64,000 nucleotides of DNA, from NCBI RefSeq assembly GCF_001723605.1, contig NZ_CP017111.1, positions 2,914,001 through 2,978,000 of the forward strand, read 5' to 3'. A program made the position numbers and the translations under genes. This DNA comes from Sulfurospirillum halorespirans DSM 13726. Its GTDB lineage: Bacteria; Campylobacterota; Campylobacteria; Campylobacterales; Sulfurospirillaceae. The notes below the pieces were generated by a model. That model had not been told where the DNA came from. It did no database searches and saw nothing but the letters and a program-made list of their open reading frames with translations. Shown one piece after another: positions 1 to 64,000 of this stretch (positions within the stretch are counted from its first letter, which is position 1; each line of letters starts with the position of its first letter).

Positions 1-1
1 T

Positions 2-421
2 ATTCTTCGAGGTCGGCCTATTTCTGTTTTTAATGAGGGAAAGATGAGTCGAGATTTTACCTATATTGATGATATTATCGAGGGAATCATCCATGTTATC
101 GATTCTCCTGCAAAAGAATCTTCCCATTTTGATCCGCAGCACCCTGATCCTTCTATCTCAAGTGCTCCTTACAAGCTATACAATATTGGGAACAACCAAC
201 CTATTCCCCTTCTCTCTTTTATCGAAATACTTGAAAAAACGATTGGTAAAAAAGCGCATAAAAACTTTATGCCGATGCAAGATGGCGATGTCGTATCAAC
301 CTATGCCAACATCGATGATTTGGGCAAAGACTTTAACTATAAACCGCATACCAATCTTGAAGAAGGTATCCAAAACTTTGTACACTGGTATCGACAGTTT
401 TACGCTATTGAGCCTATTTAA
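2..421 (+). CDS. C-terminal part of a UDP-glucuronate 4-epimerase-like NAD-dependent epimerase (truncated by window start)
   Basis: The open frame runs in from the window edge without a stop, so an internal ATG at 44 is not the start. The visible residues include RGRPISVFNEGKMSRDFTYI followed by DDIIEGI, the C-terminal substrate-binding signature of extended short-chain dehydrogenase/reductase epimerases close to UDP-glucuronate 4-epimerase (WcaG/CapI type). Such enzymes interconvert UDP-glucuronate and UDP-galacturonate in the cytoplasm for polysaccharide or glycan synthesis. The N-terminal Rossmann NAD-binding half lies outside the window. It is convergent with the next gene, and the two stop codons overlap. 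The family call is strong; the exact substrate is inferred. Confidence 0.85.
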   Translation: MLRGRPISVFNEGKMSRDFTYIDDIIEGIIHVIDSPAKESSHFDPQHPDPSISSAPYKLYNIGNNQPIPLLSFIEILEKTIGKKAHKNFMPMQDGDVVSTYANIDDLGKDFNYKPHTNLEEGIQNFVHWYRQFYAIEPI

Positions 422-1482
422 ACTAAGATTGCATCGACGATACCATCGATATTAAGGCTCATTGCACCAAAAACGCTCTGCGCTCTTTCATCATAACGCT
501 GACCCAACATTCGCCCCACCGTCTCTAAAAGCTCTTCTTTGGTATTGACCCATTCCATTAATCCTTGATCGATCTGGTATTTGTCATAATGGCTAACAAA
601 GCTGCGTGTTGAGATAGTTGGTGTTCCAAAATAGCATGCTTCCGTATTTAACGTTCCACCACCGCCAATAAACAGATCGGCATAAGCCAAAAGATGCTGA
701 ATCTCAACCTTCTCTTCTAAAACCGTTACAAAGGGAAACTGCTCTTTGAGGTAACGACTCTCATACCGAGGGATAATAACGATATTTGCCCCTGTTTGTT
801 CAGCAATAGTGTGCATTGCATCGTACAAAATAGGGTACTGTTTATCAACATAGCTCGCCTTATACTCCTCTTCTCGAATCACGATCAATGGCTTTTTAAG
901 ATCAAGTTTATAAGGATGGAGGATGGCTTCAACACTCTTCATGGAGGGTTTAAAATCTTTGAGCCAGATGAATGGATCAATAAACTGATACGAAAAGATC
1001 TGCTCATCATCGAGTGAAAAACGACGAAAGATGTCATCGGGGACCACAAAGGGCTTGATCACACGGTTAGAAAGAGGGAGTGTGAGTCTGGCTTGTGGAA
1101 GCGCTTTTTTAAAGTTCTCTTTATGGTCGGATAGAGGGATGTCATAGAAGTTGATTACCGGAATTCCCAAGCCAAAGGCGACACGATTGGCATCGACAGA
1201 ACATAGACTTACAAGGCGGTTGATATTATAAATGCTGACAAACTCCATGAGTGCCTTTTGCCTTTCAATGGAAGCATGCAACTTGTCTTTTAAACATGCC
1301 CCTCCAAACTCACCACGATTGGTAAAAGCAATATTGTGTAGTTTTAAAAGCTCTACGACTTCACTATACCCCTGACCTTCACGAGCGGTAATCAGTGTCT
1401 TACGACCTCTTTTTTCGATATGTTTAATAATAGGAATAAAAAAAAGTACCGACTTTGGTGTCACTAAATCAAACCAGATCAT
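418..1482 (-). CDS. DUF354 family protein, glycosyltransferase-like
   Basis: This 354-residue protein begins MIWFDLVTPKSVLFF and carries a glycine-rich GGGGTLNTEA segment near residue 275. That pattern matches the DUF354 family, which has a GT-B-like fold related to UDP-N-acetylglucosamine 2-epimerases and glycosyltransferases. There is no signal peptide or clear membrane segment, so it should be cytoplasmic. Its start overlaps the end of the upstream methyltransferase gene by 14 bases, which points to translational coupling in the surface-sugar operon. Its reaction is unknown; a role in sugar transfer or nucleotide-sugar modification is inferred from family and context. Confidence 0.75.
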   Translation of the reverse strand: MIWFDLVTPKSVLFFIPIIKHIEKRGRKTLITAREGQGYSEVVELLKLHNIAFTNRGEFGGACLKDKLHASIERQKALMEFVSIYNINRLVSLCSVDANRVAFGLGIPVINFYDIPLSDHKENFKKALPQARLTLPLSNRVIKPFVVPDDIFRRFSLDDEQIFSYQFIDPFIWLKDFKPSMKSVEAILHPYKLDLKKPLIVIREEEYKASYVDKQYPILYDAMHTIAEQTGANIVIIPRYESRYLKEQFPFVTVLEEKVEIQHLLAYADLFIGGGGTLNTEACYFGTPTISTRSFVSHYDKYQIDQGLMEWVNTKEELLETVGRMLGQRYDERAQSVFGAMSLNIDGIVDAILV

Positions 1483-2164
1483 CCATCTCTCCTTTTACAA
1501 AGCAGATTCCCAATTTTTTCATGTCCACACAGCGCTCAAAAAATGAATCGCTGCCAATTTTATCCCATGCCTCTCTCATCCCCTCAGACCATGAAATATC
1601 ATCAAATACAACGACCGCTTTGGGGCTCAAATAGGGCTTTAACATCTCCAAATACTGTAAGGTCGCCTCTTTATCGTGATGCCCGTCGATAAAAGCCAAA
1701 TCAATCTGCAAGAAAGCTTCTAAAAGAGCTGGTAACACATCTTGAAAACGCCCAACATACTGCGTAATGTTCTCACACCCTGCCTCTTCGATATTTTCCT
1801 GCGCAAGCTTTGCCACATTGGCATCACCTTCGATGGTATAAACCATCGACTCGCGGCATCCTTTTGCCATATAAATCGCTGAGAAACCGCAACAGGTTCC
1901 AAGCTCTAAAACTTTTTGAGGACGATGCTTTTGCACCAAAGCGTAAAGCCTCTGCGCCCACTCTCCTTTAAGTCCAATCGATGAGAGCTGTGCAATCGTT
2001 GCCTCTTTCGTCACACCTTGATACATCTCCTCCTGACTTCGTGTAGCTTCTGGAGCTCCTGCCCCGTAATCAACAAGGCTAATGACTTCATCTTGTTCTT
2101 TTCGTTTGGTACGAATGGCTTCAATCGTCTTGAATATAGCATGGTCGTAAGATGTGAATTGCAT
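1469..2164 (-). CDS. Class I SAM-dependent methyltransferase
   Basis: The protein has a canonical SAM-binding motif I, VLELGTCCGFSAIYMAKG, followed by an acidic motif with IDGHHDKEATLQYL, as in O-methyltransferases of the Methyltransf_24 type (CmoB/catechol methyltransferase-like). A longer frame begins at 2221, but I chose the ATG at 2164 (MQFTSYDH) because AAGGAAC sits just upstream and the longer version would overlap the asparagine synthase gene. The product is 231 residues and cytoplasmic. In this locus it probably methylates a sugar or sugar nucleotide; the substrate cannot be read from the sequence. Confidence 0.8.
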   Translation of the reverse strand: MQFTSYDHAIFKTIEAIRTKRKEQDEVISLVDYGAGAPEATRSQEEMYQGVTKEATIAQLSSIGLKGEWAQRLYALVQKHRPQKVLELGTCCGFSAIYMAKGCRESMVYTIEGDANVAKLAQENIEEAGCENITQYVGRFQDVLPALLEAFLQIDLAFIDGHHDKEATLQYLEMLKPYLSPKAVVVFDDISWSEGMREAWDKIGSDSFFERCVDMKKLGICFVKGEMDDLV

Positions 2165-2172
2165 AGTGTTCC

Positions 2173-3963
2173 TTATAAATAGAGCTTCGCGTACCATCTG
2201 CAAAAGAGGTACAGCGACCAAACATGCTGTTTGAAACGCCCCTCTTTGCCTTCGTGGTATAAAAATGTCACAAATGATGGGTCAAACAGTCCACTTTTGT
2301 GGCTTACATGTAACATCAATTCTAAAATTTTATCCTTATATTCATCATACAGCCACTCGATAAACGGTGAGCTGAACCCTTTTTTCTTACGTTCAATAAT
2401 AGCAGAAGGTATGTACTTTTGAGCAATCTGCTTTAAGAGGTATTTATTGGTATTCCCCGCTCGTAACGCAGGAGGTAAAGCAAGACAATAATCCACCAAG
2501 CGATAATCTAAAAAGGGTGCTCGAAGCTCCAAAGCATGTGCCATCGACATACGATCAATCTTGCTCATCAAAACCTCAGCAACCCAAATCTTAAAGTCGA
2601 TCTTAGACATCCATAAAAAAGGATTGTTTTCAATAGAATCCATCCCTCGTACATCATCTGTTTCAATACCACGCAGTGCGTCAAACTGCCATTTTGTGAA
2701 GGTTTCACCGCCACTGTAAAAAGGGTGTTCATTGCTGCTTATGCGTCGAAAATACTCCCAATTCCGTGACCAATTAGGGTTGCGTTCTAAATAGTTTTTT
2801 AAAAGCATTTGACTCTGAGGTGAAAGCTCTGCGTGCATTTGGTAGTATTTTGCCATCTCAAAGTAGTTGTCATAGCCTAAGAATATCTCATCGCTTCCCT
2901 CACCACTAAGACAGACTTTAAGACCCGATTGATGTACCATTTGGGAAATCAGATAGGTTGGCATGCACGCCGTGTCTCCCATCGGTTCATCCAAGTGAGC
3001 AAGTGTGTTCTCAATGGTATCCATATACGTCTTTTTGTTGATGCGAAGCTCATGATGATGTGAGCCGATGTGCATAGACGCCTCTTTCGCTTGATCTAAT
3101 TCATCGTAATGCAAATACTCATCATACCCAATCGAAAACGTATGAATCTTCTTGCCTGAAGCCTTCGCATAGATGGCACTTACCAGTGAAGAGTCGATGC
3201 CACCAGAGAGCAAGGAAGCAACCTCCACATCGCCTACGAGACGCTTTTGTACAGCGTCTAAAAGGAGTTCTTCGATCTTAACAAGTGCATCAGCTTCGCT
3301 TACATGTAAAAGCTCTTTTTCTCCAACATCATAGTAGCGTTTACATGTAAAAATACCTTTGTCATACGTCGCATACATTCCTGCTTCAAGCTTATGGATT
3401 CCCTCAAAAAATGTGTGAGGAGGAAGCGTGCTTTGAAAAGCAAAATAGTTTTGAAATCCTTGCATATTCATAGCAGGTGTTGTCTCTAAAAGTGTCCTAA
3501 TAGCTTTGATTTCACTCGCAACGATCAGCCCTTTATTCTGACTAAAATAGAGTGGCTTCTTACCAAAGCGATCCCGTGCCATAAAAAGCGCTTGGGTTTG
3601 TCTATCATAAAGACAAAACGCGAACATACCATTGAGGTGTGAAAGCATGGAATAACCCAATTTTTCGTAAAGTTTGATAAGCACTTCGGTGTCGCTCGTC
3701 GTTTTACATGTAAGCGCATATTCACGTTTCAGCTCTTCAAAATTGTAGATTTCGCCGTTAAAAACAAGCGCATAACGCTCATCAATCATTGGCTGATTGG
3801 ATCTGGCATCAAGGTCGATGATGGAAAGCCTCGTATGCCCCATCAAAACCTCTTTTTCACCCCAAACACCTTGTGCATCAGGGCCACGGTGAGAGAGCGT
3901 GCAGAGGGCTTGCTCGAAATTTTTTGAGTTATGATTGCCGATGGCTGCTAAGATTCCGCACAT
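2173..3963 (-). CDS. asnB: Glutamine-dependent asparagine synthase-like amidotransferase (intact copy)
   Basis: The start is the ATG at 3963 rather than the GTG six bases upstream, because class II glutamine amidotransferases need Cys at position 2 and this start gives MCGILAAIG. The glutaminase half has SHRGPDAQG and FNGEIYNFEEL. The synthetase half has the ATP-binding loop LLSGGIDSSLVSA near residue 257 and CLSGEGSDEIFLGYD. Length (596 residues) is normal for the family, and all key motifs are present. Homologues in sugar loci, such as WbpS, amidate uronic acids, which fits the epimerase at the window start. Whether it makes asparagine or amidates a sugar is not decidable here; context favours a sugar. 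Confidence 0.88.
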   Translation of the reverse strand: MCGILAAIGNHNSKNFEQALCTLSHRGPDAQGVWGEKEVLMGHTRLSIIDLDARSNQPMIDERYALVFNGEIYNFEELKREYALTCKTTSDTEVLIKLYEKLGYSMLSHLNGMFAFCLYDRQTQALFMARDRFGKKPLYFSQNKGLIVASEIKAIRTLLETTPAMNMQGFQNYFAFQSTLPPHTFFEGIHKLEAGMYATYDKGIFTCKRYYDVGEKELLHVSEADALVKIEELLLDAVQKRLVGDVEVASLLSGGIDSSLVSAIYAKASGKKIHTFSIGYDEYLHYDELDQAKEASMHIGSHHHELRINKKTYMDTIENTLAHLDEPMGDTACMPTYLISQMVHQSGLKVCLSGEGSDEIFLGYDNYFEMAKYYQMHAELSPQSQMLLKNYLERNPNWSRNWEYFRRISSNEHPFYSGGETFTKWQFDALRGIETDDVRGMDSIENNPFLWMSKIDFKIWVAEVLMSKIDRMSMAHALELRAPFLDYRLVDYCLALPPALRAGNTNKYLLKQIAQKYIPSAIIERKKKGFSSPFIEWLYDEYKDKILELMLHVSHKSGLFDPSFVTFLYHEGKEGRFKQHVWSLYLFCRWYAKLYL

Positions 3964-5105
3964 ACACACGCTTCCTTTGATACAACATTTTTAACCAACG
4001 TTACCCATTGTTGTTGGCACCTATCATGACGATATGCTTGAATGATTTTTTGAGCTCCTTGTTCCAACGCCACTTTAAATATCGGCTCTTTTTCAAAACG
4101 CACTAATGCCAAAGAGAGCGATTCAATATCGCCTCGATTGATAAATAAAATACCCTCTTTACCATCAAATTCACGCCATGATGGCTCAAATTTGTACGCC
4201 ACAACAGCACATCCTAGGCTTAATGCTTCTAATAAAGCATTTGGCATTCCCTCATAATGTGACGAGAAAATAAAGCCTTTACATTTGTGCATGTATTTGT
4301 AAGGATTGTCATCAAATCCTATAAAGAAGATGCGCTTTTCAAGCCCGTATTGAGCGACTAAGGCTTCGACACTCGTCCTATCTTTCCCATCTCCAACAAA
4401 TATCAGTGAGCTTTGAAGGGTGTCTGAAACCTTTGCATAAGCATGTACCAACGCATCTTGAGCTTTTTGAGCCGTATCAAACCGTCCTACATGTAAAAAG
4501 AATTCACCCTCATACGCAATAGGCTCTTGTGCCAATGGTAGTAATTTTTCTATCTCAATCCCATTGGCAATACTCACAGACGAAATACCAAGCTTTGCTA
4601 ACTCCTCGCCAACACCTTCACTCACAGAAACAACCGTTTCTGCTTTTGGGTAAAGCGCTTTGATATGCGTTTCATAAAAAGAGCGCGGCAAGAGGTGAAT
4701 CAAGCGATCTTTATAGCCATATTCCAAACTGACACGGGAGGAGACGATGGCTTTGCTCTTTTTGGGTAAAGTGCTAAGGGTGCAAAGGCTATTGTAATCT
4801 TCAAAGGCGATCACCAGATCAAACGACGCTTCTTTAAGAAGAGTCCCAAGTTCACGAGAGCGTATGTCAAAAAGTTCCATGCCGACGGACTCTAATTCCA
4901 AATCGTTTTTATCGGAAAGATGGAGCGTGTGCTGCGGAAGTGTTAGAAGCGAGATGCTTTTATCAAGCGCATACACAACCTCTTTGTTTTCAAAGAGAAT
5001 AATCGTTACCGCATAGATGTTTACCAAAGTATTCGCAAGCAGTGCCACATTTTTTTGTACACCGCCTAAGCAGAGATTGTGGGTAATAAAAGCAATTTTT
5101 TTCAT
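3948..5105 (-). CDS. GT4-family glycosyltransferase
   Basis: This 385-residue GT-B glycosyltransferase starts MKKIAFITHNLCLGGVQKNV, with the glycine-rich acceptor-side loop of GT4 enzymes. A donor-side region follows: FLHVGRFDTAQKAQD, then IFFIGFDDNPYKYM and SSHYEGMPNALLEALSLGC, the E-x7-E retaining-transferase signature. It should transfer a sugar from a nucleotide donor at the cytoplasmic face of the membrane. The stop overlaps the start of asnB by 16 bases. A one-mismatch copy of the window-wide palindrome (CTACATGTAA) lies inside it at 4487. Confidence 0.9.
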   Translation of the reverse strand: MKKIAFITHNLCLGGVQKNVALLANTLVNIYAVTIILFENKEVVYALDKSISLLTLPQHTLHLSDKNDLELESVGMELFDIRSRELGTLLKEASFDLVIAFEDYNSLCTLSTLPKKSKAIVSSRVSLEYGYKDRLIHLLPRSFYETHIKALYPKAETVVSVSEGVGEELAKLGISSVSIANGIEIEKLLPLAQEPIAYEGEFFLHVGRFDTAQKAQDALVHAYAKVSDTLQSSLIFVGDGKDRTSVEALVAQYGLEKRIFFIGFDDNPYKYMHKCKGFIFSSHYEGMPNALLEALSLGCAVVAYKFEPSWREFDGKEGILFINRGDIESLSLALVRFEKEPIFKVALEQGAQKIIQAYRHDRCQQQWVTLVKNVVSKEACVCAES

Positions 5106-5107
5106 GG

Positions 5108-5866
5108 CTATTTTCGGGCAATCACAAAGAAATTGGGAGAAAAATGCTTTGCAGGAATCCCATCAAGAAGTAACCCTAAAAGATTGTTACATGTAAAGAG
5201 GCTAAGCACAAAAGGGAGTAAAACGGTATTGCGCAAAAAGCGGACACACGCCAATTTTTCCCAGATAAACCCATTAATAATGCAAAAAAGCGTCGTGCCA
5301 AGATACCCCTGATAATGCCACTCAAGCACCTCTAATCCATGTTTTTGAAGTAGCGTGCGAAGTCCATACTCACTAAAACGGTGAAAGTCATACGGCGTTG
5401 CATGCGCTTGATACATAAAAGGAACAGACAGAAGCATCACCCCTTTAGGTTTTAACACGCGCATGGCTTCGTGCATCGCTTTTTCATACTCAAACACATG
5501 CTCTAACACTTGTGTAAGCACCACCGTGTCCATACTCGCATCTTCAAACGGCAGGGCTGTAGCTTCGGCAACAACAAAGTTCGCGTGAGAGTCTTTAAAC
5601 ATATGGCTATGCGTCTTTTCACTATCGGTAATGATGTAATTTTCACACGCACCTTCAAGATAACGTTTATACGGAGCTTTCCCCGCCCCAATATCTAAAC
5701 AAATCCCTTTTACATAGGTTTTTGCTTTAAGCATGGAGCGCTTCATCTGCCTCCAATTGAGATAAAACCCATCGCTGATATAGACTTCAGGCGCATGGTT
5801 TGAACCTGTGAGAAAAGGAATCAGTGTGTAGGCGCAAAAATTTGAAAATATTTCTAACATACGCAT
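5108..5866 (-). CDS. Methyltransferase, Methyltransf_11 type
   Basis: The protein has 252 residues with a SAM-binding motif, GICLDIGAGKAPYKRYL, near residue 55 and the post-motif TVVLTQVLEHVFEYEKAM, as in Methyltransf_11 enzymes. A hydrophobic C-terminal stretch (about residues 205-235) may associate with the membrane. It lies two bases from the glycosyltransferase downstream and two bases from the FkbM gene upstream, so it is clearly in one transcript with them. Substrate unknown; a sugar or lipid-linked glycan is likely. The palindrome TTACATGTAA is embedded in frame near its 3' end and encodes the FTCN residues. Confidence 0.82.
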   Translation of the reverse strand: MRMLEIFSNFCAYTLIPFLTGSNHAPEVYISDGFYLNWRQMKRSMLKAKTYVKGICLDIGAGKAPYKRYLEGACENYIITDSEKTHSHMFKDSHANFVVAEATALPFEDASMDTVVLTQVLEHVFEYEKAMHEAMRVLKPKGVMLLSVPFMYQAHATPYDFHRFSEYGLRTLLQKHGLEVLEWHYQGYLGTTLFCIINGFIWEKLACVRFLRNTVLLPFVLSLFTCNNLLGLLLDGIPAKHFSPNFFVIARK

Positions 5867-5868
5867 AC

Positions 5869-7017
5869 CTACATTTTTTTAGGAAAAGCATACAAAACCG
5901 TCTCTCCCAAATCATAGTGATATTGTCCCAAGCGATAGCTGTAATCTTCAAGCGTCTCGCTTAAAAAGAGTGCAATTTGGTACAAATCGTTATACGAATG
6001 GTAAATAGAGATCGCCAATTTTGGTCTATCTTTTTGAAGGGTTTTAAAAGCACCTTTAAGGGCATTGAGCTCAGCTCCTTCAATATCAAACTTGATAAAA
6101 TCGACTTTTTCAATACCTCGTTGCGCTGCAAATGTATCGATACTCACAACTTCTATTTCAATTTGTGAGGCAAAATCAGCCTCTTTCAATGGCGCAACAC
6201 GGGCAAGAGGGAGTTCACTGGAGGTGTCAATTGCTAATGTGGTATTTTCATTCCAAAGCCCTTGCGTTAGAATTTCTACTTTTGGATTGGCATTTAAATA
6301 AACTTTATGCGGATGCTCATACGCATGATACAGCGGCTCAAACCCATACACTTTTTCTACCTGTGGCATCAAGAGTAAAAATTCAATCGTATTGATGCCA
6401 TCGGCTAAACCGCCTTCAATAATTACTTTAACATCCGAAAAATCCAAATGCTCCAAATAATGCCTTCCAATAAAAGGAAAATGGTGCACATAATAGCTAC
6501 GTACATCCAAACTTCGCTCATGCCAATCGTGAACAATCATGCTGTACAAAGCCCTGTCTTCTTCTCTTTCAAACAGACTTATTACTCGCTCAAATACCCC
6601 ATTCCGATGCTCTTTTAACGAGGTATAACGTGGTGTTATCGCCAAAGAAGATTGACGCATTGCGTGAAGCGCTTCACACTCTTTCACATCATGCGGATAG
6701 TTCAATCTCGCAAGGGCATAACGGAGTGTTTTGATGCCATCTAAACGAATCAAGAGATTTTCGCATAACAAAACAGAGACTAAGACTAAATCTTCTGGTC
6801 GATACACTTTTTCAAGTGCATCAGAAGCAATAACAGGGATACCCTCAACCTCTCCTCGTTTAACATCATCCACAACATAACGTATGGACTGATCGGGGCG
6901 ATAGAGTTTTAAAAGAGCAATCAAAAGCGCTCCCGCATGCCCTCCTCCGTAAATGATCAACGAAGCCTCTTTGGGAATATCCTCTATACGAATGAGGCAC
7001 GGAGTGTTATGCGCCAC
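5869..7017 (-). CDS. FkbM-family methyltransferase with an extra N-terminal Rossmann-like domain
   Basis: Residues from about 200 onward match FkbM methyltransferases: EGGLADGINTIEFLLL, then YGFEPL, then the signature FIKFDIEGAELNALKG. FkbM enzymes O-methylate sugars and other small hydroxyl acceptors. The first 120 residues form a separate domain beginning SLIIYGGGHAGALLIALL, a nucleotide-binding-like glycine motif resembling the N-terminal half of sugar O-acyltransferases and CoA-binding proteins. At 382 residues it is longer than a lone FkbM domain. The start overlaps the upstream methyltransferase gene by 11 bases. The fused N-terminus is the unusual part; its ligand is unknown. Confidence 0.85.
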   Translation of the reverse strand: MAHNTPCLIRIEDIPKEASLIIYGGGHAGALLIALLKLYRPDQSIRYVVDDVKRGEVEGIPVIASDALEKVYRPEDLVLVSVLLCENLLIRLDGIKTLRYALARLNYPHDVKECEALHAMRQSSLAITPRYTSLKEHRNGVFERVISLFEREEDRALYSMIVHDWHERSLDVRSYYVHHFPFIGRHYLEHLDFSDVKVIIEGGLADGINTIEFLLLMPQVEKVYGFEPLYHAYEHPHKVYLNANPKVEILTQGLWNENTTLAIDTSSELPLARVAPLKEADFASQIEIEVVSIDTFAAQRGIEKVDFIKFDIEGAELNALKGAFKTLQKDRPKLAISIYHSYNDLYQIALFLSETLEDYSYRLGQYHYDLGETVLYAFPKKM

Positions 7018-7951
7018 GTCGAAAACCTTTCATCCCCAAAAGGTAATGGCAGGGCTCGATCGTTTCAAATCCTTCTTCACTAAACCACCGATACACCTCA
7101 TCGACATAGTGACGATTGATATACGTTGGACTGTAAAGATCATAGGTATTTAACGCTCTGACATGGCGGTCTTTGTCCATCGCAATGGGAAATGTTTCCC
7201 TAAACGCATGCCCTATAAAAGGAATTTTGTAGAGATAATAGAGCCATGACGCGATAATCGAGAAGCGGTACAATGCCATCGGTGACATTTTAGAGGTAAA
7301 GAGTTTACGAATACGATCTTGATTCACGCTCTTTTTCAGCCAATACGCGCCATAAAGCCATACGCTTAGAAGCCCTTTAGGTTTCACAAATGGTGCAATG
7401 GCTTGAAACGCTTGATGCGTATTGGGAGTATGGTGTAAAACGCCAAGGGAGTAAACCACATCAAACGTGCTTTTTCGCAAAGGCAGATGAAAGAGATTGG
7501 CTTGAATGATGGTAACATTTTCTAAATGCCCCACATTTTCATACGCAGCGTCCACCGCACGGCTTAAATCGACACCGATGATATGTCCCACTCCAAATGC
7601 TCTTGCGCTAATATCCAAATAAGGCCCTGCTCCACAGCCAATTTCAAGCACGTGCTTGCCAGCAATAGCCTCTTTTTTCAATCCCATATACTGATACATT
7701 TCATCTTCAGACATGGTAGGTCGTTCATTTTTTACATGTTTAAACAGATGCCACTCCTCCCCAAAAGAGGCGACATACTCTTGGTCACTCACAAAACGAG
7801 GAATAAAATGATGAATCGCAAACGATGCTTTGCACGATGGGCAAAAGAGTTTCCCCTCTTTAATGCGATCTTTCTCTTCAACGGTATCACGAAGTTCAAA
7901 ATCACACTGACATGTAGGGCAGACCAAATACTCTAATGCTTTTTTTTGCAT
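7007..7951 (-). CDS. SAM methyltransferase with N-terminal zinc-ribbon (Trm112-like) domain
   Basis: The N-terminus has two CxxC pairs (Cys11/Cys14 and Cys37/Cys40), a small zinc ribbon like Trm112/YcaR. It is followed by a class I methyltransferase with VLEIGCGAGPYLDISA near residue 101 and FDVVYSLGVLHHTPNT. This architecture is common in polysaccharide loci. The 314-residue product is cytoplasmic. It is the first gene of its transcribed block: a roughly 100-bp dispersed repeat separates it from the upstream dehydratase gene, so a promoter or processing site may lie there. Confidence 0.85.
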   Translation of the reverse strand: MQKKALEYLVCPTCQCDFELRDTVEEKDRIKEGKLFCPSCKASFAIHHFIPRFVSDQEYVASFGEEWHLFKHVKNERPTMSEDEMYQYMGLKKEAIAGKHVLEIGCGAGPYLDISARAFGVGHIIGVDLSRAVDAAYENVGHLENVTIIQANLFHLPLRKSTFDVVYSLGVLHHTPNTHQAFQAIAPFVKPKGLLSVWLYGAYWLKKSVNQDRIRKLFTSKMSPMALYRFSIIASWLYYLYKIPFIGHAFRETFPIAMDKDRHVRALNTYDLYSPTYINRHYVDEVYRWFSEEGFETIEPCHYLLGMKGFRRGA

Positions 7952-7971
7952 ACAACGTTCCTTTTTTAATA

Positions 7972-8070
7972 GAGTTCTTGCAGAACTCTGAACACGCTTT
8001 TAAAGCAAAGCTCTAAAAGCTACGCTAACACTGGGTTTTCCTCGGCAGAAAGCCCATGCACCTTTGGTGC
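7972..8070. repeat. Dispersed ~100-bp intergenic repeat, copy A
   Basis: The element starts with a GAGTTC...GAACTC hairpin, continues through GCTTTTAAAGC and CTAACACTGGGTTTTCC, and ends with CACCTTTGGTGC, itself a short inverted repeat. It is closely similar to 45633-45732 in the same orientation and to 31343-31442 and 36840-36928 in reverse. It has no coding capacity. It sits between two minus-strand genes, 7007-7951 and 8092-9126. Confidence 0.85.
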
Positions 8071-8091
8071 TAATTGAGTTTCGTAAGGACT

Positions 8092-9126
8092 CTAATGAAT
8101 AACTTTTTTACCGTCTTTAAGCATAATGGGCACTTGGCGCATCCAAATCTGCTTTTCCCACATCTCTTTATTGTTTCTATACCATTCAATCGTTTTGCTA
8201 AGTCCCTCTTCAAAAACAACTTCGGGCTTCCATCCTAAAATCCGCTCGACCTTTGATGTATCGGCAAGATGGCAATCCACTTGCCCAGGGCGATCTTCAT
8301 TGTAGATGATTTTCTCTTCGCCCACACCAAAAGCATGCGCAACGCTTAAAGCAATCTCTTTAATTGAGATCGATCGACCCGTACCAAGGTTAAACACTTC
8401 GCCTTTGACTTTCTCAAGGGGTGCTTTAATAATCGCATCTAACCCTTTGCAGGTATCATCCACATAAATCCAATCGCGTGACGCCTCGCCTTGCCCATGC
8501 ACGGTTAGCTTTTCATCTAAAAGAAGCGCTGTAATAAAACGAGGAATCGCTTTTTCAAGATGCTGACGCGCACCATAGTTGTTAAAAGGACGAACGATGG
8601 TCGCTGGAATATCATAGGTATTGACATACGAATACACCAAGCGATCTGCCCCTACTTTAGCCGCGGCATACGGCGAAGCGGGATTTAAAGGATGGTTTTC
8701 ATCCATAAAACTGCCATTTTCAGCCGTTCCATAGACTTCTGAAGTGGAGATATGAATAAACCGCTCAATGCTTTTTTTATGATTTAGTACCGCATTGGCA
8801 ACTGTTTGGGTTCCAATAACATCGGTCTCAAAGAAGTTTCTATTATCGTAAATGGAGCGTGTGACATGCGTTTCTGCCGCAAAATGGACCACAATATCGC
8901 TACGAGCGACAAGCTCTTCGACCAATGCACTGTTCGTTACGCTTCCATACCAAAATTCAAAACGCCCCGACGTTTGATTGGGGCGGACGGGAAAGTTGTC
9001 GACATTGCCCGCATACGTCAAAAGATCCAAAACGATGATTTTAGCATCAGGATAGTGTTTGAAAAGATAATGCAAAAAATTTGAGCCAATAAACCCAGCT
9101 CCTCCTGTAATGAGAAAAGTTTTCAT
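8092..9126 (-). CDS. NAD-dependent nucleotide-sugar 4,6-dehydratase/epimerase (RfbB-like)
   Basis: This 344-residue extended SDR enzyme starts MKTFLITGGAGFIGSNFL (GxxGxxG NAD site). It contains HFAAETHVTRSI, close to the dTDP-glucose 4,6-dehydratase signature HFAAESHVDRSI, then STSEVYGTAE and the catalytic Tyr-x3-Lys in SPYAAAKVGAD. It should create a 4-keto-6-deoxy sugar nucleotide or epimerise one. No rmlA, rmlC or rmlD partner is present in the window, so the product need not be rhamnose; a GDP- or UDP-linked amino-sugar route is equally possible. It probably supplies the sugar for the flagellin/surface glycan made by this locus. Confidence 0.87.
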   Translation of the reverse strand: MKTFLITGGAGFIGSNFLHYLFKHYPDAKIIVLDLLTYAGNVDNFPVRPNQTSGRFEFWYGSVTNSALVEELVARSDIVVHFAAETHVTRSIYDNRNFFETDVIGTQTVANAVLNHKKSIERFIHISTSEVYGTAENGSFMDENHPLNPASPYAAAKVGADRLVYSYVNTYDIPATIVRPFNNYGARQHLEKAIPRFITALLLDEKLTVHGQGEASRDWIYVDDTCKGLDAIIKAPLEKVKGEVFNLGTGRSISIKEIALSVAHAFGVGEEKIIYNEDRPGQVDCHLADTSKVERILGWKPEVVFEEGLSKTIEWYRNNKEMWEKQIWMRQVPIMLKDGKKVIH

Positions 9127-9132
9127 CGTTAT

Positions 9133-10554
9133 TTATCCTTTTACATGTAAGGTTTTATTTTTCGTTTTTTCAGCATTTTCAACCAATTTCCAGTAGTTAT
9201 GATGCCAAGAACGGTACTTCCAATCAGGGCATTCTTTACACATCGCTATCTCATCGCCTTTGCGCGCTAAATGCTTTTGGCGGTAAAAATCAAATGCCTC
9301 TGCGTGCCAAATCTCTTGAATACTTTTTTCCGTAATATTGCCCATATTGGTATGAGCGGCAATGTCATACCCACACACCATCACTTGCCCACGACTATCG
9401 ATGTTTAAACGTTCAAAGATAAACGGACAGGGAATTTTCTCCTCAGGTGGAAGATAAGGTGTCTCATCGGCTGAATTTTGAGGGTCATTAATGCCCCATG
9501 TGAGATACTTTCGTTTTTGAAATTGATCCACATACGGTTGCCAAAACTGCTCTACCGCATCCACATCAATGCCTTGTTGGTTGATAGCAGAAGCGATGAT
9601 TTTCGTTTTAGCACCCATTTCGTTTCGCAAGGCATACGCCGCTTGCAGCTGCGATACCAGTTTTTCAAAACTAAGCCCTTTACGCACGATGTCATAATCG
9701 TGCTCGGTGGAAGCATCAACAGAAAACTCCAACATCTCAACGCCCATTTCAAACAGTGCTTTGGCTTTATCAATGCTCATGAGTGAACCATTGTTAATGA
9801 TGCCCAGCTTACACCCTTTTTCCTTAGCGTAGCGCATCAACTCTAAAAATTGAGGATGCATTAAAGGTTCACCGCCGCCTGAGATACGAAGCCACGCTCC
9901 AAATTTTCCTGCTTCATCGGCAATCTTTTTAAAAATGGCTTCACTCATGTATTTGGCATCTTTATAATCAGCACGAATGGTCGAGTTGGTGTAAGGGCAA
10001 TTGGGGCAAAGGGCGTTACACACGTAGCTAAACGATAAAACGATCATCATTGGAAAATTTAGGGCTTCATCTCTTATGCCATAATGCTCTTTGGTATGTT
10101 CTATTTTTTGCATGGTTAATCCGTATTGAAAAATTGCACCTTGATGGGCTACATCGTGCACTGTTTTGGTCTCATCTCTGAGAAAAATAAATCCATTTTT
10201 ACTAAAAACGTTTTTGGATGCTTCATTTTCATCCGCAATCCATGCCCAAAGATGGGAAAATTTTCGCGCTCTACCACGCTTCTTAATGGCATCTAAAAGC
10301 TTTGAAGCAACTCCTTGATTGGGCTTTGCAACAAAAATGGTTACTTCACCCTCTTTGTGCGCATATAAAATTCCAACGCCCAAAAGTATTTCATTCTCTA
10401 GCGCTACTAAAACTTCAACATCTTTACTCTCCAACCAATTTTTTGTCTCTTTGACACTCATGGCAGACGAGTAAAGTGCCTTTGCATGGTGGTTTCGAAG
10501 ATTGACATATGCATCGATGAAAGAGGGGGACTCTTTAAGATTCGTGATTTTCAC
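9133..10554 (-). CDS. Fusion of GNAT acetyltransferase with radical SAM/SPASM domain
   Basis: Residues 1 to about 150 look like a GNAT N-acetyltransferase (VALENEILLGVGILYA, GVASKLLDAIKKRG, then NVFSKNGFIFLRDE). Residues from about 175 form a radical SAM domain with the cluster motif CNALCPNC and the GGEP motif ISGGGEPLMHPQ. The C-terminal SPASM region has VMVCGYDIA and MCKECPDW, which would bind auxiliary iron-sulfur clusters. Both halves are in one unbroken 473-codon frame starting at a GTG, overlapping the next radical SAM gene by 20 bases. Radical SAM/SPASM enzymes modify peptides or carbohydrates; together with an acetyltransferase this suggests radical modification and N-acylation of an unusual sugar. 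The last residues (LHVK) are encoded by the palindrome TTACATGTAA. Confidence 0.85.
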   Translation of the reverse strand: MKITNLKESPSFIDAYVNLRNHHAKALYSSAMSVKETKNWLESKDVEVLVALENEILLGVGILYAHKEGEVTIFVAKPNQGVASKLLDAIKKRGRARKFSHLWAWIADENEASKNVFSKNGFIFLRDETKTVHDVAHQGAIFQYGLTMQKIEHTKEHYGIRDEALNFPMMIVLSFSYVCNALCPNCPYTNSTIRADYKDAKYMSEAIFKKIADEAGKFGAWLRISGGGEPLMHPQFLELMRYAKEKGCKLGIINNGSLMSIDKAKALFEMGVEMLEFSVDASTEHDYDIVRKGLSFEKLVSQLQAAYALRNEMGAKTKIIASAINQQGIDVDAVEQFWQPYVDQFQKRKYLTWGINDPQNSADETPYLPPEEKIPCPFIFERLNIDSRGQVMVCGYDIAAHTNMGNITEKSIQEIWHAEAFDFYRQKHLARKGDEIAMCKECPDWKYRSWHHNYWKLVENAEKTKNKTLHVKG

Positions 10555-11545
10555 TTTTATCCCACCAAAAAGGGCGTGCTTCCTCTTTTGCTTCGCCTAA
10601 CGTTTTATTTTCATAGTACTCCGCACCGACAGCTTGCCAATCGGGACAGGTTTTGCACACTTCTGGCAGGTCATTCCAACGGTGTTCTTTATGCACTTTA
10701 CGCAGCTTTGTATAGTGCTCATTCTGCCAGATAGACGCTAAACTCTCGTTTTGGGCATTTCCTGCGACAAAATGTCCTTCATAATCTACCGCACACGCTA
10801 CAATGTTACCATTCGCGTGAATCGCCATCGTATTATTGCCCCATGGGCACGCGATGCGAAAATCGGTTTCATAGTCCAAATTATGAGCGACAACATCACC
10901 ACTGTTGGTCCAAGAGAGCATATTGCGTACTTTGACCTCAGCACCCCTGAGCTCCCAAAAAGCCCTAAAATCAGCGACTTCTGACACATTTTCTTCCATG
11001 GCTGAGAATTGGCACTGAATGATGGGAAATTCAAGCCCAAGCTCTTTTTTGCGCGCTAAGAGTTTTTCCACATTGGCATAAATTTTATCACGATCACCCC
11101 CCACACGAATGCGCTCAAACGTCTCTTTTTTAAACCCATCCAAAGAGAGAATAAAACGCTTGAGTCCACACGTTAAAATCTGGTCAATATAATCTTTACG
11201 CCCCAACAATTTACCATTAGAATTTAAAACCAGCTTGCGAAGCCCTTTATCTCGCGCATAACGCAATCGCTCAAACAGTGCATCCCCCAATGTAAATGCT
11301 TCGCCGTAAAAAGTCGGCCACACTTCAGTAGCAGGGGATATAAGAGCAATTTCATCAATAATTTTACGATACAGTGTATCACTCATATGAAATTTGGGGC
11401 GTTGCATAATTTTGTGGTTACAATGCACACATTTCATATTGCACACGGACGTTGTTTCAATAACAATCTGTGGAGGGAAAATGTACTGCTCTAATTTGCT
11501 TTCAATCACAAGCAATTTTTCTTTATGTGCTTCAGAGATAACCAT
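10535..11545 (-). CDS. Radical SAM/SPASM domain protein
   Basis: The protein has 336 residues with a radical SAM cluster motif CNMKCVHC near residue 34, followed by FYGEAFTLGD in place of the GGEP strand. The SPASM-type C-terminus has IACPWGNNTMAIHANGNIV, CAVD and VCKTCPDW. The paired end motifs (CKTCPDW here, CKECPDW in the neighbour) show that the two radical SAM proteins are related and probably act on the same pathway. Its stop overlaps the start of the GNAT-radical SAM gene, and its own start overlaps the asparagine-synthase pseudogene by 14 bases. Substrate unknown. Confidence 0.87.
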   Translation of the reverse strand: MVISEAHKEKLLVIESKLEQYIFPPQIVIETTSVCNMKCVHCNHKIMQRPKFHMSDTLYRKIIDEIALISPATEVWPTFYGEAFTLGDALFERLRYARDKGLRKLVLNSNGKLLGRKDYIDQILTCGLKRFILSLDGFKKETFERIRVGGDRDKIYANVEKLLARKKELGLEFPIIQCQFSAMEENVSEVADFRAFWELRGAEVKVRNMLSWTNSGDVVAHNLDYETDFRIACPWGNNTMAIHANGNIVACAVDYEGHFVAGNAQNESLASIWQNEHYTKLRKVHKEHRWNDLPEVCKTCPDWQAVGAEYYENKTLGEAKEEARPFWWDKSENHES

Positions 11546-13272
11546 TTTTTCGTTCCCTATTCCAAAGTGTCAGTATCAACAAACTCCAAAGTTTCGCATG
11601 ATGAGGAGCACCCTCTTCCCACTCTTTGAGCAGCTTTTCAATAAAGACCTGTTTAATGCCAAGATCAACGCTAATATCGGACATTTGCAAGGTTTCTTTG
11701 ACTCTTTGTCTCCACACACTATCCATCCAACGCCAAATCGGTAAAACAAACCCCTCTTTAGGTCTAAACACAAGCTCTTTGGGCAAAAATTGCAATGCCA
11801 CTTTTTTAAGAAGATACTTCACTTCAGCATCTTTGATTTTAAGAGCACTAGGAATGTGCCCTACCAATTCTACAAAACTTCTGTCTAAAAAAGGGCTTCT
11901 TACCTCAACACTGTGTGCCATAGAAAGACGATCGGCATATTTCAGTACTTGATTGGGCAGTTGGTCGCAAAACTCGCCCTCAAGTGTTTGATGCAGTTGC
12001 GTCTTTGCATGCGCTCCTCCTGCAAAAAGGGCTGGTGTACTCACGCTCTTTCCAAACATCATGGAGAGCTCTTCATCACTGAAAACATTTAGTTTTTTAC
12101 GCCAAACACCATTTTCCAAAGCAAAAAGTTGATCCGCATCCAGTTTAGCGGAATTACGGTGTGTGAGGTAACTGCCAAACAGCTCATCAGCACCATCTCC
12201 GCACAAAGCCACTTTCACGTGTTCTCGCACAAGAGAGCATAAAAAATAAGGGCTGATGGTCGCGGAAAAAGGCTCATCAAACGCGCGCAAGACATGAGAT
12301 AAGCTATGCCAAACCTCTTCATGCCCAAGGCGGTAGATGTGCCGTTTAGCGCCAATTTGCCCTGCCACCATCTGCGCAAAACGCTCATCTTCATCTTTGC
12401 CTGCAATGCTATCGTCATACACCAGCGTAAAGGTTTCTAATTGCTTGCACGTATGCTGAGCTGTGAGAGTTGCAACAAGACTTGAATCAAGACCTCCTGA
12501 GAGAAACGCTCCAAATTCAACATCCATTTGACAGCGCATTTTCACAGAACGCTCTAATGATTCTGTGAGTAGTGTCACATACTCCTCTTCATGGGCAAGC
12601 ACCAAATTACCGTCAAAACAAGGAGTCCAATAATGTCTCTCTTCTACTAAAACACCTTGATGAAAGAGCATCAACGTCGCAGGGGGAACCTGCTTGATAC
12701 CCTCATAAATTGAGTGGGGTGACGCAACCGATTTTTGAGCTAAAAACGTATAAAGTGCCTCTTCACAAATCGTAGGATTTTTCTTTACATGTAAAAGCGC
12801 TTTGATCTCTGAAGCAAAGTACAAGCTCCCCTCTTCAAGCGTATAATAGCACGGTTTTTTACCCACAGGATCACGCACTAACAGAAGGTTTTGCACACGA
12901 CCATCCCAAAGGGCAATCGCAAACATACCCTCTAAATGGTTCACAAAATCAAGCCCCCCATGCCTTATACGCAGCGGGAATAAGCTCAGCATCCGAGTGG
13001 TTGGAGTTAAAACCGTATCCTAGTGCTTCAAGCTCAACCCTTAGCGCTTGAAAATTGTAAATTTCACCGTTCATTACAGAGACAATCTCGCCACTCACGC
13101 AAGGCTGCATACCACCTTCAAGATCGACAATAGCCAAACGATCTAAGCCCAAAGAGCATTGAGAAGAGTGCCAAAATGCTGTAGCATCAGGTCCACGATG
13201 TGTTAAACTCTGCCCCATTTTTTCTAGTAGCGTTCTATTAGGCGGTGCCGTAAAACCAAAAAGAGCACACAT
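11532..13272 (-). pseudogene. asnB: Second asparagine-synthase-like amidotransferase, split by a +1 frameshift at a G6 tract
   Basis: Two overlapping minus-strand frames together make one class II amidotransferase. The 5' frame (12949-13272) encodes MCALFGFTAP with the catalytic Cys2, SLTHRGPDATAF and MNGEIYNFQAL, and ends prematurely after AAYKAWGA. The 3' frame resumes at GLDFVNHLEGMFAIALWD and continues with LSGGLDSSLVATL and CGDGADELFGSY to 11532. The break is at six consecutive C on the plus strand (12954-12959, G6 in the mRNA). With five, the reading would pass directly from KAWG to LDFVNHLEG. All catalytic motifs survive, so the lesion is recent, phase-variable, or a sequencing error. 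It differs clearly from the intact copy at 2173-3963, so it is a paralogue with its own substrate. Confidence 0.88.
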
Positions 13273-14534
13273 TATTGTGGCTCCATCAACATCGCTATTA
13301 TGGCTCGGTAACCTTCAATATTGTTAGTAACCATCTCATGAGCAAATTCCCCACTCTTTTTTGCAATACTCTCTAAGCATTCAGGATGAAGCACTAATGC
13401 CTCAAGTTTTTCGTAAAGCGTCTCATGTGTAATACCCATCAAAGGCAAATCGCGAAAAAAGGATTGATACTCCAAAGGGGCAATTTGGGTAAAAAATGTT
13501 TGCAGTTCAGCATCAATCAACGAAAGCGTCACTCTTCCTTTGAGCATTGCTTCAAGCGAAGAAAATTGCAAATAGCCATCATTGAGTGAATCAATAAAAA
13601 TATGTGCCTCTTCTAATTTTTGAATCGCTATATCACGTGGTAAGCCACTTAAACACTCTATTTCTACGTGAGGATAATGTGCGGCTAATCGCTCCAATTC
13701 ATGCGCTATAAAAAAGCTTGATTTTCGTACTCCGTGTGATGCAAAATGAACAATTTTAATTTTTGGTAAAAGCGAGGGGAAAGGGAGCATGAGGACATCT
13801 TGAACAATATGCCCATGCCATGTCAGCACATCAAGCCTTGGCAAAAAATCAATGTAGGGTGCATACCCTACAATCAAGTTGGCATATTTACTCCACCAAA
13901 AATTGCGCTCTTCTCGTTTTTTATCTAAAAGAAAATAGCGCTTGGAAAACCGCATATGCCCAAAACGTTGAATGCGATTGGTATTATGCGAAACACTCAT
14001 GACATCAGTTCCATAAGGATACATCACTATTTTAATGCCACAAAGCTGATAGCACCATGCCTCTAATCGCCACCACACGGTGCGCTCTAACAACCCACCA
14101 TCAAAATAAAGATGAACCATATCAAAGCGCACCAATACCCAGATCATCGCCCAATAACTTCCTAACATGTAAGGTGATTTTCCAATGAGAAATGAAGGCA
14201 TAATGTCTCGAAGCGTCAATCCATCGTGCATTTTTCCTTTTGAATAATCCTCAAATGCAAATAAAACACACGCATATTCCTCTTCTAAAACATGCTTATT
14301 GTGCATAAGGATTACAATAGGATGTGAACCAAAAAACATTCGTTTCTGTGAAGGTTGCTTTCGGATTTTTTTCCACAATCCTATTCCTAACACCGCACAC
14401 ACAAAGAAAGGAAAGCAGAAAAGATCAAGAATGACCCTTTTTGTATAATAACTCCATTCTTGCCAAAAACATACAGGAGGCTCAAATGGAGTATCAAGTG
14501 CAACCCAACCATAGGTTTGTTTATCTTTGAGCAT
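13272..14534 (-). CDS. Membrane-anchored glycosyltransferase-like protein, paralogue of the next gene
   Basis: I chose the ATG at 14534 (MLKDKQTYGW) because a GGAG sequence precedes it and a longer frame from 14672 would overlap the upstream gene by about 150 bases. The product has about 420 residues, with one hydrophobic segment near residues 35-55 and a GT-B-like body: MFFGSHPIVI, HLYFDGGLLERTVWW, YPYGTDVMS, then HIFIDSLNDGYLQFSSLEAM. The same pattern, with HPIV, LDGAILERTILWR and a C-terminal ExxHIFIE segment, recurs in the adjacent gene, so the two arose by duplication. I recognise no named family; a membrane-bound sugar transferase is inferred. Its stop codon shares a base with the start of the pseudogene frame. 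Confidence 0.7.
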   Translation of the reverse strand: MLKDKQTYGWVALDTPFEPPVCFWQEWSYYTKRVILDLFCFPFFVCAVLGIGLWKKIRKQPSQKRMFFGSHPIVILMHNKHVLEEEYACVLFAFEDYSKGKMHDGLTLRDIMPSFLIGKSPYMLGSYWAMIWVLVRFDMVHLYFDGGLLERTVWWRLEAWCYQLCGIKIVMYPYGTDVMSVSHNTNRIQRFGHMRFSKRYFLLDKKREERNFWWSKYANLIVGYAPYIDFLPRLDVLTWHGHIVQDVLMLPFPSLLPKIKIVHFASHGVRKSSFFIAHELERLAAHYPHVEIECLSGLPRDIAIQKLEEAHIFIDSLNDGYLQFSSLEAMLKGRVTLSLIDAELQTFFTQIAPLEYQSFFRDLPLMGITHETLYEKLEALVLHPECLESIAKKSGEFAHEMVTNNIEGYRAIIAMLMEPQ

Positions 14535-15798
14535 AATCGACTCCATCAAATAAGTCTTGAAAATCACTGTTCTCACAAAACCCTTCAACAACACGACGGC
14601 TACAGTGTTCAATAAACATACGTGACGTTTCAACACGTTTTTTAAGGATTGTAGGATCTTGGATAAGTGCAATTATGTTTTCTTTGAGCGTATGAACATT
14701 CACATTGACAATAGGCATCTCTTTAAAAAATGGCCCATAAAATGAATAATCTTGAACCAAACAAAAATCAATAAGCCGTTGGTCAATATTGGTTAAAACC
14801 ACATTGCCTTTTGCCATCGCTTCAAGTGCTCCTGTTCCAAAAACTCCGTTAAAGAGATGCTCTATAAAAATATGTGACTCATCCAAAATAGCCAAAGCTT
14901 CTTCACGGCTAACACCATGAATGCTGCGATACTCAATAGCATAACCTTCTCTGATTAGTTCGTTGCATATGGCTTCAATAGCATGAGAGCCCTTACGCTC
15001 AGGATGATTGGCATAATGTGCAATAATAATTTTTTGCATATTTTCATTGCAGTGATACGGAAGCTGTTCAAAATCAACGTAAAAATGGGCTAAACTAAAA
15101 GTCCCAACACGGGGTAAATATCGAATATCCCCTATCATGGTATCCACGTATTTCGCCCACATATAATTGCGCTTAATGCGCTTAAAATCCATCATAAAAT
15201 AACGTTTGCGAAAGTGAGAGAGCCCAAATTTAAAGTTGAGATTATCCGCACTTTCAAACAGTGACCATTGATCGGCACCATAGGCTTGCATAACCACTTT
15301 TTTTCCAAAGATTGCCAAAATAAAAGGCTCGCATCGCCATAAAATGGTTCTCTCCAAAATAGCACCATCTAAATGCCAATAAAACCCTCGATAGCGTCTT
15401 AATGCCCACAGTAAAATAACATACGGTGAAAGCCAATACGCATTTTTGCCAACAAACCAGCGCGGTAAAATATCGGTTGTTTGAAGATCAAAATAAGAAG
15501 GCTCTTTAAGCCAATCGATAAATATAAAGATTTCTACTTCATACCCTTTTAACGCTTTTTCTAAAAGTTGTTTATAGTGAATATTACTGACAATAGGATG
15601 TGTTCCGACCATAACGCGTTTTTGCTTAGGAGGAGAAATCCTATTGTAGAGATAAAGAAACGGAAGCGTTAAAAGCAAAAAGAGTGCCCCTACACTACCC
15701 GTAATGACATTGTTTAAAACATGCCAAAACTCTTCAATAGGATCAACAATAGGCTGATACTGTTTCTCAAACAAGATGATTCCATTTTTAGCTGGCAT
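14521..15798 (-). CDS. Membrane-anchored glycosyltransferase-like protein
   Basis: This 425-residue protein has one strong hydrophobic segment (VGALFLLLTLPFLYLYN, about residues 35-51). A GT-B-like catalytic region follows: VMVGTHPIVSNIHYK, WHLDGAILERTILWR, MQAYGADQWSLF and IAHYANHPERKGSHA, then ESHIFIEHLFNGVFGTGALE, which is the acidic donor-binding region expected of a retaining glycosyltransferase. It is the paralogue of the preceding entry and overlaps it by 14 bases, so both are translated from one message. A role in assembling the surface or flagellar glycan at the inner membrane is inferred from context. Confidence 0.72.
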   Translation of the reverse strand: MPAKNGIILFEKQYQPIVDPIEEFWHVLNNVITGSVGALFLLLTLPFLYLYNRISPPKQKRVMVGTHPIVSNIHYKQLLEKALKGYEVEIFIFIDWLKEPSYFDLQTTDILPRWFVGKNAYWLSPYVILLWALRRYRGFYWHLDGAILERTILWRCEPFILAIFGKKVVMQAYGADQWSLFESADNLNFKFGLSHFRKRYFMMDFKRIKRNYMWAKYVDTMIGDIRYLPRVGTFSLAHFYVDFEQLPYHCNENMQKIIIAHYANHPERKGSHAIEAICNELIREGYAIEYRSIHGVSREEALAILDESHIFIEHLFNGVFGTGALEAMAKGNVVLTNIDQRLIDFCLVQDYSFYGPFFKEMPIVNVNVHTLKENIIALIQDPTILKKRVETSRMFIEHCSRRVVEGFCENSDFQDLFDGVDYAQR

Positions 15799-15808
15799 TG
15801 TCTATTTC

Positions 15809-17797
15809 CTATGTCAATATGTGTATAAAATCCATCGCTACTTTATGATTATCCATTGCATTTTCTCTATCTGCGATCACCCAACGGGCTATCTCTTGAG
15901 AGAGAGACGCCATTGCTTCAGGGTGACTGAGCAAATGATTGGCAACGGCGACATAATCTTCAATGCTAAAAGTGTGAATACGTGTTAGGGATGCTAACGT
16001 TCCCGCTTTGCTCAATCGCTCATACGTGATGTGTTCTTTAGGCAGTAAAATGACAGGCACGCGCCCTTTTGCAATATATTCATTTAAAGACTCCCCTGAG
16101 TGTAAGGGGAAAGTATCAAGATACAGATCAATCACGTAACCATAAAGATGAGGATTTACAAATCCTGTAAAAACAACACGCTCTGGGGTAATACCAAATC
16201 GTGTCAATTTTTCTTGAATGGTTGCACTATCTCCCGTACCACACGCTAAATAAATCGTATCAGGATGGGTATCAAGAATTTTGGCTAAAGCGGAAAGATA
16301 CACTTCACTATCCATTTTCACCAACCGACCAATACTGCCTAAAATGCGTTTCCCTTGAAATAGCTCACGGATTTTTGAAGCTTCACTCTTAAAATGTTCC
16401 GCATCCGGATTGGAAAATGTTTCTAAAATAGGAATCGAAAAAACATGATAGGAGAAAGAGGAAGGAAGCAAAAAATGGCTGATGCGGTGATCGATGCCGT
16501 CAACATCATACTCAAAATTACCGTGGCTCCAAAAAACCTGTTGCGTCGCACTCCACGTAGAAAAGAGGAAATTGCCAATAGGCATATTATTGGTTGCAAC
16601 AATCATAATGTCTATTTCGCGTTTTTGCATATCTTCGCGTATTGCAAGCGCTCGCTTTAAATGGCTTTGAAAATTACACTGCAGATCAAGACTTTGCATC
16701 GCTACTTCACTGACATCAAAACCCAATTTTTTAATCTCAGAAATCAGTTTAACATCGTCTAAATTTTTTTCGACGGTTGCCATTGAATACACAATCAACT
16801 CATAGTTTTGGCAAAAAAGTGGCTCTTTTGCAAGAGCACTTAAAAGGGAAAATTCGACCATATAAGGTGAATTTTTAACAATACGATCTTTAATAAGGGC
16901 AATACGTTTTTTTACATGTAAGAAGTTTCGAGTGACGCCAAGAGGTAATGGATAAGAGGCATAAAGTAGGCTCGCTTCGCGTTCTACCTCATCGTTGAAA
17001 CGTTTGAATTCTTCTTGTGTTTGTGCACGATTGAGAAAAACATGACTCATCACCATATGTAAACTCATCGCTTCATCTATCCATCCATGCTCTTTACATG
17101 TAAGAAAAAGTTCTCGAAGTTTTGGATAAATACGATCACTCCACAAGCGATGATTTTCATATCCATTGATCTGCCAAAAAAGTCCAAGTATCCAGATACC
17201 AATGCCCATGCGCTCACTATGCGCTGCTTTTAAAAAGCGCTCTTGACTTAAAGCTTGAACCATACCCAAAGATACCACATCAAACGAGATATGACATTGC
17301 TCACAAAAGCTTTTCAAAGCTTTGGCTTCAGTGTCCATTTTATTATAACACATGCCATCAAACCAAAGATGTTCACCCAAAAACCAAGCTATGCTTTGCT
17401 CTCCTTCACCATTTGCCATCCGTAAAACACAGAGTAAGTGGGCAAAAATATATTTCTCTTTTTGCGCATTACTATAACCATCATAGGCTTTCTCAAATAA
17501 TGCAATCAATTGCGTGATAGCCGGATCTTTCTCAATGACTGCTTGCGAAAAAAGAAACCATAAATTGACATAGTTGTTTTCGAGTAAATACCCTTGTTTC
17601 AAGGCTTCGTAAATCTGAATTCGAAGAGAGTACAAGAGTTTCTCTTTGAGTACTTTTGAACACTGCAAAGAAGTTGCGTGTTGGGTGCGTTTAAAAAGCT
17701 CAGGAATACTGGCTCTTAAAAGAGCCTCAAATGTTTGAAAATCAAGAGGCGATGATAGCGCTTGCGTCAATTTTTCAACATAAGGATGATCACTCAT
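15809..17797 (-). CDS. Large GT41/HMW1C-like glycosyltransferase
   Basis: This 662-residue soluble protein has an all-helical N-terminal half (about residues 1-330, TPR-like in character) and a GT-B C-terminal half. The latter has GSIGRLVKMDSEVYLSAL, YLACGTGDS, VVFTGFVNPHLYGYVID and LDTFPLHSGESLNEYIAKG, which resembles the UDP-binding region of O-GlcNAc-transferase and HMW1C-type GT41 enzymes that glycosylate proteins directly in the cytoplasm. Its start overlaps the stop of the maf gene in an ATGA arrangement, so the two are translationally coupled. I infer that it works with Maf on flagellin. Two copies of TTACATGTAA (16912 and 17094) lie inside it. Confidence 0.78.
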   Translation of the reverse strand: MSDHPYVEKLTQALSSPLDFQTFEALLRASIPELFKRTQHATSLQCSKVLKEKLLYSLRIQIYEALKQGYLLENNYVNLWFLFSQAVIEKDPAITQLIALFEKAYDGYSNAQKEKYIFAHLLCVLRMANGEGEQSIAWFLGEHLWFDGMCYNKMDTEAKALKSFCEQCHISFDVVSLGMVQALSQERFLKAAHSERMGIGIWILGLFWQINGYENHRLWSDRIYPKLRELFLTCKEHGWIDEAMSLHMVMSHVFLNRAQTQEEFKRFNDEVEREASLLYASYPLPLGVTRNFLHVKKRIALIKDRIVKNSPYMVEFSLLSALAKEPLFCQNYELIVYSMATVEKNLDDVKLISEIKKLGFDVSEVAMQSLDLQCNFQSHLKRALAIREDMQKREIDIMIVATNNMPIGNFLFSTWSATQQVFWSHGNFEYDVDGIDHRISHFLLPSSFSYHVFSIPILETFSNPDAEHFKSEASKIRELFQGKRILGSIGRLVKMDSEVYLSALAKILDTHPDTIYLACGTGDSATIQEKLTRFGITPERVVFTGFVNPHLYGYVIDLYLDTFPLHSGESLNEYIAKGRVPVILLPKEHITYERLSKAGTLASLTRIHTFSIEDYVAVANHLLSHPEAMASLSQEIARWVIADRENAMDNHKVAMDFIHILT

Positions 17798-19692
17798 GAG
17801 GCATTTGCTTTTGTACGCCTTTGGCGTTCATAGTGCGAGCCTTTCCGCTTCATTGCAGTCTGAATAGCATCAATACATCCAGCCAGTCCAAAAAACCACT
17901 TTTGATACACCTTCATCCAATCAAGAAGCTTTTGGTACGCCTCCTCTTCCGTGGAGGTACTGCGCACTTCTATCTTAGCAATTTCAATTTCATATGGCAT
18001 TAGCATAGATTGAGCAATATGCCAGATAGCTTGCTTGAACATCTCTGTCTCGGTTACACTGCGAAAATCATAAATCTGTTTTTGAAGTGCCTGTAGCTCT
18101 GATAGATTCATCTTCTCTTGATCAGCTTTTTCGCACACTGTTGCGATCTGGAGAAACAATGACTCAACGCCCTCTCGTTGTTTGGCAATATAGGCAATCA
18201 TGATCTTAAGCTTTTTTTCGACAAGATCTTTAACGTTTTTTAACTCTTTAGGCTTTATTTTTTTGAGTACGATTGGTTTTTTGACCTTAAATTGATCTAC
18301 TTTTGTTTTGATAACTTCAGCAAAAGGAAGTTCAAGGGCACCATGAATTCGCGCACCTCCTTCTGTGGCATTAATGGTTAGCATGCTCTCTTTTGTATCA
18401 CGAATATCTTTTTCGAAAAAGCCACGGAACATATTCCATACCGCTATCGTACGTATTTTTTTACCCCCACCATACGCTTCAACCCAACCGTCATTTTTAT
18501 TTTGTTTGACTTCATCTTGACCAAATAAGTGCCCTGAAGAGTGACTCATGCCATCTTCACCATACGCCAAATCTTGTCCAATAAGGACACATGTGTGAAA
18601 ATGGCTGTGATAAATAAGCTCATACGCCATATTGGCGGCACTCATACCCATCCCGATATATCCCCACTCTTGAGGTCCAGGAAGTGTCATATAGCCAAAA
18701 GGGCGCATACTCATCTGTATGACACCCCCTTTGATATTATCGATGACTTCAGGATGTTGCAGTGAACTTAAGGCAAAAATCACGCCATCAAATGCCTCCT
18801 TGGGAGTATCTTTGAAAAAACGTCCCGTCAGAGGAACCCTTTCCATAGAGACAACAATATCAGGCTTAATTCCATGGCGTGTTAAGACAGGAAAACTCGC
18901 ATCAACCGCAACGATGGTTACATAAGGAGTTATCTCTTTGAGAAGGGGAAGTTGTTTTGCCAAAGAAGGACCCGTGGATGCCAAAACGGCAATTTCTGTA
19001 TTTTTAGCTTTTTTAATCAATTCAAAAAGAGAGGGTGTTTGAAGCATCAATGGTAAGTTCATAAAATGATGCTCCATTCCAATGAGTGAGTCTATCGCAT
19101 CATTGCCAATGCCTGCAATAATTTGCTGAATTCCTTCAATAAAGGCTCTATTGGCTTTCATCATGATGTCATGATACGTTTCATAGTAAGAGCTCATAAT
19201 ATGCAAATCATATAATTTGACATATTTTTGCTCTTCTAATTTGGAGAAAAAACCTGCCATATTAGGTTTACTAATTTGAGACGATGCAACAAGCACCAAG
19301 CGACCATTTTTTAATGCTTCAGAAAAATCAATTAAATGAAATACGATATAAACAATTGAAGGATCAGGTTCTATGACAAGAATACGTTTATGTTCTATAT
19401 TTTGAAGGAGTTCGTACAATAATACCCCATTACCAAAACCAAAAAAATAGAGATACGGATAGGTCTGGTATTGTTTGTACTGATCACGTTGGGTGATAAG
19501 AATATCGTGTGGTTTTGCATCATAAAGAGGCTTAAAACTCTGTGTATGAACGAGATTGAGAGTCTCTATATTCTCTTGTTCTATAAAAACTTCATACAAT
19601 AACGCTTCTTTCGCTTTTTGCATTGCTTCTGCAAAAATTGGGCTTACTTTGTGTAGCTCCGAAAAATTTTTTTCATATAAATCCATTGGCAT
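17794..19692 (-). CDS. maf: Maf family (motility accessory factor) flagellin glycosyltransferase
   Basis: This 632-residue protein matches Maf/DUF115 proteins. An N-terminal region holds YLYFFGFGNGVLLYELL. The MAF_flag10/DUF115 core has LASTGPSLAKQLPLLKE, IVAVDASFPVLTRHGIKPD and IGQDLAYGEDGMSHSSGH. Maf proteins transfer nonulosonic acids (pseudaminic or legionaminic acid) to serine or threonine of flagellin before export and are needed for motility in Campylobacter, Helicobacter and Aeromonas. It sits directly downstream of flagellin on the same strand, separated by a strong terminator. Two ATG codons (19692 and 19686) could start it; the second is better spaced from AAGG. No nonulosonate synthase gene is present in this window. 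Confidence 0.88.
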   Translation of the reverse strand: MPMDLYEKNFSELHKVSPIFAEAMQKAKEALLYEVFIEQENIETLNLVHTQSFKPLYDAKPHDILITQRDQYKQYQTYPYLYFFGFGNGVLLYELLQNIEHKRILVIEPDPSIVYIVFHLIDFSEALKNGRLVLVASSQISKPNMAGFFSKLEEQKYVKLYDLHIMSSYYETYHDIMMKANRAFIEGIQQIIAGIGNDAIDSLIGMEHHFMNLPLMLQTPSLFELIKKAKNTEIAVLASTGPSLAKQLPLLKEITPYVTIVAVDASFPVLTRHGIKPDIVVSMERVPLTGRFFKDTPKEAFDGVIFALSSLQHPEVIDNIKGGVIQMSMRPFGYMTLPGPQEWGYIGMGMSAANMAYELIYHSHFHTCVLIGQDLAYGEDGMSHSSGHLFGQDEVKQNKNDGWVEAYGGGKKIRTIAVWNMFRGFFEKDIRDTKESMLTINATEGGARIHGALELPFAEVIKTKVDQFKVKKPIVLKKIKPKELKNVKDLVEKKLKIMIAYIAKQREGVESLFLQIATVCEKADQEKMNLSELQALQKQIYDFRSVTETEMFKQAIWHIAQSMLMPYEIEIAKIEVRSTSTEEEAYQKLLDWMKVYQKWFFGLAGCIDAIQTAMKRKGSHYERQRRTKANAS

Positions 19693-19741
19693 ACACCTTA
19701 AAAAAATATCTTTTTCGTTTAAAGCAAAATATATACCGTAA

Positions 19742-19782
19742 TAAAAAAAGGGGAGCTAGCGGATATTCTCCGCTAGCTCCCC
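19742..19782 (-). terminator. Rho-independent terminator of flagellin
   Basis: A perfect 14-bp stem (GGGGAGCTAGCGGA pairing with its complement across the 5-base loop TATTC) occupies 19750-19782. Read on the minus strand it is followed directly by CTTTTTTTAT. This is a classic strong intrinsic terminator just after the flagellin stop and would insulate the maf gene from full flagellin-level expression. Confidence 0.93.
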
Positions 19783-19808
19783 TTCGAGTAGCACTACGCT
19801 ATTTTAAA

Positions 19809-21272
19809 CTATTGAAGTAGTTTAAGTACGTTTTCTTGTGAAGCGTTAGCTTGGCTCAATGCATAACTTCCTGATTGTGAAAGAATGTTATATTTTGAGT
19901 AATTTGCTGACTCAGTCGCAAAGTCAACGTCACGGATTTGAGATTCCGCTGATGTAACGTTTACTTGTGTAACAGAGATATTGCTGATGGTTGATTCCAA
20001 TTGATTTTGAACAGAACCAATATCCGCACGAATACTATCAAGTGTCTCTTGCGCCGTTTGAGCAATGGAGATCATCGCTTGTGCACCCGCATACGTGGTT
20101 ACACCTGCTGTCAAATCTTCGCCATACCCTGTCGCTGTTGAACTCGTATACGCACCTATTGCATCCGCATCACCAGAAGAAATTTCACCCATCATATCGC
20201 TAAGGCTTAAGCTCGCTTCTGCTGCACTGCTTAGACCTGTTGAGCTATAACCCGTTACAACAATATCTGCTGCACCAGAACGTGTGAGTGTTAAACGTCC
20301 TGTATAATCACCTGCAGAGATACCTACAGTAGTCAATGATCCACCTGAAAGTTGGATTGCTCTACCATCCGTTGAAGTAAGCTCTAATTTACCTTCAGCG
20401 TCAATACTTGCACTAACACCTGTTGTGTCAGAGTATTGATTGATCGCATCGACGACAGTACCGCTACTATCATTTTTTTCTACATCAAGAGATGATGCAA
20501 TGGTAATACCATTGATAGTAAGATTTGTAATCGTACCAGAAGCAATAGCTGTACTACCTGTTTCAGTTAAGCTCCAGCTCGCCGTGACGCCTGTTGCATC
20601 TGTACTTTTATTGATCTCATCTGCTAATGCACCAATACCTGTGCCCGCACTGGTACTAATAACAACAGAAGCAATTTTAACATCCGCACCCGTAGAAGAA
20701 GAGAATGTAAGCGTTGCTTCACCAAGAGTTGTTCCCATATCACTGGTTTCAAAACGTGTTTGACCAATTTTATCAGAACTTGTTGATGCAATACTCATAC
20801 TGACCGTTTGGTTAGAATACGCACCAATTTGGAACTCAGAGTTGGTAAAGTTACCTGAAAGAAGGTTTTTACCATTGTATGAAGTGGTAGACGCGATGTT
20901 ATCAAGCTCTTCCAACAAAGAAGCGATGTCAGATTGAAGTGCTTGACGTGAACTTGAACTTTGACCATCTTGCGCAGCTTGTACAGCTTTGGTTTTGATG
21001 GTATCAAGAATGCTAATTTGCTCATCCATCGCACCATCTGCAATTTGAGCGATAGATACTCCATCGTTCGCATTAGAGATCGCTTGGCTAAGAGAACTAG
21101 CTTGTGAACGAAGAGAGTCAGCAATTGACATACCTGATGCATCATCAGCTGCAGAGTTGATTCTCAAACCTGAAGACAATTTGGAGAGCGAGTCGTTCAA
21201 ACTGTTACTTGTTTTGTTAAGGCTGGTTTGCGCAGTAAGAGCCGCAATGTTCGTGTTAATACGGAAACTCAT
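19809..21272 (-). CDS. flaA: Flagellin
   Basis: The 487-residue protein has conserved flagellin ends. The N-terminal D0/D1 region runs from MSFRINTNIAALTAQ to about residue 170, and the C-terminal D1/D0 region ends SQANASQENVLKLLQ. The central part (about 180-400) is rich in Ser, Thr, Gly and Ala and is the surface-exposed region expected to carry O-linked glycans. It is exported by the flagellar type III apparatus without a cleaved signal. Expression is driven by a sigma-28 promoter at 21328-21354 and ended by its own terminator. Only one flagellin gene lies in this window. It contains no copy of the TTACATGTAA palindrome. Confidence 0.97.
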   Translation of the reverse strand: MSFRINTNIAALTAQTSLNKTSNSLNDSLSKLSSGLRINSAADDASGMSIADSLRSQASSLSQAISNANDGVSIAQIADGAMDEQISILDTIKTKAVQAAQDGQSSSSRQALQSDIASLLEELDNIASTTSYNGKNLLSGNFTNSEFQIGAYSNQTVSMSIASTSSDKIGQTRFETSDMGTTLGEATLTFSSSTGADVKIASVVISTSAGTGIGALADEINKSTDATGVTASWSLTETGSTAIASGTITNLTINGITIASSLDVEKNDSSGTVVDAINQYSDTTGVSASIDAEGKLELTSTDGRAIQLSGGSLTTVGISAGDYTGRLTLTRSGAADIVVTGYSSTGLSSAAEASLSLSDMMGEISSGDADAIGAYTSSTATGYGEDLTAGVTTYAGAQAMISIAQTAQETLDSIRADIGSVQNQLESTISNISVTQVNVTSAESQIRDVDFATESANYSKYNILSQSGSYALSQANASQENVLKLLQ

Positions 21273-21327
21273 GATAAATCCTTTTATCTTTGGTATTTCG
21301 CAGGCGTCCTTGCCTTTGATGAAAACA

Positions 21328-21354
21328 AGATCGTCGCCTCAAAAAAAAACTTTA
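21328..21354 (-). promoter_or_regulatory. Sigma-28 (FliA) promoter of flagellin, with a T9 tract in the spacer
   Basis: On the minus strand the sequence reads TAAAGTTT, eleven bases, then GACGATCT. This matches the flagellar sigma-28 consensus TAAAGTTT-N11-GCCGATAA exactly in the -35 element and in spacing, with three differences in the -10 element. The spacer includes part of a run of nine T (plus-strand A9 at 21341-21349), so slippage there would change promoter spacing. It lies about 55 bases upstream of the flagellin ATG. Confidence 0.88.
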
Positions 21355-21408
21355 ATCCCAAGCGCTATTTTTAAAAAGATTTTTTTTAGATAGAATACAC
21401 AAAAATGT

Positions 21409-21418
21409 TTACATGTAA
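21409..21418. repeat. TTACATGTAA palindrome upstream of topA
   Basis: A perfect copy of the window-wide 10-bp palindrome sits 12 bases upstream of the topA start codon, in the divergent flagellin-topA intergenic region. Confidence 0.95.
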
Positions 21419-21430
21419 AATGGAAAAGAA

Positions 21431-23503
21431 TTGAAAAATCTCATTATTGTCGAATCCCCGACTAAAGCAAAAACGATTAAGAACTTTTTAGGTAAAGACT
21501 ACACAGTTGTCGCTTCCAAAGGACATATCCGCGATCTTCCCAAAAGCAGTTTTGGTATCAAGATCGACAACCAAACCTTTACCCCAGAGTACCGCATCCC
21601 TAAAGATCATGCGGCGGTGGTGAAAGAGATCAAAGATCTCGCAAAAACGGCTGATCAAGTCTATATCGCGACCGATGAGGACCGCGAGGGTGAAGCTATT
21701 GGTTTTCATATCGCTACGGCCATTGGTAAAGACCCACAGTCACTTCCACGTATCGTCTTTCATGAGATTACCAAAACTGCAATCACCCATGCGCTTGAAA
21801 ATCCTAGGGTTTTAGATGCGAGTAGCATTAACGCGCAACAAGCGAGACGCTTGCTAGATCGAATCGTTGGGTACAAGCTCTCTCCACTCCTCTCATCCAA
21901 AATCCAAAAAGGGTTAAGTGCAGGACGGGTTCAATCGTCCAGTCTTAAAATCATCGTGGATCGTGAAAAAGAGATCAAAGCCTTTAAAGAAGAAGAGTTC
22001 TGGAGCATCGATGCACTGTTTAACAAAACCATTGAATCCTCTTTGGTCGAGTTTGAAGGTGAAAAAATCGAAAAAATGACGATCACTAACACGGAACGTG
22101 CGCATGTGATCAAAGAAAAACTTCTCACAGAAGCTTTTAAAGTAGCCCTTTTAGAGAAAAAAGAGCGCGAAAGCTCTCCAAGTCCTGCGTTTATGACATC
22201 CACACTTCAACAAAGTGCGTCTAGTAGCCTAGGCTATTCACCTAAAAAAAGTATGATGATCGCGCAAACCTTGTACGAAGGTGTTAAAACACACCAAGGT
22301 GTCATGGGTGTCATCACCTATATGAGAACCGACTCCTTGAATATTTCCAAGGAAGCAATCGAAGCGGCACGTGATCAAATCAAAAAAAACTATGGCGATG
22401 CGTATCTGCCTGAAAAACCACGTTTTTATGCCAACAAATCTAAAAGTGCCCAAGAGGCGCACGAAGCGATTCGCCCTACTATCTTAGAATTTACTCCAAA
22501 TATTGCCAAAGAGTTCCTAAAACCAGATGAACTCAAACTCTATACACTGATCTACAACCGCTTTTTAGCGTCTCAAATGAACAATGCACGTTTTGAATCC
22601 CAAACGCTGATGTTTGAAAGCAACAGTGGAAAGTTCAAAGCCAGCGGTCGCAAGCTTCTTTTTGATGGTTTTTATAAAGTGTATGGCGACAATGACAAAG
22701 ACAAGCTTTTACCTGACCTTGCATTGGGACAAGAGGTCAAACTGACCAAAATTGATGCAAACCAACACTTTACAGAGCCACCATCACGTTACTCAGAAGC
22801 GAGCCTCATTAAAAAACTTGAAGGTCTTGGCATTGGTCGTCCATCAACCTATGCACCAACCATCTCGGTTTTAACGGCGCGTGATTACATTACGATTGAG
22901 AAAAAACAGATCATTCCTACCGAAATTGCCTTTCAAGTAACCGAGCTTTTAGAAAAGCATTTTCCCCAAATCGTTGACTCCTCGTTTACCTCTACTATGG
23001 AAGAGAGACTCGACTTAATCGCTGAAGACAAAGAGGATTGGCAGGCAATTTTATGGGAATTTTATGAGCCTTTTGAAGCACAAGTTGCCAAAGGTAAAAC
23101 GGACATCGAAAGCCAAAAAGTGGTTGTTTTCACAGGCGAAATATGTCCAGATTGTGGTAAAGAACTTGTCAGACGTAAAGGTCGTTTTGGCGAGTTTATT
23201 GCATGCAGTACTTATCCTACATGTAAATACACCCAAAACCTTAAAAAAGTAAGTGAAACAGCGCCTAAGGAGAAAATAACCCTTGCGGTGCCTTGTCCTG
23301 AATGTGGAGGACCGATTTTGGAGCGTAGTTCACGTAGAGGTAAATTCTTTGGTTGTGGTAACTACCCAAAATGTAAATTTATCTCTAACCACGAACCGAC
23401 GGAGAAAAAATGTCCTGAGTGTGACTACATTATGGCAAAACGTGAACTGCGTAAAAAAGAGATTTTTGAATGTATCAAATGCAAACACAAAGAGGACGCT
23501 TAA
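21431..23503 (+). CDS. topA: DNA topoisomerase I
   Basis: This type IA topoisomerase relaxes negative supercoils. The 690-residue protein starts at TTG (GGAAAAG precedes it) with KNLIIVESPTKAKTIKNFLG, the TOPRIM start. It continues with TDEDREGEAIGFHIA (acidic triad) and the active-site region GVITYMRTDSLNIS, whose Tyr forms the DNA link. Three C-terminal zinc-ribbon-like segments follow: CPDCGKEL...CSTYPTCKY, CPECGGPI...CGNYPKCKF, and CPECDYI...CIKCKHKE. Length and order are typical of Campylobacterota TopA. A near copy of the palindrome (CTACATGTAA, 23217) lies inside the first zinc ribbon. Confidence 0.97.
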   Translation: MKNLIIVESPTKAKTIKNFLGKDYTVVASKGHIRDLPKSSFGIKIDNQTFTPEYRIPKDHAAVVKEIKDLAKTADQVYIATDEDREGEAIGFHIATAIGKDPQSLPRIVFHEITKTAITHALENPRVLDASSINAQQARRLLDRIVGYKLSPLLSSKIQKGLSAGRVQSSSLKIIVDREKEIKAFKEEEFWSIDALFNKTIESSLVEFEGEKIEKMTITNTERAHVIKEKLLTEAFKVALLEKKERESSPSPAFMTSTLQQSASSSLGYSPKKSMMIAQTLYEGVKTHQGVMGVITYMRTDSLNISKEAIEAARDQIKKNYGDAYLPEKPRFYANKSKSAQEAHEAIRPTILEFTPNIAKEFLKPDELKLYTLIYNRFLASQMNNARFESQTLMFESNSGKFKASGRKLLFDGFYKVYGDNDKDKLLPDLALGQEVKLTKIDANQHFTEPPSRYSEASLIKKLEGLGIGRPSTYAPTISVLTARDYITIEKKQIIPTEIAFQVTELLEKHFPQIVDSSFTSTMEERLDLIAEDKEDWQAILWEFYEPFEAQVAKGKTDIESQKVVVFTGEICPDCGKELVRRKGRFGEFIACSTYPTCKYTQNLKKVSETAPKEKITLAVPCPECGGPILERSSRRGKFFGCGNYPKCKFISNHEPTEKKCPECDYIMAKRELRKKEIFECIKCKHKEDA

Positions 23504-23526
23504 GTCGTTTTGACAGATAAAACCCT

Positions 23527-23575
23527 ACGCACCCTTGGTGCTTGACTGCTTGCAAATCTGAATCTACAAGCAGTC
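23527..23575. repeat. Truncated copy E of the dispersed intergenic repeat, with terminator-like hairpin
   Basis: Downstream of topA the sequence ACGCACC-CTTGGTGC matches one end of the ~100-bp repeat. It is followed by a 9-bp hairpin, GACTGCTTG (23544-23552) pairing with CAAGCAGTC (23567-23575). This corresponds to the outer CTTGCAAA hairpin seen beside copies B and C. The remaining two-thirds of the element is missing. The hairpin may serve as the topA terminator, although no strong T-run follows. Confidence 0.6.
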
Positions 23576-23581
23576 TCAACT

Positions 23582-23591
23582 TTACATGTAA
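23582..23591. repeat. TTACATGTAA palindrome supplying the bioB ribosome-binding region
   Basis: A perfect palindrome copy ends in TAA followed by GGAA, so the last bases of the palindrome and the next two form AAGGAA, 9 bases upstream of the bioB ATG. Confidence 0.9.
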
Positions 23592-23604
23592 GGAATCTTC
23601 ATTG

Positions 23605-24450
23605 ATGAAAAAATCAATCTTTTTATGTTCTATTTGTAATATCTCCAGTGGAAGCTGTGCCGAGGATTGTGGATTTTGTACGCAAAGTGCGCACCATCAT
23701 GCGGACATTGAACGTTACAAATATAAACCTGTCGATCAAATTGTTTTTGAAGCAAAAAGTGCCGCGAGCAATGGTGCTTTAGGATTTTGCCTTGTTACCT
23801 CAGGGCTGGGATTGGATGATAAAAAACTCGCCTTTGTCACCGAAGCGGCGCGCGCAGTGCGTTCAGTTCTTCCTGAGATTCATCTCATTGCCTGTAATGG
23901 CATGGCAAATGTTGAGCAACTGCGCGCCCTTAAAGAGGCTGGTGTGAACTCGTACAACCACAACCTTGAGAGCTCCCAAGCGTTTTATAAAACAATCTGC
24001 ACCACACACACATGGGAAAGTCGTTATGAAACCTGTTTACATGTAAAAGAATCAGGACTCTTCTTGTGCAGTGGTGGCATTTTTGGGTTAGGCGAAAGTA
24101 AAGAAGATCGCGCTTCGTTTATCGAAAGTGTCAAATCACTGAACCCTGAGACGATGCCACTGAATTTTTACATTCAAAACCCCGCACTGCCACTCAAAGC
24201 AAACCCGTTAAGTGAAGCAGAAGCGTTAGAAATTATTACGCAAGTAAGAGCGGCATTGCCCAATACAAGACTGATGGTCGCGGGTGGACGTGAGATCACA
24301 TTTGTTAGCCCCAATTGCGATATATTTGCAGCCGGAGCCGATGCCATCGTTATTGGAGACTATCTGACCACCAAAGGTGAACTGCCTAAAAAAGATCGCG
24401 AAATGATCACACGTTTAGGATACGACATTGCATCAAGCTGTCACGCGTAG
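23605..24450 (+). CDS. bioB: Biotin synthase
   Basis: This radical SAM enzyme inserts sulfur into dethiobiotin. The start at ATG 23605 (MKKSIFLCSICN) is preferred over an in-frame ATG at 23542 because AAGGAA lies just upstream and the longer version would read through the hairpin region. The protein has the cluster motif CAEDCGFC, then YNHNLESSQAFY and ICTTHTWESRYETC, the expected BioB substrate and auxiliary-cluster residues. At 281 residues it is shorter than the E. coli enzyme, as is usual in Campylobacterota. Palindrome 24037 is in frame and encodes LHVK. Confidence 0.93.
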   Translation: MKKSIFLCSICNISSGSCAEDCGFCTQSAHHHADIERYKYKPVDQIVFEAKSAASNGALGFCLVTSGLGLDDKKLAFVTEAARAVRSVLPEIHLIACNGMANVEQLRALKEAGVNSYNHNLESSQAFYKTICTTHTWESRYETCLHVKESGLFLCSGGIFGLGESKEDRASFIESVKSLNPETMPLNFYIQNPALPLKANPLSEAEALEIITQVRAALPNTRLMVAGGREITFVSPNCDIFAAGADAIVIGDYLTTKGELPKKDREMITRLGYDIASSCHA

Positions 24451-24467
24451 CAGATTTACTGCTACGC
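24445..24467 (+). terminator. Hairpin overlapping the bioB stop codon
   Basis: GCGTAGCAG pairs with CTGCTACGC across a 5-base loop (ATTTA), giving a 9-bp stem that includes the bioB TAG. No strong T-run follows, so it may act in RNA stability or as a weak terminator. Confidence 0.5.
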
Positions 24468-24556
24468 TCTACCTAAAACTTTGAAACTAACTTTTATACT
24501 ATTCTTCTCTCTAATATAATAACGCTTACAATTTATGAAGCATGCAAAACAAAATT

Positions 24557-24565
24557 TGATATACT
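24557..24565 (+). promoter_or_regulatory. Probable extended -10 promoter of gltA
   Basis: TGATATACT is a TG-n-TATAAT-type extended -10 element 25 bases before the start codon, in an A+T-rich stretch. Campylobacterota housekeeping promoters often have a clear -10 and no strong -35, as here. Confidence 0.5.
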
Positions 24566-24590
24566 ATTTTATTACTAATAAAGGATGCCT

Positions 24591-25877
24591 ATGAGTAAAG
24601 AGACCGTTACCCTTATCGACAATCGTACGGGCACAGAGTATGAATTTCCGATCCTTAAGTCAACACTAGGACCTGATGTTGTAGATATTTCTACCTTCTA
24701 TGGTAACACAGGAATGTTTACGCTTGATCGCGGCTTTACCTCTACGGCAAGCTGTAGGTCACGTATTACCTACATTGATGGGGATCTTGGAAAGTTGATG
24801 TATCGTGGCTACGACATCGCCTACTTGGCAACTAAAAAGTCGTTTTTAGATACCGCTTTTTTACTTTTACACAAAGAACTCCCGAGCAAAGATGAGTACA
24901 AAAACTTTTTGATGGAACTTAAAAAGCGCTCCTTTATTCATGAAAGTATGCGCAAACTCTTCGATGCGTTTCCTGATAATGCGCATCCAATGGCGATTTT
25001 ATCGGCTGCAGTTTCAGCGCTTTCAACCTTTTATTTCGATCACCTCGATATGGACTCACCAGAGCAAGCCAAAGAGATGGCGCACCGCATCATTGCAAAA
25101 ATACCAACGATTGCCGCCTTTTCATACCGCTACTCTCAGGGCTTACCGATCATCTATCCTGACTTAGACAAAGGGTTTACAGAGAATTTTTTATACATGA
25201 TCAGAGGCTATCCTCATCACCATATTGACCTCAAACCGATCGAAGTCAAAGCACTCGACACCATCTTTACCCTGCATGCAGACCACGAGCAAAATGCTTC
25301 TACAACAGCGGTTCGTGTCGTTGCCTCCACCCATGCACATCCGTATGCGGCTATTTCAGCGGGTATTGGTGCACTTTGGGGAAGGGCTCATGGAGGAGCA
25401 AACGAGTCGGTGATTCGTCAGCTTGAACTCATTGGCAGTGTTGAGAATGTGGATAAATTTATTGAAAAAGCAAAAGATCCAAATGATCCGTTTAGACTGA
25501 TGGGCTTTGGTCACAGGGTCTATAAAAACTTCGACCCACGTGCAACGATTTTGAAAAATCTTCAAAAACAGTTGGTCAATGATCTTTCGATTGATAGCGA
25601 ATTGATGGAAGTCGCACACCGAATTGAAGAGATTGCGCTCAATGATGAGTATTTCATTAAACGTAAACTCTACCCCAATATCGACTTCTATTCAGGGCTT
25701 ATTTTGCAAGCGCTTAAAATCCCTAAAGATATGTTTGCCGTTATCTTCGTGATTGGTCGAACGCCTGGGTGGATTGCGCAATGGCTTGAGCTAAAAGAAC
25801 AACCCGACATGAAGATTGCACGCCCGCGCCAACACTACCTTGGACCGCTTGAGCGTACGCCTAAATACGATATATAA
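24591..25877 (+). CDS. gltA: Citrate synthase
   Basis: The enzyme condenses oxaloacetate and acetyl-CoA at the entry to the TCA cycle. I chose ATG 24591 (MSKETVTLID) rather than 24585 because AAGGA would be only one base from the latter. The 428-residue protein has TYIDGDLGKLMYRGYDIAYL, the active-site region ALWGRAHGGANE and GFGHRVYKNFDPRA, including the catalytic His and Asp of type II hexameric citrate synthase. It is a single gene with its own probable promoter. It is convergent with the AMIN-domain gene and shares a palindrome-based terminator with it. Confidence 0.97.
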   Translation: MSKETVTLIDNRTGTEYEFPILKSTLGPDVVDISTFYGNTGMFTLDRGFTSTASCRSRITYIDGDLGKLMYRGYDIAYLATKKSFLDTAFLLLHKELPSKDEYKNFLMELKKRSFIHESMRKLFDAFPDNAHPMAILSAAVSALSTFYFDHLDMDSPEQAKEMAHRIIAKIPTIAAFSYRYSQGLPIIYPDLDKGFTENFLYMIRGYPHHHIDLKPIEVKALDTIFTLHADHEQNASTTAVRVVASTHAHPYAAISAGIGALWGRAHGGANESVIRQLELIGSVENVDKFIEKAKDPNDPFRLMGFGHRVYKNFDPRATILKNLQKQLVNDLSIDSELMEVAHRIEEIALNDEYFIKRKLYPNIDFYSGLILQALKIPKDMFAVIFVIGRTPGWIAQWLELKEQPDMKIARPRQHYLGPLERTPKYDI

Positions 25878-25883
25878 CACCGT

Positions 25884-25913
25884 TTACATGTAAGGATTTT
25901 CCCTTACATGTAA
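25884..25913. terminator. Bidirectional terminator made of two facing TTACATGTAA palindromes
   Basis: Two perfect palindrome copies (25884-25893 and 25904-25913) flank GGATTTTCCC. Since TTTACATGTAAGG is the inverted complement of CCTTACATGTAAA, the pair folds into a roughly 13-bp hairpin. It lies exactly between convergent gltA and the AMIN gene and has CCCTTTT after it on one strand. An equivalent structure is at 60665-60694. Confidence 0.8.
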
Positions 25914-25923
25914 AACCCTTTTC

Positions 25924-26631
25924 CTACTTCAATTTAACAATATACCCACCATTAAACGCTTGCAAATCATAACGATAATGCCCATCGAGTAAGAGTGCAA
26001 TACGGTAAAATCCATCATGACTACCTAACGTTGCAGAGACAAAAGGTGCTTTGTTAAACTCTAAGCTTTTCGTTCCGTACGCATTCACTTTTTTAAAATC
26101 GATCACAACCTTGTAAGGATCAGCAATGAGAAAATCTCGGATTTTACTCTCTTTGGTAAAAATAGTAATCTCGTTTTGATTGATAAAAAAGGAGAGATCT
26201 TCATTTAACTTAAAGGCGTTACTTGCGTTTGCATTAGCCGTTGAGGAGGGTTTTTCCTCTTTGAGAATCGGTGCGGGTGGAAGATCTTTTTTCTCAATTG
26301 GTAGTGGTGTTACAACAGGGACACTCGGTATAGGCGCATTGGTTTCTGTTTTTTGACTTAACATAAGTGGTAAATGCCAATCAACATTCTGATCAATTGC
26401 AACAATCTCTTCGCTGATAGATCCGTCTAAATTTTGAAACGTTACAGAAGCACTTTTTAAAATACGTGCGCTGCTTGGAAGGGTTAGCGTGGTGCTTTTA
26501 AAGTCGGTTAATTCGTCTTTAATTTGTGTGGTTTTCCCCACCGTTTGCGGAGACATACTTGTCTCAAAAGGATTTTCTCTCGCCTCTAATATCACTGCAA
26601 GAGATAGAAAAAGCCAAAGAATCTTCTGCAT
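25924..26631 (-). CDS. AMIN-domain periplasmic protein
   Basis: The 235-residue product has an N-terminal signal peptide (MQKILWLFLSLAVILEA), a low-complexity Pro/Lys-rich middle (about 105-140), and a C-terminal AMIN domain of about 95 residues (DLSFFINQNEITIFTK, then DPYKVVIDFKKVNAYG, ending GGYIVKLK). AMIN domains target proteins to peptidoglycan, septa or secretin complexes. It lies downstream of the FtsB-like gene, an order common in Campylobacterota, which suggests a role at the cell envelope or division site. No catalytic domain is visible. Confidence 0.82.
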   Translation of the reverse strand: MQKILWLFLSLAVILEARENPFETSMSPQTVGKTTQIKDELTDFKSTTLTLPSSARILKSASVTFQNLDGSISEEIVAIDQNVDWHLPLMLSQKTETNAPIPSVPVVTPLPIEKKDLPPAPILKEEKPSSTANANASNAFKLNEDLSFFINQNEITIFTKESKIRDFLIADPYKVVIDFKKVNAYGTKSLEFNKAPFVSATLGSHDGFYRIALLLDGHYRYDLQAFNGGYIVKLK

Positions 26632-26644
26632 CTGCTCTCCTTAA

Positions 26645-26917
26645 TTATCGATCGGGGTCCAATTGTCGCAATTCAAAGTACTCTTTTTGTAACACAGCAT
26701 TCTCATCTTTGAGACTTTTGATTTTTGAAGTTAACGTGTCTTTGTCGGCTTGGAGATTTAAAAGCACATCCAGTGAGCTTTTTCCAAATAAAACATCTCC
26801 GATATAGAGTCCAAAGCCAACGACCAAAACCACTAACGATAAAATTTTGAGATAAAAGAGAGCAGATCTTCCGCTCTCTTCGGCTTCATCGTCAAATTCG
26901 TCTAAAACATCACTCAT
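26645..26917 (-). CDS. FtsB/DivIC-like septum protein
   Basis: This 90-residue bitopic protein has an acidic cytoplasmic N-terminus, one membrane segment ([20 protein letters not shown], about 25-45), then a coiled coil ([18 protein letters not shown] through [11 protein letters not shown]). The layout matches septum-formation initiators FtsB/DivIC, which form a divisome scaffold with FtsL and FtsQ. It overlaps the 3' end of eno by four bases. The call rests on architecture and conserved context, since sequence identity in this family is always low. Confidence 0.75.
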
Positions 26918-28185
26918 TTAGTAAAGAGTTGTTTTCCTATGTACTCGCCAAGCTCAAGCTCTTTCTCGATCTCGAGCAAACGGTTGTATTTAGCCGTTCG
27001 CTCACCGCGAGCTGTTGCGCCTGTTTTGATCTCACCGGTATTCAACGCTACGGCAAAATCGGCAATAAACGCATCTTCGCTCTCACCACTTCGGTGACTC
27101 ATCACACATTTGTAGTTGTTGCGTTGTGCAAGGCGAACCGTTCGCATGGTTTCTGTGACAGAGCCAATTTGATTGGGTTTAATCAAAATTGCATTACCAA
27201 TACCTTTGGCAATGCCCTCGCCTAAGATTTTCTCATTGGTCACAAAAAGATCATCGCCCACAAGTTGAATTTTTGAACCCAATTTCTCGGTCAAAAGTTT
27301 CCAGCCATCCCAGTCATCTTCACTCAAACCATCTTCGATCGAAACAATCGGATATTTCGCGCAAAGGTTCTCATAGTATGCTACAAGCTCAGCACTGCTG
27401 AGTGTTCTTTTTTCAGAGTCAAGTTTATAACCACCATCACACACAAGCTCACTGCTAGCAACATCCAGAGCAATCGCAATATCAATGCCCGGTTTATAAC
27501 CTGCTTTTTCAATCGCTTGCATAATCACTTTAATCGGCTCTTCATTGTCTTTCAAATTGGGCGCAAAACCACCCTCGTCACCAAGTGCTGTGCTCTCACC
27601 CATGCCTGCGATGATTTTTTTCAACTGATGATAGACTTCAACGCATGATCTGAGTGCCTCAGAAAAATTCTCAAAATTAAGTGGCATGATCATGTATTCT
27701 TGAAAATCAACGCTGTTATTGGCATGGCTTCCGCCATTGATGATATTAAACATAGGCGTTGGAAGCGTCATAGCGTTGCTTCCACCAAGGTAACGGTAGA
27801 GTGGAATGCCTAGACTCATAGCAGAAGCGCGCGCAACTGCCATAGAGACACCCAAAACTGCGTTTGCGCCTAAGCGTCCATAGTTTTCGGTTCCATCCAA
27901 TTTTTTCATCGTTTCATCAATCATTGCTTGATTAAACGGGTTAAGACCAATGAGTTCATCTGAAATTTCAGTATTCACATTTTCACACGCTTTGAGCACA
28001 CCTTTGCCCATATAGCGACTGTCCGCATCTCGTAATTCTAACGCTTCTCGTTTGCCCGTACTTGCGCCACTGGGTACAATCGCACTGGCAACGGTTCCAT
28101 CGCTAAGGGTTACTTTGGCACGAACCGTTGGATTGCCACGACTATCGAGTACTTCGTCTGCTGCAATATCTTCGATATAGATCAT
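26914..28185 (-). CDS. eno: Enolase
   Basis: Enolase converts 2-phosphoglycerate to phosphoenolpyruvate. The 423-residue protein carries [10 protein letters not shown]-type [18 protein letters not shown], the substrate loop [15 protein letters not shown], the metal-binding [14 protein letters not shown], and the signature [13 protein letters not shown], followed by [17 protein letters not shown]. The start codon overlaps the recA stop. The recA-eno order is conserved in Campylobacterota. No palindrome copy is present in this highly conserved gene. Confidence 0.98.
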
Positions 28186-29225
28186 TCATCTTCCTTTATC
28201 TCATCGGCACCACATGTCATAACCATCGCATTGCCACCGATTGCTTGTTTGATTTTCTCTTCAATTTCTAACGCTAACGCTGTGTTTTCTTTTAAAAATG
28301 CTTTTACATTCTCTCGACCTTGCCCCAATTTTGTCTCATTGTAACTAAACCAAGCGCCACTTTTATCGATGATGTCAAGCTTGACACCATAATCGACCAT
28401 TTCGCCCTCTTTTGAGATACCTTCGCCGAACATAATATCAAACTCCGCTTGACGAAACGGAGGTGCCACTTTATTTTTAATGACTTTGGCTTTGACTCTG
28501 TTACCAATCTGCTCTTCGCCTTGTTTAAGGGTCGCGATTTTACGCACATCAATACGCACGGAAGCGTAAAATTTCAAGGCATTTCCACCCGTTGTCGTTT
28601 CAGGGGAACCATAACCCATCGTACCGATTTTCATACGAATTTGGTTGATAAAAATAACGGTGGTATTCATTTTGTGTACCACTGCGGTGAGTTTACGAAG
28701 GGCTTGACTCATGAGTCTTGCTTGAACGCCCATGTGCGAATCGCCCATATCGCCTTCAATCTCACTCTTTGGTGTCAGAGCTGCGACCGAGTCAATAACG
28801 ATCACATCTACTGCGCCACTGCGTGCCAATGTCTCAACGATGTCGAGTGCTTGTTCACCAAAATCGGGTTGCGAAACCAAAAGGTTTTCGATGTCTACGC
28901 CCAAATTTCCTGCGTATTTGACATCAAGGGCATGCTCGGCATCGACAAAGGCGCAGACACCGCCTTGGGATTGAGACTCCGCAATGATTTGAAGCGACAA
29001 TGTCGTTTTTCCCGAACTCTCAGGTCCGTAAATTTCAATCACACGACCTTGAGGAATACCACCGATTCCAAGGGCAAGATCGAGCCCAATGGAACCCGTG
29101 CTAATGGATGCAATGGGTTCAACCACTTTATCGCCTAGTCTGACCAGTGCCCCTTTTCCAAACGCTTTGTCGATCTGTTTGATCGCAAGGTCAAGTGCTT
29201 TTCTTTTATTTTCGTCGATTTGCAT
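28182..29225 (-). CDS. recA: Recombinase RecA
   Basis: The 347-residue protein has the Walker A motif [15 protein letters not shown], the Walker B region [15 protein letters not shown], the L2 loop region [20 protein letters not shown] and a C-terminal acidic tail. It forms the nucleoprotein filament in homologous recombination and, where present, the SOS response. It is the first gene of the recA-eno-ftsB-like-AMIN operon. The 150-base upstream region shared with mqnD holds divergent promoters. I saw no clear LexA box. Confidence 0.98.
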
Positions 29226-29339
29226 TGTACTACCTCTTTTATAGTGTTATTATTTTATCATTTTGAGCTTGAAAAAGCCCTTTGAAGCAATTCTATACGA
29301 TTTTTACAAAAGCGGTTCAAAATATTTCAATATGTAATA

Positions 29340-29357
29340 TGTTAGAATAATCCTAAC
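29340..29357 (+). promoter_or_regulatory. Probable mqnD promoter with an overlapping inverted repeat
   Basis: TGTTAGAAT (29340-29348) is an extended -10 element. It overlaps the imperfect operator-like repeat GTTAG-N7-CTAAC (29341-29357). The start codon of mqnD is 19 bases further on. A regulator binding there would block the promoter, but none is known. Confidence 0.4.
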
Positions 29358-29375
29358 ACTTTTGTAAGGATACTT

Positions 29376-30239
29376 TTGAAAACCTTAACCGTAGCGCATT
29401 CACCCGATGCTGATGATATTTTTATGTATTATGCCATTAAATTTGGCTGGGTGAGCACCCCTGAACTTAGCTTTGAAAATCTAGCGCTTGACATAGAAAC
29501 CTTGAATGTTGAAGCTCTGAAAAACAGTTATGATATTACTGCCATTAGCTTCGCACTCTACCCTAAAATTCGCAGTGAATACGCGCTCTTGCGTACTGCG
29601 GTGAGTTTTGGCGAAGGGTATGGGCCTAAGCTTGTGAAGAAACAAGCGTCCAAACTCAAACGCAATTTTAAAGTAGCCCTCAGTGGAACCCATACGACCA
29701 ATGCACTTTTATTTAAAATCGCTTATCCTGAAGCGCGCATCATCTACAAAAACTTCTTAGAGATCGAGCAAGCCGTGTTGGATGGCGAAGTGGATGCGGG
29801 AGTTTTGATTCATGAGAGTATCCTCAATTTTAGCGATGAGCTCGTGGTTGAACGAGAGCTCTGGGACATCTGGAAAGAGTTGTGCAAAGAAGAGCTTCCA
29901 CTTCCTTTAGGCGGCATGGCGCTTCGTCGCTCGATGCCCATTTCGCGAGCGATTGTTTGCGAAGATGCACTCATTCAAGCCGTCAATGTCGCACATACGC
30001 ACCAAGGAGTTCTTTCAAAAATGCTGCTTGAGCGAAATCTGGTTCGTGTCGATCAAGCAACGCTGAAAAAATACCTAGGACTTTATGCCAATGAACACTC
30101 CATCGAAATGAGCGATCTTCAGTACCAAGCGATTGACACACTCTTTGAAATCGGCTTTAAACATGGCTTTTACGACCAATCCATCAAGGCACGCGACTAT
30201 CTTATTCCCAAAGAATACGACGCACTGCGCAACAGCTAA
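29376..30239 (+). CDS. mqnD: 1,4-dihydroxy-6-naphthoate synthase (futalosine menaquinone pathway)
   Basis: This 287-residue protein is of the MqnD/periplasmic-binding-protein fold. It starts at TTG with AAGGA seven bases upstream and contains AHSPDADDIFMYYAI, YDITAISFALYP and VDAGVLIHESILNF, as in MqnD. MqnD cleaves cyclic dehypoxanthinyl futalosine to 1,4-dihydroxy-6-naphthoate. Campylobacterota make menaquinone by this route rather than the Men pathway, so it supports the taxonomic call. It is followed by fliQ after 13 bases. Confidence 0.88.
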   Translation: MKTLTVAHSPDADDIFMYYAIKFGWVSTPELSFENLALDIETLNVEALKNSYDITAISFALYPKIRSEYALLRTAVSFGEGYGPKLVKKQASKLKRNFKVALSGTHTTNALLFKIAYPEARIIYKNFLEIEQAVLDGEVDAGVLIHESILNFSDELVVERELWDIWKELCKEELPLPLGGMALRRSMPISRAIVCEDALIQAVNVAHTHQGVLSKMLLERNLVRVDQATLKKYLGLYANEHSIEMSDLQYQAIDTLFEIGFKHGFYDQSIKARDYLIPKEYDALRNS

Positions 30240-30252
30240 AAGGAGCGATTGA

Positions 30253-30519
30253 ATGGAAGCAAAGCTTATCGGTCTTGGCGTTGAAACATTTAAAATAGCC
30301 CTTCTTCTCTCCATGCCGATGCTTCTTGCTGGGTTGGTGGCAGGTCTAGCGATTAGTATTTTTCAAGCCGTAACGCAAATCAACGAATCAACCCTGAGCT
30401 TTGTGCCCAAAATTCTTATCACCATTGTGGTTGCCATTTTGACAATGCCGTGGATGATGAACATGATGATCGAGTTTACCACTCGCATTATTGATATGAT
30501 CCCTTCGTTTATCTTTTAA
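30253..30519 (+). CDS. fliQ: Flagellar export protein FliQ
   Basis: The 88-residue protein has two membrane segments (about 17-38 and 52-72) and the typical text LAISIFQAVTQINESTLSFV. FliQ is part of the FliPQR core channel of the flagellar type III export gate in the inner membrane. Length and topology are standard. Its TAA stop shares its last A with the murB ATG. Its isolation from other fli genes is normal for this phylum. Confidence 0.96.
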   Translation: MEAKLIGLGVETFKIALLLSMPMLLAGLVAGLAISIFQAVTQINESTLSFVPKILITIVVAILTMPWMMNMMIEFTTRIIDMIPSFIF

Positions 30520-31292
30520 TGACGAAAACCGTTAATTTCTCGACCTTCTCCAGCATCAAAATTGGCCCGATCGTCGATGTTTTACTGCTGGATTCTCTGG
30601 CACCTCTGCCCGAAAACTACCGTCTGATTGGAGGCGCGAACAACCTTCTTGTAAGCCCCAATCCACCGCCTCTTGCGATGCTGGATAAATGTTTTGACTT
30701 CATTCGTTTGGAAGAAAATGTTTTACATGTAGGCGGTGCAACACCGAGTGGAAAGATGCTCTCCTTTGCTAAAAAACACAACCTCTCAGGCTTTGAACTG
30801 ATGCAAAAACTCCCCGGAACGCTTGGAGGCATGATCGCGATGAATGCAGGACTTAAAGAGTGGGAGATTTTCAACAACCTTAGTGCGATTCGAACCAAAC
30901 AGGGATGGGTTGAAAAAGCACAGATAAAACACGGCTACCGCTTCGCCAAAATCGAAGGTGTCGTCTATGAAGCAACCTTTACATGTAAAGAAGGTTTTGA
31001 TGAAAATCTGCTCGCGATGTTCAAACAAATGCGCGATAATCAACCCAAAGAGGCAAGTGCAGGAAGCTGTTTTAAAAACCCTGTGGGTAATTTCGCAGGC
31101 AAACTTATTGAAGAGGCTGGCTTTAAAGGCAAACGCGTAGGCGCTATGATGTTTAGCCCTGTTCACGCCAACTTTTTGGTGAATTGTGGTGGGGGAAGCT
31201 ACGCGCAAGCGATAGAACTAATCGCATCAGTGAAAGAAGAGGTTTTCAAGCGCTTTGGGGTGAAACTGGAAGAAGAGATTATCATCCTTTAG
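30519..31292 (+). CDS. murB: UDP-N-acetylenolpyruvoylglucosamine reductase
   Basis: MurB reduces UDP-GlcNAc-enolpyruvate to UDP-MurNAc in peptidoglycan synthesis. The 257-residue protein has IGGANNLLV, LQKLPGTLGGMIAMNAG within the FAD-binding region, SAGSCFKNP (catalytic Ser) and AGFKGKRVGAMMFSPVHANF. It is of the short MurB type found in Campylobacter and Helicobacter. The start overlaps the fliQ stop by one base. Palindrome 30979 encodes FTCK in frame; a near copy (TTACATGTAG) lies at 30723. Confidence 0.95.
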   Translation: MTKTVNFSTFSSIKIGPIVDVLLLDSLAPLPENYRLIGGANNLLVSPNPPPLAMLDKCFDFIRLEENVLHVGGATPSGKMLSFAKKHNLSGFELMQKLPGTLGGMIAMNAGLKEWEIFNNLSAIRTKQGWVEKAQIKHGYRFAKIEGVVYEATFTCKEGFDENLLAMFKQMRDNQPKEASAGSCFKNPVGNFAGKLIEEAGFKGKRVGAMMFSPVHANFLVNCGGGSYAQAIELIASVKEEVFKRFGVKLEEEIIIL

Positions 31293-31307
31293 CTTTATAG
31301 TTAATAG

Positions 31308-31442
31308 ACGTCTTGCAAAACTAAGTTTGCAAGACGTAAAAAGCACCAAAGGTGCGTGGGCATTCCGCCGAGGAAAACGCAGTGTTAACGTAGTCTTTAG
31401 AGCTTTGCTTTAAAGACATGTAAAGAGTTCTGCAAAGAACTC
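31308..31442. repeat. Dispersed ~100-bp intergenic repeat, copy B, with outer hairpin
   Basis: A 12-bp perfect hairpin (ACGTCTTGCAAA with TTTGCAAGACGT, loop ACTAAG, 31308-31337) is followed by the repeat proper in reverse orientation (31343-31442). The repeat runs GCACCAAAGGTGC, then GTGTTAACGTAGTC, and ends GAGTTCTGCAAAGAACTC. It fills the space between convergent murB and tsaD, reaching into the tsaD stop codon, and probably ends both transcripts. Confidence 0.87.
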
Positions 31443-32443
31443 TAATAAAAAATATCTTTCGATGAACTGCGTACTTTCAAATCGGCGACGGCGACAAAAG
31501 CGTCTTTGTGGTACGCTTCCACGGCACAACGCCCGATCATAGCGGCATTGTCGGAGCAAAACTCCATTTTAGCCGTGTGCAGTTTGGCTTTTTTGGAGGC
31601 GCAAAAAGCTTCGAGTTCACCTCGCAAGTACAAATTGGCGCTTGCTCCACCTACGACTCCAAAATGCTCCACAGAGCGCTCTTTGTACGCTTTTTTGATC
31701 TTTTGCATCAGATGGGCAACCGCTACGCGTTGAAACGAAGCGCAGATGTCGCAGATGGTTTGCTCATCAAGATTCCCGTGTGCTTCAATGCAGAGCCTCA
31801 CTTGATTTTTAAGCCCCGAATAGCTAAACGCCAGCAGTGAGGAAGAGGTACCTTGCAGCGGAATTGTAAAATCAAACCGCTTTGCATTGCCTTTTTTAGC
31901 GTATCTTTCGATAATGGCGCCTGCAGGATAAGGCAGTCCGAGCATTTTTCCCACTTTGTCAAAACTTTCACCAAAGCTATCATCCATCGTTGTGGCAAGG
32001 AGCTTTATCTCGTCCAAATTCGTTACATGTAAAAGCTGTGTGTGTCCGCCCGAAACCAGTAAAACATCGAGAGGGAAAAGCGTTTCAGCCTCAATAAACA
32101 AAGAGCAGATATGCCCTTTGAGATGATTGATACCCAAAAGCGGAAGATTCAGCGCCACACTGAGCGCTTTTGCCATACTCACACCCTCAACCAGTGTCAC
32201 CGAAAGCCCTGGCTCATTCGTTACCGCAATCGCTTTAAGCTGTGAAAAATAGGATTTTGCCTCTTCCAGTATCTTGGGCAATGTCACCGCGTGTAGACGG
32301 GCAGCCAGTTCAGGAACCACGCCACCATACTGAGCATGTTCCGCATCTTGGGAGATTTTTTTATGAAAAAGAAGTTTTTTGTCTTTAAGGCGCGTGATCG
32401 CAATCGAGCTATCATCGCAGCTGCTTTCAATGCTTAAAATCAT
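31442..32443 (-). CDS. tsaD: tRNA N6-adenosine threonylcarbamoyltransferase
   Basis: TsaD transfers the threonylcarbamoyl group to A37 of ANN-decoding tRNAs. The 333-residue protein starts MILSIESSCDDSSIAI and has HAQYGGVVPELAARLH with the metal-binding histidines, VLLVSGGHTQLLHVTN and CSDNAAMIGRCAVEAY, all diagnostic. It directly follows the peptidase gene, sharing a junction without a gap. Palindrome 32033 encodes LHVT inside the conserved region. Confidence 0.97.
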   Translation of the reverse strand: MILSIESSCDDSSIAITRLKDKKLLFHKKISQDAEHAQYGGVVPELAARLHAVTLPKILEEAKSYFSQLKAIAVTNEPGLSVTLVEGVSMAKALSVALNLPLLGINHLKGHICSLFIEAETLFPLDVLLVSGGHTQLLHVTNLDEIKLLATTMDDSFGESFDKVGKMLGLPYPAGAIIERYAKKGNAKRFDFTIPLQGTSSSLLAFSYSGLKNQVRLCIEAHGNLDEQTICDICASFQRVAVAHLMQKIKKAYKERSVEHFGVVGGASANLYLRGELEAFCASKKAKLHTAKMEFCSDNAAMIGRCAVEAYHKDAFVAVADLKVRSSSKDIFY

Positions 32444-33190
32444 CTACACAATCTTCACGTGCCACGGCTCAAACCTGACGCCATCGCCATTGCCAATGGT
32501 GTAGCGTGTTGAGACATAGGAGAGTTTTTGCAGATTCCAAAACTCCTCGGTACGTGCGAAATTTGCTGTAAAATTTTGATGTCCCCAACCACGTTTACCC
32601 ACATCAAAATCACCCACAGAGTGGTATGAAAATCCTGGAGGCACGAGCGAGCGCGATGCCATAGTGATGTTGCCATTTTCATTTTTTATTTTTTCGAGAT
32701 GGAGGCTCAGCTGTTTGACCACACTGCGCACGCCTGAGGTTAACACAAGGGTCGGTCCAATATCTTTCATCAAACGAAGTAAAAGCTCTTGGGAGATGTC
32801 ACGGTAAACATAATGCCCTGTACCATCTATCTTGATCACATCTTTTTCTTGGATCGTATCGCTTAAATGCTCAATCGTCCGCTTCCCGTAAAAGCCATAG
32901 ATCACAGGGTCGGTGTAAAAAATCTCTTCCATATAGGCAATTTCAGTAGGCGTGAAGGCACCAATTTTAGGGAAATTTTTAGCGATTTTTAGGGTTTCAT
33001 CAAAGGAGATTAGATTGAAGTTTGCATATCCAACGGTATGTTCTACCTTATCCAGTTTTTGAATGACAGATTCAAAGACGGCTTTGTGTTCATTTTTAAT
33101 CCAAATATCAGGATGTTTCAGCTCATCGGCTTGTGCTAAACTCCCGATAAGCGTTGCGCCCATCACTCCTAAAAAGTCTCTTCGTATCAT
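32444..33190 (-). CDS. Tat-exported M15-type D-alanyl-D-alanine carboxypeptidase-like protein
   Basis: The 248-residue protein begins MIRRDFLGVMGATLIGSLAQA, a twin-arginine signal (RRDFLG) with a signal-peptidase site. The C-terminal domain has VLTSGVRSVVKQ, SYHSVGDFDVG (metal-ligand His and Asp) and FEPWHVKIV (second His). These are the zinc motifs of VanY/DacB-type M15 peptidases that trim peptidoglycan stem peptides in the periplasm. The twin-arginine signal suggests export in folded form. The N-terminal 110 residues are unassigned. Confidence 0.8.
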   Translation of the reverse strand: MIRRDFLGVMGATLIGSLAQADELKHPDIWIKNEHKAVFESVIQKLDKVEHTVGYANFNLISFDETLKIAKNFPKIGAFTPTEIAYMEEIFYTDPVIYGFYGKRTIEHLSDTIQEKDVIKIDGTGHYVYRDISQELLLRLMKDIGPTLVLTSGVRSVVKQLSLHLEKIKNENGNITMASRSLVPPGFSYHSVGDFDVGKRGWGHQNFTANFARTEEFWNLQKLSYVSTRYTIGNGDGVRFEPWHVKIV

Positions 33191-33224
33191 TTTCGCCCTA
33201 TGTGTTGGTCATTATTCTATGTGA

Positions 33225-36110
33225 TTATAACATGTGCGCTTGATTTTTCAATAAGAGCTCCACATCGTGCGCAGGTATGGGTTTGCTAAAGAGATACCCT
33301 TGCATCAATTCACACCCACTGCTGTAAATAAACTCTTTTTGCCCTTTCGTCTCCACACCTTCTGCAAGCACCTTAAGCCCAAGCCCACGGCCAAGTTCAA
33401 TGATGGTGCGTGCAATCGCGCGATCTGCCCCACTCTCTTCCAAATTTTGCACAAAACTTTGATCAATTTTAAGCTTTGTGATCGGAAGCTGCTTCAGGTA
33501 CGCCAAGGAGGAGTGCCCTGTTCCAAAATCGTCGATGGAAATGTCTACACCCAGTTCTCGAAAACGCTTTAAAAGGGCGATGGATTTGGAGGTGTCTTTC
33601 ATAATAAACCGCTCCACAATCTCCATCTCAATCCATTCAGGCTTACAGCCGCTCTCCCGTAAACTTTGAATCATAAACGCGACTAACCCCGCAGATTCGA
33701 GCTGTTTTCCTGCGATATTGATCGCCGTTTTACCAGGATCAAGGCCCATGTCATACCATGCTTTAATTTGGCGCATGACCTCTTTGATGACCCAATTACC
33801 AATCTCAACGATCAGTTCGCTCTCTTCAGCAATGTGAATAAAATACCCTGGTGCGGTAAGGCCTCTGGTCGGATGATTCCACCGTATCAACGCTTCAAAT
33901 CCCACAATTTTATCGGTCTGAAGGTTAATCTGCGGTTGATAAAAAATAACAAACTCATCATTGGCAAGTGCTTTATTTAAACTTTTTTCTACTTCAAGAT
34001 GCTCATTCGTCTCTTCGTTCATCTCTTGGTCAAAAAAGACGTAGCGATTGCGCCCTTTGGATTTGGCTTTGTACATGGCAATATCGGCATTTTTAAGCAG
34101 TTTACTCGCCGTTTCACCATCATTGGGGTACACACTCACCCCAATACTCATCGTGATTTTAAAGCTCTCATTTCCTAAACAGAAGGGCTCTTGAAAAGCA
34201 TTGACCAGCTTTTTAATCGCAATAAAAATATCGCTCACATCTTTACACCCATCGAGCAAGACGATAAACTCATCCCCACTCAGACGCGCTACCGTATCGG
34301 TCTCACGCACACTGTTTTGCATCCGTCCTGCAATCGTTTTTAAAAGCATATCGCCCGCGTCATGCCCCAAGGAGTCATTGACACTTTTAAATTTATCGAC
34401 ATCCACAAACATCACGCCTAACACTTTGTTATCACGACTCGCTTTTTTGATCGACTGGGTGAGCCTGTCTTGCAGAAGATTGCGGTTGGGAAGCCCCGTG
34501 AGCGTATCGTGTTCTACTTGATGAATTAAGAGTTTTTTCTGCTTTTTATTCTCTTCCTCAAGCTCTTTACGCATCGTAATATCTCGTACCGAACAGTGCT
34601 GGATGATGCCTTTATCCATGCGAATCGTTGTCATCATCACACTGATCCAAAACAGCGCCCCATCACATGCCCTTGCTTGCCACTCAAACTTATGCACCCC
34701 TTGTTGCGACGCTAACGCATTCATCCAGAGCGCTTTTTCATACGAACTTTGATCATCGGGTTGAAATTCAGGAGAGAGATCGGAGAGGGTTACATTGATG
34801 AGCTCTTTTTTATCGCTGGCTTTAAACATACGTATGATGGCTTCGTTACAATCAACAAAAATACCCTCTTTGAGTAACCAAATACCATCGGCAGACTTTT
34901 GATACAGCGTTTCAAACACCAATTTTTGCTCACGAATCTGTTTATTGCTCAGCAAAAGATGATTTTCGTAGCGAGATAAAACCGATCGAAGCTTCGTTGA
35001 GATAAAAAACATAATGCCCATCACTAAAAGCATAATGATAAGGGAAACGGCTAGCATATTGATGATGGTGGATTGCATTTTAGCGCGCAGCAATTGTTCT
35101 TGCTCTAAAAGAGCATTGTTCTCCTCAAAAAGATAGGCACCTGTGCCAATAACCCACCTAAATTGGGGGATGGGGCGAATAAAAGAGATCTTGCTGCGAT
35201 CCTCCGCCGTGGGATGATACGAAGCGACATAGGTCATGAAAAAGCCCTCAAGATTTCGCTTGCCCCCTTCGACAATATCTTTGATCACGGAATGCCCATT
35301 GATCACGACATCGAGTCTATTTTTCCCAACCAAAGAGTGATCACCATGGGAGATCGTGTACCCATCATAATCGTACGCAAAGATGTAACCGTATTCACCA
35401 TACTTGGTATTTAACAGCAGTTTTTGGGTCTCTTTTTTGATGCGCTCTCGCACTTCATCTTCATACCGACCACTAGCGACATAGATGTTTAAAGGAGAAA
35501 ATTGTCGTACATAGCCTATTTTAGTGCGTACGTTTGTATCTCTAGGGTTTTTCCAAGGGTAAACTAAAGAGAAAGCCTCTTCTGCTTTAAGCCGCTCAAT
35601 CCCCTCTTTGATAAAAAATCGACCGTTCTCATCTTGCTCATCAAGAAAATTTTTACCCTCTAACTCTTTATTGGCACCGTGCATGACACACGTTCCATCC
35701 AACCCAAAAACCACATAATACCCACTCAAATCACTAAAAAAGCGTGTATCTCGAAGTTTGTTTTTGATTTTTTGCAAGATCTGTTCACGGGGAAGATTAG
35801 GGTTTTCGGTATAAATATCATTGATAATTTGATACGAAAGATTGACGATATTTTTGATCTCGTCTCTGGCTTCACGCATGATAAATTTCTCATTTTCATT
35901 GATGTACTCCACGAGTTTATCAATGCGCTCTTGCGCTTGCGCTTTGGAACGTTTTACATAAGCAATGCGTGTGTTATCAAGGGATTTTTGGTACTCCGCG
36001 CGCTCTGCGGTGATCACAATAACCAACGTAATCGAGAAGGTCAGCAAAATGGCAAACGCTGGCAAAAAAACAATCCATTTGGTAATATTTTGTTTCTTTA
36101 AGCTCAGCAA
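33225..36110 (-). CDS. Membrane sensor with Cache, PAS, GGDEF and EAL domains
   Basis: This 961-residue protein has a membrane segment at about 12-34. A large periplasmic region to about 345 carries two Cache-like units (LSGYYVVFGLDGTCVMHG and EYGYIFAYDYDGYTISHG). A second membrane segment (about 350-370), a PAS domain (about 395-510), a GGDEF domain (RLSGDEFIVLL, about 530-690) and an EAL domain (GFEALIRWNHP, then IDDFGTGHSSLAYL and KIDQSFV) follow. The SGDEF form is usually still active, and all EAL catalytic residues seem present. It would sense a small periplasmic ligand and set c-di-GMP levels, possibly affecting motility. It appears monocistronic. Confidence 0.92.
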   Translation of the reverse strand: MLSLKKQNITKWIVFLPAFAILLTFSITLVIVITAERAEYQKSLDNTRIAYVKRSKAQAQERIDKLVEYINENEKFIMREARDEIKNIVNLSYQIINDIYTENPNLPREQILQKIKNKLRDTRFFSDLSGYYVVFGLDGTCVMHGANKELEGKNFLDEQDENGRFFIKEGIERLKAEEAFSLVYPWKNPRDTNVRTKIGYVRQFSPLNIYVASGRYEDEVRERIKKETQKLLLNTKYGEYGYIFAYDYDGYTISHGDHSLVGKNRLDVVINGHSVIKDIVEGGKRNLEGFFMTYVASYHPTAEDRSKISFIRPIPQFRWVIGTGAYLFEENNALLEQEQLLRAKMQSTIINMLAVSLIIMLLVMGIMFFISTKLRSVLSRYENHLLLSNKQIREQKLVFETLYQKSADGIWLLKEGIFVDCNEAIIRMFKASDKKELINVTLSDLSPEFQPDDQSSYEKALWMNALASQQGVHKFEWQARACDGALFWISVMMTTIRMDKGIIQHCSVRDITMRKELEEENKKQKKLLIHQVEHDTLTGLPNRNLLQDRLTQSIKKASRDNKVLGVMFVDVDKFKSVNDSLGHDAGDMLLKTIAGRMQNSVRETDTVARLSGDEFIVLLDGCKDVSDIFIAIKKLVNAFQEPFCLGNESFKITMSIGVSVYPNDGETASKLLKNADIAMYKAKSKGRNRYVFFDQEMNEETNEHLEVEKSLNKALANDEFVIFYQPQINLQTDKIVGFEALIRWNHPTRGLTAPGYFIHIAEESELIVEIGNWVIKEVMRQIKAWYDMGLDPGKTAINIAGKQLESAGLVAFMIQSLRESGCKPEWIEMEIVERFIMKDTSKSIALLKRFRELGVDISIDDFGTGHSSLAYLKQLPITKLKIDQSFVQNLEESGADRAIARTIIELGRGLGLKVLAEGVETKGQKEFIYSSGCELMQGYLFSKPIPAHDVELLLKNQAHML

Positions 36111-36133
36111 TGCGCACTCCAGCCTGATAAGGA

Positions 36134-36727
36134 TTATTTTATGGTTATTACTTTATCAAAATTTTCTAAAATTTTGGCTACCCTTTTCTGCCATAGCTCT
36201 CTAAAGAGCACTTTTTCTGATTCATCCAAGGTTTTTGTGAGTAGTTTTTGCATCAAAGGCTGTAGGCTAGGGTCTGACTCAATCTTTTGAGGGTCATACG
36301 CCACATCCACAAAGGCTTGTGTATCCACGCGCAGCATCCTTACATGTAAAGGAATATCTGCGTTAAAAACCATCAAATCGTTACGTTTATACGCACCACC
36401 AATCCCTTTAAATCCCCATGAATCCGTAGCACCCGTGATGAGGGAAAACGCATTGGCGATCACGCCCGTTGTTCCTTCATTTTGGCGCTCTTTAAAAAAT
36501 ACTTTCACCGCACCTCGCTCGGGCAGAGTGTGAGGATAAAGCGCTTTAAGCCCTTCTCTCATCATCAGATACGCTCCTGCCATCGTAGGGCAGCTGTGCC
36601 CTGCACTTTTGACCACATCGCCGTAGCTAAACGTGATTTTGCCCTCCTCAAAGGCACCTAACGCTTCAGAAAGTGGGTCATAGAGCGTTATAGATGCTGT
36701 TGTATCAAAAAAAGCAGGGTATTTCAT
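36134..36727 (-). CDS. FmdE-like conserved protein of unknown function
   Basis: This 197-residue soluble protein has SAGHSCPTMAGAYLMMREGL near residue 40, then VFFKERQNEGTTGVIANAFS and SWGFKGIGGAYKRNDLMVF. The H-x-CP pattern followed by a conserved glycine-rich segment resembles the FmdE domain found in formylmethanofuran dehydrogenase operons and in many anaerobes. It has no signal peptide. The single Cys and His could bind a metal. Its neighbours do not reveal a pathway. Palindrome 36340 encodes LHVR in frame. Confidence 0.6.
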   Translation of the reverse strand: MKYPAFFDTTASITLYDPLSEALGAFEEGKITFSYGDVVKSAGHSCPTMAGAYLMMREGLKALYPHTLPERGAVKVFFKERQNEGTTGVIANAFSLITGATDSWGFKGIGGAYKRNDLMVFNADIPLHVRMLRVDTQAFVDVAYDPQKIESDPSLQPLMQKLLTKTLDESEKVLFRELWQKRVAKILENFDKVITIK

Positions 36728-36807
36728 AGGTTGCTCCTTGTTATTTAGTAACGATTTTAATACAATTTAAAAACAAAGTCATTGATCTAAATTGTGTGAC
36801 ACGAATG

Positions 36808-36928
36808 TTCTTGCAAAATTCATTTTGCAAGAAGGTAGAGCACCAAAGGTGCGTGGGCATTCTGCCGAAGAAAACCCAGTGTTAACGTAGTCTTTAGAGC
36901 TTTGCTTTAAAGACGTATTAAGAATTCT
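36808..36928. repeat. Dispersed ~100-bp intergenic repeat, copy C, with outer hairpin
   Basis: An 11-bp hairpin (TTCTTGCAAAA with TTTTGCAAGAA, 36808-36833) is followed by the repeat in the same orientation as copy B (36840-36928). It contains GCACCAAAGGTGCGTGGGCA and CAGTGTTAACGTAGTCTTTA. The far end has lost its terminal hairpin and reads AAGAATTC. It lies between divergent genes, so it is not only a terminator. Confidence 0.85.
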
Positions 36929-36951
36929 ATATAAAAAGCAAAAGGTGCAGG

Positions 36952-37575
36952 ATGCAAGCATTTTGGAATGCCAAGTTTCAAACGAAAAATCTCATCTACG
37001 GGGAAGCGCCCAATAATTTCATCAAAGAAAATGCAGAGCTCTTTTTAAATCTCAAAACCGTGATGTGTCTGGGCGAAGGCGAAGGACGTAATGCCATCTT
37101 TCTTGCCGATAAGGGACTTGAAGTCGAGGCCCTTGATATTTCCGATATCGCCTTGCTTAAACTGCGCAGAAGGGCGAAAGAGAGTTATGTTTTTGTTAAA
37201 ACGCGCCATACGCTTTTGGAGTATTGGGAGCCCGATCAACTCTATGATTCCGTGGTGTGTACCTACCTTCATCTGCCCAAAGAGAACCAAAAAATGCTGT
37301 TTGAAAAATCACTCGAAGCGCTGGCTCCACATGGCTATTTTGTTGCGGAACTGTTCAGTGAGAGTCAGATTCATTTTGAAAGTGGCGGGCCTAAAAATAT
37401 CGCGCTGCTGTATGATCTCAACGATATTTTAGATATCGCAAAAGCGCTTCCGTGCAAAATTCTCAAACTCTCTCAAGAGGTCATCGTCTTAAACGAAGGC
37501 GATAAACATGTTGGACGTGCGAGTGTGGTTCGCATTATTTTGCAAAAGCTCGATCACTCTCCAATCGTTCCATAA
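36952..37575 (+). CDS. SAM-dependent methyltransferase, TehB-like
   Basis: This 207-residue protein begins MQAFWNAKFQTKNLIYGEAP, with the FWN and YGxxPN start typical of small Methyltransf_25/TehB-type proteins, then VMCLGEGEGRNAIFLADKG (SAM motif) and EALDISDIALLKL. Such proteins may methylate tellurite or thiols, but function is mostly unproven. It is convergent with the lipoprotein gene, and the two coding ends overlap by 22 bases. No partner genes point to a substrate. Confidence 0.8.
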   Translation: MQAFWNAKFQTKNLIYGEAPNNFIKENAELFLNLKTVMCLGEGEGRNAIFLADKGLEVEALDISDIALLKLRRRAKESYVFVKTRHTLLEYWEPDQLYDSVVCTYLHLPKENQKMLFEKSLEALAPHGYFVAELFSESQIHFESGGPKNIALLYDLNDILDIAKALPCKILKLSQEVIVLNEGDKHVGRASVVRIILQKLDHSPIVP

Positions 37576-38096
37576 TAACGACTTCGCTCAAGATTTTCAA
37601 CCCATTTGTACTCAGGATCATCGCCCAATTTTGCCCAGTAAAGCACGCCTGAATTGCGCCATGGATCGATCAAAATACCTGTGCGAAAAGGTTCTCCTTT
37701 AGCAACCACAACGACGGAGTTGTGTTCATTAAATTCGCCCTTATTCGCGACACCCCAGCGCAGATCAAAACTTTGGTATTTGAGGTTTTTCAGATGGGTG
37801 ATCATATCTTCGCTCCACTCATAACAGAGTCCGCGCTCTTTGAGCCCCGTGTTGATCAAAAAATTATGAAATGTTGGCGGATAGACAAGCCCATAACGCT
37901 CAGCCAAAATCTGTGGATAAAGCAGTGCTTCATACGCAAACATGCGCGCCTCTTGATAGTCCACCGTGTCGCTTAAATGCGTCAGTTCGGTGGTTAGCGC
38001 AGAGACACTATTGGGCGTTACATGTAAAGCGTCTTGCTTGGCACTACAGCCTGCAAAAAGAAGCGAAAATACGAGAAGAAAAAGGAACTGTTTCAT
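37554..38096 (-). CDS. Predicted lipoprotein of unknown function
   Basis: The 180-residue protein has a lipoprotein signal, MKQFLFLLVFSLLFAGCSAK, with the lipobox LFAGC giving a lipidated Cys17. The mature part has SDTVDYQEARMFAYEAL, LCYEWSEDMITHL and HNSVVVVAKGE, features of a small globular envelope protein; no catalytic motif is recognised. Its start overlaps the stop of the metallophosphoesterase gene by four bases, so they are coupled. Palindrome 38028 encodes LHVT soon after the lipobox. Confidence 0.75.
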   Translation of the reverse strand: MKQFLFLLVFSLLFAGCSAKQDALHVTPNSVSALTTELTHLSDTVDYQEARMFAYEALLYPQILAERYGLVYPPTFHNFLINTGLKERGLCYEWSEDMITHLKNLKYQSFDLRWGVANKGEFNEHNSVVVVAKGEPFRTGILIDPWRNSGVLYWAKLGDDPEYKWVENLERSRYYGTIGE

Positions 38097-39217
38097 ACTT
38101 TTTTGACTTTGAGAGTAAGTTTGACAATTTCACTTGGAGCTAAAATACGCACCGCTGGTCCCCAATAACCCGCCCCATTGCTAACAAAAATTTGGGTCTG
38201 TTTGGAGTGCTGATACAGCCCACTGAGATAAGGCTGATCTAAAAGCACCAAGAGCCCAAAAGGGAAAATTTGCCCACCATGCGTGTGACCGCTTAGGATC
38301 AGATCGATCTTTTCATCGTTGATCTCGTTAACAAATTTTGGCTGATGGGCAAGCAAAATCGTCGGCAATTCTGGCTTTACATGTAAAAGCGCTTTGGCAA
38401 GATCGGGTGGCTCAAAGTCGAAACGTTTGCCCATCATATCCATGACACCTGCAAGGTTGATCGCATGATTGATGACGATGGAGCGATTGGAGAGCACGTG
38501 CACGCCCAAAGAGCGAACATGATCCATAATCGCGTTGACCCCGTAAAAATACTCATGATTCCCCGGCACATAGTACACGCCCAAACGACTCTCGATGGAG
38601 CGGAGGGAGTCGAGTTTATCGCCAATTTGATTCACAGGCATATCGACTAAATCGCCTGTAATCACGACAATGTCAGCATCAAGCGCATTGATCTGCTTCA
38701 CCACAGCATCCATAAAGTCTTTACCAAGGGTTTTACCGATGTGCAAATCGGTGATCTGAACAATACTCAGCTCCGATTTCAGCCCGTCGATATAAACATC
38801 CACCTCCTTAACACGAGGCGCTTTCATGCCATTCAGAAACCCTTTGGCGATGTAGGAAAACGCCAAAATAAGCATCGTGACATCAAAAACCATCTTGATA
38901 AACAGCCGTCTTGAATAGTCATGAGGGATTTTCGCATAAGGAATTTGAAACAGATCGTAGACAATCGCCACGCAAAAGAGCATAAACGAAACACCGATCA
39001 TTGCGGAAAAAAGCAGGTATAAAATCGGATCAAGATTGTCTAAACGCAAGACGGCAAAGTAAAAAATTTCGCATAATGTCATGGCAATCATCACCCATTT
39101 AATCACGCCTTGAATCTTGCAAAAAATGTCCAAGCGCTTTAAAAAGCGCTTGTAACTGTAAAAATTAATGAGGGAAAGCACCGCAATGGCGGCAAATGCG
39201 AACGAGAGGCGAAACAT
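38093..39217 (-). CDS. Membrane-bound metallophosphoesterase
   Basis: The first 140 residues hold about four membrane segments. The C-terminal domain is a calcineurin-like phosphoesterase with IVQITDLHIGK, VVITGDLVDM, YVPGNHEYFYG and LILSGHTHGGQIFPFG, the full set of dinuclear-metal ligands. Related YkuE/YaeI proteins act on lipid-linked phosphates such as UDP-diacylglucosamine or undecaprenyl compounds. Location is the inner membrane with the catalytic domain on one face. The 374-residue length is typical. Substrate is inferred only. Confidence 0.88.
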   Translation of the reverse strand: MFRLSFAFAAIAVLSLINFYSYKRFLKRLDIFCKIQGVIKWVMIAMTLCEIFYFAVLRLDNLDPILYLLFSAMIGVSFMLFCVAIVYDLFQIPYAKIPHDYSRRLFIKMVFDVTMLILAFSYIAKGFLNGMKAPRVKEVDVYIDGLKSELSIVQITDLHIGKTLGKDFMDAVVKQINALDADIVVITGDLVDMPVNQIGDKLDSLRSIESRLGVYYVPGNHEYFYGVNAIMDHVRSLGVHVLSNRSIVINHAINLAGVMDMMGKRFDFEPPDLAKALLHVKPELPTILLAHQPKFVNEINDEKIDLILSGHTHGGQIFPFGLLVLLDQPYLSGLYQHSKQTQIFVSNGAGYWGPAVRILAPSEIVKLTLKVKKV

Positions 39218-39232
39218 GCTTTTACATTTTCC

Positions 39233-40564
39233 TTACTTGAGGCTCTCAAAATAGCGCTTACTCTCAGCCGAAATGACTTTAGAGAGAAGCAGAAGCGCTA
39301 TGAGGTTAGGAATCGCCATCAAACCATTGGTAAGGTCTGAAAAATTCCATACAAATTCGAGTTTCAGCATCGAGCCGACCATGACGCCCGCGATAAATAA
39401 AACTCTGTACAAGCGGATGAAACGCTCACCAAAAATATATTCAAATGCTTTTTCACCGTAATAACTCCATCCCAAAATCGTCGAATAGGCAAATAGTACG
39501 GTTGAAATAATGACCACAACCCCACCAAAAGAGCCAAGATAGAGCTGAAAACTCTGCATCGTTAGCGCACTCGGGCTTATACCTTGTTGCCAAAATGGAG
39601 AGATCAAGATAATCAGTGCTGTCATCGTACAGACAACCAACGTATCAATAAACGTTTGAGTCATGCTGACCAATGCTTGACGCACAGGATCGTTCGTTTT
39701 AGCAGCGGCTGCTGCAATAGGAGCAGATCCTAGACCTGATTCGTTGGAAAATACGCCACGCGCGACACCATAACGAATAGCCGCTGCCATCGTAGCACCG
39801 ACAAATCCGCCACCTGCGGCAATTGGATTGAACGCATGGTAGAAAATCAACTCAAAAGCGCCACCCAATTTATCGAGGTTCATCGCTAAAATAACCAAAG
39901 AGACAGAGACATAAATCAAAATCATAAACGGTACCAGAAAGGAGGTAAAGTTTCCGATGGATTTAATGCCACCTAAAATAACCACTGCAGTTAACGTAAG
40001 CAGAACCACACCCGTAATCCATGTCGGAATGGCCATTTCCGTGTATAAGATCTGCGCAACCGCATTGGCTTGGGTCATATTGCCAATACCAAATGCCGCA
40101 ATGGCGGTAAAAATAGCAAATGCCATACCCAATTTTGGCATGTTAAGACCGTAGGTGAGGTAGTACATCGGGCCACCTTTGAAACCATGGTGGTGACTAT
40201 GTTGACGGTATTTCACTGCGAGTACGGCTTCCGAGTATTTGGTCGCCATCCCCACAAGCCCTGTCATCCACATCCAAAAAACCGCTCCGGGTCCGCCAAG
40301 TGTAATTGCCGTAGCAACCCCTACAATGTTACCAATACCCACGGTTGCCGCAAGGGCTGTCATGAGTGCAGCAAAGTGACTGATTTCACCCTCGCCATCA
40401 GGCTCTTTGTGAAAAATAAGCTTTAACGCATGCGGCAATGCCCAAAACTGCATCCCTTTTAAAATAATCGTCAAGTAAATTCCCGTACCAACCAACAAAA
40501 CCAACATAGGAGCACCCCAAACAATACCTGAGAGGATTGCAACCCATTTTTCAATCATTTCCAT
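39233..40564 (-). CDS. Sodium:alanine symporter (AGCS family)
   Basis: The 443-residue polytopic protein has about eleven membrane segments and the AGCS features HFAALMTALAATVGIGNIVG, GPGAVFWMWMTGLVGMATK, GGPMYYLTYGL and GVFSNESGLGSAPIA. It takes up alanine or glycine with sodium. Start ATG 40564 is preceded by AAGGAAGATAG. It is ten bases downstream of the uracil permease gene and probably cotranscribed, though the two substrates are unrelated. Confidence 0.94.
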   Translation of the reverse strand: MEMIEKWVAILSGIVWGAPMLVLLVGTGIYLTIILKGMQFWALPHALKLIFHKEPDGEGEISHFAALMTALAATVGIGNIVGVATAITLGGPGAVFWMWMTGLVGMATKYSEAVLAVKYRQHSHHHGFKGGPMYYLTYGLNMPKLGMAFAIFTAIAAFGIGNMTQANAVAQILYTEMAIPTWITGVVLLTLTAVVILGGIKSIGNFTSFLVPFMILIYVSVSLVILAMNLDKLGGAFELIFYHAFNPIAAGGGFVGATMAAAIRYGVARGVFSNESGLGSAPIAAAAAKTNDPVRQALVSMTQTFIDTLVVCTMTALIILISPFWQQGISPSALTMQSFQLYLGSFGGVVVIISTVLFAYSTILGWSYYGEKAFEYIFGERFIRLYRVLFIAGVMVGSMLKLEFVWNFSDLTNGLMAIPNLIALLLLSKVISAESKRYFESLK

Positions 40565-40573
40565 CTATCTTCC

Positions 40574-41827
40574 TTACTGTTCACTAATATGATGCCCTTT
40601 TGGCAACACCAAATTGAGCACGATGCCCACAATCGCACCTAAACCGATGCCACTAAATGCCACACCACCCATATCAACAACCATACCACCAATGGCTAAA
40701 ACCAAAATCATCGAGACGATGATCATATTGCGAGGATCGTTCATATCGACTTTCTCTCTCACCATTGTGCCTAAACCAATGGACGCGATAATGCCAAAAA
40801 GAAGCAGTAAAATGCCGCCCATAACAGGTACGGGAATCGTCGCCAAAAGACCACCAAGTTTTCCCACAAACGCTAACACAATGGCAAAAATCGCCGCCCA
40901 TGTCATAATGGCAGGATTGTACGCTTTGGTAATCGTGACGGCACCTGTGACTTCAGAGTAGGTTGTATTGGGAGGGCCACCAAGCATGGAAGCTGCAGTC
41001 GTTGCAATCGCATCACCCAAAAGCGTGGTTTTCAAACCTGGCTTTTTCAGATAATCGGTTTTCGTTACATTGCTGATCGTTAAAATACCACCGACATGCT
41101 CTACCGCTGGGGCTATCGCAATCGGTAAAATGTAGATGATCGCTTCAAGATTCCATTCGGGTGTCACAAAATTTGGCATTGCAAACCATGCCGCTTTGGC
41201 TACTGAGTCAAAACTGACAATGCCTAAGATCAATGAAACCGTATAGCCTGCAATAATACCGCACAAAATAGGCAATAATTTAAGCACACCTTTGCCTAAA
41301 AGGGCGACTAAAAGCGTGACAATCAGTGCGGACATCGAAACCATCATCGCTTGATTGAGAGGCACTAAAACAATCGCACCATCGCCTGTTTTTCCCATCG
41401 CCATATTGACTGCAACAGGCGAGAGAATCAAACCAATCGTCATAATCACGGGTCCTACAACAACGGCTGGGAAGATTTTATGCAAAAAGTCTGAGCCTTT
41501 AACACGTACGAGAACACTGAGAAAAAAGTAGAACAACCCTGCCGCCGCAAGACCACACATGGTGCCTGCGAGTCCCCACGTTTTAAGCCCATAAATAATC
41601 GGCGCAATAAACGAAAACGAAGACGCCAAAAAAATCGGAGGAATCTGCTCACGCGTGGTGAGCTGAAACAGAAGCGTTCCAAACCCTGCGGTAAAAAGCG
41701 CAACGTTAGGATCAAGCCCTGTCAAAATGGGAACTAAAACCAACGCCCCAAAAGCAACAAATAAGAACTGCAACCCAATAATGCTGTCCCTGAGTCTAAA
41801 ATTATAATCTGTCTTGTGTAACATCAA
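40574..41827 (-). CDS. uraA: NCS2-family uracil/xanthine permease
   Basis: This 417-residue protein of NCS2 type has about fourteen membrane spans. It shows FVAFGALVLVPILTGLDP at the start, AIAPAVEHVGGILTISNVT with the conserved Glu, and GGPPNTTYSEVTGAVTITK, the nucleobase-binding signature. It most resembles uracil permeases (UraA) rather than purine carriers. Start is ATG at 41827, or the next codon. Confidence 0.9.
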   Translation of the reverse strand: MMLHKTDYNFRLRDSIIGLQFLFVAFGALVLVPILTGLDPNVALFTAGFGTLLFQLTTREQIPPIFLASSFSFIAPIIYGLKTWGLAGTMCGLAAAGLFYFFLSVLVRVKGSDFLHKIFPAVVVGPVIMTIGLILSPVAVNMAMGKTGDGAIVLVPLNQAMMVSMSALIVTLLVALLGKGVLKLLPILCGIIAGYTVSLILGIVSFDSVAKAAWFAMPNFVTPEWNLEAIIYILPIAIAPAVEHVGGILTISNVTKTDYLKKPGLKTTLLGDAIATTAASMLGGPPNTTYSEVTGAVTITKAYNPAIMTWAAIFAIVLAFVGKLGGLLATIPVPVMGGILLLLFGIIASIGLGTMVREKVDMNDPRNMIIVSMILVLAIGGMVVDMGGVAFSGIGLGAIVGIVLNLVLPKGHHISEQ

Positions 41828-41863
41828 TCCCTCACTATGGAAATTTTGTGTGTTGAAAACTCT

Positions 41864-41873
41864 TTACATGTAA
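41864..41873. repeat. TTACATGTAA palindrome just after dxr
   Basis: A perfect copy lies two bases beyond the dxr stop codon, between dxr and uraA, both on the minus strand. Confidence 0.95.
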
Positions 41874-41875
41874 AG

Positions 41876-42946
41876 CTAAAACGATAAGCAGTAACGACGA
41901 ACTTCACGGTCAATCTCAAAAACCTCATCCAATGTTTTAGGAATCGCATCTTCAAAGTGTCGATACGCTTTAATCGTTCGCTCTGCCAGTTCTAAAATGG
42001 TAATCTCTTGGTTGAAAAACTTGGTAATGCCCACTTCATTGGCAGCATTGATCACAACACCGCGCGTTGGATGCGCTAATACGTCGTCTTTAATCTCCCA
42101 AATCGGATAGCGTGCTGGCTCAATTTTTTGAAACGAGAATGAGCCAATGGAAGCTAAATCAATGGAAGGTAAGATCGGCTCTTCAACTTCACCTAAAAGG
42201 GCAAAAGCGATAGGAAGTTTCATATCGGCTGCGGCTAAATGTGCGGTGGTACTGCCATCTTGAAAATCAACAAAGGCGTGAATCAACGACTTAGGCTCAA
42301 TGATGGCATCCAGCTTGTCAACGCCAAACAGCCATTTGGCCTCCAAAAGTTCAAAAAGTTTATTGGTCATCGTTGCACTATCGATGGTAATTTTTGCGCC
42401 CATACTCCAATTCGGATGTTTGAGGGCATCTTGAAAGGATTTTTGAGCAAGTTCATTGAGTGGTGTGTCACGAAACGCTCCACCGCTTGCCGTAATCGTC
42501 ATGCCACGAACGGGACGTTTACCTAAAAGATACCACAGTCCAAAATGTTCACTGTCAATGGGCGTAATATGAGAAGTGTCAAGCAGATGCCCTGCAACGA
42601 CAAGGGATTCTTTATTTGCCAAAGCCAAACGTTTGCCAAGGCGTAGCGCTTCGATACTAGGAGCGAGTCCTGCAAAGCCTACCAACGCATTGACGACCAA
42701 AAAACTCTGCGTTTTTTGAAGCAGTTCTAAAATGCCCTCTTTGCCAACAAAAACATTGGGATGATTTACCAAAGGGCGATCTTTTACATCACTAATAGCG
42801 ACGTATTTGGGTTGGTGCTCTTTTATCTGTTCGTTGAGAAGTGCTATGTTTTTGCCTGCAACCAGTGCTTCCACCGTAATGCCAAAGCGTTTGGCGATCA
42901 GGAGCGCGTTAACGCCAATGGAGCCTGTTGAGCCTAGAAGTACCAC
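41876..42946 (-). CDS. dxr: 1-deoxy-D-xylulose 5-phosphate reductoisomerase
   Basis: Dxr makes 2-C-methylerythritol 4-phosphate in the non-mevalonate isoprenoid pathway. The 356-residue protein starts at GTG immediately after the cdsA stop, with VLLGSTGSIGVNAL (NADPH motif). It continues with ALANKESLVVAG, PIDSEHFGLWYLL and TASGGAFRDTPL (metal and substrate binding), and a C-terminal VINAANEVGITKF. The cdsA-dxr order is conserved in Campylobacter and relatives. Confidence 0.96.
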   Translation of the reverse strand: MVLLGSTGSIGVNALLIAKRFGITVEALVAGKNIALLNEQIKEHQPKYVAISDVKDRPLVNHPNVFVGKEGILELLQKTQSFLVVNALVGFAGLAPSIEALRLGKRLALANKESLVVAGHLLDTSHITPIDSEHFGLWYLLGKRPVRGMTITASGGAFRDTPLNELAQKSFQDALKHPNWSMGAKITIDSATMTNKLFELLEAKWLFGVDKLDAIIEPKSLIHAFVDFQDGSTTAHLAAADMKLPIAFALLGEVEEPILPSIDLASIGSFSFQKIEPARYPIWEIKDDVLAHPTRGVVINAANEVGITKFFNQEITILELAERTIKAYRHFEDAIPKTLDEVFEIDREVRRYCLSF

Positions 42947-43711
42947 TTACGCGAGCCCTCGAAGCAGAATGACCATAACGACACCGCCAAAAAGGTAGCC
43001 ATCAAGTCTGTCTAGCATGCCACCGTGTCCTGGGAAAAGATTGCCACTGTCTTTTAAGCCCGCTTCGCGTTTGAGGTAACTCTCGAAAAGATCGCCAAAA
43101 ACAGAAGCAATGGATGTCACAAGGGCGATAATGGCAGAGAGCCACAGAGGAATCAAAAACGTGCCATACAGTGCGCCCACAACCGTAGCAATGAGAACGC
43201 CACCGATGACACCTTCGAGCGTTTTATTGGGAGAGGTGGGCGAAAAAGATGTTTTACCAATGCTTTTACCTACAAAATAAGCCCCCGTATCGGTGAGTGC
43301 GACAACGATAACCAACCATACTAAAACGGACATACCAAAATCGTGGTAGAGCGCGTAGAGAAACAGCATTGAAACGGAAGGGTATAAAAATGGAGCGAGA
43401 AGCCTATAATCAACCTTTTTCGTGTACGCCATAACCGCTAAAAAGCCAATGATGGCGAGGTAAATAAGATCATCTGGATTGGGGTAGATAAACGCCGCGA
43501 GCCATAACAGCACGGCATACACATACAGTTTGTTGTCTTTGACGTCAAAGAGGTTCATCGCCTCGTAAAAGGCAAACAGATACATGACGCCTAAAATAAG
43601 CCATGTTAAAAGTGCGTTGTTTAAAAATGCAACCAATGAGGCAAATGCCGCCATCACTAAGCCCGTGAAAACGCGCTGTTTATTGGATTCGTAGAGTGCT
43701 TTCAAGTTCAT
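42947..43711 (-). CDS. cdsA: Phosphatidate cytidylyltransferase
   Basis: CdsA makes CDP-diacylglycerol from phosphatidate and CTP in the inner membrane. The 254-residue protein has about seven membrane segments and the C-terminal family signature, KREAGLKDSGNLFPGHGGML then DRLDGYLFGG. It abuts dxr without a gap. The roughly 57 bases upstream separate it from a hypothetical gene on the same strand. Confidence 0.95.
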   Translation of the reverse strand: MNLKALYESNKQRVFTGLVMAAFASLVAFLNNALLTWLILGVMYLFAFYEAMNLFDVKDNKLYVYAVLLWLAAFIYPNPDDLIYLAIIGFLAVMAYTKKVDYRLLAPFLYPSVSMLFLYALYHDFGMSVLVWLVIVVALTDTGAYFVGKSIGKTSFSPTSPNKTLEGVIGGVLIATVVGALYGTFLIPLWLSAIIALVTSIASVFGDLFESYLKREAGLKDSGNLFPGHGGMLDRLDGYLFGGVVMVILLRGLA

Positions 43712-43768
43712 AGAGACTCTTTTAATGGTGTTGTGTTAAGCAGCAATCATAGCAAAGTCAAGGTGAGG

Positions 43769-44104
43769 CTAAGCTTTAATGTCCAAATGACCGTTCTGTA
43801 CCGCAGGAACTTCTTCCTCTTTCGCGTCATGATGCTCAGCAAGCTCCTCTTTTTGCTTCATTTGCTCTTCTGTTGCGCCATTTTCTTCTTCACGTCTTTG
43901 ATGCTCATGCTCGTGTTCAGGGTCGATTTTATAGGTTTCTTCCGCTGGTCTGACATCTTCAACGATCTCTTCTTTTTCGTTTTGCAGGGCAGAAGCTATG
44001 GCACTTTGCATTTGAACGCTGTTTTGGTAGTCCATCTGTTTTCCCGCTTGCACGGTTATCATTTGGTTGGCATAAATCACATTTCCAATTGGTCCTACAG
44101 GCAT
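43769..44104 (-). CDS. Small charged conserved hypothetical protein
   Basis: I chose the ATG at 44104 (MPVGPIGNVIYANQ) because AAGGAGGAGAG, an excellent ribosome-binding site, lies just upstream of it. The frame upstream to 44128 is not needed. The product has 111 residues. Its first 40 residues (PIGNVIYANQMITVQAGKQM) look ordered, and the rest is very rich in Glu, Gln and His (EHEHEHQRREEENGATEEQ), probably disordered and possibly metal-binding. No family was recognised. The strong ribosome-binding site suggests a well-translated protein. Confidence 0.7.
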   Translation of the reverse strand: MPVGPIGNVIYANQMITVQAGKQMDYQNSVQMQSAIASALQNEKEEIVEDVRPAEETYKIDPEHEHEHQRREEENGATEEQMKQKEELAEHHDAKEEEVPAVQNGHLDIKA

Positions 44105-44128
44105 AATACTCTCCTCCTTTTTGGGCAA

Positions 44129-44274
44129 GTTGGGAAGGCTAAAAAAAGAGCTTTGGCTCTACTCCTTATCTATTTTGATACGCTTCTTAGGCAAAGCCCA
44201 AGAACCTACGCTGCACTAGGCGCTAAAGCTTGGCTCTACGAGCCAGAAAACTTCTTAACGAAAAAGTTAAGCGT
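44129..44274. other. Gene-free stretch with several small hairpins
   Basis: This 146-base gap contains AGAGC-TTTG-GCTCT, GGCTC-TAC-GAGCC and CTTAAC...GTTAAG inverted repeats, plus CCTACGCTGCACTAGGCGC. It has the look of the dispersed repeat family but does not align with it end to end. It probably holds the terminator of the NFACT gene's downstream side or a decayed element. Confidence 0.4.
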
Positions 44275-45609
44275 TTATTCCTTGTAAATTTTAAGCGTTT
44301 GATACTCTTCATAAGCAACATTCGCTCCATCAAAAGGCTTCACGTTTTTGCGTTTGGTATAATCGACCAAATAGCCACCTTTTTGAGTGAGGCTAAACTC
44401 AACGCACAGTTTTGCGGCAAATATCAAAACCAATTCAGGAACGTTCTGTTTTTCGGTACAAATAATCACATGGGAGGAAGGCATATCTTTTACATGTAAC
44501 CATATATCGTTCTTTTTTGCCTCTTGCAAGAGTGCTATGTTCCCTTTTTCGTTTTTACCGAGCAAAATTCGATAACCCTCTAGCAAAAAAGTCTCATACA
44601 AATTGCTTTCGTCGCCTTTTTGCTTTGATTTGCGCTGTTTTGGCACTAAAATCTGAATCTCTTCAGGATCATGTGCCGCGTTGATGACACCGACCATGCG
44701 CTCTAAAAAGAGTCGTTTCTCTTCCAAGTTCTCTTTTTGACGATGCACCGAGAGCGCTTTTTGGCGCAGTTTTTTTGACTTTTTAAACAACAGATTGGCC
44801 GCCATTTGAGGCGTTTGCGCTTGGGGTAACACAATGGTAACAGCGTTTCCTTCAAAATCGTGTAATGTCACACTCTCTTGGTAACCCTTAATGACATTCG
44901 TGTGTAAATGCGCCAAAACCAACGTCGCCTCTTTTTGCGCTTCATCACTTTTAAGCATCAACTCCGCTTCATTTTCGAGTGCATCAATCGCTTGGATAAG
45001 CTTCGTGATCTTTTTCTCCACCTGCGCGATTTTCTGTTTTTTGATCTCTTCGATCTTTACATGTAAACGTTTTTCGTACGAGCCTTTAAGGTACTCCTCA
45101 AGGGTTACGTTCAGGTCAAAAGGCTTCTCTTTAAGCTCTTTGGGCGGTAATTTTTCCAGTATTTCATTGACCTTAACACTGCGAAACGAAACACTGGAGT
45201 CAATATGTCGCATCGCCTCTAACACCACTTCGTTTTCATCTAAAATGATCGCGTTGGTATTGCGCCCCGTAAACTCCAACTGCAAGGTTGTACGCATCGC
45301 TTTGTAACTCGAACTCGCCAACACCCCAATGCGCCAAATGCGATTGCCCTCTTCCACGTCCATCGATTCGATCTTCGCATTAGAAAATCGCTTGGCAAGT
45401 AACACATCAAAGGGTGCTGTATAACGCTTCGCTTGTTTAAAGTCCTCTTTAAAAAACATATACGAATCCCCACGCCCAAGGTCAACAAACAACGGCTCTC
45501 CCGCTTCAAAAATAATGCGCAAGACACTGTCATCCACACGGTAAATCGAGGAAATTTTACGGTATTGCCTTAAATAGTCATTAATACAAACAAGTTCTGC
45601 GTGTTTCAT
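44275..45609 (-). CDS. NFACT/RqcH-family ribosome quality control protein
   Basis: The start at ATG 45609 (MKHAELVCINDYL) fits the family better than the upstream in-frame ATG codons. The 444-residue protein has an N-terminal NFACT-N domain (VLRIIFEAGEPLFVD), a long coiled coil (about 170-310: RLHVKIEEIKKQKIAQVEKK and onward), and the C-terminal NFACT-R domain (NDIWLHVKDMPSSHVII). RqcH proteins bind stalled 50S subunits and recruit tRNA-Ala for alanine tailing; older annotation calls them fibronectin-binding. It carries two palindrome copies, each encoding LHVK. Confidence 0.87.
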   Translation of the reverse strand: MKHAELVCINDYLRQYRKISSIYRVDDSVLRIIFEAGEPLFVDLGRGDSYMFFKEDFKQAKRYTAPFDVLLAKRFSNAKIESMDVEEGNRIWRIGVLASSSYKAMRTTLQLEFTGRNTNAIILDENEVVLEAMRHIDSSVSFRSVKVNEILEKLPPKELKEKPFDLNVTLEEYLKGSYEKRLHVKIEEIKKQKIAQVEKKITKLIQAIDALENEAELMLKSDEAQKEATLVLAHLHTNVIKGYQESVTLHDFEGNAVTIVLPQAQTPQMAANLLFKKSKKLRQKALSVHRQKENLEEKRLFLERMVGVINAAHDPEEIQILVPKQRKSKQKGDESNLYETFLLEGYRILLGKNEKGNIALLQEAKKNDIWLHVKDMPSSHVIICTEKQNVPELVLIFAAKLCVEFSLTQKGGYLVDYTKRKNVKPFDGANVAYEEYQTLKIYKE

Positions 45610-45632
45610 AGGTCTCTTTTTCATTTTAATTG

Positions 45633-45732
45633 GAGTTCTTAGCAGAACTCTTGACACGCTTTTAAAGCAAAGCTTTAAAAACTACGTTAACACTGGGTAA
45701 TCCTTGGCAGAATGCCCACGCACCTGTGGTGC
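45633..45732. repeat. Dispersed ~100-bp intergenic repeat, copy D
   Basis: Same orientation as copy A. It begins GAGTTCTTAGCAGAACTC (hairpin), then CGCTTTTAAAGCAAAGC, TACGTTAACACTGGGTAATC, GGCAGAATGCCCACG, and ends CACCTGTGGTGC. It lies between the glycerate kinase stop and the NFACT start, both minus strand. A further short hairpin, TGCCT...AGGCA, follows. Confidence 0.87.
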
Positions 45733-45741
45733 TTTTGCCTT

Positions 45742-46887
45742 TTACGAGGCAGAATTTTTCGCTAATTTTATGAGTCTAAATATCTCTTTCACACTCTGTT
45801 TAACAAGTTTTTCAGCCCTCGGTTTTTCCATCGCCTCTTCCAAACTCATCGGGTAGCGCATAATGGAAAACAGTGCGTCCACGCCTTTGTGCTCTTCAAG
45901 TTCATCGGCAATGCCACCGCCTAAAGCGATGAGGGGAACACCCGCTTTTTGGGCACGTTTGGAGACGCCACTGAGCACTTTACCCATTAACGACTGCTGA
46001 TCGATGCGCCCTTCTCCTGTGATGACGAGCGTTGCCTCTTTAAGGTGTGCATCAAAGCCGATCTGATCTAAAATAATCTCAATGCCCGAGCGAAGTGTCG
46101 CATCTAAAAAGGCTTGCATCCCGCCACCCATGCCGCCCGCTGCACCTGAGCCTGCATTCATCGCCACATCTTTGCCCAGCGTGTTTTTAAGCACCTGCGT
46201 AAACTGCTGCATCCCTGCATCAAGTCGCTCGATCATAGCAGCATCTGCACCTTTTTGCCCTGCATAAATGTGCGCTGAACCACGAGGTCCATACATGACG
46301 TTATCTACATCGCACGCGACGGTAAATTCGCATGTTTTAAGCGCTGGTAGTACATGGCTTTCATCCACATGATGCACATCCTCCAAAATCGCTCCACCCA
46401 AACCAAGCTCATTGCCCGTTTCATCCAAAAAGCGATACCCAAGCGCTTGAAGCATCCCAAGTGCCGCGTCATTGGTCGCACTGCCACCGATGCCAACGAT
46501 AAACTTACGACACCCCTTTGCAATGGCATCTTTCACCATCTCACCCACCCCAAAGGTTGTGGTCAAAAGCGGATTACGTTTTTCTTTGGGAACGAGCGGA
46601 AGTCCCCCTGCTTGTGCCATTTCAATGACCGCGGTTATGCCATCCTCTAAAATACCATACTGCGCGCTGATCGGATTCATCAACGGGTCATGGACTTTAC
46701 ATGTAACGATTTCTCCACGCACATTTTGCATGATCGCCGCTAACATTCCCTCTCCACCATCGGCGATATAACACGCAGTGACGCTTGCCTCTTGGTAAAC
46801 CTCTTTAATGCCCTCTTCTATCCACGATGAGAGTTCCTGAGAGCTCGCACACCCTTTAAATGAATCAATGGCTAAAACTACGTTCAT
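45742..46887 (-). CDS. Glycerate kinase (GarK/GlxK family)
   Basis: This 381-residue type I glycerate kinase phosphorylates D-glycerate to 2- or 3-phosphoglycerate. It begins VVLAIDSFKGCASSQELSSW and has CYIADGGEGMLAAI, GIGGSATNDAALGMLQALG and GAAGGMGGGMQAFLDA, then VITGEGRIDQQSLMGKV, all diagnostic of PF02595. The start overlaps the stop of ogt by four bases. Palindrome 46697 encodes VTCK in frame. Confidence 0.93.
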   Translation of the reverse strand: MNVVLAIDSFKGCASSQELSSWIEEGIKEVYQEASVTACYIADGGEGMLAAIMQNVRGEIVTCKVHDPLMNPISAQYGILEDGITAVIEMAQAGGLPLVPKEKRNPLLTTTFGVGEMVKDAIAKGCRKFIVGIGGSATNDAALGMLQALGYRFLDETGNELGLGGAILEDVHHVDESHVLPALKTCEFTVACDVDNVMYGPRGSAHIYAGQKGADAAMIERLDAGMQQFTQVLKNTLGKDVAMNAGSGAAGGMGGGMQAFLDATLRSGIEIILDQIGFDAHLKEATLVITGEGRIDQQSLMGKVLSGVSKRAQKAGVPLIALGGGIADELEEHKGVDALFSIMRYPMSLEEAMEKPRAEKLVKQSVKEIFRLIKLAKNSAS

Positions 46888-47339
46888 CGATATTTCTGCT
46901 CCAATGCTAATAAATACTCTTTACGCCACAATCCTCCGCTGTAGCCTCCGATGCCACCATTTTTAGCGATCACGCGGTGGCAGGGAATGATAATAGCGAT
47001 TTTATTTTTGCCATTCGCGTTCGCAACGGCGCGCGTGGCTTTGGGGTGTTTTAGAAGCTCTGCTTCTTGGCTGTACGAGATGGTTTCACCGTATGGAATG
47101 TTTTGAAGCACATTCCACACACCTTGCTGAAAGAAGGTGCCTTTGGGGTGCAACGGCACGCTAAAGGTTTTGAGTTTTCCCGAAAAATAGGCCTCTAACT
47201 CTTTTTTTAAGAGCTCAATATGTTGATTTGAATCTTTAAGAATTTCGCCATTATCATCAAAATCCAAAGCGCAAATGCCACGCTCATTCGCTGAGATCAG
47301 TAACAATCCAACAGGCGATGAGAAGGAACAATACACCAT
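46884..47339 (-). CDS. ogt: Methylated-DNA--protein-cysteine methyltransferase
   Basis: The 151-residue suicide repair protein removes alkyl groups from O6 of guanine. It has the active-site motif IIPCHRVIAKNGGIGGYSGG (Cys acceptor) and GTFFQQGVWNVLQNIPYGET, with a short N-terminal domain. Length is typical of Ogt without an Ada regulatory domain. It is flanked by glycerate kinase and a GNAT gene on the same strand with almost no gaps. Confidence 0.96.
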   Translation of the reverse strand: MVYCSFSSPVGLLLISANERGICALDFDDNGEILKDSNQHIELLKKELEAYFSGKLKTFSVPLHPKGTFFQQGVWNVLQNIPYGETISYSQEAELLKHPKATRAVANANGKNKIAIIIPCHRVIAKNGGIGGYSGGLWRKEYLLALEQKYR

Positions 47340-47340
47340 G

Positions 47341-47793
47341 TTAACTCCTTAATACTTTGTGCATACAGACGCTGTTTTCCATCCCCATATAAGGTCCATA
47401 ATTGGGAATGACCGCATACCCCATTTTGGCATAAAGCGCAATCGCTTCAGGTTGCCCTTTACCTGTCTCTAAGCACGCTTCGCTAAAGCCAAGTTCCGCG
47501 GCCCAAGACTCTAATGCACCTAAAATCTGTGACGAAAAACCACGTCTGCGATACGTTAGGTGCACAAACATGCGTTTGATCTCCACCGTTTTAGCATCGA
47601 TCTTTTTAAAACATCCGCACGCCACAGGCAATTCATCTTCATACCCGACCAATGCGGTTTCGATAGGATCGATCACATTGTGTTGATCGTACAGTGCTTG
47701 TACTTTGCCATAGCGCGCATTCAGTTCTGTGTCCAAAGCGTGCGTTAGGGCACAAAAATCTTCATGTGTGTTGGATAGTTTACATGTAAACAT
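47341..47793 (-). CDS. GNAT family N-acetyltransferase
   Basis: The protein has 150 residues with the acetyl-CoA loop FVHLTYRRRGFSSQILGALE (R/Q-x-x-G-x-G/A variant), then GFSEACLETGKGQPEAIALY and MGYAVIPNYGPY, the usual PhnO/YhhY-like pattern. The N-terminal residues MFTCKLSNTH are encoded partly by palindrome 47780, so the start codon is two codons from the palindrome. Substrate unknown. Confidence 0.88.
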   Translation of the reverse strand: MFTCKLSNTHEDFCALTHALDTELNARYGKVQALYDQHNVIDPIETALVGYEDELPVACGCFKKIDAKTVEIKRMFVHLTYRRRGFSSQILGALESWAAELGFSEACLETGKGQPEAIALYAKMGYAVIPNYGPYMGMENSVCMHKVLRS

Positions 47794-47895
47794 TGAAAAC
47801 CTCGGATGATTTCTATTATTATACCTTCATTTGCACAGTTTTTAAGCACCCAAATGGTTACAAAGTAGGTATGATTTTCATCAAGGAGTAGGCAC

Positions 47896-48297
47896 ATGAC
47901 ACACCTCTTTACGTATGGATCATTGATGTTTGAAGACGTCTGGAACAGGCTGGTTAAAGGCAATTATCTCTCGCAAAAAGCGACCTTGCAAGGTTATGCC
48001 AGACGTTCAGTCAAAGATGATGTTTACCCTGTCATTTTCCAAGCCGATGAGCTTGTTGAGGGGGTCGTTTATTATGATATAAGCGAGGAAGATCGGATCA
48101 TTCTTGATACTTTTGAAGGCGAGTATTACGAACGCAAAGAGGTGGAGCTTCTGGTTAAAAATGAGCTGATTCGTGCGTGCGTGTATGTTCTAAAAGAGGA
48201 ACACTTTGATATTATTGACCCCAAACCGTGGAGTGAAGCCCTCTTCGCGACTGAGGGCATCAAGCGTTTTTTAGCCAACTACAAAGGGTTTGCTTAG
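47896..48297 (+). CDS. Gamma-glutamylcyclotransferase-like (AIG2/GGCT) protein
   Basis: The 133-residue protein starts MTHLFTYGSLMFEDVWNRL, with the YGSL glycine loop of the GGCT fold. It has GVVYYDISEEDRIILDTFEG with the conserved acidic residue, and YERKEVELL. Members cleave gamma-glutamyl amines or serve unknown roles. AAGGAG precedes the ATG by seven bases. It is alone on the plus strand between minus-strand blocks and convergent with the ankyrin gene. Confidence 0.88.
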   Translation: MTHLFTYGSLMFEDVWNRLVKGNYLSQKATLQGYARRSVKDDVYPVIFQADELVEGVVYYDISEEDRIILDTFEGEYYERKEVELLVKNELIRACVYVLKEEHFDIIDPKPWSEALFATEGIKRFLANYKGFA

Positions 48298-48311
48298 GCT
48301 TTAGGTCTCAT

Positions 48312-48845
48312 TTAGGCGCTACGTGCGCTGAGAATGTTTTTAGGTTTTCCCGTAAAAAGCATCTTTAGAGACAACACGACACGGGCAACAAGACGCAGTG
48401 AAACTCCTGAAATCGTTTCATCGCGCCCTTTTCCCCCAACACTTTGCAGATACTCCACAACCGCAACACGCCCAAAGAGTGCTGCAAACATGATGGGCGT
48501 TCGTCCGCCGCCATTGTCGGCCTGCACCTTCGCACCTGCTTCAACCAAGACTTTGCAAATCTCCAGATAGCCCTTAAATGAAGCTCCCCCTAGAGGTGTT
48601 TGGTCTCGATCATTGCGTTGATCAACGGAAGCGCCATACGCAATAAGCGTTCTGGTGGTATCAAGCTCGCCATTATACGAGGCAAGCATCAAGAGCGTAT
48701 TGCCTTTGGCATCCGATAGGTTTACATGTAAACCACTTTCTAGCATGGAAGCTAAGATGTCACTCTGCCCTTTGCGTGCAAAATCAAGCGCCATTTCCTG
48801 AAGCTCAGCGTAGCGAGCCTCTTCTTCTTGGGAAATTGGTTGCAT
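48312..48845 (-). CDS. Ankyrin-repeat protein adjacent to catalase
   Basis: This 177-residue soluble protein has about three ankyrin repeats: DAKGNTLLMLASYNGELDTT, then DRDQTPLGGASFKGYLEICK and GGRTPIMFAALFGRVAVVEY. It directly follows katA on the same strand. In Campylobacter jejuni the ankyrin protein beside katA (Cj1386) helps heme reach catalase, and this gene has the same position and size, so the same role is inferred. There is no signal peptide. Palindrome 48722 encodes LHVN within the first repeat. Confidence 0.87.
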   Translation of the reverse strand: MQPISQEEEARYAELQEMALDFARKGQSDILASMLESGLHVNLSDAKGNTLLMLASYNGELDTTRTLIAYGASVDQRNDRDQTPLGGASFKGYLEICKVLVEAGAKVQADNGGGRTPIMFAALFGRVAVVEYLQSVGGKGRDETISGVSLRLVARVVLSLKMLFTGKPKNILSARSA

Positions 48846-48846
48846 T

Positions 48847-50283
48847 TTAGATGCCTAAAGCGTGACGCACACCTGCGCCATAAGCGGGGTCGGCTTGGTC
48901 AAACAAAGCAATCTGACGATCCACAATCTCTCGTGGCACGCCATCCATGGCTCTTGCAATGTTGCCAAAGAGTTGTGCTTTTTGATCTTCATTCATCAGT
49001 CTAAAAAGCGCTCCTGGCTGTGAAAAATCATCATTTCCAATGCGGTGATCGTACCTATCGCCATCCCCATTGACAGGAAATGCAGGTTCCAAATAGGTCT
49101 TGTCCTCTTTGGGACCGCCAAAGCTGTTTGGCTCGTAGTAAGCATCACCAAAATCAGGCACATCTAAACGCATAGAACCATCAGCATGGTAGGTGTTTAC
49201 CTCTACTTTTGGACGGTTAATTGGCAACATTTCATAGTGCGTTCCCACACGATAACGATGCGCGTCAGCATAGGAAAAGACTCTGGCTTGGAGCATTTTA
49301 TCGGGCGACCAACTAATGCCTGAAACGACATTGGACGGGCTAAACGAGGATTGTTCCACCTCAGCAAAGTAATTTTGCGGATTGCGATTCAGCTCCATCA
49401 CACCCACATCGATCAATGGATAATCCCCATGTGGCCACACTTTGGTGAGATCAAAGGGATTGAAAGCACACACTTCTGCTTGCTCTTTGGTCATAATCTG
49501 AATTTTAAATTTCCACCGTGGAAACTCTTGGCGCTCAATTGCACTAAAGAGATCTTCTTGAGAACTCTCACGCGATTTTGCTACAACGGCTTCAGCCTCG
49601 GCATTGGTATAATTTTCAATCCCCTGTTCTGATTTAAAGTGAAACTTCACCCAAAAACGCTCATTTTCTGCATTAATAAGACTGTAGGTGTGTGAACCAA
49701 ATCCATGAATGTGACGAAAATCTTTTGGAAGACCCCGATCGGACATTAAAATCGTCACTTGGTGTAAACTCTCAGGCGAAAGTGACCAAAAATCCCACGC
49801 TGCTGTGTTGCTTCTTAGATTGGTACGCGGATGACGTTTTTGGGTGTGAATAAAATCAGGAAACTTTTGAGGATCACGGATGAAAAAGACGGGCGTATTA
49901 TTGCCCACCAAGTCCCAGTTTCCCTCATCGGTGTAAAATTTAATCGCAAAGCCTCTTACATCACGCTCAGCATCCGCAGCACCTCTCTCTCCTGCTACGG
50001 TTGAAAAACGTAAAAAGAGATCTGTCACAGCCCCTTTTTGAAGCACTTTGGCTTTGGTATAACGTGAAATGTCCTGTGTAATGGTAAGCGTCCCAAATGC
50101 AGCCGAACCCTTGGCATGAACCACACGCTCAGGAATACGCTCACGATTTTGATGCGCCAGTTTTTCAAGGAGTTGATAATCTTGAACTAAAAGCGGTCCA
50201 CGTGAACCTGCACTCAAAGAATTTTGGTTATCCGCTATGGGATTTCCAGCGGTTGTTGTCATGATTTTTGAGTTTGTTGCCAT
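48847..50283 (-). CDS. katA: Catalase
   Basis: This clade-3 monofunctional heme catalase has 478 residues. It has [19 protein letters not shown] with the active-site His, [20 protein letters not shown], the NADPH-binding region and [20 protein letters not shown] with the heme-ligand Tyr. It breaks down hydrogen peroxide in a microaerophilic or anaerobic lifestyle. The divergent Crp/Fnr-family regulator gene at 50481 shares its upstream region, which is A+T-rich and may hold a PerR- or Fur-type site, though I cannot define one. Confidence 0.97.
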
Positions 50284-50461
50284 TGGATGTTCCTTGTTTT
50301 AAGATAAATTTACTCTCAATTTTAAATCTAACGAAACAATAACATTTTGATAAATATTTGTCAATAGTAATTTTTATCATTTAGTAAATTAATTGCATTA
50401 TTATTTTGTCTGCCACTTAATAACGCCTATTTCTTTCTCTTTTTTTTGTACAATAATCTAT

Positions 50462-50471
50462 TTACATGTAA
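50462..50471. repeat. TTACATGTAA palindrome in the 5' region of the Crp/Fnr-type regulator gene
   Basis: A perfect copy lies 9 bases upstream of the ATG, and the following AAGG could act as ribosome-binding site. It is just downstream of a TACAAT -10-like element (50449-50454), so it would be in the message. Confidence 0.9.
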
Positions 50472-50480
50472 AGGTTTGAG

Positions 50481-51095
50481 ATGCTTGATTTGCACGATTT
50501 CGAATTTGCCAAAGTGCTTAATAGTGAAGAGTTTGACTATCTTTCACACCATGCTAAACGCGTGTCGATTCCTAAACATACGATCCTTTTTTACCAAGAA
50601 GCGATTTGCAAAGATATTTTGCTTCTTGGTAAAGGTGAAATTGAGCTTTACATGTACGTAAAAAACGACCAAAAAATCCCTCTGTATGCGCTCAAAGAAG
50701 GCGAGCAATGCGTCATCAACACCTCAAGTACCATCTCTCAAACGCCTGCGATTGGAACCGCACAAAGTCTTAGCGATGTTGAAGGCTGGATGGTCAGCGA
50801 AGAGGTGGTCAAATACCTGATGCACCGCTCGCCCTCGTACCTCAACTATGTTTTTTCACTTTTTACGATCAAACTTGACGCGCTTGCCACACTTATTCAA
50901 GACATCAAATTTAAAAAACTCGACAGTCGCATCTTGGAGTGGCTTCACGCACATCCTTCCAAGATTGTTCAAGCCACACATGAAGAGATCGCCGAAGCAC
51001 TGGGGACATCGCGCGTTGTGATCAGTCGCGTGCTGAAAGACCTTGAAAAACAGAACTTCGTGAAGCTGCACCGCAAAGCGATTGAGATTTTGTAA
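50481..51095 (+). CDS. Crp/Fnr-family transcription regulator
   Basis: The 204-residue protein has an N-terminal cyclic-nucleotide-binding-like domain (PKHTILFYQEAICKDILLLG, then KGEIELYMYVKN). Its C-terminal winged helix has EEIAEALGTSRVVISRVLKD, ending LHRKAIEIL. No CxxC or N-terminal Cys cluster is visible, so it is unlikely to be an oxygen-sensing FNR. It belongs to the group found beside DUF2892 genes in Campylobacterota. An inverted repeat upstream of the next gene suggests it activates that gene. Confidence 0.9.
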   Translation: MLDLHDFEFAKVLNSEEFDYLSHHAKRVSIPKHTILFYQEAICKDILLLGKGEIELYMYVKNDQKIPLYALKEGEQCVINTSSTISQTPAIGTAQSLSDVEGWMVSEEVVKYLMHRSPSYLNYVFSLFTIKLDALATLIQDIKFKKLDSRILEWLHAHPSKIVQATHEEIAEALGTSRVVISRVLKDLEKQNFVKLHRKAIEIL

Positions 51096-51102
51096 CACTT
51101 TT

Positions 51103-51145
51103 GTAACGTATGTTACTGACAGAACAAGGTGAATTGTCTTATAAT
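51103..51145 (+). promoter_or_regulatory. Putative Crp/Fnr-type operator and -10 promoter of the DUF2892 gene
   Basis: GTAAC-GTAT-GTTAC (51103-51116) is a perfect inverted repeat centred at 51109.5. A perfect TATAAT lies at 51140-51145. If transcription begins near 51151, the operator is centred at -41.5, exactly the class II activator position for Crp/Fnr proteins, one of which is encoded immediately upstream. Confidence 0.7.
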
Positions 51146-51171
51146 GATTCAAATTAGATAAGGAGTTTACG

Positions 51172-51399
51172 ATGAAATGCAATGTAGGAAAAACAGACCG
51201 AATGCTTCGTGCAATTGTGGGTGTTGCTGTGATTATTTTAGGGGTTATTTTTAACAGCTGGTTTGGGCTGATTGGTATCGTGTTGCTGGCAACCGCACTG
51301 TTTCGTTTCTGCCCAGCGTACCTTCCTTTTTCCCTCGACACCTCTAAAAATGATGACGCAGGTTCTTGCGGTGGTGGCGGTTGCGGCTGCGGTAAATAA
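51172..51399 (+). CDS. DUF2892 small membrane protein with Cys/Gly-rich tail
   Basis: The 75-residue protein starts MKCNVGKTDRMLRAIVGVAV and has two membrane segments (about 14-32 and 34-48) and FRFCPAYLPF, matching DUF2892 (YgaP-like). The C-terminus SCGGGGCGCGK is rich in Cys and Gly and could bind a metal, sulfane sulfur or an electrophile. DUF2892 proteins are often linked to sulfide and thiosulfate handling. AAGGAG precedes the ATG. A terminator follows. Confidence 0.82.
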   Translation: MKCNVGKTDRMLRAIVGVAVIILGVIFNSWFGLIGIVLLATALFRFCPAYLPFSLDTSKNDDAGSCGGGGCGCGK

Positions 51400-51409
51400 T
51401 CTTTATTAA

Positions 51410-51450
51410 GAGTCGCCTTTTTTAGGGGACTCCTCTGCTCTTTTTTTTTC
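51410..51450 (+). terminator. Intrinsic terminator after the DUF2892 gene
   Basis: GAGTCGCC pairs with GGGGACTC (one mismatch) around a T/A loop, and a run of nine T begins eight bases further on. It ends the short DUF2892 transcript before leuC. Confidence 0.7.
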
Positions 51451-51483
51451 TTAAACCTTTTTTCGCTAAAATACCCCTAATTC

Positions 51484-51493
51484 TTACATGTAA
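51484..51493. repeat. TTACATGTAA palindrome upstream of leuC
   Basis: A perfect copy lies 14 bases before the leuC start codon, followed by AAAAGG as the probable ribosome-binding site. Confidence 0.95.
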
Positions 51494-51507
51494 ACAAAAG
51501 GCATACC

Positions 51508-52773
51508 ATGGGACAAACCATCACTGAAAAGATTTTTAGCGACCACGTGGGTCACGCAGTTAGAGCTGGCGAGATTATCAAAAGTAAAATCGACATGGTC
51601 ATCGGCAACGACATTACCACGCCTATCTCGATCAGAGCATTTGAGCAGAGTGGCGCGACCAAACTTGCCAATCCCGACGGCTTTAGCATCGTGATGGATC
51701 ACTATATTCCTGCCAAAGATATTGCCAGTGCGAACCAAGCCAAGATCAGCCGTGAATTTGCGTACAAACACGACCTTAAACACTATTTTGATGAAAAAGA
51801 TATGGGCATTGAGCACGCACTTTTACCTGAAAAAGGGCTCGTCGTTCCAGGCGATGTCATCATCGGTGCCGATTCACACACCTGTACGCACGGCGCTCTT
51901 GGCGCTTTTGCTACGGGCATGGGCTCCACTGACTTAGCGTTTGCGATGATTACGGGTGAGAACTGGTTTAAAGTACCCGAATCCATCAAAGTCGTCTTTA
52001 GTGGAAAGCCTAAAAAATACGTTTACGGAAAAGATTTGATCCTTGAAGTGATTCGTATTTTAGGCGTGGATGGCGCATTGTACCGAACGCTCGAATTTAC
52101 AGGTGACACCATTGGCTATCTCAGTATGGATGATCGTTTCTCCTTGTGTAATATGGCGATTGAAGCGGGTGCCAAAAGCGGTATCGTTGCGGTGGATGAC
52201 ATTACCAAAGCCTTTTTAAACGACAAAAATCTTGCACGCGAGCCAAAATTCTTCTACTCGGATGTTGATGCAACCTACGTGCACGTCCTTCACATCGATG
52301 TCGCCAATCTTGAGCCCGTGATTGCGTATCCATTTTTACCATCGAATGGCAAATCAATCAATGAAGCGGTCAAAGATGATTTGAGCATCGATCAAGTCTT
52401 TATTGGCAGTTGCACCAACGGTCGTTTGGAAGATTTGCGTATTGCGGCAAGCATCTTAAAAGGTCGTAAAGTCGCACGTAAAACACGCCTTATCATCACC
52501 CCAGCAACACAAAAAATCTCCTTGCAAGCGCAAAAAGAGGGCTTGGTGGACATTTTTATAGAAGCAGGAGCGGTCTTTAGTAACCCAACCTGTGGTGCCT
52601 GTTTAGGCGGTTATATGGGCATTTTGGGCGAAGGGGAACGTTGTGTCTCCACAACCAATCGTAACTTTGTGGGACGCATGGGAGCGCGCACAAGCGAGAT
52701 TTACCTTGCCAACTCAGCCGTAGCAGCTGCCAGTGCCGTTATGGGCAAAATCACCGATCCAAGATCACTGTAA
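51508..52773 (+). CDS. leuC: 3-isopropylmalate dehydratase large subunit
   Basis: LeuC isomerises 2- to 3-isopropylmalate in leucine synthesis with a 4Fe-4S cluster. The 421-residue protein has VIGADSHTCTHGALGAFATG, the cluster ligands in FIGSCTNGRLEDL and NPTCGACLGGYMG, and RTSEIYLANSAVAAASAV. It is the aconitase-like, LeuC2/HACN-type short form. The partner leuD is not in the window. mobA follows with a one-base overlap. Its A+T balance looks like that of its neighbours, and there is no palindrome inside. Confidence 0.95.
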   Translation: MGQTITEKIFSDHVGHAVRAGEIIKSKIDMVIGNDITTPISIRAFEQSGATKLANPDGFSIVMDHYIPAKDIASANQAKISREFAYKHDLKHYFDEKDMGIEHALLPEKGLVVPGDVIIGADSHTCTHGALGAFATGMGSTDLAFAMITGENWFKVPESIKVVFSGKPKKYVYGKDLILEVIRILGVDGALYRTLEFTGDTIGYLSMDDRFSLCNMAIEAGAKSGIVAVDDITKAFLNDKNLAREPKFFYSDVDATYVHVLHIDVANLEPVIAYPFLPSNGKSINEAVKDDLSIDQVFIGSCTNGRLEDLRIAASILKGRKVARKTRLIITPATQKISLQAQKEGLVDIFIEAGAVFSNPTCGACLGGYMGILGEGERCVSTTNRNFVGRMGARTSEIYLANSAVAAASAVMGKITDPRSL

Positions 52774-53348
52774 TGCCTTTGATCCCACTGCCTTTAGTCA
52801 TCATCGCAGGCGGGAAAAGTTCGCGCATGGGAAGCGATAAAGCCTTGCTTCCCTTTGGCGGTTTTAAAACACTCACCGAGTTCCAACTTCACAGGCTCAA
52901 ACCTTACTTTCCTCGTTTACATGTAAGCGCTAAAAACAGCGAAAAATTTGCGTTTGAAGCCTCCTTTATCGACGATAATCCCAACTTTACCGACCACTCA
53001 CCTCTGGTTGCACTGCTCTCCATTTTGGAGCAGTTGCAAACGCCTGTGTGTGTGCTCAGCGTCGATACCCCATTTGTCACGCCTGAGATTTTTGAAACAC
53101 TGTATGAAAATTTTGAAGAGGGAGATGATGCGATTGTTGCCGCCTCCCCGTGCGCTTCACATCAACTCTGCGCGATTTATGCCCCCTCTATTGCGAAGAC
53201 AATGCGTGCGCAACTTGCCAAGAATGAGCACAAAATCCGCTCCGTTTTCAGCCAAAGCCGTACCAAATTTATCACTTTTGAATCAGACGAGCCTTTTTTC
53301 AACCTTAACCATCCTGATGAATACCAAAAAGCACAGGAGCTTTTATGA
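52773..53348 (+). CDS. mobA: Molybdenum cofactor guanylyltransferase
   Basis: MobA joins GMP to molybdopterin to make the bis-MGD cofactor of DMSO-reductase-family enzymes. The 191-residue protein has VIIAGGKSSRMGSDKALLPF, the diagnostic nucleotidyltransferase loop, and VLSVDTPFVTPEIF for GTP and metal binding. It links to the moaC gene and the TorD chaperone elsewhere in the window as part of molybdoenzyme maturation. Start overlaps leuC; end overlaps the next gene by four bases. Palindrome 52917 encodes LHVS. Confidence 0.95.
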   Translation: MPLIPLPLVIIAGGKSSRMGSDKALLPFGGFKTLTEFQLHRLKPYFPRLHVSAKNSEKFAFEASFIDDNPNFTDHSPLVALLSILEQLQTPVCVLSVDTPFVTPEIFETLYENFEEGDDAIVAASPCASHQLCAIYAPSIAKTMRAQLAKNEHKIRSVFSQSRTKFITFESDEPFFNLNHPDEYQKAQELL

Positions 53349-54514
53349 TCGATTCACTGACTAACGTCTCTTCCCTCAATGCGTTTGAAGCCAAACTGCT
53401 TACATGTAAAAGCCCCAAACTCTTTTTGGTCGACATCAAACAGTTCAAAAATATCAATCTGGAGTTTGGCGACGAAGGGGGAAATTTCGTATTGTGCGCG
53501 TTTTCGATGACGCTACAAAGCTTTGCAAGAGCCAAAGAGATGGAGCTTTTTCGCATACACGATGATAAATTTGCTCTTTTGCTCGACACTCCTTTTGAAC
53601 TCTCCAAGATGGAGAACCTCATCTTTGCGCTGTGCGAAGAGATGGAGCGTCTAAGCTTTGCCTATCAAAATAAAAATATCGAGGTCGAAGTTCACATCGG
53701 CATCAGTTTTGACCATTTTGAACCTTTGGAAAAAGCACAAAAAGCCCTTTTAGTCGCCAAAGCAGAAAATCAACCCTTTGTCACCTACTCCGAATTTGCC
53801 AATGTGTTGATGAGTGAAAACGAAGAAGCGATGGAAGCGATGATGAAAAGTGCGATTGAAAATGGGCAAATCGTGCTCCATTTTCAAGCGATTGTTGATC
53901 AAAATGAAGAGCCTTTTTACTACGAAGCGCTCCTTCGCTTAGCCTATCATCAAACCCTCCAATCGCCCAAACTCTTTTTAAAAATTGCCAAAGAACGCAA
54001 TCTCTACAATGCACTTTTTGAAAGCATCGCACACAAAGTGGCACAACTGTGCGACCAAACAGGGCTGCGCCTTGCACTCAACCTCTCCTCTGAAGATCTG
54101 ATCAACACCAACCATGTAAGCTTTTTGAAAACGTGTTTTGCAGAAAAATCAATCGTCCTAGAGATTCAATACGATCCAAAAACGCCTCTTGGAAATTTAA
54201 AAAAAGCGATGCGAGAACTCAAAGATGCGGGGCTGATGCTTGCGCTGGATAATGTCGATAATGTCGAGCTGATCAACGAGTTTGAAGCAGGGCTCATTGA
54301 TGTAATCAAAGTGCATGGTGATCTTATTCGAAATCTCGCACTGGGCGCATCTGCACAGCTTACATGTAAAAGCCTTGTCGTGCTAGCGCAGAGTAAAAAC
54401 ATCCAAAGTGTGGCAACACACCTTAACGCAAAAGCCATTGTTGAGGCTGCTCGTGAACTTGAATTTGATCTTTTTCAAGGCTATATCTTCGAGCAACCTC
54501 ATTCATTAGTCTAA
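53345..54514 (+). CDS. Degenerate GGDEF-EAL protein
   Basis: The 389-residue soluble protein has an N-terminal GGDEF-like domain with HDDKF where GGDEF should be, so it is unlikely to make c-di-GMP. The EAL-like C-terminal domain keeps YEALLRL and LALNLSSE but has LALDNVDN where DDFG is expected and IKVHGD for IKID, so phosphodiesterase activity is also doubtful. It may be a c-di-GMP receptor or inactive regulator. It is translationally coupled to mobA. Two palindrome copies (53400 and 54360) both encode LTCKS. Confidence 0.83.
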   Translation: MIDSLTNVSSLNAFEAKLLTCKSPKLFLVDIKQFKNINLEFGDEGGNFVLCAFSMTLQSFARAKEMELFRIHDDKFALLLDTPFELSKMENLIFALCEEMERLSFAYQNKNIEVEVHIGISFDHFEPLEKAQKALLVAKAENQPFVTYSEFANVLMSENEEAMEAMMKSAIENGQIVLHFQAIVDQNEEPFYYEALLRLAYHQTLQSPKLFLKIAKERNLYNALFESIAHKVAQLCDQTGLRLALNLSSEDLINTNHVSFLKTCFAEKSIVLEIQYDPKTPLGNLKKAMRELKDAGLMLALDNVDNVELINEFEAGLIDVIKVHGDLIRNLALGASAQLTCKSLVVLAQSKNIQSVATHLNAKAIVEAARELEFDLFQGYIFEQPHSLV

Positions 54515-54515
54515 C

Positions 54516-55646
54516 TTACTTGTCCTGCGCGTAAACCAGCGCTTCATCGATCTTAGAAAACTCTACCACCTGTAGGCCTTTATGATCTTTCATAAACGTT
54601 TGCGCACTGGTGAGGGTTTTAAAAGGAATAAACTCTTTTCCCATTGGTCCCACAACATCGCTTCCCACAACATAAAATGCTTTCATTCCATCGATCGCAT
54701 CTCCCGTGTAGTAATCACTGACCAAAATAGTAAGCTCCGCGTCTTTATGTTTCGTATAATTGCCCCATTTTGAAGGCGCGTGATAAAATTTCAACAGATC
54801 TTTTACGCCATCAAACGCATGGCTAACGGATTTGCCATTTTCACTGTAATTCATACGTGCCGCCCATTTGGGGTACTTGTAAACAAACATCCCGCATACA
54901 GGGCATTTTTCATCTTTTTCGACATGAATCGTTGTTTTATGCTCATGCGCTTCTAGACGTACAATTTCCCAAAGATACAGTGAAACCGCTTGGAGCTCTT
55001 GCTCATTCACCTCTCCACACACTTGCGTTTTTTTCAAACCAACTTTGAGCTCCGCAATGGTGTTAAACGCTTCTAGATGAATCTTCTCTTTTTCACATTT
55101 GCCATTGTAGATTTTCTCACCCATCGGGTACATACCCTTTTGCTTTTTCTTGATAAACTCATCAACATCATTGGCTAAAGAGGCTTTTGCTTTGGCAAAG
55201 GCTGCATCAAAAGTCATCACTTCACCACCGTTTTCTGTCGCAAATGCTTTGGCATCGGCTTCATTAGCAAAGGCAAGTTTACTGACCATACTCATCGTTC
55301 CAGGCACGTTAGAACCGACCACATAAAATGCACTCTTCACGTCGATGAGTTTTTCACTTTTGACATCGGTGACCACAATTTTAGAAATGTGTGATTCAAT
55401 GGCTGGGTAGTCCGCCGCAAGGCATCTGATAGAGCAGTACTGTTTTGCGGTACCATTTTTCAAGATAACCCCATGTGACGTTTTGTAGAACATTTTCAAA
55501 CTCATCCCACAAATAGGACAATACGCTTTTTCATCCCCTTTTTGAATCAACTCTGGCTCACCCGTCGCCATCTTATTGAACTCATTTGCGTGTAATCCCA
55601 ATGCGAAAACGATTGCGAAAACGATTCCCCATAGACTTTTTTGCAT
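54516..55646 (-). CDS. Exported double NosL-domain protein
   Basis: I chose ATG 55646 (MQKSLWGIVFAIVFALGLHA, a signal peptide), preceded by AAAAGGAGCAAAGG. The mature protein has two NosL-like units with CPICGM at 43-48 and CPVCGM at 248-253, each followed by an FYVVGS...G-x-M segment. NosL binds copper for nitrous oxide reductase assembly. Between them (172-230) is a segment (GEKIYNGKCEKEKIHLEAF, then VCGEV and VSLYLWE) like a class I cytochrome c that has lost its CxxCH motif. No nos genes are nearby. Periplasmic copper or redox function is inferred. Confidence 0.83.
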   Translation of the reverse strand: MQKSLWGIVFAIVFALGLHANEFNKMATGEPELIQKGDEKAYCPICGMSLKMFYKTSHGVILKNGTAKQYCSIRCLAADYPAIESHISKIVVTDVKSEKLIDVKSAFYVVGSNVPGTMSMVSKLAFANEADAKAFATENGGEVMTFDAAFAKAKASLANDVDEFIKKKQKGMYPMGEKIYNGKCEKEKIHLEAFNTIAELKVGLKKTQVCGEVNEQELQAVSLYLWEIVRLEAHEHKTTIHVEKDEKCPVCGMFVYKYPKWAARMNYSENGKSVSHAFDGVKDLLKFYHAPSKWGNYTKHKDAELTILVSDYYTGDAIDGMKAFYVVGSDVVGPMGKEFIPFKTLTSAQTFMKDHKGLQVVEFSKIDEALVYAQDK

Positions 55647-55778
55647 CCTTTGCTCCTTTTTGGAAAATTGTGTTGAGTCTATCGCCAAAGTGTTAAATTA
55701 GTGTTAAATGTCACACGTCATTGCATCATTTCTTTCTCCTTTAGATGTGTTATAATGTCCAAAAATGAAGGAGAAATG

Positions 55779-56066
55779 ATGGTTAAGCATATTGTATTTT
55801 TTAAACTGCCTGATAATTCTGAGGCGTCTAAACAAGCGGTGAAAGATCGCATTATGAGTATGCAAGGCAAACTGGATTTTGTGAAGCATCTGGAAGTTGG
55901 CATCAATTTTTGCACAGAAGAGCGAGCCTTTGATGTCGCCCTCATCAGTGATTTTGAGACCAAAGAGGATTTGCAAACCTACGCAACGCATCCGATTCAT
56001 GTCGAAGTGGTGAATTTCATCAAATCACTGAATGCCGTCTCTAAAGTGGTCGATTACGAGTACTAA
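55779..56066 (+). CDS. Dabb-domain (stress-responsive alpha-beta barrel) protein
   Basis: ATG 55779 (MVKHIVFFKLPDNSEASKQA) is best spaced from AAGGAG; an in-frame ATG at 55776 is closer, and the upstream frame is not used. The 95-residue protein has the Dabb pattern: KHIVFFKL, then MQGKLDFVKHLEVGIN, FDVALISDFETKEDLQTYAT, and HPIHVEVVNFI. Dabb proteins form small dimeric barrels; the function here is unknown. It is convergent with the transporter gene and overlaps it by 26 bases. Confidence 0.9.
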   Translation: MVKHIVFFKLPDNSEASKQAVKDRIMSMQGKLDFVKHLEVGINFCTEERAFDVALISDFETKEDLQTYATHPIHVEVVNFIKSLNAVSKVVDYEY

Positions 56067-56946
56067 TCTTTGAAAGCAACCCGTTAAAAAAAGGGAGGGA
56101 AGAGAGTATCGAACCAAGGACGATCAGGGCACACGCGAGCCAAATTGCGCTGTTGGGAGCTGATCGTCCAAAAAGCACTAACAAGAGTGTTGAAAGAAGC
56201 GGTGTCGCATACGAGAGCGAGCCAATTAACTTAATGTCACCTTGTTTCATCCCATAATCCCAGACAAAAAAAGCCACCCCAACGGGACCGAGTCCCAACC
56301 CAATTGCCGCGATACACTCTTCCAAAGTAGGCATATACGTCTGCTCAAACACCAAATGCGCACACAAGGAAAGCAGTGCACTCGCACCACAAAATCCTCC
56401 AACGCTGAGGGTAGGAATGGAACCAAAATAGCGTGAAAGCACCGAATAACTGCTCCAAATAAACGCACACAAAAGCGCGTACATGTAACCGTGCGTATAC
56501 TGAGAAGCAAAAGCGATCTCTTTGCCAAATCCTAAAAGAGCTAAAGCTCCCATAAACCCTAAAAGGGCTCCTACGATATGAAACCATCGTAGTTTTTCAT
56601 GGGGAAGAAAGCTGCTCAAAAGCACAATCAGCAAAGGCCAGAGGTAATTAATCAGATTGGCTTCCAAAGCGGGAGCACTTTTAAGCGCTAAAAAGTAAAA
56701 AAAGTGGTAACCAAAAAGACCGTAAATGCCGACCAACCAGACTTTCCACGGCAATCTCAGATGAATCATAATGCCTTTACCCTCTTTGATCCACAATCCA
56801 AGCCCAATCATAAATGCCACACTAAATGCCATAAACGTCAGCTGAAACGGGGGAATTTTTTGGGTAAAAACGGTAAAAAGTGCCAACGTTGCCCACAGCA
56901 AAATGGCACTAAGCCCTGCAATATTTCCTTTTTGTATACGATTCAT
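56041..56946 (-). CDS. EamA/DMT-family transporter
   Basis: The 301-residue membrane protein has about ten membrane segments in two EamA halves (IAGLSAILLWATLALFTVFT and YALLCAFIWSSYSVLSRYFG), typical of the drug/metabolite transporter superfamily. It probably exports or imports a small organic molecule, perhaps an amino acid. It is transcribed alone and convergent with the Dabb gene. Palindrome-like GTACATGTAA occurs at 56480 in one of its membrane segments. Confidence 0.88.
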   Translation of the reverse strand: MNRIQKGNIAGLSAILLWATLALFTVFTQKIPPFQLTFMAFSVAFMIGLGLWIKEGKGIMIHLRLPWKVWLVGIYGLFGYHFFYFLALKSAPALEANLINYLWPLLIVLLSSFLPHEKLRWFHIVGALLGFMGALALLGFGKEIAFASQYTHGYMYALLCAFIWSSYSVLSRYFGSIPTLSVGGFCGASALLSLCAHLVFEQTYMPTLEECIAAIGLGLGPVGVAFFVWDYGMKQGDIKLIGSLSYATPLLSTLLLVLFGRSAPNSAIWLACALIVLGSILSSLPFFNGLLSKISTRNRPL

Positions 56947-56996
56947 TTTATATCCACCATTATTGCGTTATAATTTTATCTTTTGAAAGGTAACGC

Positions 56997-58043
56997 GTGA
57001 AAAAAATATTTTTGTGTGCTATTCTAGCACAAATTCCTTGGGTACTCTTGGCAGGTGAGCTCACTGTTCTTGAGGAGCAAGCCAAACGTGGCGATGCGAA
57101 GGCTGCGTATGAGTTAGCCAAACAATACGAGGCACAACACAATAATGAACGTTCATTATACTGGTACAAACAAGCGGCGATTTTAAGTTTTGAAGCCAAA
57201 ACTTCCCAAAATAAAGAGTTAGAAAACAGCATCGCGCAACAGCATCAAAAAGCAGAACGCACGGAAGCCATCTACGGCTCTTTCTTAACACCGTATGACG
57301 ATGACGAAGAGACACAAAGTTCAGTACGCCAAATGGTGACCAAAACATTTGACATAGCGCCTTATAAGATGAACTATCTTCTACCCATCACCTATGACAC
57401 CGTCGATCACGCAAACAGAGACAATCAAGAGACTAAATTCCAAGTCAGTTTTCAAAAAGGCTTGAGTGATAATCTTTTGGGACTCAACGAGAGCTTTGTG
57501 GTTGCGTATACCCAAACCTCATGGTGGCAAACGGCGTCGGATTCATCTCCGTTTCGCGAGAGCAATTATGAGCCAGAGCTTTTTATGATTATGCCTCACT
57601 TTGATACCGATAGTTTTATCAAAGCCTATCAATTGGGTATTGTGCATCAATCCAACGGACAAGGTGGCGATAAATCGCGCTCATGGAACAGAGTCTATGC
57701 TAAAGCCTTTTTCCAAGCAGGCGGACTTGTTATTTCACCTCGTGTCTGGTACCGTTTACCTGAGGATGAAGCAAGTGATGATAATCCCGACATTGATGAC
57801 TATTTAGGGTATGGAGATTTGGAGCTGATCTATCCGTGGAAAAAACAGACCTTTAAAGTATTGGTGCGCAACAATATGCGTTCAGAAGAGAACAAAGGTG
57901 CTGTGCAATTTGACTGGACATTCCCAATGTGGGCAGAGAATTTATTTGGATACATTCAACTCTATAGCGGCTATTCAGAAAGTTTGATTGATTATAATAA
58001 ACGAACCGATCGTATCGGCATAGGTTTTGCGCTTTCACGTTAA
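56997..58043 (+). CDS. pldA: Outer-membrane phospholipase A with an N-terminal Sel1/TPR-like segment
   Basis: The 348-residue protein starts at GTG, preceded by GAAAGG, and has a signal peptide (about 1-20). Residues 22-70 form a Sel1-like helical repeat (EEQAKRGDAKAAYELAKQY). The rest is the OMPLA beta-barrel with GIVHQSNGQGGDKSRSWNR. This gives the catalytic His217, Ser219 and Asn231, and YTQTSWWQ precedes it. It hydrolyses outer-membrane phospholipids, usually after membrane damage. The helical insert before the barrel is uncommon. Confidence 0.92.
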   Translation: MKKIFLCAILAQIPWVLLAGELTVLEEQAKRGDAKAAYELAKQYEAQHNNERSLYWYKQAAILSFEAKTSQNKELENSIAQQHQKAERTEAIYGSFLTPYDDDEETQSSVRQMVTKTFDIAPYKMNYLLPITYDTVDHANRDNQETKFQVSFQKGLSDNLLGLNESFVVAYTQTSWWQTASDSSPFRESNYEPELFMIMPHFDTDSFIKAYQLGIVHQSNGQGGDKSRSWNRVYAKAFFQAGGLVISPRVWYRLPEDEASDDNPDIDDYLGYGDLELIYPWKKQTFKVLVRNNMRSEENKGAVQFDWTFPMWAENLFGYIQLYSGYSESLIDYNKRTDRIGIGFALSR

Positions 58044-58057
58044 GCAGAGGTAAAAGG

Positions 58058-58095
58058 GTAAAGAAACCCATGCCAAGAGCGTGGGGATTCTTTAC
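58058..58095. terminator. Long hairpin between pldA and the RRM gene
   Basis: GTAAAGAA (58058-58065) pairs with TTCTTTAC (58088-58095), and CCCATGC pairs with GCGTGGG inside (one G-T pair), giving about 15 paired positions with a small internal loop. It lies between two convergent genes. The right arm overlaps palindrome copy 58092. Confidence 0.75.
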
Positions 58096-58101
58096 ATGTA
58101 A
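58092..58101. repeat. TTACATGTAA palindrome before the 3' end of the RRM gene
   Basis: A perfect copy forms part of the right arm of the pldA/RRM terminator and ends three bases from the RRM gene's stop codon. Confidence 0.95.
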
Positions 58102-58104
58102 CGC

Positions 58105-58383
58105 CTAGTTAAAATCTCTTGGAGATCTTCTTGGGCGCTCTTCACGAGGTCTGGCTTCATTCACTTTTAAAGTTCTTCCACCGATCTCTTTCTCGTTTGT
58201 CGCTTCAATTGCAGCTAACGCTTCTGAATCATTTGGCATTTCAACAAAACCGAAACCTTTAGATCGTCCAGTCTCTCTATCACTGATGATTCTTGCACTT
58301 GATACTTCACCATACGCTGAGAACATCTCTTTAAGTTGATCTCCCGTCATCTCATACTTTACATTGCCCACGTAAATATTCAT
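58105..58383 (-). CDS. RRM-type RNA-binding protein
   Basis: The start ATG 58383 (MNIYVGNVKYEM) is ten bases from GAGGAG; the in-frame ATG at 58392 would be only one base away. The 92-residue protein is a single RRM with RNP2 NIYVGNV and RNP1 KGFGFVEM, and a short basic tail (RPREERPRRSPRDFN) that may add RNA affinity. Bacterial RRM proteins of this type are common in cyanobacteria and Campylobacterota and often respond to cold. Its partner RNAs are unknown. Confidence 0.93.
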   Translation of the reverse strand: MNIYVGNVKYEMTGDQLKEMFSAYGEVSSARIISDRETGRSKGFGFVEMPNDSEALAAIEATNEKEIGGRTLKVNEARPREERPRRSPRDFN

Positions 58384-58582
58384 CTTGACCATACTCCTCA
58401 TTTTTGAACCACCCGCGTTACCTTTTGCCCGTAACTACGTTAATTTCAAGGTAACTTGAATGACTTTTCATAATCATTGTAGCATAAAATCAAGATTTCT
58501 AGTCTGCAAGTGGGCTGTTTTTCTGAATAATGAGAAAAAATGACACACTCTTATCACACGTGGGACTTAAGAGAAATGGTGT

Positions 58583-58675
58583 TATAATAGATTTGACTTC
58601 TTTTCCAAGCAGCAGGGCAGATTCAATCGCCTAAGTGCCGAAGAGAAGAAACCAAGAAAAACCAAAGAGGGGCGG
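58583..58675 (+). promoter_or_regulatory. moaC promoter and structured 5' leader
   Basis: TG-T-TATAAT (58580-58588) is a perfect extended -10, placing the start near 58594 and giving a leader of about 80 bases. Within it CTTCTTTTC (58597-58605) pairs with GAAGAGAAG (58640-58648) over 9 bp. The enclosed GGCA (58616-58619) can pair either with TGCC (58636-58639) or, as GGC, with GCC (58629-58631). CGCC (58628-58631) could also pair with the GGCG just before the ATG. I could not match it to a named riboswitch. The upstream gap (58384-58582) contains no gene. Confidence 0.5.
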
Positions 58676-59155
58676 ATGAAACTCACCCATTTAGATGAAA
58701 AAGATAGACCAAAGATGGTCGATGTTAGCGATAAAGTTGAGAGTTTTAGGGTTGCGATTGCTAGTGGCATGATCACGATGAGTCAAGTTGCGTTTGATAT
58801 GATTATCTCTCAGCAAACCAAAAAAGGACCCGTCCTTCAAACCGCGGTTATCGCAGCGATTTTGGGAACAAAACGCACCAGTGATCTTATCCCTATGTGT
58901 CACCCTTTGATGCTCACTTCCGTGAATTGTGACGTGGAAGAGCTTCCAGAGCTTCCTGGATTTAAACTCACTGTTACCGCAAAACTCAAAGGGCAAACGG
59001 GCGTGGAGATGGAAGCGCTAACGGGGGTGAGCATTGGGCTTTTAACCATTTACGATATGTCCAAAGCTATCGATAAATCGATGGTCATCAGCGACATTCA
59101 ACTCGAATCTAAAAGTGGAGGCAAAAGTGGAAACTACACCCGAACTTCAGCTTGA
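58676..59155 (+). CDS. moaC: Cyclic pyranopterin monophosphate synthase
   Basis: MoaC makes cyclic pyranopterin monophosphate with MoaA in molybdenum-cofactor synthesis. The 159-residue protein has [35 protein letters not shown] (the conserved His and Cys region) and [20 protein letters not shown], all family signatures, and ends [14 protein letters not shown]. It is followed by an overlapping DUF493 gene. With mobA and TorD it fits a genome rich in molybdoenzymes. Confidence 0.97.
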
Positions 59156-59384
59156 TTACCCATGTCATTGGGAGTACAAGCTCGTCCTTAGCGTCGAGCA
59201 CAACGTCACCACCTTAGTTCAGGAGATCTTAGAAGAGCGCATTCATGAGGTTCGCAAATCGCAAAACAGCACGAAAGGCAACTACGCAAGTTATACCCTG
59301 CGCGTTCTTGTTCACAATGCGGACGATCGTAAAATGCTTTTTCACCTGCTGAAAAGTCACCAACACATAAAATTTGTACTGTAA
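59127..59384 (+). CDS. YbeD/DUF493 family protein
   Basis: The start is GTG 59127, five bases after GGAGG, inside the end of moaC (29-base overlap). The 85-residue product has [20 protein letters not shown] and [20 protein letters not shown], the ferredoxin-like DUF493 fold with similarity to regulatory ACT domains. YbeD is linked to lipoylation or protein regulation in E. coli, but its function is not settled. The overlap makes it translationally coupled to moaC. Confidence 0.82.
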
Positions 59385-59397
59385 AAGAGGTCACACC

Positions 59398-60651
59398 ATG
59401 GAATCTACCTATACTATTTTTCTAGCCACACTCAAAGAGAATAAAGGCAATGCGGATCTGTTAAAACTGATCAGTGAGCTTAGCTTTGAACTCTCACGTA
59501 AAAAAGTGCAACGTCTCAAAGATGAAGCCAACATTCACAACCGTATCGGCGAGCTTTTTGAGCTTTTCTGCAAAGCACTGCACGATGAAGGGCTCAAATC
59601 TCCTCGTGCCATTAGTGCCGTGATCGATGGTCTTTTAAAAGCGATCAGCCATGAAAAAGAGGCATTTTTATACAAATCCATCTACGAAAAAGAGCAGTTA
59701 GAGAAGAGCATTTTTGCTCAAAAACAGCAAATTAGATTCGCCGTTGCGGAAGCATTTTGTGTTCTTGAAGCGCATATTTCTCATATGCAACCCGAAACGC
59801 AGGAGAGTGCGTTAACCGCCCTGCACGATGCAAAACTGCGCGGAATTGAGATGCTAGGTATTCTCAAAGAGACTACCCAAGAAGCACTGCTGACAACCCT
59901 TGAAAATGGCACAGACATCGCTGATACGATTCATGAGATCACCAAAAACCTCAGCTTTCAAACCATCGCCGAGGGCGATCTGACCAAACAGCGCATTATT
60001 GATATTTCCAATACGATTATTACAGCAAGTGTCGACATCGCCGATGAAGATCAAGGACATGCGAAAGATATTTTAGATGGCGCGATCAACGGTGTGCGCG
60101 AAGGTATTACCAAAGCGATCGATAAATTTAAAAATGATCTCAAATATGCGCCAACTGAGTCCATGGAAGGGCTTTTAGAGACCGATCTTTCGGAGCTTCG
60201 CAAAGAGCTTTTGCGTATGGACGAGCAGTTTATAACCCTCTTGGAAGTCACCGCTTCGCACAGTGAGGGCATTTCTGCAAGTCTCATCAAAGAGATGATC
60301 AAAGAGATGAACAGCTCAACCGCTAAAATAAAACGTGCTGCCAACGATGCCAAAGAGGTCATTAGCGAGCGCATTGAACAGCTTAAAGCAGAGGCGTCTG
60401 TTTTTGAAAAAACCTTTAAAGACAAGGCTGAGAAGAAACTTGAATCGCTTAAAAAAGATGTAAATAACTTTGAGAAAAAGGCATCGGAAAAAGTCGAATC
60501 GTTCAAACAATTTGAGTTTGAAAATGAGACCGCCAAACAGATGGCACAGGATGCGAAAAAGCTAGGATTTCGTGCATGGGAAGTGGCAAAAAACATGATG
60601 GATGGCGCAGTGAAAGGGGCAAAAGAGGCTCTTAGAAAAGACGAAAAATAA
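59398..60651 (+). CDS. Long helical/coiled-coil protein of unknown function
   Basis: The ATG at 59398 (MESTYTIFLATLKEN) fits best; the frame reads from 59374 without a good ribosome-binding site. The 417-residue protein is almost entirely helical. An N-terminal region (1-130) precedes TALHDAKLRGIEMLGILKET. The final 130 residues are a Lys/Glu-rich coiled coil (FKDKAEKKLESLKKDVNNFE and onward), with apolipoprotein-like amphipathic repeats. No membrane segment or signal peptide is seen. It may be a structural or membrane-associating cytoplasmic protein. I do not recognise a functional family. Confidence 0.75.
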   Translation: MESTYTIFLATLKENKGNADLLKLISELSFELSRKKVQRLKDEANIHNRIGELFELFCKALHDEGLKSPRAISAVIDGLLKAISHEKEAFLYKSIYEKEQLEKSIFAQKQQIRFAVAEAFCVLEAHISHMQPETQESALTALHDAKLRGIEMLGILKETTQEALLTTLENGTDIADTIHEITKNLSFQTIAEGDLTKQRIIDISNTIITASVDIADEDQGHAKDILDGAINGVREGITKAIDKFKNDLKYAPTESMEGLLETDLSELRKELLRMDEQFITLLEVTASHSEGISASLIKEMIKEMNSSTAKIKRAANDAKEVISERIEQLKAEASVFEKTFKDKAEKKLESLKKDVNNFEKKASEKVESFKQFEFENETAKQMAQDAKKLGFRAWEVAKNMMDGAVKGAKEALRKDEK

Positions 60652-60664
60652 CGCTTTAAACCTT

Positions 60665-60694
60665 TTACATGTAAGGATTTTTCCTTACATGTAA
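60665..60694. terminator. Second bidirectional terminator made of two facing TTACATGTAA palindromes
   Basis: Palindromes at 60665-60674 and 60685-60694 flank GGATTTTTCC. TTTACATGTAAGG and CCTTACATGTAAA again form one long hairpin between convergent genes (the coiled-coil gene and the DUF4405 gene). The arrangement is almost identical to 25884-25913. Confidence 0.8.
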
Positions 60695-60703
60695 AGCCTC
60701 ACA

Positions 60704-61213
60704 CTACGGCGCTTTTGGCGCTGAAAATACAATATTTAAAACCTCATCATTACTTTTTTCATTCGCTTTGGCAATTTCTGAAACAGACTGTTTGTGTGAT
60801 GCTAATATCTGATTGTCGGCTAATTTTTTAACCACCATATCTTCATCCAAATCCACAAATGCCGCTACTTTTGAAATCGGCGCATTGAGCATCGCACTAA
60901 AAAGTTGATTTTTAGGGGAGATGCTTTTGGCTTGCGGATTGATCAATGGTAGAATGATAAATGCTGCGGTGACGAGAAGCGCAAAAGCAGCTGACACAAA
61001 GGTGGAGCGTTTTTTGAAGTAGGAGAGAAACCCGCTCCAATTTTTGAACAAATGCAAACATCCAACAAGTGCAAAAGCAAACCCTAACCAAATATGCAAC
61101 GACTGGATGGAAAACATACGAATTTTAAAATACATCAAAACACCGGTAATGGAAACAACCACAAATACGACGGTTAATAATGCACTCAACACATTTCGAG
61201 GGATTACCTTCAT
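60704..61213 (-). CDS. DUF4405 membrane protein
   Basis: The 169-residue protein has three hydrophobic segments (about 9-30, 40-57 and 74-92) and the DUF4405 pattern VVSITGVLMYFKI, then QSLHIWLGFAFALVGCLHLF, whose histidines resemble membrane heme ligands. The C-terminal 75 residues (KVAAFVDLDEDMVVKKLADN) form a small soluble domain. These proteins are thought to be membrane electron-transfer or heme proteins. No partner is adjacent. Confidence 0.8.
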   Translation of the reverse strand: MKVIPRNVLSALLTVVFVVVSITGVLMYFKIRMFSIQSLHIWLGFAFALVGCLHLFKNWSGFLSYFKKRSTFVSAAFALLVTAAFIILPLINPQAKSISPKNQLFSAMLNAPISKVAAFVDLDEDMVVKKLADNQILASHKQSVSEIAKANEKSNDEVLNIVFSAPKAP

Positions 61214-61266
61214 CTTTAACTCCTTGGAGTGGAATTATAGATGATTTATATTAATCCTTTGTTAAT

Positions 61267-61515
61267 TCATTCAATGCCAACCGAGTGCATAAACATCACT
61301 TTATCGGCGACTAATTTGACTTTGATGTAGTGTTTTTCATCGCCCCACGTACAATCACTCACGCCTGCCATCGCATCGCAATTGGTCGCTTTGCCCAAAA
61401 GATCGGTTACTTGCGTGTAGCTCATGCCCACTTGAATCTTGTCATAATTCTCTTTGCTTACCTTGGTACATCCTGTAAAGATAAGCAACGCTAAGGCTAT
61501 CATGATATATCGCAT
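61267..61515 (-). CDS. Small lipoprotein, BamE/SmpA-like fold
   Basis: The ATG at 61515 (MRYIMIALALLIFTGCTK) follows AAGGAG by five bases; a GTG six bases upstream is less likely. The signal has the lipobox IFTGC, so the mature protein is lipidated. The short domain has YDKIQVGMSYTQVTDLLGK and two Cys (NCDAMAGVSDCTWG) that could form a disulfide, a pattern shared with BamE/SmpA-like and DUF3862 proteins. The 82-residue product is likely periplasmic, membrane-anchored. Function unknown. Confidence 0.78.
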   Translation of the reverse strand: MRYIMIALALLIFTGCTKVSKENYDKIQVGMSYTQVTDLLGKATNCDAMAGVSDCTWGDEKHYIKVKLVADKVMFMHSVGIE

Positions 61516-61563
61516 GCGCACTCCTTGATTCGATCTTACGTTAGACTATCATATTTTTTCTTT

Positions 61564-62583
61564 TTAGTGGCTTTGCGATGCCAAAACAAACATTTGCGCA
61601 TGTTCATTTTCAAATGTATAACACCGCTCACACACCTTTTCACCGCCTTTGTAGGAAAAAGCACATTTACATGTAAGGCAGACCTGTAGATCGTGGTGCA
61701 TTAAAACAACCGCTAGATCATAGGCAAAATCCACCAAATCCACCGCTTTGCGCACCTGTCGTATCGCCTCTTTTTTACAAATCGCTTCACAAATACCACA
61801 CCCGATACACGTGCCCATTTGAAAAAGAAGCTCAGTCTGATCATGGTTGTAACTCAGTGCATGGGTCGGGCAAAACTGCACACACTCTTTGCAGTTATCG
61901 CACGTTTGCAAAACCTCTTTCGTATGTACAAAAGAGAAAGGCTCCACCTTCAAACTCGCAGAAAGTGTTGTTTTAAGCACTTTTTTGAGCTCAAACCGCG
62001 GTGCTTCTGGTAAGCTTGGAACATATTTAGCAGGTGCGATGAAACGCTCAAAAAAGGCTCTGCGTGTGCTCGCTTTGGGCTTTTGGAAAGAGAAGCTAAT
62101 GCGTTCATTTTTGTGCAATTTGCCCACAAAATCATTGGCTTCATCAATGCGCGCACGAATCCTTTGCTCAACCGCACCCCCACGGTTATGCTCACACATT
62201 GCACACTCCAAAAGATGACATGTAACGTTTTTTCCCTCCAGCAAAAGCGCACACCATTCATCAACGCTAAATGCTCCCAAGCAGGGCATTTCACCTTTAC
62301 ATGTAAAGAGTGGTGAGCTCTCTTTTTTCACATACTCTAACGCTTTTTGCAAGGAAAATCCATACAATGAAAGCGCTTTGGTTGGACACGCTCCCATACA
62401 TGCGCCGCACTGTGTGCACAAAGAACTCAGGCGCAGTTTGCCTTGCTTGAAAACAAACGCCTCGTGCGCACACGAATCTTGGCAGAGCGTACACGCATTG
62501 TTGGCATATTCATTGCGCAAACACGCCAAACGATCCAACGCAAACGCCCCAACGCGGTCGATGTAGCGTGTTCGATCTAACAT
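61564..62583 (-). CDS. Polyferredoxin with three 4Fe-4S motifs
   Basis: The 339-residue protein has CxxCxxCxxxCP motifs at about 56-66 (CTQCGACMGACP), 228-240 (CDNCKECVQFCP) and 262-275 (CIGCGICEAICK). Two further Cys pairs lie at about 31-38 and near the C-terminus (CLTCKC and CERC). It has no membrane segment. It lies next to TorD and a cytochrome c/EB_dh protein, so it probably passes electrons to or helps mature a molybdoenzyme, as in formate dehydrogenase or DMSO-reductase-type loci. Two palindromes are inside; one supplies Cys in CLTCKC. Confidence 0.82.
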   Translation of the reverse strand: MLDRTRYIDRVGAFALDRLACLRNEYANNACTLCQDSCAHEAFVFKQGKLRLSSLCTQCGACMGACPTKALSLYGFSLQKALEYVKKESSPLFTCKGEMPCLGAFSVDEWCALLLEGKNVTCHLLECAMCEHNRGGAVEQRIRARIDEANDFVGKLHKNERISFSFQKPKASTRRAFFERFIAPAKYVPSLPEAPRFELKKVLKTTLSASLKVEPFSFVHTKEVLQTCDNCKECVQFCPTHALSYNHDQTELLFQMGTCIGCGICEAICKKEAIRQVRKAVDLVDFAYDLAVVLMHHDLQVCLTCKCAFSYKGGEKVCERCYTFENEHAQMFVLASQSH

Positions 62584-63137
62584 AGTCCCTCATAATCAGC
62601 GATGATAAACTCTGCACCCAACGTGCAAAGCCCCTTGTAAAAAGGTGTTTGCGCCATCTCCATCATGCTTAAAAGATAGATCGGCGCCCAGTTGAGAAGA
62701 TGCTTTTGCAGAAACGCTCTTTGCGCATCCATCTCTTTTTTCAGGATCAAATTTTGCATAAAGGCACACTCAAAACTAAGATGATCGGGGGCTAAAAGCT
62801 CAGATTTGCTCAGGGTGAGCTCGTAGCCATGTTCAAAATAAAACTGCATGACAGGGTTTTGAAGCCCAACCAAAACCTCTTCTTTGTCCTCCAAAATGGA
62901 TGATTCGATGGGAAGTGAGTGCATCACAAAGAGTGAATTAAAATCGACATTGAGGGCTTCTTCAAGCTCAAGAAGAGGCGTGGTTTCAAACCACTCTTTG
63001 TGCTCTTCCATCACAAGCTCTAAAATCGCTTGATCGCTTTGAAGCTCTTTAATAAGCTTTTCATCCAAAGCGGTTGCAAACATTTTGGATAAAAAAGCGT
63101 ACATCTGGGCACGGTTTTTGGCATTCACTATAAACAT
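62577..63137 (-). CDS. TorD-family molybdoenzyme chaperone
   Basis: The 186-residue soluble helical protein begins MFIVNAKNRAQMYAFLSKMF and has HLSFECAFMQNLILKKEMDA, LLNWAPIYL and TPFYKGLCTLG. These match TorD/DmsD/NarJ-like redox-enzyme maturation proteins, which hold apo-molybdoenzymes until the bis-MGD cofactor is inserted and Tat export occurs. The catalytic subunit must lie upstream, beyond the window. It overlaps both neighbours by 7 to 10 bases, showing operon organisation. Confidence 0.87.
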   Translation of the reverse strand: MFIVNAKNRAQMYAFLSKMFATALDEKLIKELQSDQAILELVMEEHKEWFETTPLLELEEALNVDFNSLFVMHSLPIESSILEDKEEVLVGLQNPVMQFYFEHGYELTLSKSELLAPDHLSFECAFMQNLILKKEMDAQRAFLQKHLLNWAPIYLLSMMEMAQTPFYKGLCTLGAEFIIADYEGLC

Positions 63138-63517
63138 CCCTTAAAGAAGCTTTTTTGAGGTGGTGGTGGCGCTTTAAAACCACTCGCGATGATGGTATCA
63201 CCTCGCAGTTCCCCCATGATCGTCACATCGCTCCTGTTCATCGGCTCATCGAGTTTATAGCGAGAAATTGTACTGTAATCAATCGTATAGATTTTTTGCT
63301 CATTGTGAACAAACAACACGAGTTCATCGGTTACGTTATCGCCAAACTCCCAGCTTTTGAAACACTCACCACTGCCACACACAAAGCTTTCCAAACGACA
63401 GTCTGAAAAGTAACCATTCTGCGCGCACCATTTACTGGTTAAAAACCCTTTTTTCTCGATACTCTCGGCACATACACTGACCGCCAAAAGCACCAATAAC
63501 AGTGTCATTTTTTTCAT
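63128..63517 (-). CDS. Small exported protein of unknown function
   Basis: The 129-residue protein has a signal peptide (MKKMTLLLVLLAVSVCA) and four Cys in the mature part (residues about 31-60: WCAQNGYFSDC and VCGSGEC) that may form disulfides or bind a cofactor. I recognise no family. It overlaps TorD by ten bases and the upstream cytochrome gene by four, so it belongs to the same respiratory operon, and a periplasmic assembly or electron-transfer role is possible. Confidence 0.72.
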   Translation of the reverse strand: MKKMTLLLVLLAVSVCAESIEKKGFLTSKWCAQNGYFSDCRLESFVCGSGECFKSWEFGDNVTDELVLFVHNEQKIYTIDYSTISRYKLDEPMNRSDVTIMGELRGDTIIASGFKAPPPPQKSFFKGCL

Positions 63518-63999
63518 TTTTCGACCTCCACTTTGAGGGTTTTCATAAAGGCAACCAGATCATTCACGCTTTTCTCATCCAAATGCGCAAACGGTGGCAT
63601 CGTTGATGTACGCACGCCTTTTTCATCGCTTGTGTACCATAAAAAGTTTTTGTGCGCATTCAGGTTGTAGCCAGGAACCACGACCGCACTTGGCTCCATG
63701 ATGGACTCTTTTAGGTAACTTGCATTGGCGTATCCTCCGATATTGGAGAGATTTGGCGCCATGTAGTTAGGGGCATTTTTCACCGTTTTGTACTGATGAC
63801 ACGCCGAACAGTTCTCCATCATCAGCGTTTCACCATTGCTCGCATCACCTTTGACTTCATCCAAAAGGGCTAACGCTTTGGCTTTAGCATCCAGACTCAC
63901 ACCCACCCAAGCACTTAGGAGTTTTGAGCCATCACGGTTTTTCTTCTCGCCATCCCAGATCGCAAAAGCAACAGGAAAACTGTCCTGAAGGCTTAGGTG
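63514..63999 (-). CDS. Cytochrome c fused to an ethylbenzene-dehydrogenase-type heme-binding domain (truncated by window end)
   Basis: The frame runs to the window edge without a stop, so the GTG at 63906 is internal. The visible N-terminal part, LQDSFPVAFAIWDGEKKNRD and following SKLLSAW, matches the C-terminal end of the EB_dh/DMSO-reductase type II gamma subunit that holds heme b. The C-terminal part (from about 63870) is a class I cytochrome c with CSACHQYKT, a Met ligand region (STMPPFAHLDEKS) and DLVAFMKTLKV. Such fused subunits pass electrons between a quinone pool or cytochromes and a molybdoenzyme. The main catalytic subunits should lie upstream, outside the window. Confidence 0.83.
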   Translation of the reverse strand, partial: HLSLQDSFPVAFAIWDGEKKNRDGSKLLSAWVGVSLDAKAKALALLDEVKGDASNGETLMMENCSACHQYKTVKNAPNYMAPNLSNIGGYANASYLKESIMEPSAVVVPGYNLNAHKNFLWYTSDEKGVRTSTMPPFAHLDEKSVNDLVAFMKTLKVEVEK

Positions 64000-64000
64000 C

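Follow-up and report, generated by a model that had tools for sequence, protein, structure and literature searches.

What do two identical copies of a 10-bp palindrome do when they lie next to each other between the ends of two convergent genes? The question is raised by the junction between gltA, encoding citrate synthase, and an AMIN-domain gene in a window that covers the whole 64,000-nucleotide stretch analysed, corresponding to positions 2914001-2978000 in a closed genome of 3.03 Mb. As read from the sequence, positions 25884-25913 are exactly TTACATGTAA-GGATTTTCCC-TTACATGTAA. The two stop codons (25877 for gltA and 25924 for the AMIN gene) leave a gap of 46 bp containing this element, with the first palindrome 6 bp past the gltA stop and the second ending 10 bp short of the AMIN-gene stop (Table 1). 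The gltA start at 24591 was used here; the mechanical list of open reading frames has an earlier start at 24585.

Table 1. Features of the gltA/AMIN junction and of the second paired element, in window coordinates
Feature	Position	Strand	Evidence or remark
gltA, citrate synthase	24591..25877	+	PF00285, E 4e-133 (Pfam); orthologues in 24/24 genus genomes
Hairpin 5' arm TTTACATGTAAGG, holding the first TTACATGTAA (25884-25893)	25883..25895	+	Sequence and RNA fold
Hairpin loop ATTTTC	25896..25901	.	RNA fold
Hairpin 3' arm CCTTACATGTAAA, holding the second TTACATGTAA (25904-25913)	25902..25914	+	Sequence and RNA fold
Weak T-rich tail on the gltA strand, AACCCTTTTCC, with T-run 25919-25922	25915..25925	+	Sequence; T-rich tails recur in orthologues
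AMIN-domain gene, convergent with gltA	25924..26595	-	PF11741, E 3e-10 (Pfam); gene call
Second paired element, TTACATGTAA-GGATTTTTCC-TTACATGTAA	60665..60694	.	Convergent junction; orthologues behave alike

RNA folding of the gltA side gives a 13-bp stem and a 6-nt loop at -16.8 kcal/mol (z -7.6, with shuffles at -3.7 +/- 1.7), and the opposite strand folds with the same stem and loop lengths at -16.7 kcal/mol. The sequence-only reading had proposed that the two palindromes form one longer hairpin exactly at a convergent junction, and both the fold, on either strand, and the position in the intergenic gap bear this out. It had also described the palindromes as facing each other; the paired copies are there, but their orientation is uninformative because the 10-mer is self-complementary. 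Any two nearby copies of a sequence identical to its reverse complement, such as TTACATGTAA, make an inverted repeat, and it is therefore the length of the spacer and its GG..CC complementarity that carry the information.

The palindrome itself is very abundant. It occurs 1496 times in the 3.03-Mb genome, compared to 4 occurrences of the reversed control, and 35 copies lie in the window. About 1,400 of the genomic copies are unpaired; the copies are mainly single and within genes, with flanks that are mildly T-rich at +4 to +9. Among 8-bp palindromes that contain G or C, AAGCGCTT ranks next in the window, with 14 copies. A search of the open-access literature for TTACATGTAA as a repeat, and for uptake sequences or palindromic repeats of Sulfurospirillum, returned nothing relevant, although absence from that literature is no proof of novelty. 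An undescribed palindrome of some 1,500 copies calls for an explanation.

Close pairs are far more frequent than the density of the palindrome would predict. Sixty-six pairs with a spacer of 1-30 nt are found in the genome (control, 0), with a sharp mode at 9-12 nt, and spacers of 8-13 nt account for 33 pairs against 4.4 expected from density. Within this 8-13 class, the spacer ends are complementary to each other over 1.76 bp, versus 0.78 bp in shuffled halves (0/5000 shuffles as high), whereas the spacer ends of longer-spacer pairs in this genome show no complementarity beyond that of shuffled halves. The orientation of the spacer, with a U-rich loop along the direction of transcription, was 20 versus 12, numbers too small for a bias, and near-pairs with mismatches are rare (1/84 convergent junctions). 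The 8-13 peak is present in 32/32 family genomes tested (573 pairs versus 61 expected), and spacers of 14-43 nt in the same genomes show a 1.8-fold excess (554 versus 307 expected); because these genomes are related, their counts are not independent and a P value should not be taken literally.

The position of the pairs relative to genes was examined by pattern searches and by retrieval of about 5 kb on each side of all pairs of this genome, with genes called by a simple dicodon gene caller; relatives in Sulfurospirillum and other Campylobacterales were found by DNA pattern, and their pairs were pooled with those of the own genome. Among the resulting 132 distinct pairs with spacers of 8-13 nt, 66 are convergent and 43 co-directional; 18 lie in genes and 5 are divergent. 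Half of the pairs thus fall in convergent gaps, which account for only about 0.8% of the DNA, a base fraction that is approximate because the relatives' loci were chosen for holding pairs, a bias that opposes the conclusion. The co-directional pairs lie at a median of 8 bp past the upstream stop and 87 bp ahead of the next gene, and 41/43 of them are nearer the upstream stop, as against 32/53 single copies. About a fifth of the close pairs of this genome (6/33) fall inside genes according to the ad hoc gene caller. The sequence-only reading had made itself dependent on paired copies being commoner at convergent junctions than elsewhere, and they are indeed concentrated there and right after stop codons. 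That a common palindrome under relaxed constraint merely happens to fall in short intergenic gaps is hardly credible. Intergenic positions are enriched among single copies too (82/270, versus 7% of the DNA), as such an explanation would have it, but divergent gaps, which comprise more DNA than convergent ones, contain very few of the pairs, and both the spacer-length peak and the covariation described below contradict it. At two other convergent junctions (L147:6813 and L184:3026), a single TTACATGTAA stands at the tip of the longer palindromes CCCTTGCCTTACATGTAAGGCAAGGG and GGGCATTTACATGTAAACGCCC, followed by TTTT; to judge from the sequence, this is a second route from TTACATGTAA to a terminator-like hairpin.

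The hairpin 3' of gltA is kept in 24/24 genomes of the genus. Among 21 distinct sequences, 7 stem pairs have changed on both sides, a level of covariation above that of 500/500 shuffles (0/500 as high) and above all slid controls. In G028, a genome with 238 motif copies, the gltA site reads CTTTGCATGTAA..TTACATGCAAAG, in which the palindromes are gone and the stem is perfect, and in G020, with 49 motif copies, the sole exact pair with a spacer of 8-13 nt is the one at gltA. Together with G033 of the same genus, these genomes have only 49-238 motif copies, an apparent loss of the motif in which the paired hairpins persist. The altered arms might be dialect forms of the motif, an explanation that was rejected for G020 and G028, where TTACAGGTAA and TTGCATGTAA are scarce (1 and 2 per 100 kb); since these variants are not abundant there, the altered arms represent compensating changes. 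G021 carries TGACATGTAA as often as TTACATGTAA, and the altered arm there may be a dialect form.

At the second paired element of the window, where two genes again converge, the picture in most relatives retaining the junction resembles that at gltA; one relative has a single copy, and another, G025, has an unrelated hairpin in place of the pair, followed by TTTT. Here, 5 stem pairs have changed on both sides (1/500 shuffles as high), and the site in G020 reads TTTACAGGTAAGAT..ATCTTACCTGTAAA, again a perfect stem from which the palindromes are gone. Because the palindromes have been lost, the stem has remained perfect, and the altered 10-mer is not abundant, we can conclude that selection keeps the base pairing, and not the 10-mer, at both junctions. 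A stem upheld by base pairing in relatives is what an intrinsic terminator should possess, and both the gltA and the second junction possess it. In one relative (G017, L274), the second junction is interrupted right past the gene end by new sequence, which holds an open reading frame starting MKIEIDVEQFAQDIK that we take to be, probably, a transposase.

A comparable arrangement recurs in another family of the order (f17). Outside the home family, hundreds of copies are found in only two of the sampled genomes of the order, G139 (367) and G161 (340), both of which belong to this family; the sampled congeners of G161 have 0-10 copies, which suggests that the factor maintaining the motif was gained or transferred rapidly. 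G139 has 23 pairs, every one with a spacer of at most 13 nt, and the 22 examined comprise 10 convergent pairs, 11 co-directional ones at 4-18 bp past a stop, and 1 in a gene call. These spacers bear on the possibility that the pair acts in DNA, with a dimeric protein (a nucleoid protein, gyrase, or a regulator) binding at two sites spaced by about two turns of the helix, in the manner of the REP/BIME elements. The centre-to-centre distance of 20-22 bp in the present genus does correspond to about two turns; in G139, however, the spacers span 3 to 13 nt without phasing, which argues against helical phasing of a bound protein. Moreover, the spacers are self-complementary and the stems covary while the binding palindromes are lost, so that we regard a DNA-level role as very unlikely.

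The REP/BIME elements of enterobacteria are palindromic repeats at gene 3' ends that occur in pairs and can protect mRNA ends. Their REP units are imperfect palindromes of 20-40 nt spread by RAYT transposases, unlike the present 10-bp unit, which is shorter and perfect and whose copies are mostly single and intragenic. HIP1, the highly iterated palindrome of cyanobacteria, is very abundant, short, perfect, and genome-wide, as is TTACATGTAA, but has another sequence and occurs in another group of organisms. To our knowledge, terminator-like pairing has not been described for HIP1.

How such a hairpin might end a transcript depends in part on its tails. Past the second 10-mer, the gltA element continues with AAACCCTTTTCC on the plus strand and with AAACGGTGTTATA on the minus strand. 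The plus tail runs A-A-C-C-C and then four Ts, so that the T-tract starts 6 nt beyond the second palindrome, and T occupies 4/6 of the positions +4..+9 beyond the 10-mer on the gltA strand and 3/6 on the other, where the tail is poor. The T-rich flanks noted from the sequence alone are thus weakly present, mainly on the gltA strand, the opposite strand being almost without a T-tract. A consensus scan did not call the gltA/AMIN element a terminator. T is more frequent in the tails of convergent pairs than in those of lone copies between genes (3.0/6 versus 2.35/6, P 4e-5), whereas among 53 co-directional pairs the downstream T-tail is no richer than the upstream A-tract, leaving no directional bias.

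As expected of an intrinsic terminator, the stable 13-bp hairpin follows right after the stop codon of gltA. In the proposed mechanism, TTTACATGTAAGG would pair with CCTTACATGTAAA in the RNA just past the gltA stop and mark the 3' end of the gltA mRNA, acting as an intrinsic-type terminator whose stem is long and A/U-rich and whose U-tail is weak; the antisense transcript could fold too and might serve the AMIN gene, though less well. Alternatively, Rho could stop transcription further on and exonucleases trim the RNA back to the hairpin, which would then protect the mRNA end, much as the ends left by Rho in E. coli are trimmed by 3'-5' exonucleases (PMC7815308). The position after the stop and the covariation of base pairs fit such a stabiliser equally well, and a U-tail devoid of directionality fits it also; it is a live but less likely alternative, given that half of the pairs occupy convergent junctions, the places with the greatest need for termination and with an enrichment of T-tails, and given the TTTT tail that follows the replacement hairpin at the second site of G025. 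The element is probably a transcript 3'-end hairpin made from two TTACATGTAA copies and working as an intrinsic-type terminator, and its most likely action is to halt RNA polymerase, beyond stabilising an end made by Rho. From the claim of a bidirectional terminator, a terminator-like 3'-end hairpin emerges well supported by location and covariation, whereas strictly intrinsic, bidirectional termination is less certain, given the weak plus tail, the poor minus tail, and the lack of a directional T-tail.

The terminator reading is compatible with a further proposal, namely that TTACATGTAA serves Sulfurospirillum and its relatives as a DNA uptake sequence whose pairs double as terminators, as in Neisseria and Haemophilus; this adds a claim on the single copies. 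The copy number and density (1496 in 3 Mb) resemble those of known uptake sequences, the anatomy and location of the pairs match those in Neisseria, with termination predicted, and ComEC is encoded in 41/44 family genomes. In addition, stretches of low GC are weakly depleted of TTACATGTAA (rho 0.53, P 0.017, 20 stretches), a weak indication, as such a depletion would be expected of uptake sequences and equally of other vertically maintained motifs. On the other hand, TTACATGTAA is palindromic and the uptake sequences of Neisseria and Haemophilus are not, the hairpins outlast the motif in low-copy genomes, and the presence of ComEC is independent of copy number. ComEC was accordingly discarded as a marker of the motif, being present almost everywhere. 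On this balance, an uptake role is a serious candidate that falls somewhat short of probable. The sequence-only reading had held that pairing strengthens the uptake idea, which is a weak inference, as any abundant repeat could be recruited in this way; with hairpins retained in genomes that have lost the motif, and ComEC occurring irrespective of copy number, the uptake idea gains little. Some close relatives without the motif keep the hairpins by compensating mutations, so that the transcript-end function is separable from the genome-wide role of the motif, which makes co-option directly testable. A more specific scenario, possible but tentative, is that TTACATGTAA is an undescribed palindromic uptake sequence, or another genome-identity sequence, repeatedly gained and lost in Campylobacterota, whose paired copies would have been recruited as transcript-ending hairpins and later left as fossils in the lineages from which the signal itself disappeared.

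The nearest known parallels are the terminators formed by the Neisseria DUS and Haemophilus USS, in which the hairpin is likewise built from two copies of a repeat that numbers about 1,000-2,000, the stems are long, and the tail Ts are few (PMC1852404). Tail-to-tail enrichment is shared as well, with 94/231 hairpins in N. meningitidis (Kingsford et al. 2007, PMC1852404) and 66/132 pairs here. By our own estimate, an exact pair occupies roughly a tenth of the convergent junctions, compared to 94 hairpins per 268 tail-to-tail regions in N. meningitidis. Unlike DUS and USS, TTACATGTAA is a perfect palindrome, any two copies of which pair, and it belongs to a different phylum; moreover, the Neisseria terminators show a directional T-tail bias (PMC1852404), which co-directional TTACATGTAA pairs lack. 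The paired hairpin appears to be a new case of an abundant genomic repeat being reused by bacteria at transcript ends. Recruitment of this kind is known in Neisseria and Pasteurellaceae, and the present case would add the Campylobacterota and a motif that is palindromic.

Two minor observations concern the distribution of short palindromes. The region of this genome at 60001-80000 (L302) has 31% GC, a weak coding signal, and few TTACATGTAA copies, and is probably foreign DNA. In G010, from another genus of the family (L238-L242), ATCATGAT occurs at 26 per 100 kb, well over what composition would give, and may represent another abundant palindrome, built around a CATG core.
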